DNA of 36,481 nt. Source: Candidatus Cloacimonadota bacterium (GTDB taxonomy: Bacteria; Cloacimonadota; Cloacimonadia; Cloacimonadales; Cloacimonadaceae). Positions 1 through 36,481 of the stretch are shown here, piece after piece (positions within the stretch are counted from its first letter, which is position 1; the number at the start of each line of letters is the position of its first letter). The DNA is taken from assembly GCA_029982875.1 (NCBI GenBank), contig JARRCD010000006.1, positions 1 to 36,481 of the forward strand. The letters are read 5' to 3'. The notes under the pieces are model-generated. The model worked only from the letters and a program-made list of their open reading frames with translations, was not told where the DNA came from and did not search any database. The position numbers were made by a program, and so were the translations under genes.

Positions 1-110
1 GATTAAGAATTACTTGACAGCCAGGAAAGGGCAGGAAAAATGGTAACAAAAAATCAAGGAGGAAAAGCATGAAAGCTTATGTAAAAGCAGGAATTAAGGC
101 CTTCTCCGGC
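1..110 (+). repeat. Left-terminal copy of a dispersed repeat
   Basis: This stretch resembles 36149..36275 in the same orientation. Both start with GATTAAG, carry TTGACAG, then a purine-rich stretch, then a short ORF start. Over the first 14 codons of the micro-ORF, 34 of 42 bases are identical by hand count. The copy begins abruptly at base 1 within what matches the right arm of the palindrome at 36116..36160, so the full element probably extends beyond the window. That the family has more copies elsewhere is inference. Confidence 0.5.
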
Positions 111-197
111 ATATCAGATAGCATCACGATACCCGAGGATCCCCCCCCTGAGTTCCGGAGGGACTCTTACGCTATTGAGTGCACCCACTTAGTTTGA
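69..197 (+). CDS. Micro-ORF, 42 aa, MK-KAG-K-FS family
   Basis: This short ORF begins MKAYVKAGIKAFSG and has an excellent ribosome-binding site: AAGGAGG at 56..62 with a 6-nt spacer to ATG. A TTGACA box lies at 14..19. The N-terminal 14 residues match the micro-ORF at 36234 (MKTKIKAGTKGFSA). After that the two diverge, and this copy continues through a run of eight C (141..148) encoding a Pro stretch. The start is basic and lysine-rich; there is no signal peptide or membrane segment. It may be a real micro-protein, or a repeat-borne start fused to random sequence. The conserved start together with a strong SD argues for translation of at least some copies. The function is unknown. Confidence 0.35.
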   Translation: MKAYVKAGIKAFSGISDSITIPEDPPPEFRRDSYAIECTHLV

Positions 198-452
198 GGG
201 AGAGCCGTATTTGAGTGATCTTCTCTTATCTTGATATCCTGCTGGAGCAATAGGTTCAAGGTTTTATTGTGTAGGATTCTAATGCTATTATATTACTGCG
301 TTAGGGGAAAAGGATGCCTGAACTTAGTAGGATCCGGAGATGGGTCCGGGATGAGTTCAGAGCTATGATAATGGGGATATAATGCAGATATCGGAAAAAC
401 ATTGATAAGCTGCTACAACGTTATTGGCGAGGCTGGTCGCTCAAATTTTAGA
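198..452. other. Non-coding stretch between left repeat and ABC ATPase gene
   Basis: No gene is seen. It lies downstream of the convergent minus-strand ATPase gene, and no clear intrinsic terminator with a T-run is visible. At 343..364 the sequence GGGATGAGTTCAGAGCT resembles GGGCTGAGATTCAGAGCT at 36421..36439. Similarity between the two ends of the window therefore resumes outside the micro-ORF block. Confidence 0.5.
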
Positions 453-1175
453 TTACAATAACTTGCGGATATGATTTCTGAGCTCCGCCTTCTCGTTTTC
501 TTGCATCTTCTTAGGAATTGCAGTCATTGTGGTGAAGCTTCCTTCTTTCATTACTTCTACCCGATCTGATAAACGGATAGCCTCATCGATATCATGGGTA
601 ACCAAGAGCACGGTAAGCTCCAATCTCTGAACCACTTCCGCCATCCAATCTTGCAAAGAGCTTCGGGTAAGGGCATCCAGATTGGCCAGGGGTTCATCGA
701 GCAACCAGACTTTGGAGCCCGTCATATAAGTGCGTGCCAGAGCAACTCTTTGTCTCAAACCACCGGAAAGCTGCCAGGGTAGATATTCGGGATAATCTTC
801 CAGGCCAAAGACAGGTAAAAGCTTTTGTGCGCGCGCTCTTGCCTGCGGGATATTGATGCCTTGGATGCGGCAGGGAAGCAAGATATTGTCGATAACTTTC
901 AACCAGGGAAAGAGCAGGTCTTGCTGGGGCATATAGCCCAAATATCCAGTAGAGCCCGTAATAACTTCTCCGCGATACTGGATTTCCCCACGATCCGGCA
1001 GAGTAATCCCGGCCAGAAGTTCCAGCAGAGTGGTCTTGCCACAACCGCTTGAGCCCACGATGCTGACAAATTCTCCTTGCTTGAGCTCAAGGTTGATATC
1101 TTTTAGCACAGGGCAGATTAGGCCTTTGAAAAGGAAGGATTTGTAGATAGCAGTGGCGGTAAGGATGTTTTTCAA
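453..1175 (-). CDS. ABC transporter ATPase, NitT/TauT/thiamine-precursor type
   Basis: This is the cytoplasmic ATP-hydrolysing subunit of an importer, 240 aa. Walker A GSSGCGKTT lies at residues 41-49. It is followed by the Q-loop (MPQQD), signature LSGGLRQR, Walker B VWLLDEP and H-loop LLVTHD, all intact. The reading frame stays open 75 nt further upstream, but the likely start is TTG at 1175. That codon overlaps the TGA of the upstream substrate-binding protein gene as TTGA and gives a normal N-terminus (KNILTATAIYKSF). The pairing with a ThiY-like lipoprotein suggests uptake of a thiamine pyrimidine precursor. The expected permease gene does not follow; the next DNA is non-coding and then the left-terminal repeat. 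The subfamily is secure; the substrate is inferred from the neighbour. Confidence 0.9.
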   Translation of the reverse strand: MKNILTATAIYKSFLFKGLICPVLKDINLELKQGEFVSIVGSSGCGKTTLLELLAGITLPDRGEIQYRGEVITGSTGYLGYMPQQDLLFPWLKVIDNILLPCRIQGINIPQARARAQKLLPVFGLEDYPEYLPWQLSGGLRQRVALARTYMTGSKVWLLDEPLANLDALTRSSLQDWMAEVVQRLELTVLLVTHDIDEAIRLSDRVEVMKEGSFTTMTAIPKKMQENEKAELRNHIRKLL

Positions 1176-2140
1176 GGCGTCAAGTATTCGTTTGTGTAGG
1201 CATCGCTTACGGAGATTGGTTCTTGGATCAGTTGTGCATCGCTCATCCAATTAGCAAAACCGTACCAGACGTCGTTACTTTGATATCCCCAATACTCGGC
1301 ATCAGCTTGGTATTGCCCGGCCAAATAAGCCATGCTGAGCTTTACTTGATCCGGATTCAGCTCGGGCACGTGTTTGATGAGTATATCTGCGGCTTGTTCG
1401 GGATTGCTGATGCAGTATTCATAGCCTTTCTTCACTGCCGTGAGAAAGGCTTTGGCAATATCAGGATGTTGTTTCAGGTAAGCTTCACTGCTGATGAGTA
1501 CTGGAGTGTAATAATCGAAAACGGGATTGAGTTCTCTTAAGGGAATATAATTGATCTTTATGCCGCGTTGTTCCGCTATCACCCCATCCCAGCCATAGTA
1601 AATCCATTCGAAATCAGCGTCTCTGCCGATGGTAGAAAAGAAGTCATAAACTCCGGAGACAATTTCCACCTGATCGAGGCTGGAATCATATTGCTGCATG
1701 ACGTTTTCGAGAATAGCCAGCTCTGAGGGACTATCCCAGCTGCCATAACGTTTGCCGGCAAAATCCCGGGGAGAGGTGATTCCGGATTCTTGTAATGCGG
1801 CAAAACCTGAGGTATTGTGCTGGATTACGGCAGCGATGGAAACGAGCGGAATGCCCTCACTGCGAGCGCGAATCACGTTTTCCTGGTAGCTTACCCCAAA
1901 TTGACTTTTGCCGGTTGCTACGATCTGATCTGTAATGCCTTGTCCTGGTTGCTGAATCTCAACTTCCAGATTCTGATCTGTAAAATACCCCAATTCCTGA
2001 GCTACATAGATACCGGTGTGATTGGTATTGGGAGTCCAATCCAGGGTAATGCTAACCTTGTCCATCGCACTTTGGCTTTTACCGCAAGCGCTGAGGCAAA
2101 GCAGGATTATGATGCTTGCAATCGCTATTGTCTGTTTCAA
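1172..2140 (-). CDS. ThiY/THI5-like (NMT1 family) substrate-binding lipoprotein
   Basis: This is an extracytoplasmic binding protein of 322 aa for an ABC importer. The signal peptide ends in lipobox LSAC with the lipidated Cys at residue 19. Residues 34-43, DWTPNTNHTG, are the hallmark of the ThiY/NMT1 family, which binds formyl-aminopyrimidine or HMP-type thiamine precursors. The start is TTG at 2140, supported by AGGAG six bases upstream; no nearby ATG does better. The gene sits 36 nt after the xer gene and overlaps the ATPase gene, so it is probably the tail of the guaB-xer operon. No TPP riboswitch fits in the 36-nt gap. The substrate is assigned by family and not demonstrated. Confidence 0.88.
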   Translation of the reverse strand: MKQTIAIASIIILLCLSACGKSQSAMDKVSITLDWTPNTNHTGIYVAQELGYFTDQNLEVEIQQPGQGITDQIVATGKSQFGVSYQENVIRARSEGIPLVSIAAVIQHNTSGFAALQESGITSPRDFAGKRYGSWDSPSELAILENVMQQYDSSLDQVEIVSGVYDFFSTIGRDADFEWIYYGWDGVIAEQRGIKINYIPLRELNPVFDYYTPVLISSEAYLKQHPDIAKAFLTAVKKGYEYCISNPEQAADILIKHVPELNPDQVKLSMAYLAGQYQADAEYWGYQSNDVWYGFANWMSDAQLIQEPISVSDAYTNEYLTP

Positions 2141-2176
2141 AGTATTCTCCTAAGTCTGATATTAGATTTAAAGCTG

Positions 2177-6251
<4,075 letters not shown>

Positions 6252-6252
<1 letters not shown>

Positions 6253-9200
6253 TATTCGAGCCCTTCCTGTAAGAGTTTGAGATATTCCATGATCAGTTGT
6301 TGATACTCACGAGGGTAGTTTTTAAAACCATCATCCAGCATCATAGCACGCCTCAGAGCATCATAATCCACCGCATCGGGTTGCTGCTCAGAAGGCAGAC
6401 CCGTGCTGCTTATCGCCTTTCTGCGCTCGCTGGTATCACGCTTGGTAATGGAGCGTTGGGCATCCAAGAGCCGGCTCAGGATGTTCTCCTGTTGCTTCAT
6501 CAGGTCTTGGTCAAAGCGATTTTGCCGCAGATTACGAGCCACAGCTTCCGCTTCTTCAATGATTTGTTTTAGGGCATTTCCTTGTTTTTGAGCCTCTGGG
6601 TCTTGCTGCAGAGCGCGTTTGAGATTCTCCGCCAAACGCTGTTGATCTGCGGCTAATTTTTCCACCTGTTCTCGCATTCCGGCGTCCATCCTGCCACCTT
6701 GTGCCTGCATTTGCATCATCAGCTGCTCGGTCAGCATATTCATCGCCATCTGTTCTTGTCCCATTTGTTCCAGCATCTGCATCAGCGATTGCATGCCGCC
6801 TCCGCCCCCACCGCCGGAGGAGCTACTCTGCAGAGCCAGCATGAGATCGTAGGCCATTAAATTGAGCCCTTTTTGGACCTGCTCCAGCTGCCTGTTAATG
6901 CTGGGAGTTCTGCTTTGTCCCAAGCTGCCAAAGATATCGCGGTAGCCCTTATTTGTATCGCTTATGTCTTCATAAAACCGCGGAGGTAGGATCATGCTCA
7001 CCTGTGGTTTACTAAAGAGCTGATTGAGTGAGATTTGCATCCCCTCATAGGCTGCGATCAGATCTGGGACGATGGGATAGGGATCGTTTTCATAGCGGGA
7101 TTTGATCTCTTCGTGGTTCTTGGAAAAGATCAGCATTTCCCGCACTGCTTGTTCAATTGCCTGCATCATGTCTGCTTGAGAGCCAGAGCTCATCGATTGT
7201 TTCATCTCGGCAAGTTTCAGGGTAAAGCGCCGCAATTTTTCCATGGCTGCACTTTGGGCTTGCTGAGACTGAGAGCGATTCCCTGATTTTAAGGCGCTTT
7301 CCGAGCTTTGCATATCCTGATCAGCCCGGCTCGATTGCATGTCGCTGAGCAGGTCTTCCAGCATTTTACTTGCTTTGGGATCGGCTTCCAGCTGCTTTTG
7401 CAAGGACTGCAATTCTTGCATCAGGTTATCGTATTTTTCCTTAATCTGGCCTTGTTCTTCCGCCAATTTATGATCCTCAGAAGCAGCATCAGCGGTTTTT
7501 TCACTCAGGGCTTTTTGCATCTTTTCTATTTCTTCGGATATCTGCAGGGCTTTTTGTACTGCCTGTTCATTTTTAATGCTCTCCAAAAGCGCCAGCGTCT
7601 GTTCAATCTTTTGCGCAAAGTCTTCCATCGAAAACTGGAAATCTTCCATCGCTTTTCGGAGGTCTTCCGGACGCACATTTTGCATGGCTTCCTGCATCCG
7701 GCGCATGGCTTCATTGAGTTCTTCTGTGGCTATCTCCTGCATCAACTCCTGGATCTTCATCATTTTTTGCAGCGTATCCTGAGAAAGAGTGCTATTAGCT
7801 TGCATCTTGTCGATTAATTGTTGATAGTTATCGGCGATGTTTTCTACTTGTTCAGCCAAATCTGCTTGTTTTTTCAGGATCTCCTCTAATTGCTTCTTAT
7901 CTTCCCATTCTAATTCCGGATCCTTGAGAATCTCCCGCCGTTTTTGTTCAAAATCTTCTTGTAACTTCTTGCTTTCTTCCAGGCTGCTGCTTAGCTCATC
8001 CTTGCGTTGATTTTCCTGATTCTCGATCTCGGCATAGATTTCTTCAATCGAAGGAAAGCGTGCCCGATATCTGGAACTGATGCCTTTTTGCGGCTCGGGA
8101 GCGTTATCATAAATCTCTGCCCAATAGCTCACCACATCCCCGGGAAAGAGATCCAAAGAGCTCATATCCCAGAGATAATCTGTATTGAAGAGTTTGTTGC
8201 GAATCACACTTTGCAGCTCCACGATTTGGGGCTCTTTGGTATTGACCTGATAATGCAAGCTGGCATTGGCCAGACCAAAATCATCATCGGCACTTATGAT
8301 AAGGGGAAGCATGAGGTTTTGATTCAAGGTAACATCTTCGCCGGGGAAAATAATCCTGATTCCCGGAGGATTGTCTGGCAAGATGCGGATGTGCTTTTCT
8401 TCAGGACGGGATTTTCGCCCCAATTCATCTTCGAGTTCCATATACCACTGAGTAGGCTTTTGTAACTGCAATTGTGTAATAAAACTGGTCTCATCCATTC
8501 TGCTCAGCTCTTTGCGACTGGCATCTGCAAATACCATTGTTGCTTTAACCAGAGGGATGTTACTTTGAATTCTGAGATGGACCCGAGTACCAGGATAGGC
8601 TTCAATATTACCATAGCTCAAGCTATCCGTATAGGCCGGAATGCCTGTATAGGCAGGATAATCATAAGCAACCGACCAACGCCGGACGATAGGTTCGTCA
8701 AGTACAGTGATCCGGTAAATCGGACTTTTGGTTATCTCATTTTCGGCATAGTACTCGATGCTATTTTCCAGGCGTGAAAAGAGATAGCTATTCTGGGTCA
8801 AGCCTAATTCCCGCCATGCTTCTCCGATTCTGAAATAGAGCTTGTGCTGGAGTCTGGGATCAGGTTCCTCAATACGGATTAAGACCTGCTGATTCTTGCC
8901 GATTGTGATATTACCGGGAGAAAGCGTGATATCCTCTTTATATACTATTTCGGGAGCACGATTGGTATAAAACTGACTTAGCGCTACTTTAAAATCTGCT
9001 CGCAAAGCATACCAAAAACTCGTTAGAGCCAGCACCAGCAGCAAGATCAGGATGATCTTCTGCCTGCTATATACCTTGGGTAATTTATAAGTATTTGCCC
9101 TAAGGCGATCTGCCGCCGAATCAAGCAACGCAATACTGATTGGATTATCCTTCCTTTTCTGACCCAATTCCAGCGCATTTTGATATAGATCATCGCCAAG

Positions 9201-9479
9201 CCCATGCTGGACATCCAAAAAGCGGCTCACAATCCGGTAATCCCAAAGCTGACGATAAGCCTGCAAGATAATGTAGATGATCACAAGAGCCAAAGACACT
9301 CTGATAGCAATATTGGCATACAGCAGCGCCGGAGAATAAGCTCCAAGTATTAACCACAGCACAAAATACAGATGCACACCACAGCCAAAGAGCAAGGCAC
9401 TGTTGATAATTGCTCTGATGATGATACCAAAATTGATCAAATTCCGGTATTTTCTAAACATGGCGATAAGTTCGTGCAT
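6252..9479 (-). CDS. DUF4175-like large membrane protein with long coiled coil
   Basis: This protein of about 1075 aa has three N-terminal membrane segments (roughly residues 15-45, 54-77 and 140-160). A beta-rich periplasmic region (about 170-470) follows, then a very long Glu/Gln/Lys/Met-rich coiled coil (about 485-800 and again 890-1030). A Gly-7 tract near residue 890 leads into a Met/Gln-rich segment (QMLEQMGQEQMAMNML). This architecture fits the DUF4175 family, whose function is not established. ATG at 9479 is preferred over the adjacent TTG at 9482 because GGGAG then sits 6 nt upstream. It is coupled to the TPR gene by TAATG. The coiled coil suggests a structural or scaffolding role at the envelope. 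Confidence 0.75.
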
Positions 9480-9502
9480 CAATTTCTCCCTTTTCTATGA
9501 GT

Positions 9503-9531
9503 TAATCAAAAAAGCTGGCATTAGATGTCAA
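9503..9531 (-). promoter_or_regulatory. Candidate promoter for the DUF4175-TPR-guaB-xer unit
   Basis: On the minus strand a perfect TTGACA (9531..9526) is followed after 17 nt by TGATTA, a poor -10 match. It lies in the only sizeable gap (130 bp) among the minus-strand genes, so a promoter is expected here. The -10 element is weak, so this is tentative. Confidence 0.25.
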
Positions 9532-9609
9532 GCCAAAAAATGGAAAAACGATAATTACACCGGCCTGCGCTGAATTGCGTCTTGCATTAGAAATAAGCAG
9601 GAACCTTGT

Positions 9610-10884
9610 TTAGTCTATCACAAATTCCAGCTCATCCGTTGCAGCATTAAAAAAGTCTCCGATCTCAAGCGTTTGCGGAAGCCGCACTCGGAGGTAGTGA
9701 TCACTCAAGCTTTCTGAGTAGTTATCATGCGTTTGTTCGATTACCCCTCTGAGCACGGGATTAAGTTCCCGCAGATGTATAGCATATTGCGCTTTTTTCT
9801 TTGCTGAAAGAGCGCTTAGAATTCTGCTTCGGTTCGAGGATATGTTACCCGGAACCTGATCTGGCAATGTCGCAGCTGGAGTTTGCTTTCTGGCTGAGTA
9901 AGAAAACACATGTAAATATGCGAGGGGCAGGGATTGAAGAAAAGCCAGAGTTTGCTCAAAGAGTTCCTGCGTCTCAGAAGGAAAACCGCAGATCACATCA
10001 AATCCGATGGCTGCATCTGGAAAAGCCCTCAGGATGTCTCGCGTTAGACCCTGCACCAAAGCAGTATCATAGCGCCTTCCCATAGTTTTCAAAATAGTAT
10101 CGCTCCCACTTTGCAGGGGGATATGAAAATGAGGGCAGATCTTTGGGGTATCTTTAAAGGCCGCTAAGATCTCCGGGGTAAAAAGCTGTGGTTCAAGCGA
10201 TGATATCCGGATCAATTTCAGCTCCGGGATTTCGGCCATAGCTTTGACTACATCGCCCAGACCCTTGTCGCCATCACGAAACAAGCCCACATTGACCCCG
10301 CCCAGGACAATCTCTCTAAAACCGTTTTCGACAAAGAGTTGTGCTTGCTGCAATACCTCAATGAAGCGAGCTGAACGGCTGTGACCCCGGGCATAAGGAA
10401 CTGCGCAATAAGAACAGTAAAAATCGCAGCCATCTTGTATCTTCTGAAAGGCACGAGTATGCCCCAACATACTGTGAATGGGCTTGTAGGCAAAGTCTCG
10501 GGCTTGCATGATGTCCCCAAATGAATATGTATCTCCTTGGATGATTCCCGCGATATCCAGCTTGGCCTGATTGTCCACGATATAATCAATATCTCCCAAA
10601 GCAGCTACTTCTGCGGCTGATCTTTGGGCAAAACAACCTGTCACGACAATCTTGATTTGGGGATTCTTCGCTTTTTGAGCTAAAGCTTTGCGGATCAGAT
10701 TGCGGCTTTTGTAATCGGTACGATTAGTAACCGTACAGCTATTAACTATGTAAATATCAGCTGGCTCCGAAAAATCAACTATCTCGGCGTTGGGAAAACC
10801 CTCGGCGATGGCAGCAGACTCGAAGTAATTGGTCTTACAGCCCAGAGTAGCTATGGCCAGCTTAAGCTTTTGTGAGGAGTTCAT
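9610..10884 (-). CDS. mtaB: tRNA t6A37 methylthiotransferase MtaB
   Basis: This radical-SAM methylthiotransferase converts t6A37 to ms2t6A in tRNAs reading ANN codons. The N-terminal UPF0004 domain has the three auxiliary-cluster Cys at about 16, 50 and 84 (LGCKTN, NSCTVTN, TGCF). The radical SAM motif CDFYCSYC gives Cys 153, 157 and 160. A C-terminal TRAM-like segment follows (LRVRLPQTLEIGDFF). At 424 aa it is normal length. The chosen ATG (10884) overlaps purN by 23 nt. An ATG at 10908 would add eight residues, and neither has a clear SD. The TLGCK...NSCTVT spacing and overall length fit MtaB better than MiaB or RimO. Confidence 0.9.
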   Translation of the reverse strand: MNSSQKLKLAIATLGCKTNYFESAAIAEGFPNAEIVDFSEPADIYIVNSCTVTNRTDYKSRNLIRKALAQKAKNPQIKIVVTGCFAQRSAAEVAALGDIDYIVDNQAKLDIAGIIQGDTYSFGDIMQARDFAYKPIHSMLGHTRAFQKIQDGCDFYCSYCAVPYARGHSRSARFIEVLQQAQLFVENGFREIVLGGVNVGLFRDGDKGLGDVVKAMAEIPELKLIRISSLEPQLFTPEILAAFKDTPKICPHFHIPLQSGSDTILKTMGRRYDTALVQGLTRDILRAFPDAAIGFDVICGFPSETQELFEQTLAFLQSLPLAYLHVFSYSARKQTPAATLPDQVPGNISSNRSRILSALSAKKKAQYAIHLRELNPVLRGVIEQTHDNYSESLSDHYLRVRLPQTLEIGDFFNAATDELEFVID

Positions 10885-11464
10885 AAATAGCTTGGGGATA
10901 GATCTCATGCTCTATTTTTAGCACGGTAGCGGCGATTTCTTCCGGGCTCTGGCAATGTGAGATATCCACAGCTTTTTGAGCCAGGATTTCGCCATGGTCG
11001 TAAAGCGCATCTACACGATGGATTGTGGCTCCAGAATACGATTCCTGGGCTTCATACACGGCTCTGTGCACTGCCATGCCATACATCTTTTTCCCTCCAT
11101 ATTTGGGCAGTAACGCAGGATGAACGTTGAGAATGGGAATGGCCGCCCGCGAGATGAAACTTGCGCTGAGTAGTTTCATGAAGCCACACAGAGCAAGCAG
11201 CTCCGCCCTTTCATTGCTTAGCACCGCGAGTACATGCTCTTCAAATTGATCTATTCCCTTGTTTGAAACCACTGCGATGGGAATACCCAATTCCGAGCAG
11301 GTCTTACAAGCCAAGGAAGAAGCATCCGTAAAGATCGCTTTAGCTATCTCGACCGGTAGCTGCCGTTGCTGAAAGTAGCGGTAAATCGCCATGAGATTAG
11401 TTCCCCGGGATTTACCGCTACTCAGAGTTACTATTCTATGAACTTTAGGTGCAATTCCTGCCAT
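10862..11464 (-). CDS. purN: Phosphoribosylglycinamide formyltransferase
   Basis: PurN transfers the formyl group of 10-formyl-THF to GAR in purine synthesis. It is 200 aa. The catalytic Asn/His occur in [12 protein letters not shown], and the catalytic Asp region is [10 protein letters not shown]. The substrate loop SSGKSRGTN is a variant of the usual G-S-G-x-G-[ST]-[13 protein letters not shown] matches the PurN helix after the active site. ATG at 11464 lies 34 nt inside the end of aspS and is the only ATG before the first beta strand. The overlap indicates coupled translation. Confidence 0.93.
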
Positions 11465-13209
11465 TGCGTTTCATCCACTTCAGAGGGAGCCTGATTCATC
11501 AGATCAGTTGCTTGGAGGGTTTTGGGGAAAGCAATCACATCGCGAATGGAATCTGCTTGAGTCAAAATCATGATCAGACGATCCAAACCCGGAGCTATAC
11601 CACCATGGGGAGGAGTTCCATATTTGAGGGCATCCAGAAAGAAGCCAAAGCGGCGATTGAGTTCCTTTTCCGAAAAGCCCAAAATGTCGAAGATCTTCTT
11701 CTGCAGATCGTAGCGATGACAACGTATGCTCCCACTGGAAATCTCCATTCCATTACATACCAGATCATAGAGCTGACCATGGATATCTCCGATCTTATCC
11801 GGCTCATCCAACCAAGGGATATGCTCCTCTTTGGGCAAGCTAAACATGTGATGGGCAGGCTCCCAACCTTCTTTGTCTTCACTTGGTACAAATAGCGGGA
11901 AATCGGTTATCCAGCAAAAAGCGAGGTCTTGGGAATCATAGAGCTTAAGCTCAGCTGCCAGATAGTTGCGTAAATATGCCAAAACCTTGGAACAAATCTG
12001 CATAGAATCGGCCACTATAGCCAAGAGATCTCCCGGCTTTGCCTGCGCGGCAGCAATCATGGCCTTGGCTTCATTTGCACTCAGAAACTTGGAAATACCG
12101 GCTTCGAGCCCGTTCTCGCTTACTTTGGCAAAGGCTACTCCCTTGCCGCCCACATGCCTGGATAATTCCACCAAAGCATCTTGCTGCTTACGTGACCAAG
12201 CTGCTCCACCAGGTATGGTTAAGGCTTTGATAACCCCTCCAGCTGCCAGGCAATTCTTAAATACTTGAAATTCACTTTCCTTGAGCAGCGCAGAAAAATC
12301 CACTAATTCCAAACCGAAACGCAGATCTGGCTTATCACAGCCAAAACGCCGCATAGCTTCACTGTATTTCATGCGGGGGAAGGGTAGAGGCAACTTTATG
12401 CCTTTGATCTCAGCAAAGATTTCGGCCATCAATTTCTCTACGAGCTCAAAGATATCGTCTTGAGTGACAAAAGATAGCTCGATATCCAGCTGAGTAAATT
12501 CCGGTTGGCGATCAGCTCGCAAATCCTCATCCCGAAAGCAGCGGGCAATCTGATAATAACGATCAAAACCCGCAATCATGAGCAGCTGCTTGAAGATTTG
12601 AGGGCTTTGCGGCAGAGCGTAAAACTTACCCGGATGCACCCGACTCGGCACCAGATAATCTCGTGCTCCTTCAGGTGTGCTCTTCATCAGCATGGGAGTT
12701 TCGATCTCGTAAAAACCTGCTCGATCCAGAAATCTGCGCATCAATGAAGTCACTTTAGCACGTGTGATCAGGATTTGCTGCAAATAAGGGCGTCTGAGAT
12801 CCAGATAGCGGTAAGTAAGCCGTAAATCTTCATCCGCCATCGCTACTCCATCTATCTGGATGGGAAGTGGCAGAGTATCGTTCAAAATCCTCAAGGCAGA
12901 GGCAATTACTTCCACCTCACCGGTGAGCATATTGTGGTTTATATTACCCTCAGAGCGAGGACTGAGAGTGCCGGTTACGGCTATCACAAACTCATTGCGT
13001 ACCTTTTCTGCTTTGCTAAATACCTCTGTTTGTTCGGGATGCACTACGATCTGGATGATCCCTTTCACATCCCGGAGATCAAAGAAGATCAAGCCGCCCA
13101 AGTCTCGCCGTTTGTGCACCCAACCCATTACGGTGACGGTGCTATCGATATCTTTGAGGGTAAGCTCAGAGCTATAGTGGCTTCGTCTGAGTGAGCCAAG
13201 AAATTCCAT
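11431..13209 (-). CDS. aspS: Aspartyl-tRNA synthetase
   Basis: This is a class IIb synthetase of 592 aa charging tRNA-Asp, and possibly tRNA-Asn if non-discriminating. The N-terminal OB anticodon-binding domain ([21 protein letters not shown]) precedes the catalytic core. Motif 2 is [21 protein letters not shown], with a bacterial GAD-type insertion in the middle and motif 3 [13 protein letters not shown]. The length and insertion are typical of bacterial enzymes. ATG at 13209 is chosen over TTG at 13218 because AAAGGA abuts the TTG but lies about 9 nt before the ATG. It follows the PotD-like gene by 13 nt. Confidence 0.97.
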
Positions 13210-13222
13210 AGAGTGCAATCCT

Positions 13223-14281
13223 TTAATTCATCTTGATGGCTTCATAGATTTGATCAATACTACGAACAGCATCGCCAAGATATTCTATCATATCGCATTT
13301 TTCCAGATAGGCTTCATCCGGATTGATAATCTTGTTTTCGATAAAATCCGCACCCATCATCTCCATTGCTGCTCTATTTGGGGTAGGATACATGGTGTAT
13401 TCGGAATTGCGTTTAGCATTGTCGGCATCGAGCAGGAAGTCCAGAAATTTGTAAGCTAATTCCTTCTGTTGCGAATTCTTGAGTATTACCATATTATCCA
13501 TCCACATAGCAGCACCTTCTTTGGGCAGGATAAACTTCAGATCCGGATTTTCCGCCATCTGCTGCATCGCATCACCATTGTAAGCCTGGGCCAGCCATGT
13601 AGTGCCATCCTGCAATTCGTTTTTGTAAGAATCACTATCAAATTGAGTAATATTTCTATCCCAGACCTTGAGCACATTATGCGCTGCTTCCAAAGCTGAA
13701 CTTGAAGTGTCATTTACGGAATATCCACTATAGATCAGAGCTGCACCGATCACCTCGCGCGCGTCATCCAGCATAGTGATCTTGTTTTTGCCTTCAAAGA
13801 AAGAATCTCCCAAGATATTCCATCCGCCGGAAGCAACTATCTCATCCGGAACAAATTGCCGGTTATACATCAAACCGGTCAAGCCCCAGGCATAAGGAAT
13901 GGAATACTTGTTTTCCGGATCAAAGGAACGCGCTTTTTGCAGAAGTTGGGGGTCCAGATTGTCATAGTTTTCCAGCTTAGTAAGATCCAGCTCTTCCAGC
14001 AGATCCAGCTCTTTGAGAATGCTTACATGATCCCCACTGGGGAAGATGATATCAAAGCTTTGAGTTGAACTTTTAACTTTAGTAAGCATATTCTCATTGG
14101 AATCAAAGGTACTGTACTTGATCCGGCAATTATAGGCTTCTTCAAATTCACTGATCAAAGAAGGATCAATATAATCACTCCAGTTAAAGATGTACAGAGT
14201 TGGCTTTTTGCTGCTGCAAGCATTGAATGCTACCAAGCTGACCAGCAGCGCCAAAGCGAGTATCATAATTCTTGTTTTCAT
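13223..14281 (-). CDS. PotD/PotF-like polyamine-binding lipoprotein
   Basis: This is an extracytoplasmic solute-binding protein of 352 aa. The signal peptide ends FNAC with the probable lipidated Cys at 22; Phe at -3 is atypical for a lipobox. The mature start [20 protein letters not shown] is the hallmark of the spermidine/putrescine-binding family, and MYPTPNRAA near the C-terminus also fits. ATG at 14281 is chosen because GGAGGA lies six bases upstream, overlapping an in-frame ATG at 14293 that would be too early. No PotA, PotB or PotC gene is nearby, so it is an orphan component here. Ligand inferred from family. Confidence 0.88.
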
Positions 14282-14295
14282 GGGTTCCTCCATTC

Positions 14296-15534
14296 TTAGG
14301 ATATAAGTGGATATCTCTTGGCATCTGTAAATCCTTTTTCGGGATCAACAAATTGCAAAGTGATCCATCCAACTATAAAGAAAAGCAGCAATGACAGGAT
14401 AGAATAACGGATATTTCCCGTCTTATGCGCTATCCAGCCATATAGTATAGGTCCTATTATAGAAGACAGTCTACCTGTCAAGGTATAAAATCCAAAAAAC
14501 TCAGCTTGCCGGTCCTGAGGGGTAAGCATAGAAAGCATGGTACGGCTGTTGGATTGACTGCTCCCAATAGCAAGACCTGCCAGCAAGCCTACGCAGTAAT
14601 ACTGTGTAACCGATGGACAAAAAAATGCCCATATCACTACCGCAATCCATATTATCAAGGATAAGGAAAGCGATATTTTGGCCCCGTTCTTATCCGTAAG
14701 CCACCCAAATAATGCCGAGCCGATAATGGAAGTAAGCTGTGCCAGAATAAAATAGATCAGCATATCGCGAGTGGTCATGCCAAAGCGCGTGATCCCATAG
14801 ATCGAGGCAAAGACTATTACCGTAGTTATACCGTCGTTATAAATAAAATAGGATAGGATGAAGCGCAGTAGCTGAGGATAACGTTTCATGTTTTTGAGTG
14901 AGGTATAGACTCTGCGATATGCTACTTTGAAATAGTTTGCCCGTTTGGATGGCCGCTGGATTTCCTTGAGCCAAAAGAAGGTAAACAAGCTAAAGATAAA
15001 GAAATGCACGGAGATCATAGGAAACACATAGCGCACGTCATAGCGGATCAGAAAAAGCGAGACCAAAAGCGCCAGCAAGCCACCCAAATAGCCCAGTGCC
15101 CAACCAAATCCTGAGATTTTTCCTATATTTTCATGCGTGGTTATCTCCGGCAAAAAGGCGTCATAAAAGACATTGGCGGAATTGAAGCCAAAATTTGCCA
15201 CGATAAAAATAATCATCCCCCAAAGAACCTGACCAGGCTGCAGAAAATACAGCAAAGCCGTGAAGATAACCGTGAGATAACAATTGATAAAGAGAAACTT
15301 CTTCTTGGAACGGGAATAATCCGCAACTGCCCCCAAAATTGGAGCGGTAAGAGCCACCAGACTCATCGAGATACCGATGGCTCTGCCCCACAGCATCTCT
15401 CCATATCCCGGATCGCCACCGACTATCACATTCACAAAATACACACTGTAGACAACAGTTACGATGATAGTAGTAAAAGCTGAATTGGCAAAGTCATACA
15501 TCATCCAGCCCAAGATCTGCTTACTCAATTTCAT
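14296..15534 (-). CDS. MFS transporter, UMF1 (Atg22-like) family
   Basis: This integral membrane protein of 412 aa has about twelve hydrophobic segments. The opening MMYDFANSAFTTIIVTVVYS, with DFANSAF in TM1, is diagnostic of the UMF1/Atg22-like branch of the major facilitator superfamily. A basic loop (ADYSRSKKKF) sits at the MFS signature position. It overlaps the recF stop by 4 nt (ATGA). The substrate is unknown; related eukaryotic Atg22 exports amino acids from vacuoles, which does not transfer safely to bacteria. Its 3' end carries the SD for the PotD-like gene. Confidence 0.85.
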   Translation of the reverse strand: MKLSKQILGWMMYDFANSAFTTIIVTVVYSVYFVNVIVGGDPGYGEMLWGRAIGISMSLVALTAPILGAVADYSRSKKKFLFINCYLTVIFTALLYFLQPGQVLWGMIIFIVANFGFNSANVFYDAFLPEITTHENIGKISGFGWALGYLGGLLALLVSLFLIRYDVRYVFPMISVHFFIFSLFTFFWLKEIQRPSKRANYFKVAYRRVYTSLKNMKRYPQLLRFILSYFIYNDGITTVIVFASIYGITRFGMTTRDMLIYFILAQLTSIIGSALFGWLTDKNGAKISLSLSLIIWIAVVIWAFFCPSVTQYYCVGLLAGLAIGSSQSNSRTMLSMLTPQDRQAEFFGFYTLTGRLSSIIGPILYGWIAHKTGNIRYSILSLLLFFIVGWITLQFVDPEKGFTDAKRYPLIS

Positions 15535-16604
15535 CCCAGCTTCCCCAACCTGATTATAGGCAGCTCAGCCCAGATCCCGCAAATGTCATTCTTGGGACTG
15601 GCAATAAAAATCTGGGCTGCATCGAAGGATAATTTGCGAATCCTGTTGCTGTGCTCGAGATCCAATTCCGCAAAGACATCATCAAATAGCAGAACCGGCT
15701 TAATTGCGGTATACTCCTGGATGAGCTTGGCTTGGATGAGTTTGAGCACGATAACGGCTATTCTCTTTTGACCCTGAGAAGCGAATGAGTGCATTGATCT
15801 GCCTTCCATCTCCAGGCTATAATCATCCAAATGTGCTCCGATCAGGCTTCGTTGCCATAGCACTTCCTTATTTTCGATAGCTCTGATGCTATTTAATATT
15901 GCTGTTTGAGATTGCTCAAAAGCATTTTTCAAAACAGGTTGATAGGTTAGAGAAATATCCTTTATCCCCGCCGAGATAGCCCGGAAAGATTCTGCAAATT
16001 CGCTATTCAGCATACTTAGATACTTTTGTCTGTATGGGTACAACGCGGCTAGGGCTGCGGCAAATCTTTGATCCCAGCTGTTCTTTTCTGCAGGCTGAAA
16101 ATCGGTTTTCAGCAATCTATTCCGTTGTTCAACAAGATGCAGATACTCTCGTAAAGCAGTGAGATACTGGGGAAAGATCTGCGATATAGCCAAATCGAAA
16201 TACTGCCGGCGGATGCGGGGAGAACCATTGACCAATTGGATATCATCCGGGGCACAGTAGATCACTTTGACCTCTTGCAAAAGTGTGCTAAGTTGACGGC
16301 TAATTTGATCGTTTATCTTGAGTAACTTGTGCGAGGGGCTGTAGGATAGCTGAATTTTAAGTTTACTCTGTAAATCGGTGTCATAATATGCCTCTATGGC
16401 AAAGAAATCCTGCTCTGTCGTGATCAGATCCTGATCGGAATGATAGCGGATGGATTTGCCGATAGAGGTATAGGCTATCGCTTCCAGAAGATTAGTCTTG
16501 CCACTGCCATTGTCCCCGATGATCAGATTTCCCGGTGGAGCAAATTCAAAGCAGCGCTCTTTGTAACTCCTGAAATTTCGCAGCTCAATACTATTTAGCT
16601 TCAA
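15531..16604 (-). CDS. recF: DNA replication and repair protein RecF
   Basis: RecF is an SMC-like ATPase that loads RecA at gaps with RecO and RecR. At 357 aa it is normal length. The N-terminus MKLNSIELRNFRSY is classical. Walker A GDNGSGKTN lies at 30-38, the ABC signature-like SFASQGQKR at about 250, and Walker B is LLFDDVFAELD followed by the D-loop. It follows dnaN by 10 nt, the conserved dnaN-recF order found near many bacterial replication origins. Confidence 0.96.
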   Translation of the reverse strand: MKLNSIELRNFRSYKERCFEFAPPGNLIIGDNGSGKTNLLEAIAYTSIGKSIRYHSDQDLITTEQDFFAIEAYYDTDLQSKLKIQLSYSPSHKLLKINDQISRQLSTLLQEVKVIYCAPDDIQLVNGSPRIRRQYFDLAISQIFPQYLTALREYLHLVEQRNRLLKTDFQPAEKNSWDQRFAAALAALYPYRQKYLSMLNSEFAESFRAISAGIKDISLTYQPVLKNAFEQSQTAILNSIRAIENKEVLWQRSLIGAHLDDYSLEMEGRSMHSFASQGQKRIAVIVLKLIQAKLIQEYTAIKPVLLFDDVFAELDLEHSNRIRKLSFDAAQIFIASPKNDICGIWAELPIIRLGKLG

Positions 16605-16614
16605 TCTATGCTAT

Positions 16615-17790
16615 TTATGAACGAAGAGGCATCAGCAGAAAAGTAAGCTCTTCGTTTTCTCGGTCAACCTGATTGTACAGCATTAACGGATCTTTGGAAG
16701 TCCCGAGTTTGATGATCACTTTTTCGCTGTCTATGGCATCTAAGATGCTGAGCATATACCGGTAGTTGAAGGATACTCCGGTGTGATTACCCTGATAGTT
16801 ATAATCCTCCAGGTTTTCTTTGGCATCTCCAGTATCGCGATTGGTAGTATTTACTTCAAAAAGCTCACTATCCAATTCAAAGCGTATCCTCATGTTATCA
16901 TCCGGTGCGACCAATGCCACCCGACGAATAGCATTTCTCAACATCTCTTTGTCTATTACAAATTGATTCCCCAAATTATTCACAAAAGCCTTTTGATACT
17001 CCGGATACTTGTGTTCTATTACCTGCGATATTACCAGGTATTTATCATAAGCAAAGATCACTTTGCTGGGCTCGATCAGCACTTTTACTTCTTTAGAACT
17101 GTTTTCCAGTATCTTCTGGATGAAAGATAAGGTCTTGACCGGAATAATGCGCTCAATGGTTGCATCTTCATCATTGGTCGGGATGCTGGACTCTGAATCC
17201 TCCGCCTCCTGATCCTGTTTTGCGGCTAAAAGATTGGCATTCTTGATCTTGATTTCTGCCACTTTGCGACCATCAGTTGCGGCCATGAGATGCATGTCTT
17301 TCATAATCTTCCAACAAACTCCGGTGAGCACCGCACGATTGATGTCTGTAGAAACAGCAAAGGATGTCTTGGAGATCATCCTGCTCAGCAAAGCCGCGTC
17401 TATGCTAAGAGCTTGCTCCAGATTTACTTCTGGCACTACTGGAAAGAGAGTGTGATCTGCAATCAGAAGATTAAAATCTATTTTATTGCAGCGGATCATG
17501 AGCAATTCGTCATGACGCCAAAAATTGATCATGGCCTCGGGCATGAAGTTGATGATTTCGTTGAAATGCCGGGCTGAAACAGCTATCGTTCCACTTTCGC
17601 TTACTGCCGCTGCAAATTCCACTACGACAGTGATCTCCAAATCTGACGTAGTAATGCGTACCATACCATTTTCTTCGGAAGCACAAATCAGATAGTTTGT
17701 CAGGATCGGAGAAGCATTCTTGGCAGGAGCTACACTCACCAGATGCTGTACACTGGATAGTAATTCCTTTTTTTCTATGGCAAATCTCAT
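16615..17790 (-). CDS. dnaN: DNA polymerase III sliding clamp (beta)
   Basis: This homodimeric ring tethers Pol III to DNA. At 391 aa it has three beta-clamp domains; the start MRFAIEKKELLSSVQHLVSVAP and C-terminal LLMPLRS fit the family. An acidic insertion (about residues 190-210, QEAEDSESSIPTNDEDAT) is longer than in E. coli. AGGGG lies five bases before ATG. Upstream on the minus strand are TTGACA (17862..17857) and TTGACG (17846..17841), but no convincing -10. It is the first gene of the minus-strand set and borders the 1.5-kb repeat-rich gap; dnaA is not seen. Confidence 0.97.
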   Translation of the reverse strand: MRFAIEKKELLSSVQHLVSVAPAKNASPILTNYLICASEENGMVRITTSDLEITVVVEFAAAVSESGTIAVSARHFNEIINFMPEAMINFWRHDELLMIRCNKIDFNLLIADHTLFPVVPEVNLEQALSIDAALLSRMISKTSFAVSTDINRAVLTGVCWKIMKDMHLMAATDGRKVAEIKIKNANLLAAKQDQEAEDSESSIPTNDEDATIERIIPVKTLSFIQKILENSSKEVKVLIEPSKVIFAYDKYLVISQVIEHKYPEYQKAFVNNLGNQFVIDKEMLRNAIRRVALVAPDDNMRIRFELDSELFEVNTTNRDTGDAKENLEDYNYQGNHTGVSFNYRYMLSILDAIDSEKVIIKLGTSKDPLMLYNQVDRENEELTFLLMPLRS

Positions 17791-17881
17791 GTTAACCCCT
17801 ATCAGTTTATTTTTTCCACGTTTTTTATCGTTTCAGATTCCGTCAATGATTTTTTTTGTCAACCCTGATTCTTGAATGCAA

Positions 17882-17906
17882 AAAAGTAGGGGGCAGGGCG
17901 CCCCCT
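17882..17906 (-). terminator. Intrinsic terminator (minus strand)
   Basis: A perfect 7-bp stem AGGGGGC/GCCCCCT (17888..17894 with 17900..17906) with a 5-nt loop is followed on the minus strand by ACTTTTTTGC. It would end transcription running leftward from the 18-kb region and insulate dnaN. The plus strand lacks a T-run. Confidence 0.6.
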
Positions 17907-17938
17907 CTCTTGTGTGTGTTGAGGTATGTGTTCAAAAA

Positions 17939-18088
17939 TTACCACTGATCCAAAACCTCGCTTACCGGAAGATAGTAAGCACCGGCTTTTGAATCTTTCT
18001 ATGTCTGCTTAAATGCACAATCCGAGCCAAAGCGTCCCAGTTTAGTAACCACATACATAAACCTCTGTCTCTTTATGATATATCCCAT
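17939..18088 (-). pseudogene. Decayed small reading frame
   Basis: On the minus strand an ATG at 18088 opens a 29-codon frame (MGYIIKRQRFMYVVTKLGRF...). It ends at TAG (17999..18001), then continues in the same frame for 19 more codons (KDSKAGAYYLPVSEVLDQW) to a TAA. The terminator at 17882..17906 lies just downstream. This looks like the tail of a former gene with one in-frame stop, but the frame is short and no family is recognised. Chance is possible. Confidence 0.2.
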
Positions 18089-18145
18089 CTATGAAGCCTT
18101 GCGGCAGCGCTGAATATACCCAGCCAAACTGTAGATATATGCAAC

Positions 18146-18166
18146 ACTGTAGATTTAATCTACAGT
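18146..18166. repeat. Perfect inverted repeat, 10-bp arms
   Basis: ACTGTAGATT and AATCTACAGT flank a single T. ACTGTAGAT also occurs as a direct copy starting near 18128. It could be a protein-binding operator or a small hairpin. There is no T-run of terminator type. Confidence 0.5.
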
Positions 18167-18320
18167 TTCCCTGACCGTAGGCCAGCACTTCCGCAGAAGC
18201 TAATTTGCTCCATGCCAGAAAGACTATAGCTCAATCAAACTGGATCAAGAATGCTATGCTCCCCTGTCGATAAATCCGACCACCATCTTATCTGCTTAAA
18301 TCTGCATAGCATAGCTTGAG

Positions 18321-18343
18321 CATTACGCCTGTGAGGCGTAATG
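18321..18343. repeat. Perfect inverted repeat, 10-bp arms
   Basis: CATTACGCCT and AGGCGTAATG are separated by GTG. GGCGTAATGGTGG then recurs immediately downstream as an overlapping direct repeat (about 18335..18358). No T-run follows. The function is unknown. Confidence 0.5.
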
Positions 18344-18508
18344 GTGGCGTAATGGTGGAGCAGTGCCAAGCAGATAGCCCCGGTAGGATTACTGAGCATA
18401 GTGGTAAGATACAGGTGGAGAAAGTTACCATAGACCTGATCTATTCCCCATAAGTTATCGCATTAGGTTGACGAAAAAGTGAGCACAACGCCCAAATAAC
18501 TACCCCAA

Positions 18509-19144
18509 GTGCAGAATTGACAAACCTGAGTTCCGTAGGAACAGCATTTTAGATAGCATACCAATTGAATGCCAATACCTTGTGAGTTTCGTAGGAACGG
18601 ATAACGGATAACGCATAACGCATAACCTCTCCTTATCAAAAAATCTGTGAAATCCGTGTAATCTGTAGTGCAGAATGGACAGGCCTGAGTTCCGTAGGAA
18701 CAGCATTTTAGATAGCATGCCAATTGAATGCCAATACCTTGTGAGTTTCGTAGGAACGGATAACGGATAACGCATAACGGATAACCTCTCCTTATAAAAA
18801 AATCTGTGAAATCCGTGTAATCTGTAGTGCAGAATTGACAGGCCTGAGTTCCGTAGGAACAGCATTATAGATAGCATACCAATTGAATGCCAATACCTTG
18901 TGAGTTTCGTAGGAACGGATAACGGATAACGCATAACGGATAACCTCTCCTTATCAAAAAATCTGTGAAATCCGTGTAATCTGTAGTGCAGAATTGACAA
19001 ACCTGAGTTCAGTAGGAACAGCATTTTAGATAGCATGCCAATTGAATGCCAATACCTTGTGAGTTTCGTAGGAACGGATAACGGATAACGCATAACGCAT
19101 AACCTCTCCTTATAAAAAAATCTGTGAAATCCGTGTAATCTGTG
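18509..19144. repeat. Four tandem 159-bp repeats
   Basis: Four consecutive units start at 18509, 18668, 18827 and 18986, each exactly 159 bp and differing at only a handful of positions. Every unit contains GTTCCGTAGGAAC (a 5-bp inverted repeat), a second CGTAGGAAC, and four 7-bp words GGATAAC/GCATAAC (TTATCC/TTATGC on the other strand). Each ends with ATCTGTGAAATCCGTGTAATCTG. Because 159 is divisible by three, a spurious 53-aa repeat frame runs through on the minus strand. The units lie exactly at the strand switch beside dnaN. Confidence 0.95.
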
Positions 19145-19304
19145 TGAGACCTTCGCTATCTTCAATGCCGACCTGCTTTTCTCAAAGAAAACAAGGAAAG
19201 CAGCTTAAGATGGTTGTGCTTTTTGAACAGTCTTTACCGGTGCTACGGGTAGGATATATGCAGATCATCCTTGACAATTATTGCCCTGTGTTTAAAAGGG
19301 AGAA
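19145..19304. other. Leader region of the plus-strand operon
   Basis: This is non-coding. It contains a loose hairpin CTGCTTT...AAAGCAG (19173..19203, 17-nt loop) and TTGACA at 19271..19276, 29 nt before the ATG at 19305. Confidence 0.4.
19271..19299 (+). promoter_or_regulatory. Candidate promoter before the plus-strand operon
   Basis: A perfect TTGACA lies at 19271..19276. TTAAAA or TTTAAA 14-15 nt later is a possible but poorly spaced -10. It would put the transcript start almost on the ATG. It is the only promoter-like motif noticed ahead of the long plus-strand gene set. Confidence 0.22.
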
Positions 19305-21398
19305 ATGAACTCGAAAAACATATTTATAATTATATTAACGGCTTTTGTGATCGTTGGATTATACCATCTGATCGCAGTTGACCGATTCAGCTATCCTGAG
19401 TATCAGCTCAAAGCAGGACAGGTAGCAGAGACAGATATCATTGCTCCCTTTGATTTTCCTATCCTGAAAACCCCAGAACAGCTTAGTGCTGAACAGGAGC
19501 AAAGTATCCAGGAATTGCCCATGCCATACAGGATTGATGATGAGCCTTTATTTGAGGCTTTGACTGTCCTTGACAAGGTATGGGAGCCCATCTTTCAGCA
19601 GACCGAAGTTACGGCTGAGATAATTGCTGATGCTTTATCCCGAGTTGGTTTAAGGGTCTCGGCAGAGGATTTGGAATCGGTACAAAAGTTAAGCGGCTGG
19701 AATCAGTTGTATGATGATCTAAGAACCCAAGTAAGCCGCTTATATGAGATTGGGATTTATGAGAATATAAATGCGGATAGCATCAATTTGTGGGATATGG
19801 GGCAAGAATCTCACTATTCGATCGATGATTTTATCAGCACAAAGGTTGCTCGAGATTCATTGATGGCTATGTTTGCCGAGGCTGAGGGCTTGATAAACCC
19901 CCTCTCAAACCTGCTAATCAAGGCAAATATTAGTCCTGATCCTAAGCTTCATAGCGCTTTGAGCCAGCAACGTTTGCGAGAGATCCCTGAAACTGAGGGC
20001 GTAGTATTGCAAAACGAGGTGATAATTCGCAAAAATGCCCGAGTCACCCAGAGTGATATAAATAAATTAGAATCTTTGCAAGCAGCATATCGGAGCCGGA
20101 ACGTAGCAAGAACTCCTTTCCGGCAGTTGTTGTCAGCTTTGGGCATGCTGATCTATTTTTTGCTGATCCTCTTACTGGCGAATCACTATTATGCCGTGCA
20201 CAATCCGGACGAGCGGGAGCACACAGTCGATTATTTGCCGGTAAATCTGGGCTTTTTACTGTTGGTCCTATTTTCCATCCTCAGCAATAATGTCTTCAGT
20301 TTAAACAATTTGTTGATCCCCTTTGCTCTGACAGTAATTGCGGCAGCAATTCTGGTAAACGTGGATTATGGAATATTCTATAGCATCTGCTCCATGCTGA
20401 TCATGTTGCCATTTATCAATTGGGAGACTTATCCGCCGGTAGTATTCATCCTTAGCACGATCAGCACCTTAGTCTTGATCAGGCGTCAGAAAGCCCATCA
20501 TGAGTATCTTACGATTTGGTTTTATCTGATGCTGACTTCCCTGATCGTAAATCTGGCCATATCAATATACAAGAATGATTCTATCACCATCCTCTTCCGC
20601 AATATCGGATTTGGCATGATATCCGGTTCTTTAAGCATAATGGGGGTCCTCATGATCGTTCCTTATTATGAGAGATTGTGGAATCGCGCTACAAAGCAAA
20701 CTCTTCTTGAACTCTTGGATTTTAATCACCCTTTACTTAAAAAGCTGGCGACTTCTGCGGTGGGCACTTATCATCATAGCCTGATAGTGGGCAATCTTAC
20801 CGAACGAGCAGCGGAAGCCATCGGGGCTAATCCGCTATTGGCAAGAGTAGGCAGCTACTACCATGATATCGGAAAAACCATCAATACCGAAATCTTTACC
20901 GAAAACAACGATGAATCTTCGGAAATTCACGATAAAATTACTCCGGATAAGAGTGCCGCGTTGATCAAAAATCACGTGTTGGAAGGGACCTCTCTGGCCA
21001 AAAAATATAAGATCCCTCAGCCGGTCATAGATATCATCGTGCAGCATCACGGGACCACTAAGATCCGCTATTTTTGGGATCAAGCCGAGAAAATGAATCT
21101 TACCGCAAATCCGGATTCCTATCAATACCCTGGACCCAAACCTCAAAGCAAAGAAGCAGCCTTGGTAATGATCGCTGATATCGTGGAGAGCACTACCAAA
21201 GCCAAAACCATAGGTTCTGAGGAAGACATAGTGAAAATCATCGATGACACAATTTCCCGGTTGATTACAGATGGACAATTTGACGAAGCACCGATTACCA
21301 TGAAGGATCTTTCTGTGATCAAAGATGCTATGTTACCGGTCTTGGGAAGCATCTATCGCAAAAGATTGGACTATCCTGAGGATAATGACAAAGCTTGA
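19305..21398 (+). CDS. PgpH-family 7TM HD-domain c-di-AMP phosphodiesterase
   Basis: This 697-aa membrane protein has an N-terminal membrane anchor (about 5-22) and an extracytoplasmic 7TMR-HDED domain (to about 265). A bundle of about seven membrane segments (270-460) and a cytoplasmic HD domain follow. The metal-binding residues include YHHS (about 488) and SYYHDIGK (about 518), with a further His pair in VQHHGTTK. This is the YqfF/PgpH architecture, known to hydrolyse cyclic di-AMP to pApA. It is followed by ybeY, the common bacterial arrangement, although phoH is absent. GGGAG lies only 2 nt from ATG, so initiation may be weak. Activity is family-based. Confidence 0.9.
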   Translation: MNSKNIFIIILTAFVIVGLYHLIAVDRFSYPEYQLKAGQVAETDIIAPFDFPILKTPEQLSAEQEQSIQELPMPYRIDDEPLFEALTVLDKVWEPIFQQTEVTAEIIADALSRVGLRVSAEDLESVQKLSGWNQLYDDLRTQVSRLYEIGIYENINADSINLWDMGQESHYSIDDFISTKVARDSLMAMFAEAEGLINPLSNLLIKANISPDPKLHSALSQQRLREIPETEGVVLQNEVIIRKNARVTQSDINKLESLQAAYRSRNVARTPFRQLLSALGMLIYFLLILLLANHYYAVHNPDEREHTVDYLPVNLGFLLLVLFSILSNNVFSLNNLLIPFALTVIAAAILVNVDYGIFYSICSMLIMLPFINWETYPPVVFILSTISTLVLIRRQKAHHEYLTIWFYLMLTSLIVNLAISIYKNDSITILFRNIGFGMISGSLSIMGVLMIVPYYERLWNRATKQTLLELLDFNHPLLKKLATSAVGTYHHSLIVGNLTERAAEAIGANPLLARVGSYYHDIGKTINTEIFTENNDESSEIHDKITPDKSAALIKNHVLEGTSLAKKYKIPQPVIDIIVQHHGTTKIRYFWDQAEKMNLTANPDSYQYPGPKPQSKEAALVMIADIVESTTKAKTIGSEEDIVKIIDDTISRLITDGQFDEAPITMKDLSVIKDAMLPVLGSIYRKRLDYPEDNDKA

Positions 21399-21831
21399 TA
21401 TTCAGGGAGAATTACCTGAGGGAATAAGTAGTTACGCGATCCAGGATTTTGCCGATTTTATCCTGAGGCAAGAAGCCAGAGAATGCCATTTCCAGATCTC
21501 TCTGCTGCTGACCAATAGTGAAGCAATGCAAGAGTATAACAGAAAATACCGGGGGGTGGATAGCAGCACCGATGTATTGACTTTTGTAGGGGAAATATTG
21601 GACTTGGGTATTGGCAATTTGTGTATTTGTGATATTATCATTGACACAAATCAAGTATTCAAACAAAAGGGAAAAAATACATATAGAGAGGAATTTTGGC
21701 AGGTCTTGATCCATGCCTTGCTGCATTTGGCAGGCTATGATCATATCAGATCTGCAGACAGAAAAAAAATGGAAGACGCAGAAGACAATTACCGAAAGCA
21801 GATTCCGGGAGATATAAAGCTTGGATTCTAG
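21385..21831 (+). CDS. ybeY: Endoribonuclease / rRNA maturation factor YbeY
   Basis: This 148-aa metal-dependent RNase is involved in 16S rRNA 3'-end maturation and ribosome quality control. The signature HALLHLAGYDH supplies His 110, 114 and 120, and YRGVDSSTDVLTF matches the conserved substrate strand. ATG at 21385 (MTKLDIQG) overlaps the pgpH end by 14 nt, with AGGA just upstream. A longer in-frame start at 21325 would add 20 unrelated residues. Confidence 0.94.
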   Translation: MTKLDIQGELPEGISSYAIQDFADFILRQEARECHFQISLLLTNSEAMQEYNRKYRGVDSSTDVLTFVGEILDLGIGNLCICDIIIDTNQVFKQKGKNTYREEFWQVLIHALLHLAGYDHIRSADRKKMEDAEDNYRKQIPGDIKLGF

Positions 21832-23068
21832 TATACAATTTCTAATCCTCTTTATATTACTCTCGGCTTTCTTTTCGGGTAGTGAGACTACGATGTTCTC
21901 ACTATCCCGGGTGTATTTAAAAAAACTTGAAAATAGCGGCGGCAGAAGCGGCAAATTGGTCTTGAAGTTACTCTTCAGACCGAAACGTCTTTTAGTTACG
22001 CTACTTTTATGCAATACTTTCGTAAATATAGCGGTATCATCATTTAGCACGCTTATTGCCTATAATCTTGCCTTGACTTACGGCTGGGATCTATCTTTGA
22101 CCATCACGATCCAGATTATTTTGGTCACCATTGTGATCCTCTTTTTTGGAGAAATAGTTCCTAAACTGATAGCTTTGTCTCTGGCAAATCAGATCAGCCT
22201 GGTAATCGCCTACCCCCTCAGTGCAATTCAATTCGTACTCACACCAGTGGTATGGATTCTGGAGAAGCTGATTGTGGCAATCTCTCGCAAGGATGCCACC
22301 GATAAAAAAATCGGGCAACCCTTTACGCAGGAAGAATTTCATAATTTAATCCAGAGCGAATCGAGTTCCCGATCTTTGGAAGAACACGAAAAACGTATGC
22401 TGGTAGGACTATTCCGTTTCCGAGAAGCCGAGATCAGCGAGATCTATGTGCCTCGCGTAAAGGTTTGTGCCATCGAAGTAAATCAGAGCCTGGATGAATT
22501 GCGTAAATTAGCGATTGAAAGTGGCTATTCCAGAATTCCCGTGTACAAAGAAACCATCGACGATATCATTGGTATCATCTATGTGAAGGACCTGTTGCTT
22601 TATCCTGACAAAAAGAACATCGCAGAGCTGATGCGTCCGGTATGGTTTGTAACCGAGAATATGAAAGTGCAAAGCTTGTTGAATCAGTTTAAACTCAAGA
22701 AATTGCAGGTAGCAGTGGTGGTGGATGAATATGGCGGCACTTCCGGCATAATATCTCTGGAAGACATTTTGGAAGAAATTGTAGGCGAGATTCAAGATGA
22801 ATACGATGCCGATGAAACCCCCGAATTTACCAAAGTGGATGAAGGTATTTATCTGCTGAGCGGGAACTATAGTGTACGGCAATTTAACCAGGAGTTTGCG
22901 CGCGAAATCTCAGTCGAGGAATATGACAACATAGCCGAATTTCTCCTGGCTCAGTTTAATCATGTTCCTCAAGTAGGTGAAGTATATCATCTGGATGATA
23001 ATCTGGTATTGGAAATATTGGATAGCGACGAGAAAAGTATCAAGCAAATCCAGGTGCAGTGTCTCTGA
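21821..23068 (+). CDS. CNNM/CorC-HlyC family transporter-associated protein
   Basis: This 415-aa protein has an N-terminal DUF21 (CNNM) membrane domain with about four segments (residues 5-155), then two CBS modules (about 215-330, with VDEYGGTSGIISLEDILEE) and a C-terminal CorC_HlyC domain. The family is linked to Mg2+/Co2+ efflux or tolerance. The start is TTG at 21821, with GGGAG nine bases upstream; it overlaps ybeY by 11 nt. CorC-type genes next to ybeY are common in bacteria. The transported ion is inferred only. Confidence 0.9.
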   Translation: MDSSIQFLILFILLSAFFSGSETTMFSLSRVYLKKLENSGGRSGKLVLKLLFRPKRLLVTLLLCNTFVNIAVSSFSTLIAYNLALTYGWDLSLTITIQIILVTIVILFFGEIVPKLIALSLANQISLVIAYPLSAIQFVLTPVVWILEKLIVAISRKDATDKKIGQPFTQEEFHNLIQSESSSRSLEEHEKRMLVGLFRFREAEISEIYVPRVKVCAIEVNQSLDELRKLAIESGYSRIPVYKETIDDIIGIIYVKDLLLYPDKKNIAELMRPVWFVTENMKVQSLLNQFKLKKLQVAVVVDEYGGTSGIISLEDILEEIVGEIQDEYDADETPEFTKVDEGIYLLSGNYSVRQFNQEFAREISVEEYDNIAEFLLAQFNHVPQVGEVYHLDDNLVLEILDSDEKSIKQIQVQCL

Positions 23069-23069
23069 G

Positions 23070-23771
23070 ATGTATAAGCTATTGCTTCCTTTCATGATCC
23101 TGCTCTGCGTTGGCATCGCACAAGCCCAAAGCTTGGAATATAAGGTCACGGCAATGGGTATGAACGTAGCAGATTTACAGGTTGAGATGAAAAGCGACGG
23201 GATCGAGGTAGCTGTCAAAAATGAAAATAAGCTGAGCATCTTCCCTCATTTAGACAACTACTATGCAATTGATCTGGACGCTGAACACCGCCCCCTCAGA
23301 TATGTGCGGAAAATCCATCAATCGGAACTCAGAGATTCCGTGCTGACCATATATGATCCTCCGCGAGCTTCGATGTATCAGAAAAGTACAGGCAAGCACA
23401 TCGAATATGAGGTAGACCCTCAGATTCGGGATTTCTTCAGTTTTATCTATCATATCTGTAAAACTGAGAACTTGGAAGAGAGTTATCCTTTGGATTGCAA
23501 TAGTGCGTTGTGGCAAGCCCGGCTCAGCGCGGCAGAAGAAGAAACTGTCAAGACAGAATTGGGCAGTTTCAAAGCCCGAAAACTCGAGGTAAGAGTGCAG
23601 CCTGGGCCAGAAAACAATTCTACCTACTATGTAGATATGTTAACGCACAATTTCTTTTCTGAGGATATCATAATCTACCTTTGGATCTCTGAGTCTGGCT
23701 TTCCGCTCAAGGCAAAATTGAAAAAGAAACTACTAAGTATGAATTGGGAAATTCAAAGCATCCAGTTATGA
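23070..23771 (+). CDS. DUF3108-family periplasmic protein
   Basis: This 233-aa protein has a signal peptide ending VGIAQAQS (cleavage near residue 20) and a beta-rich mature part resembling DUF3108 (YKVTAMGMNVADLQVEM near the start, ISESGFPLKAKL near the end). Members are periplasmic or outer-membrane-associated proteins of unknown function. ATG at 23070 starts 2 nt after the CorC-like stop and gives a clean signal peptide. An upstream in-frame ATG within the previous gene does not. Confidence 0.75.
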   Translation: MYKLLLPFMILLCVGIAQAQSLEYKVTAMGMNVADLQVEMKSDGIEVAVKNENKLSIFPHLDNYYAIDLDAEHRPLRYVRKIHQSELRDSVLTIYDPPRASMYQKSTGKHIEYEVDPQIRDFFSFIYHICKTENLEESYPLDCNSALWQARLSAAEEETVKTELGSFKARKLEVRVQPGPENNSTYYVDMLTHNFFSEDIIIYLWISESGFPLKAKLKKKLLSMNWEIQSIQL

Positions 23772-24154
23772 AAGCACGACACTATTTGGTTTTAATGTTG
23801 CTTTGGATGGTATTGATCTGGTCTGTATCATCCTTACCCAGCGATAATATCCCTTCGAGTAAAATATTTGGGATCGATAAGCTGGCCCATTTTGGCATCT
23901 ACTTTATTTGGGGATTGATATCCGCCCTCCATCTGAGAAGGATCAATGCCTCTTCCCCACTACAGATCTTTATAATATCTATAATGCTCTTGCTGGCTGC
24001 TTGCGATGAGTATCATCAGTTGTATATTCCGGGTCGGCAAGTATCCATATTTGATCTCTGCGCAAATTGGCTCGGCCTGCTCAGTGCTCATCTCATCTTT
24101 AAAATCCTAAGTAAAATCAGAAAACATGATTACGGTAAAAGAGCTACGAATTAG
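23768..24154 (+). CDS. VanZ-like membrane protein
   Basis: This 128-aa protein has about four membrane segments. FGIDKLAHFGIYFIWG and DEYHQLYIPGRQVSIFDL are the two conserved blocks of the VanZ-like family; the His, Asp/Glu and Arg residues lie at membrane edges. VanZ confers low-level teicoplanin resistance, but most bacterial members have no known role. ATG overlaps the previous stop as ATGA. The 3' end overlaps the next gene by 29 nt. Confidence 0.85.
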   Translation: MKARHYLVLMLLWMVLIWSVSSLPSDNIPSSKIFGIDKLAHFGIYFIWGLISALHLRRINASSPLQIFIISIMLLLAACDEYHQLYIPGRQVSIFDLCANWLGLLSAHLIFKILSKIRKHDYGKRATN

Positions 24155-24845
24155 TCTGGCAGGACAAGAGATCCTCAAGGGCATCGATTTTGTGTTGCCT
24201 TTTTCAGAAAATCTTGTGATCCTGGGAAAAAGCGGATCGGGTAAGACGGTTTTGATCAAAAGCCTTTTGGGGATATATCCCCCCGATGCGGGAAGCATCA
24301 TAATCGACGGCTGTGATCTCTATAATTGCACAAAACAAGAAGAAAAAGCTTTGAAACAAAGATTTGCGATGGTCTTTCAACATGCTGCCCTGCTGGATTC
24401 CTTTACTGTCTATCAAAATGTCGCCTTGCCTTTGTATGAACGGGGTGAAAAAAATGAAGCATACATTATGGAAAGAGTATTGGAATGTTTGAACCTGGTA
24501 GGTTTGGCGCACACACTCAAGATGTATCCTGCAGAATTGAGCGGTGGTATGCGCAAACGGATTGGGATTGCAAGAGCTTTGGTCTATCATCCAGATTATC
24601 TGATCTTCGATGAACCTGTCTCCGGACTCGATCCTATTACCGCAAATGAGACCTTGTATTACATGACCCAGATCCTCAAGAGTAATACTGCCACCATGAT
24701 CACCATAACGCATGACATCGCCACCATAGATCAATTGGGACAGAAGGTGCTGTTTATCAATGATGGCGAACAGCAGTTTTACGGATCATATCGCGAATTA
24801 ATCCGAAGTCATAACGATACCATCCAAAAGTACTTATCTTCATGA
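24126..24845 (+). CDS. MlaF-like ABC transporter ATPase
   Basis: This 239-aa cytoplasmic ATPase has Walker A GKSGSGKT at 34-41, Q-loop VFQHAALLDSFTV, signature LSGGMRKRIGIARAL, Walker B LIFDEPVSGLDPITA and H-loop ITITHD. The QHAALLDS and GGMRKR variants and GLDPITA are typical of the MlaF/Ttg2A group that drives retrograde phospholipid transport. No MlaE permease or MlaD (MCE) gene is adjacent in the window. Instead a Gx-type membrane protein overlaps it by 4 nt. Its partner permease may be encoded elsewhere. Confidence 0.85.
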   Translation: MITVKELRISLAGQEILKGIDFVLPFSENLVILGKSGSGKTVLIKSLLGIYPPDAGSIIIDGCDLYNCTKQEEKALKQRFAMVFQHAALLDSFTVYQNVALPLYERGEKNEAYIMERVLECLNLVGLAHTLKMYPAELSGGMRKRIGIARALVYHPDYLIFDEPVSGLDPITANETLYYMTQILKSNTATMITITHDIATIDQLGQKVLFINDGEQQFYGSYRELIRSHNDTIQKYLSS

Positions 24846-25354
24846 ACACCAAGCAGCTCACGTTTCTGGCTTTTTTGACCGCAACCGCTTCTGTGGTTTA
24901 CATCGTGGAAAGTCTGATCTTCAGAATGTTACCGATACCCTTTTTACGCTTGGGTCTCTCCAATATCGTTGCCTTATATTTGATCTGGCATAGGCGCATA
25001 TTTTCTGCGCTCATCGTTAATCTTGCCAAATCCCTGATCGGTGGCATGGCCACCTTTACCTTGCTGAGTCCCAGTGTGGTCTTATCTTTGGGAGGCGGCC
25101 TGATTGCTGTTCTGGTAATGGCACTGGGGCTTTTGATCCGTCCCCGTCTGAGCATCACAGGTATCAGCATCCTGGGCGCAATCTCCCACAACGTCACCCA
25201 GTTGTTCCTGGCCCGGATTGTGCTTTTCTCCAACGATAGCCTTTTTGTGTTGACACCAATCCTGATCTTATTTGGTTTGATTAGTGGCATAATAACGGCA
25301 TATATTTGCTTTATTATGGAGCATCAATTACCCGGCTTAAAGGCTAAAATATGA
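24842..25354 (+). CDS. Gx transporter family membrane protein (Hpre_diP_synt_I)
   Basis: This 170-aa protein has about five membrane segments. The block ESLIFRMLPIPFLRLGLSNI matches the Gx family described as heptaprenyl diphosphate synthase component I, a name not supported by its membrane-bound form. The fold family is related to ECF-type substrate-capture proteins. It overlaps the MlaF-like ATPase and PBP1A genes by 4 nt at each side (ATGA). The substrate is unknown. The neighbourhood of PBP1A and a glycosyltransferase would suit an isoprenoid or envelope precursor, but this is speculation. Confidence 0.8.
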   Translation: MNTKQLTFLAFLTATASVVYIVESLIFRMLPIPFLRLGLSNIVALYLIWHRRIFSALIVNLAKSLIGGMATFTLLSPSVVLSLGGGLIAVLVMALGLLIRPRLSITGISILGAISHNVTQLFLARIVLFSNDSLFVLTPILILFGLISGIITAYICFIMEHQLPGLKAKI

Positions 25355-27423
25355 AGAAAAGACCAAAAACAAAGCGACTGAGTATGATCCTTGGTATAAT
25401 CGGGATTGTGATTTGCATCCTGATCGGCATAGTGGCTGGGGCAATCTGGTTTTATTCGGATACCCTGCCACCCACCAATGAGCTGAGAAATTTCACCATG
25501 CGCAGCGGTTCTGAAGTATATGACCGGAATGGTAAAATGATCTACCTCTTTGCCTTTGAAAAACGCAAGCTGGTATCGCTGAAAGAATTACCGCCTTATC
25601 TGGTGGATGCCCTCATCGTGACTGAGGACAAGAATTTCTACCAGCACTTTGGTATCGATATCGCAGGCAACATCAGGGCTTTGGCCATTGATTTAGTACG
25701 CTTGGATTTTTCACAAGGTGCCAGCACAATCACGCAGCAGATGGCTCGAAATATGTTTCTTACCTTGGATAAACGGATCTCAAGAAAGATGAAAGAGATC
25801 CTGCTCGCCTTCAGAATTGAACAGGAATTCAGCAAAGAAGAAATTCTTGAAATATATTTTAACAAGATCTTTTGGGGAAGGCAGTTGCATGGAGTAGAAG
25901 CCGCAGCGTTGAACTACTATGGCAAACATGCCAGTGAGCTGAACCTGGCCGAAGCTGCCACTTTGGTTGGAATGATCCAAAGACCCAATTACTTTGACCC
26001 GATCAAGTATCCCGAACGTACTCTCGTCAGACGTAATCTGGTCTTGCAAAAGCTCTTTGATGCAGGTAAGATCTCCCAGGAAGAATTTGAACTGGCCGCT
26101 TCTGCCCCTTTGCGCAAGCAGGGAAGCTCAATGCGTAAAGCAGCATCGGATTACTTTATCGAGCATATCCGCTTGTATCTGGAACGGAAATATGGCACAG
26201 ACCGCTTATTTGAAGGCGGATTGCGGATATACACCACCCTGGATCAGGAGCTTACCGTCTATGCTGATTCTGTTTTGAATAACTACCTTACCACTGTGGA
26301 AAATCGCTATGATTACCCCTATAAACTCTCTGATGTAGGCCCAAACTCCTATAACATCAGCACCCGCTATCTGCAAGGTGGTCTTGTGCTGATGGAAAAT
26401 GAGACCGGCTATGTGCGCGCTATGATCGGAGGACGTAACTTTGCTCATAGTAAGTTTAATCGTATGACCCAAGCTAAACGGCAACCCGGGAGCGCTATCA
26501 AACCCATCTATTATACTGCAGCAATCGAAAAGGGCTACACTCCCGCTACCGTGATCAATGACGCCAAAATCACCTTGATCGCAGGCAATGGCAAAAAGTG
26601 GACCCCAACTAACTACAGTAAAAAGTACTATGGCTTTACCCGCATGAGAACTGCCATTACCCATTCCTATAATGTGTGGGCGGTAAAGGCTGCTATTGAC
26701 TTGGGCTTTAACACCATGACCGATGCCTTTTATCGCTTTGGCATCCAACGCCGGGTCACGGATTATGCCGCGGCTTTAGGAGCTTATGAGGTAATTCCCA
26801 TGACGCTGATCTCTGCTTATACTACCTTCCCTAATCAAGGAACCCGCGTAAGTCCAATCTACATAATGCGGGTAGAGGATACCAATGGCAGAGTGCTGGA
26901 AAGAGGAATTACTACAAAGAGCAAAGTAACGACCGAGGAAGTGGCTTTCCTGATGACGAGCATGATGGAATCCGTTACCACATCGGGTACCGGTGCAGCC
27001 GCAAGAAATAACTATTACTGGCAAGTAGCCGGAAAAACCGGCACCTCCAGTGACCACCGTGATGCTTGGTTTATCGGCTTTAACAAAGAATTCACCCTGG
27101 GCATCTGGAATGGCTTTGATAGCAGTGATAAGATCTCAGCCAGTGCAGTTTGTGCTCCTATCTGGGGTAAAATCATGACTAAATGTATCTTACTGGACAA
27201 TTCCGGTAAATTCCCGGACACTGATGACCCGCGTTATGTCTTTGACCGTCCGGATGACATAGTAACCCGGCTGATCAATCCCAAAACAGGCTTCGTAACG
27301 GAAGAAAACGGAATCGAGGAATTCTTTATCAAAGATAATATTCCACCTATAGTAGCAGACACTCTGCAATTTAACTTCTATCCCACCCGATGGGGCTTCA
27401 ATGATGATTTGGAACTGGAATGA
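25351..27423 (+). CDS. Class A penicillin-binding protein (PBP1A type)
   Basis: This bifunctional peptidoglycan glycosyltransferase/transpeptidase is 690 aa. An N-terminal cytoplasmic basic stub and one membrane segment (about 12-35) lead to the GT51 domain, with catalytic Glu92 in TEDKNFYQHFG and GASTITQQMARNMF. The transpeptidase domain has S381-x-x-K384 (GSAIKP), SYN at 439-441 and K562-TG (AGKTGTSSDHRDAWFIGF). All key residues are intact. It is coupled at both ends by 4-nt overlaps. Inner membrane, periplasm-facing. Confidence 0.94.
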   Translation: MKKRPKTKRLSMILGIIGIVICILIGIVAGAIWFYSDTLPPTNELRNFTMRSGSEVYDRNGKMIYLFAFEKRKLVSLKELPPYLVDALIVTEDKNFYQHFGIDIAGNIRALAIDLVRLDFSQGASTITQQMARNMFLTLDKRISRKMKEILLAFRIEQEFSKEEILEIYFNKIFWGRQLHGVEAAALNYYGKHASELNLAEAATLVGMIQRPNYFDPIKYPERTLVRRNLVLQKLFDAGKISQEEFELAASAPLRKQGSSMRKAASDYFIEHIRLYLERKYGTDRLFEGGLRIYTTLDQELTVYADSVLNNYLTTVENRYDYPYKLSDVGPNSYNISTRYLQGGLVLMENETGYVRAMIGGRNFAHSKFNRMTQAKRQPGSAIKPIYYTAAIEKGYTPATVINDAKITLIAGNGKKWTPTNYSKKYYGFTRMRTAITHSYNVWAVKAAIDLGFNTMTDAFYRFGIQRRVTDYAAALGAYEVIPMTLISAYTTFPNQGTRVSPIYIMRVEDTNGRVLERGITTKSKVTTEEVAFLMTSMMESVTTSGTGAAARNNYYWQVAGKTGTSSDHRDAWFIGFNKEFTLGIWNGFDSSDKISASAVCAPIWGKIMTKCILLDNSGKFPDTDDPRYVFDRPDDIVTRLINPKTGFVTEENGIEEFFIKDNIPPIVADTLQFNFYPTRWGFNDDLELE

Positions 27424-28595
27424 ACGTGATAACTAAAATCCTGTATTGGCTACTCATAATTCTGGTTTCCTCCGGAGCTCTCACCTATCTCGTATTTGTG
27501 ATCCGCTTTTATTTTGGCTGGAAACGCTTAAAACCTGTGGTAAATACCAAGAAACTGCCTGTATCTGTGGTAATAGTGGCACACAATGAAGCGGCCCATC
27601 TGCCTCGCTTGATGACTTGTTTACTATCTCAGGATTATCCCGCAGAACTCTATGAAATAATATTGGGAGATGATGATTCCACGGATGACACCCAAGCGAT
27701 CATGAGCAAATATATTGAGGCCGGACACAACGTGAAATACATCAGATCTATCGGTAGAGAGAAAGTGGTATCACCCAAAAAACTGGCTTTGCAGCGTGCC
27801 ATAGAAGCAGCTAACGGAGAGATCATCCTTACTACAGATGCAGATTGCATTGTCCCTACTTCCTGGATCTCAAGTATGGTATCCTGCTTTGCCGATGATG
27901 TGAGCATGGTTGCAGGATACTCTCGAACCATGATCCCAGTTTGGAGCAAAGCGTCTTTGCTGCAAAAATATGAGCACCTGGATTTTGCCTTGACCTATAT
28001 GGTTTTAAGTGGAGGTTATACCTTGGGTAAGAGCTGGGCTTGCATCGGGCAAAACCTGGCCTACCGGAAAAGCGCCTGGCTGGATGTAGGTGGTTTTAGC
28101 AAGATCATGCACCTTATCAGTGGAGATGATGTCAATCTGCTGCAGCTAATGCGCCGCAAAGGACATAAGATTATCTTCAATTTTGCTTCCTCTTCTTTTA
28201 CCCATACCTATCCAGTACAAAGCTGGAAGGAATTCATCAATCAGCGCAGCCGCTGGGCATCCAATATGAAGTATCAGCTGAGCTTAAATCCGGAGTTTTT
28301 CTTCATCCTGTTTTCGATGGCTTGCCTATACTGGGGCAGCATTATCCTGCTGTTTGTAAATTTCCCCTTGGGTTTAGCCTTCCTGTTATACCGCATCTTG
28401 GTGGAGCTTTGCATGATCTCCTATTCCAGGAAACACTTTGGGGTGAGTGCCCGGATGCTAAATTTCTATCCGGTTTGGCTGGCAATCCAAACCTTCCTGC
28501 TGGTATTTACCATGATCTTGGGACAATTTGGTCTCTTTGTCTGGCATGGTAAGCACCCTCCCAAAGGAGTACATAATGCAAATAGTAATATTTGA
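27420..28595 (+). CDS. Glycosyltransferase family 2, membrane-anchored
   Basis: This 391-aa protein has an N-terminal membrane segment (about 8-28), then a GT-A fold with VSVVIVAHNEAAHLPR and the nucleotide-sugar Asp motifs DDDSTDD and TTDADC. The acceptor-site acidic pair is SGDDVN, followed by the processive-type QRSRW motif. Three or four membrane segments close the protein (about 295-380). The QxxRW-type motif and membrane anchoring suggest polymerising or lipid-linked glycan synthesis. The donor and acceptor are unknown. Confidence 0.88.
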   Translation: MNVITKILYWLLIILVSSGALTYLVFVIRFYFGWKRLKPVVNTKKLPVSVVIVAHNEAAHLPRLMTCLLSQDYPAELYEIILGDDDSTDDTQAIMSKYIEAGHNVKYIRSIGREKVVSPKKLALQRAIEAANGEIILTTDADCIVPTSWISSMVSCFADDVSMVAGYSRTMIPVWSKASLLQKYEHLDFALTYMVLSGGYTLGKSWACIGQNLAYRKSAWLDVGGFSKIMHLISGDDVNLLQLMRRKGHKIIFNFASSSFTHTYPVQSWKEFINQRSRWASNMKYQLSLNPEFFFILFSMACLYWGSIILLFVNFPLGLAFLLYRILVELCMISYSRKHFGVSARMLNFYPVWLAIQTFLLVFTMILGQFGLFVWHGKHPPKGVHNANSNI

Positions 28596-29766
28596 TGACA
28601 CTACAGATAAAAGCTTTTACCCTCTCGCCCAAACCCGAGCAGTAGGAGATTTGCGCTGCGGCATCCTCAAGCTCAGGCAACGCTTGCAATTTGCCTTTGA
28701 GGCAGAGGATAATTGCATCCTCATTAATCCCGCTTTGGAAGAGCTCTATAGACTCCGCCATCCTGATTGGAACCTCAATCAGCCACCCCATGGGGATAAA
28801 TTGTATCTGAATTCCAGAATCAAGATAGATGACAATATCTGCAAGCAAATCCGTAGTTTAAAGCAAGATGAAGCGCTGGTATGCCCTGCGGGAATAATTG
28901 CTATTCGCAGTTCTGATCAGCTCTGCTATGGATTTGAACAGCTTCCCCATTTGCAGAGAATACAAACGGACCAGGGTTTATACAGCCAAGTTGCCGATCT
29001 GGTGCATGATAACGCGCGTCTTATTGCCTGGGATTTTGAGAATGTGTTTTATGAGGAAGAGAACTTCTTTGAAACCGAAACCGGAGTAAGCCTGCTGAAT
29101 CCCTACAAGATCTGGATAGCAGAAGATGTACACTTGGCCCCGAATGTGGTCTTGGATGCCACTAAAGGTCCTGTCGTAATCGATGAAGGCGCCACGGTGA
29201 TGGCAAATAGCGTGATCATGGGCCCGGCTTATATAGGAAAGCATAGCCTGATCAAAGTAGCAGCCAAAATCTATGGCGGCACCTCGATTGGGCCAGTATG
29301 CAAAGTAGGTGGTGAAATCGAAGGCAGCATTATCCAGGCATATTCAAACAAGCAGCATGATGGGTTTTTGGGACACGCCTTTATCGGAGAATGGGTGAAC
29401 ATCGGCGCCGATACCAACAATAGTGACCTGAAAAATACTTACAAGAATGTGAAAAGCTATAATTACCTGCATCGTGATATGCAAGACAGCGGAAGCCAAT
29501 TCATGGGTTGCGTCGTAGGTGATCACGTGAAGATCGGGATCAATTGTTCTTTGAATACTGGTCTGGTCATTGGAACAGGTTCAAACATCTTTGGGGGAAT
29601 GCTGTTCTCCGGATATATACCGGATTTTTCTTGGGGTGAAGCAGATAACTTGACAAAATACCGTTTCCCTGCCTTTTGCGATACAGCAGCTATCGTTAAA
29701 AGGCGCAGAGAATTATCTCTTACAGATTTAGAGATCGAGCTGCTCAAACAAATCTTTGGAGCATAA
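28576..29766 (+). CDS. Alternative GlmU-like sugar nucleotidyltransferase/acetyltransferase
   Basis: This 396-aa protein starts IVIFDDTTDKSFYPLAQTRA, like the Bacteroidetes-type alternative GlmU family (UDP-GlcNAc pyrophosphorylase/GlcN-1-P acetyltransferase). It lacks the standard G-x-G-x-R-M pyrophosphorylase loop of E. coli GlmU. The C-terminal half is a left-handed beta-helix of hexapeptide repeats (VIDEGATVMANSVIMGPAYIG, VVGDHVKIGINCSLNTGLVI). ATG at 28576 has AGGAG upstream inside the end of the GT2 gene, with a 20-nt overlap. It likely supplies UDP-GlcNAc to envelope synthesis, beside PBP1A and GT2. The exact sugar is family-inferred. Confidence 0.85.
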   Translation: MQIVIFDDTTDKSFYPLAQTRAVGDLRCGILKLRQRLQFAFEAEDNCILINPALEELYRLRHPDWNLNQPPHGDKLYLNSRIKIDDNICKQIRSLKQDEALVCPAGIIAIRSSDQLCYGFEQLPHLQRIQTDQGLYSQVADLVHDNARLIAWDFENVFYEEENFFETETGVSLLNPYKIWIAEDVHLAPNVVLDATKGPVVIDEGATVMANSVIMGPAYIGKHSLIKVAAKIYGGTSIGPVCKVGGEIEGSIIQAYSNKQHDGFLGHAFIGEWVNIGADTNNSDLKNTYKNVKSYNYLHRDMQDSGSQFMGCVVGDHVKIGINCSLNTGLVIGTGSNIFGGMLFSGYIPDFSWGEADNLTKYRFPAFCDTAAIVKRRRELSLTDLEIELLKQIFGA

Positions 29767-30609
29767 ATGCAAGAATATATAGAAGTAGAATTCCGGACCG
29801 GCAGGATGGGATATTACCAAAATCCGGATAATTTGCCGATCCAACCTGAGGATCTTATTGTCGTGGAAGTAGAGCGCGGCGAAGATATCGCTCAAATCGT
29901 TCATATGGCGATCCCACGAGATGAAAACGACCTCCACGAAAGTAGCGGCAGAATCTATAAAATTCGCCGTGCTGCCAGTGATACTGACATAGAGAAGCTG
30001 CACAATATCGGTTATGAAGAAGAAAAAGCCACTAATATCTTCAATGACGTTTTGTCCCGCTACCCTTTTGAGATGAAACTGATTGAAACTGTATATCAGT
30101 TTGATGGCAATAAACTCACTTTCTTTTTCACTGCCGATGGGCGTATTGATTTCCGTACTTTTGTACGGGAATTAGCCACTATCTTCAAGACCCGAATTGA
30201 GCTTCATCAAACGACCGGCCGTGATGAAGCAAAACGGCTGGGGGGCTTTGGTATGTGTGGCAATCCCTATTGCTGCTGCAGCTTTCTCAAACGCTTCAAT
30301 CAAGTAACCATCAAGATGGCGAAGGATCAAAACCTGGCCGGTAATCTCTCCAAAATATCCGGACCCTGCGGCAGATTGCTGTGTTGTTTGAATTTTGAAG
30401 AGGATTTTTATGTGGAAGAAGGAAAAGACTATCCGCTAATCGGTACCTTTGTGGAGCATAATGATCAGCGAGCTATGGTTTTTCGCATTGATGTTTTGGC
30501 CCACAAGATATATTTGACCCATGATGATCAGAGTATAGCAGATGTAAGTGTGGAAGACTTTGCCAAATTGAGAATACTGAGTATTCCAGACCTGGAGACA
30601 TGCCAGTAA
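29767..30609 (+). CDS. ricT: PSP1-domain protein RicT (YaaT)
   Basis: This 280-aa cytoplasmic protein has a PSP1 C-terminal domain. The conserved Cys blocks are CGNPYCCC (Cys 164, 169, 170 and 171) and GPCGRLLCC (Cys 201, 206 and 207). In B. subtilis RicT acts with RicA and RicF, carries Fe-S clusters and affects RNase Y-dependent mRNA maturation. Outside Firmicutes its role is less clear. It starts directly after the GlmU-like stop and overlaps rlmN by 10 nt. Confidence 0.88.
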   Translation: MQEYIEVEFRTGRMGYYQNPDNLPIQPEDLIVVEVERGEDIAQIVHMAIPRDENDLHESSGRIYKIRRAASDTDIEKLHNIGYEEEKATNIFNDVLSRYPFEMKLIETVYQFDGNKLTFFFTADGRIDFRTFVRELATIFKTRIELHQTTGRDEAKRLGGFGMCGNPYCCCSFLKRFNQVTIKMAKDQNLAGNLSKISGPCGRLLCCLNFEEDFYVEEGKDYPLIGTFVEHNDQRAMVFRIDVLAHKIYLTHDDQSIADVSVEDFAKLRILSIPDLETCQ

Positions 30610-31631
30610 ACGTCTTCTCACTCTTGCCCCAGGAACTTGAAAGCAGATTAGCTCAATTCCCTGCCTTCCGATATCGCCAGCTTCTGCACTGGCTATACGG
30701 GAGATTCGTCTTTGCTCCGGAACACATGACGGATTTGCCCCTCACGCTTAAGGACTACCTGCTGGAAAACCTCAGCTTTGAGCTGCCCCAAATAGCACTT
30801 GAAAAAGCTGCCCAAGATCAAACTACCAAGTATAGCCTCAGCTTGACGGATGGTGAAAACATCGAAATGGTCATTATCCCCGCCCCCAAGAAGCGTACAC
30901 TTTGTGTATCCTCTCAAGTAGGCTGTGCCCGGAAGTGTTCATTTTGTGCTACGGGCAGATGGGGCCTTACGCGTAATCTGAGTGCAGCCGAGATTGTTGG
31001 TCAGATTCTGATCGCCGCATCCATCTGCAAGCCCGAACGTTTAACCAATCTGGTCTTTATGGGAATGGGCGAACCTCTGGATAATCTGGAAAACGTGCTT
31101 AAAACTCTACAGATCATTCAGGCAAATAATACTCTCGCATTTAGCCCCAGACGCACTACTGTCTCTACCTGTGGCATTCCGCAGCAAATTATCAAGCTGG
31201 CTGATAGCGGGATCAAAACCAAACTTGCGCTTTCCTTGAATTCTGCCATCAATGCAAAGCGGGATAATCTGATGCCGATAAACAAGATACACCCTCTGGA
31301 AGAGATAAAATCTGCCCTCAAATACTACCTTAAAAAAAGCACTTTCCGCGTGACCTTGGAATATATCCTGATCCCCGACATCAATATGGGAAAGGATGAT
31401 ATCAAAGCCTTAAGGCAATTTGCCGGAGATCTCTCCTGCAAAATTAATTTTATTCCCTATAACATCGTTCCCCATCTCCCCTATCGTAGTCCCACAGAGA
31501 TTGAACTGCAGGAATTTTTGCAACAAGCTCAAAGCCTGCATCAGGCGATTACCCTTCGCCGCAGTCGCGGTGCAGGAATATGTGGAGCCTGCGGTCAATT
31601 AGCTGGGAACCATCAAGGAGTTACACCATGA
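30600..31631 (+). CDS. rlmN: 23S rRNA A2503 / tRNA A37 C2-methyltransferase RlmN
   Basis: This is a radical SAM methyltransferase of 343 aa. The cluster motif is CARKCSFC, and GEPLDN is the SAM-contacting block. The C-terminal RGAGICGACGQL holds the catalytic Cys. The N-terminal helical RNA-binding domain starts FSLLPQELESRL. The GICGACGQL variant is within the family norm, and RlmN is favoured over Cfr. ATG overlaps ricT with GGAG only two bases away. It overlaps deoC by 4 nt. Confidence 0.94.
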   Translation: MPVNVFSLLPQELESRLAQFPAFRYRQLLHWLYGRFVFAPEHMTDLPLTLKDYLLENLSFELPQIALEKAAQDQTTKYSLSLTDGENIEMVIIPAPKKRTLCVSSQVGCARKCSFCATGRWGLTRNLSAAEIVGQILIAASICKPERLTNLVFMGMGEPLDNLENVLKTLQIIQANNTLAFSPRRTTVSTCGIPQQIIKLADSGIKTKLALSLNSAINAKRDNLMPINKIHPLEEIKSALKYYLKKSTFRVTLEYILIPDINMGKDDIKALRQFAGDLSCKINFIPYNIVPHLPYRSPTEIELQEFLQQAQSLHQAITLRRSRGAGICGACGQLAGNHQGVTP

Positions 31632-32401
31632 AAAGCATTGAACAAATAGCCCGGGAATTCTTTCCCTCAGATGAGCCTGCCCGCTGTGGCGGAGCTCACA
31701 AAATCTGCCTGCATTGTGCTAAATGCCGGGCCGACGAAGCAGACGAAGTATATATGAAAGAGCAAGGTGTGGCAAGCTACATCGATGCCACCATGCTCAA
31801 AGCTGAAGCAACTAAAGAAGATGTTGCCGAGCTTTGCCAGGTTGCCAATCAATACCATACTGCCTCAGTCTGCATCAATTCTTACTACATCCCCTATATC
31901 AAAAAGCTCTTGCAGGAAGGGGTAAAAAGCTGCACCGTGATCAATTTCCCCCTCGGTTCCGGCAGTCGCCTCGCTGTCAAAAAAGAAGCTAAAGCCGTGC
32001 TGGAAGCCGGAGTGGATGAAGTAGATATGGTGCAAAACCTCGCTGCCCTGAAAAGCAAGGATTGGGATATGGCACTCGAGACCATCAAAGCAGTAGCAAT
32101 CCAGGCTCTGGAACACAAAAAACTGCTCAAGGTGATCCTGGAAACCTGCTATCTCAACCGCGAAGAACTGATAATCAGCTGCCTGATGAGCAAGAAAGCC
32201 GGCGCAAAATTCGTAAAAACATCCACCGGTTTTGGCATTGCCGGCGCAAAAGCTGACGATGTCAAACTGATGCGATCCGTGGTAGGTCCTAAGTTTGGAG
32301 TCAAAGCCAGTGGCGGAATCCGCACTCCTGAAACTGCCAAAGAAATGCTGGTTGCCGGCGCAAACCGGATCGGTGCCAGCAGTGTAACAAACTTATTATA
32401 G
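31628..32401 (+). CDS. deoC: Deoxyribose-phosphate aldolase with N-terminal Cys cluster
   Basis: DeoC cleaves 2-deoxyribose-5-phosphate to acetaldehyde and glyceraldehyde-3-phosphate. The TIM barrel includes VDEVDMVQN, the Schiff-base Lys in KFVKTSTGFG (about residue 195) and the second catalytic Lys in VKASGG (about 225). Start ATG 31628 has AGGAG and overlaps the rlmN stop (ATGA). The first 60 residues form an extension before the usual YIDATMLK start, with Cys 20, 27, 30 and 33 plus His 24 and 29 (CGGAHKICLHCAKC). That cluster could bind Zn or an Fe-S cluster; most DeoC proteins I know lack it. Confidence 0.93.
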   Translation: MKSIEQIAREFFPSDEPARCGGAHKICLHCAKCRADEADEVYMKEQGVASYIDATMLKAEATKEDVAELCQVANQYHTASVCINSYYIPYIKKLLQEGVKSCTVINFPLGSGSRLAVKKEAKAVLEAGVDEVDMVQNLAALKSKDWDMALETIKAVAIQALEHKKLLKVILETCYLNREELIISCLMSKKAGAKFVKTSTGFGIAGAKADDVKLMRSVVGPKFGVKASGGIRTPETAKEMLVAGANRIGASSVTNLL

Positions 32402-32410
32402 CAGGATAAT

Positions 32411-33829
32411 ATGAAGCTTATTGTAGCAGGATATAATATTGATAGCAGCTTGATCTCGCAGCTCAAGCAAAAAAACGCCAGCCCCGAAGTGATCTCGGCT
32501 GCTTATGCCCGCATCAGCCGGAGCAAAAAGTCAGCAACAGAATTGCGCAAAGAAGCCTTAAACCAGGTGGAAGCAGCCCGCGACTCCAATGAAAAGATCA
32601 TTTTTGAGATGGGACACGCTTCTGTGGCAGAACATGCTGTTTTCAATCTTGATCTGATCGATATCTCAAGATTGCTTACCGAACTCATCCAGCGAAGCCG
32701 CCTCGCTTCTTACACCGAAAAATCGCAGCGCTATGTAACCTTTGGCGCCAGCTATGTGATCCCCCCGGAATTGAACCGCAGAGCATCCTTGAAAACCGCT
32801 TACAAGCAGCTTATGCAACAGCTCTTTACGGCTTATGAACTTAGCTATATCAAGCTTAACGAACTTTATGCACAGACCAAGCCACAACTCAAAGTCCGCC
32901 AGCGTGAAAATCTCGCCAAAGAAGATGCCCGCTATATCCTGCCGCTGGCCACAAAAACACAGATGGGCTTGACTATGAACGCCCGTAGTTTGGAGAATCT
33001 GATCCGGCGTCTTGCCAATAGTCCCTTGCAAGAAGCCCATAAGCTCAAGCTGCTTATATTGCAGAAAGTAACGCCCATTGCCCCTTCGTTGATCAAACAT
33101 ACTGATCCCGATAACTATCTGGGACAAATAGATCTCAATAGCGTTGGCTTTAGCGGTTTTTTGCAGCAAGAATTGCCTTGGGTGGCTGAATTGGATTTGA
33201 AAAACCGGGCAAGATTGCTGACAAGCCCCAAAAACGCTGATGACAAGGTGCTTGCCGCCCTTATTTACACTCAGGGTGAGCTCTCCTGGCAAGACAATCT
33301 GGATACCGTATCCCACTTACCGCGAATGGCAAAAGAACAACTCTGGCAACAGGTTTTTCGGGGATTGCAGGCCTGGCATAAGATGCCCCGTGCTTTTGAA
33401 ACCGTGGATTTTGAATTTGAGCTCTCCATGAGCGAAGCCTGCTGGGCTCAATTCAAACGACATCGTCAGTGCACCATCCTCAAAAAAGGCGGATACCCCG
33501 GCTTGGTGATCATCCCTGATGCAATTAAAGATATCGGACACGAGGAACTTTGGCAGGACTTGATCTTACAATGCACCAAATTGGCGGATATGATACCAAA
33601 TAAAAGCGCTCATATTCGTGATTATCTTAAACTGAACGCTACTCCTTGCAAGATATATGCCAAGATGAACCTCAGGGAAATCTACCATTTTGTTCGCCTT
33701 AGGAGCGATGAGCATGCGCAATGGGAAATCCGGCAGATCTCTCACGCTATCGCTGCTGCAGTACAAAAGAGCGCTCCCAATGCTGCCCGATTGCTCTGCG
33801 GTAAGAGCGATTTTAAGCAAATCTATTGA
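32411..33829 (+). CDS. thyX: Long-form FAD-dependent thymidylate synthase (ThyX-like, two domains)
   Basis: This 472-aa protein is roughly twice the length of a standard ThyX (about 220-250 aa). It appears to contain two ThyX-type halves. The N-half has EMGHASVAEHAVF and R95-S-R-L-A-S-Y-T-E-K-S-Q-R107-Y, a variant of the R-H-R-x-x-S-x-N-E-x-S-x-R motif with His to Ser and Asn to Thr. The C-half has RHRQCT near residue 350 and FVRLRSDEHAQWEIR near 430, the typical ThyX end. Long forms of this kind are annotated as ThyX in other phyla. Methylation of dUMP to dTMP is expected but the active site is split differently. It lies 9 nt after deoC. Confidence 0.8.
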   Translation: MKLIVAGYNIDSSLISQLKQKNASPEVISAAYARISRSKKSATELRKEALNQVEAARDSNEKIIFEMGHASVAEHAVFNLDLIDISRLLTELIQRSRLASYTEKSQRYVTFGASYVIPPELNRRASLKTAYKQLMQQLFTAYELSYIKLNELYAQTKPQLKVRQRENLAKEDARYILPLATKTQMGLTMNARSLENLIRRLANSPLQEAHKLKLLILQKVTPIAPSLIKHTDPDNYLGQIDLNSVGFSGFLQQELPWVAELDLKNRARLLTSPKNADDKVLAALIYTQGELSWQDNLDTVSHLPRMAKEQLWQQVFRGLQAWHKMPRAFETVDFEFELSMSEACWAQFKRHRQCTILKKGGYPGLVIIPDAIKDIGHEELWQDLILQCTKLADMIPNKSAHIRDYLKLNATPCKIYAKMNLREIYHFVRLRSDEHAQWEIRQISHAIAAAVQKSAPNAARLLCGKSDFKQIY

Positions 33830-33869
33830 CAGAAAGACTAAAGCGAAAATCATGACTATTCCAAATTGC

Positions 33870-33946
33870 GTCCCTGTAGCTCAGCTGGATAGAGTGGCAC
33901 CCTCCGAAGGTGAAGGTCAGGCGTTCGAATCGCCTCAGGGACGCCA
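33870..33946 (+). tRNA. tRNA-Arg (anticodon CCG)
   Basis: A 77-nt cloverleaf. The acceptor is GTCCCTG/CAGGGAC with discriminator G and encoded CCA. The D arm is GCTC...GAGT. The anticodon loop CTCCGAA places CCG at 34-36 (reads CGG, Arg). The T arm is AGGCG-TTCGAAT-CGCCT. The outermost anticodon-stem pair appears mismatched (G-A). Confidence 0.93.
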
Positions 33947-33980
33947 TTTATGTCAATTATCTGACGGCTGCACCTAAGCT

Positions 33981-35747
33981 ATGGCTCACGAAGTAATCCT
34001 CACTGCCGAAAATCTCCATGTCGCCTTTGCTGACCGTGTGATTATCGAAGACGCTTCTTTCGGACTCCATGCCGGAGATAAACTCGGAGTAGTGGGCATC
34101 AATGGCTCTGGCAAATCTACCCTCCTGAAAGTGTTGGGTGGCATTATCAAACCTAATCAAGGTGCCGTAATTACCCGCAATGACATCAGAATCGCTTATC
34201 TGGAACAGGATCCCGATACCGACCCCGCTTGTACGGTTTTTGAGCACGTCTTACCGGCTGATCCCAAAATCCTTAAAGCGGATCATCATTACAAAGCCTT
34301 GCTGACAAAACTGGGCCTTGATCTGTATGATACCCCCTTGGGCATCTTATCCGGAGGTCAGCGCCGCAAGGCAGATTTGGTAAAAGTGCTGGCTTTGGAA
34401 CCTGATCTCATCCTCCTGGATGAACCTACTAACCACCTTGATTTAGATAGCATCGAGTGGTTGCAAGACTATTTGGTAAATACCAAATCAGCCCTGATCT
34501 TTGTAACTCATGACCGCTATTTCCTGGATGCCATTTGCACTCGCATTCTCAATATCGAACGCCAGCACTTGTATTTCTACGAGGGAAATTACAGTGATTT
34601 TTTGAAAGGGAAAATGCTACGCGAGCAGGATAGCCTGCGTAAAGAGACCAGACGGCAGGCGCAATTGTCCAAAGAACTCGCCTGGCTGGCTCGGGGCGCC
34701 AAAGCTCGCGCTTCAAAGCCCAAACATCATGTGGATAGGGTCAAAGAACTGCTCAGCAAGAGCTACCTGATCTCCCATCAGGATTTGGATATTTCTTTTC
34801 AAACAGATAGGTTAGGGAGCACTATTCTTGAGCTTCATAAACTCAGTAAATCCTATCATGGCAATACTCTTTTTGAGGATATAGATCACAATTTTCAACC
34901 CTTAGAACGCATCGGGATTCTGGGACCAAACGGCTGTGGCAAAACTACCCTGCTCAAACTTATTGTGGGAGAAGAAAAGCCCGATCTGGGTAGTATAAAA
35001 GTTGGGGTGAACACCCATTTTTCTTATTACAAACAGGAAGAGGATAGCTTTGATCCCAATCTGAGCGTCTATGACTATATCGCACAATACGCAGAAACCA
35101 TTCGCACTGCTGATGGCACCAAACTTACTGCCACCGAGATGTTGATGCGTTTTCTCTTTGATAAAAAGATGCAACAGATGAAGCTCTCGGCCCTCTCCGG
35201 CGGAGAAAGAAAACGCCTCTATCTGCTCAAATCCCTCATGTTTGGAGCAAATTTCATTATTCTGGATGAACCCACAAACGATCTGGATATTCGCACGCTG
35301 GAAATTCTGGAAGATTACCTCGATGCCTTTAAGGGCTGCCTGCTGATAGTTTCGCACGATCGTTTCTTCCTGGATCGCACGGTAGACTATCTCTTCATCT
35401 TTGAGGGCCATGGCATTCGCAAATTCGCTGGCAACTATTCAGATTATATCCTGGTCAAGCATTACGAGGAAGAAGAAAAGAAAAAGAAACCCGAAATTCA
35501 GATCATGAAACCAAAAAACAGAATCAAGGGACTGAACTATAACGAACAGCGGGAGTTTGCTCTACTGGAAGAAGAGATTGAACAGCTTGAGCAAAAGTTA
35601 TCTGCCTGTGAGGAAAAACTTGGGCATACTGGGCTAAATCCTCAAGCATATCATCTTCTGGCTCAAGAAATGGAAAAGCTCAATCATAGACATGAGGAAG
35701 CTTTGAACAGATGGATAGAGCTCAGCGAAAAAGACAGCTCATATTAG
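33981..35747 (+). CDS. ABC-F family ATPase (Uup-like)
   Basis: This soluble 588-aa protein has two ABC domains and no membrane segments. Domain 1: GINGSGKST, LSGGQRRK, LLDEPTNHLDL. Domain 2: GPNGCGKTT, LSGGERKR, LDEPTNDLDI. A basic linker (about 210-260) lies between, and a charged C-terminal coiled coil (about 515-585) resembles the Uup C-terminal domain. ABC-F proteins act on ribosomes or, for Uup, affect transposon excision and ribosome function. No clear SD precedes ATG. It begins 34 nt after the tRNA and ends the plus-strand gene set. Confidence 0.92.
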   Translation: MAHEVILTAENLHVAFADRVIIEDASFGLHAGDKLGVVGINGSGKSTLLKVLGGIIKPNQGAVITRNDIRIAYLEQDPDTDPACTVFEHVLPADPKILKADHHYKALLTKLGLDLYDTPLGILSGGQRRKADLVKVLALEPDLILLDEPTNHLDLDSIEWLQDYLVNTKSALIFVTHDRYFLDAICTRILNIERQHLYFYEGNYSDFLKGKMLREQDSLRKETRRQAQLSKELAWLARGAKARASKPKHHVDRVKELLSKSYLISHQDLDISFQTDRLGSTILELHKLSKSYHGNTLFEDIDHNFQPLERIGILGPNGCGKTTLLKLIVGEEKPDLGSIKVGVNTHFSYYKQEEDSFDPNLSVYDYIAQYAETIRTADGTKLTATEMLMRFLFDKKMQQMKLSALSGGERKRLYLLKSLMFGANFIILDEPTNDLDIRTLEILEDYLDAFKGCLLIVSHDRFFLDRTVDYLFIFEGHGIRKFAGNYSDYILVKHYEEEEKKKKPEIQIMKPKNRIKGLNYNEQREFALLEEEIEQLEQKLSACEEKLGHTGLNPQAYHLLAQEMEKLNHRHEEALNRWIELSEKDSSY

Positions 35748-36115
35748 AGCAAAGCTGATTGCTCCGGAAGGCAAAGCTAATGTGTTAGACTACATGAGAG
35801 ACTACTCGAAAATAGCTATTCCGATATCATCCCAGAGTATAGTATCCTAACCCATTGATAAATATATAGATGAAGAGCACGGCTATGTAATGATACAGGA
35901 TAACTGCGTCAAAATCTTGACAGCATTCATTATCAAAGGACAATGTACCTGAGTTTGTGAATGCCCATTGGCATGGAGACACAATTAGCACCTTACTCTC
36001 TCATAAACAACAAGATAACAAGATTGTATGGGCTAAATGCTGATAACAGCTTATACACCACTTTTTGAGACTTTACTAATTCCCCCCCCCTTCTGAGCCT
36101 TAATCAGTTCTCAAT
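35748..36115. other. Non-coding stretch downstream of ABC-F gene
   Basis: No intact gene. A weak decayed frame lies at 35752..35952, and a run of nine C lies at 36082..36090. TTAATCA words accumulate toward the palindrome at 36116. Confidence 0.45.
35752..35952 (+). pseudogene. Possible coding remnant
   Basis: One frame reads KLIAPEGKANVLDYMRDYSK..., hits TAA at 35848..35850, and continues in the same frame through DEEHGYVMIQDNCVKIL to TGA at 35950. It has protein-like composition but no start codon or SD and no recognised family. It may be chance. Confidence 0.15.
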
Positions 36116-36160
36116 CCACTCTTAATCAAGTCTTAATAATTAAGACTTGATTAAGAGTGG
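36116..36160. repeat. 45-bp near-perfect palindrome
   Basis: Two perfect 21-bp arms (CCACTCTTAATCAAGTCTTAA and its complement) are separated by TAA. It lies immediately before the right-terminal repeat copy. The match GATTAAG at base 1 of the window suggests the left copy begins within the remains of the same palindrome. No T-run follows, so it is not a standard terminator. Confidence 0.95.
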
Positions 36161-36275
36161 TTAAAGAATAAATTGACAGTCTCAAGAGGGCACGAAAAAG
36201 GGGATAAAATCCGGGATAATTATGGGGAAAAACATGAAAACAAAGATAAAAGCAGGAACTAAGGGCTTCTCCGCC
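36149..36275 (+). repeat. Right-terminal copy of the dispersed repeat
   Basis: It is similar to 1..110 in the same orientation: GATTAAG, TTGACAG (36173..36179), a purine-rich leader, a GGGG SD-like run, then the micro-ORF start. A second patch of similarity lies at 36421..36439 (GGGCTGAGATTCAGAGCT). Confidence 0.5.
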
Positions 36276-36314
36276 AAGCGGGACGGAGCCTTTTATTACT
36301 TCTATATGGAGTAG
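36234..36314 (+). CDS. Micro-ORF, 26 aa, MK-KAG-K-FS family
   Basis: This short ORF, beginning MKTKIKAGTKGFSAKRDGAF, is preceded by GGGGA six bases upstream and TTGACA at 36173..36178. It shares MK...KAG.K.FS with the micro-ORF at 69. GGCTTCTCCGCC and GGGACGGAGCC within it could form an imperfect hairpin followed by TTTTATT, so it might instead be a terminator-like RNA element overlapping a short peptide. The function is unknown. Confidence 0.3.
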   Translation: MKTKIKAGTKGFSAKRDGAFYYFYME

Positions 36315-36481
36315 CCGAACTTTACCATATTGAATAGATATATACCTGTACTGCAAGGACATAGCTATTATATGGGCACTAAATGAGTTGACGTTTGGTG
36401 ACTTTTCTGGGGACGGGATTGGGGCTGAGATTCAGAGCTTTATATACTTGTATATGGGATTCTTCGGGGATGCTGGGATCA

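Follow-up and report, generated by a model that had tools for sequence, protein, structure and literature searches.

The stretch of DNA analysed here (the window) is the entire 36,481-bp contig C49 of G000, a Cloacimonadota metagenome-assembled genome (MAG) of 135 contigs. Its two ends carry related sequences: TTGACAG, a purine-rich leader, a Shine-Dalgarno (SD) sequence and an ATG are common to both, the first 14 codons are identical at 34 of 42 bases, and a repeat finder aligned the ends at 82% identity over 51 nt, 36,165 bp apart. The shared signals and the short open reading frame (ORF) behind them had been described in a sequence-only reading of the window, whose hand count of 34/42 we reproduced exactly. 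The repeat reaches upstream beyond the TTGACA box into a palindromic array (36096-36180). Elsewhere in the window, a tRNA gene (33870-33943) lies just upstream of an ABC-F-like gene (33981-35747). The features relevant to the repeat and its arrays are the following:

1-20, + strand: outer end of the array right arm, with TTGACA at 14-19; the remaining array is lost at the contig end
69-197, + strand: left-end micro-ORF, the first ~14 subfamily-1 codons joined, through an internal deletion, to a segment that follows complete copies downstream
18306-18376, no strand assigned: a further array with 11-bp palindromic units, of a type also present upstream of the paralogue G000:C110:2798-3238
36096-36180, no strand assigned: subfamily-1 palindromic array with a unit length of ~11 bp (TTAATCAAG type), the same array being found in at least 7 genera
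36173-36178, + strand: TTGACA box at the outer end of the array right arm, a probable -35 element judging from its sequence and its conserved position across genera
36222-36228, + strand: SD-like GGGG stretch, from the sequence
36234-36314, + strand: 5' remnant of a subfamily-1 gene, truncated and diverged (MKTKIKAGTKGFSAKRDGAFYYFYME, then a stop), a pseudogene fragment judging from homologues and substitutions

Truncated copies of a dispersed unit

Using the right-end copy as a query, we found more copies in the same genome at E values of 1e-34 to 1e-37, far above chance. The window ends are thus not the only two copies, and the sequence-only reading is borne out in so far as the unit is dispersed, has multiple copies and keeps its expression signals; like that reading, we found no described element type for the unit. 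The copies lie on many other contigs, chiefly at contig ends, and 21 of the 135 contigs end inside the subfamily-1 repeat unit. The repeat stands at both ends of the window because the assembly stopped at it, and it explains many of the contig breaks in this fragmented MAG (92% complete), in which complete subfamily-1 copies could not be joined to their flanks.

Other copies in this genome read on beyond the point at which the two window copies diverge, and homologues with the same start run for ~146 codons. The proposal that the unit encodes a very small basic peptide therefore did not hold, the more so as the truncated copies look about neutral: their first 14 codons carry 3 synonymous and 10 non-synonymous changes at 9.3 and 32.7 sites, respectively, with no codon-position bias within these small counts. 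A deletion running from one TCTCCGGCA repeat to another explains the shape of the left-end micro-ORF. The first of these repeats lies in codons 12-14 and the second past the stop codon of the complete copies; the deletion junction falls within TCTCCGGCA at 103-111. Both micro-ORFs are probably truncated and decayed versions of a single member of a family of ~146-aa basic proteins that is undescribed and belongs to Cloacimonadaceae-like bacteria, a judgement that we make jointly with that on the whole two-part-module explanation set out below.

Three copies (L003, L005 and L020) share an identical internal deletion (GATTTCCGTACCCGGGGGGAATTGAG), which suggests that a deleted form was itself multiplied. 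In addition, a 159-bp unit repeated four times in tandem at 18508-19284 of the window is built from dispersed pieces (GAGTTCCGTAGGAACAGCATTTTAGATAGCAT, ATAACGGATAACGCATAACG and AAATCTGTGAAATCCGTGTAATCTGTG) that recur downstream of subfamily-1 copies on other contigs. Nested repeats make the genome a mosaic.

The ~146-aa protein family

Searches of relatives with the extended protein returned full-length open frames of ~146 codons in many genomes. Among close relatives of the protein, those with a name are from Cloacimonadota MAGs and Candidatus Syntrophosphaera. By profile search, the family is present in all 50 of the 50 genomes of the bacterial family f1 and in 9 genomes outside it (59/125 in total), and a single genome can hold as many as 27 copies; G000 itself carries five full-length divergent paralogues in addition to the subfamily-1 fragments. 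Family genes also occur as tandem pairs (G014:C13:354867-355770, L185; G020:C1:972107-972998, L161). At G014:C13:288455-289645 (L214), a Y1_Tnp gene lies amid CCGTCC/GACGGACT-like repeats just downstream of a family gene, and a second Y1_Tnp neighbourhood of the same kind is located at 556145-557401 in G014.

Intact orthologues from nine genomes are constrained: median dN divided by median finite dS is ~0.10, dS being saturated in 20 of the 36 orthologue pairs. The members are basic (median pI 9.5), in particular over the N-terminal 45 aa (pI 10). No usable match to the family was obtained in Pfam, NCBIfam or PHROGs, and none in a profile search of PDB sequences; nor did three full-length members have a Pfam match to Y1_Tnp (PF01797). 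A phage or plasmid origin was considered and rejected, as the family was not found in collections of phages, plasmids and viral contigs. Structure prediction gave a confident model (mean pLDDT 89) made up of a beta hairpin and helices. A fold search with it against PDB and BFVD gave no significant match, including to any known DNA-binding fold, and no domain or fold that would place the family among known transcription factors or nucleoid proteins was recognized.

Palindromic arrays: build, pairing and dispersal

The right-end array of the window has a perfect 45-bp core (36116-36160) with an axis at ~36138, and is the only palindrome in the window with an arm score of at least 11. In 17 subfamily-1 orthologues from at least 7 genera (two of the 17 loci are without genus assignment), the array axis lies at -86 to -93 from the start codon, and at 86-89 in 16 of the 17. 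Cross-genus identity among 14 of these orthologues is ~0.25 upstream of the array and 0.5-0.87 inside it. Furthermore, changes present in both arms numbered 46, against a mean of 21 and a maximum of 39 over 1000 swaps of right arms between sequences, which is support, although not proof, for a conserved dyad, as relatedness can inflate the count. A weak (A/C)AATG(G)-like hexamer ~17 bp after TTGACA is found in the orthologues and may serve as the -10 element. Six more genomes of the genus carry the subfamily-1 palindrome at sites that lack the gene, and the controls gave zero matches.

Upstream of 43 family genes from other genera, the palindromes differ in sequence but are alike in build. Identity at lag 11 within the left arms is 0.62, compared to 0.27 after shuffling, and neighbouring lags are flat. 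Inverted-repeat scores of at least 28 were reached upstream at 20/43 loci, in 0/43 shuffles and downstream at 6/39 loci; this survey used simple scoring, with thresholds picked during the work. The highest score among the 43 base-shuffled controls was 24, and an upstream inverted repeat scoring at least 24 accompanies 48 of 78 distinct members, with lower scores in the remaining 30/78, so that an array is not detectable at every family gene; these 78 members are non-independent and subfamily 1 is over-represented among them. The arrays lie ~80-340 bp upstream of their family gene. Most order-level relatives outside f1 are without a detectable array. Across 800 kb of two genomes, palindromes were present upstream of 5/12 family genes versus 34/614 other genes (Fisher p 4e-4), and at a stricter threshold upstream of 3/12 versus 17/614 (p 5e-3).

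Array similarity follows protein similarity. Similar arrays were found in 80/80 pairs with protein identity of at least 0.7, in 50/83 pairs at 0.5-0.7 and in 3/503 pairs below 0.5; the pairs are non-independent and orthologues share ancestry. Nevertheless, ancestry alone is insufficient to account for the pairing of array and protein, because the surrounding upstream DNA is not conserved. At the level of sequence, it is thus well supported that the array is private to each paralogue and tracks protein similarity.

Within a genome, an array type recurs at some 18-37 intergenic sites. In the closed genome G020 (one contig, 2,246,820 bp), one array type occupies 33 sites, one of which is upstream of a family gene, with zero control hits. 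Periodic chromosomal spacing was not detected for these 33 sites, their distribution showing no difference from uniform (KS p 0.52), and the gap-regularity value of 0.10 is suggestive only. Array A of G014 is present at 18 sites, again with one upstream of a family gene and zero control hits. Within 400 kb of G014, four array types cover about 20 of the 24 palindromes; these ~20 are intergenic and have unrelated flanks, conservation being confined to the array. Three of the four types have one copy each adjoining a family gene inside the 400 kb, and the fourth adjoins a family gene on another contig. The dispersed sites in G014 lie in tandem, divergent and convergent gaps between unrelated neighbours of mixed functions, a distribution that does not look like one simple regulon.

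Two predictions of the model were borne out in G000. The array-like stretch at 18306-18376 of the window resembles the region upstream of the C110 paralogue; this genome has ~37 sites of this type, and one of them (C110:2660-2716) lies 82 bp upstream of the C110 gene. Dispersal was next predicted for the weaker array upstream of the paralogue on C31 and was found, with >30 matches that involve the array part of the query only. A literature search over largely open-access papers returned no Cloacimonadota palindromes of this kind.

Candidate mechanism and alternative explanations

We consider it probable that the family consists of two-part modules, each pairing a gene with an upstream palindromic array that is private to it, consists of 11-bp units and has been copied to intergenic sites, and that the protein binds its cognate array. 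The co-variation of arrays and proteins, the dyad symmetry and the 11-bp period lend indirect support to such binding. A unit of 11 bp corresponds to one helical turn, and each protein would bind its own array cooperatively, as an oligomer aligned on a single face of the double helix. For subfamily 1, this would amount to self-repression, because the right arm of the array holds the probable -35 box. The dispersed copies would serve as further binding sites with a regulatory or architectural role or, alternatively, would be REP-like copies spread with the help of the protein.

Several known systems share parts of this organization. Operators of the OmpR/PhoB type consist of 11-bp direct repeats; the Cloacimonadota arrays similarly have units one helical turn apart and adjoin a promoter, but are long and inverted, and no response-regulator domain was matched in the protein next to them. 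An ordinary family of autoregulatory transcription factors, with the dispersed arrays as the operators of a regulon, is rather unlikely. In its favour, the proteins are basic, and in subfamily 1 the array holds a fixed position relative to the start codon with its right arm overlapping the probable -35 box. However, some sites lie between convergent genes, the functions of neighbouring genes are mixed, and the arrays (40-90 bp) have near-identical cores in unrelated flanks, which suggests copying rather than evolution in situ. The chromosome organizers MatP (acting at matS) and SlmA are single proteins that recognize tens of short palindromic sites across the chromosome, whereas many paralogues are present here, each with a private multi-unit array. 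ERIC and MITE-type elements are long imperfect palindromes scattered in intergenic DNA, but the palindrome families described here are tied to specific adjacent protein paralogues. An 11-bp period in long inverted repeats would fit A-form RNA as well, so that the palindrome might act as a long hairpin or terminator; this we regard as improbable, given that the arm mismatches show no wobble excess (13 GT/TG versus 21 AC/CA), that the subfamily-1 array is upstream of the probable -35 box and therefore outside the transcript starting there, and that the only Rfam match in the window is a tRNA. It is highly improbable that the element makes a functional micropeptide, as the sequence-only reading had it. 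Although the start, SD sequence and leader of the micro-ORFs are conserved, there are full-length homologues and a deletion junction, and the tails are unrelated between copies; a functional small-peptide gene was rejected on the lack of codon constraint on the short ORF, within the small counts.

Another parallel is with REP/REPIN sequences and RAYT genes, where several gene paralogues per genome each lie beside their own flavour of intergenically dispersed palindrome (PMC3116915). The Cloacimonadota genes likewise adjoin their own dispersed, extragenic palindrome type, and both the private palindrome per paralogue, dispersed between genes with unrelated flanks, and the copying of the whole gene unit in G000 resemble REPIN/RAYT biology (PMC3116915). 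The differences are that the 146-aa protein is unrelated to Y1_Tnp, and that the palindromes form longer arrays, of 11-bp period, placed upstream of the gene. In one alternative explanation, the palindromes are non-autonomous selfish elements mobilized by a Y1 (HUH) transposase whose gene lies elsewhere, with the 146-aa gene as a passenger or helper. Y1_Tnp genes are present in G008, G014, G020 and G033, and in G014 two of these genes have family genes nearby. We nevertheless find this explanation doubtful. The 146-aa family itself is without a Y1_Tnp match, and no Y1_Tnp gene (0 in a 92%-complete assembly) was found in G000, where the unit is amplified. Moreover, the single Y1_Tnp locus that was read through, at 289301 in G014, is flanked by short repeats of a different type. 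A REP-like route may operate in those relatives that carry Y1_Tnp.

Returning to the two-part modules, we think there is a somewhat better than even chance that they represent a new class, in which paralogues with a possibly new fold would each recognize a private, 11-bp-phased palindromic array, with protein and array co-diversifying inside a single bacterial family, and with arrays that would have spread over the chromosome, in one genome or more, with no tyrosine transposase present. If the pairing of array and protein reflects binding, dozens of naturally diversified protein/DNA-array pairs would be available within a single bacterial family, and a specificity code could be read from sequence. 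If true, these modules would provide a second, unrelated answer to the question posed by RAYT and REP: why genomes keep private dispersed palindromes beside a dedicated gene.
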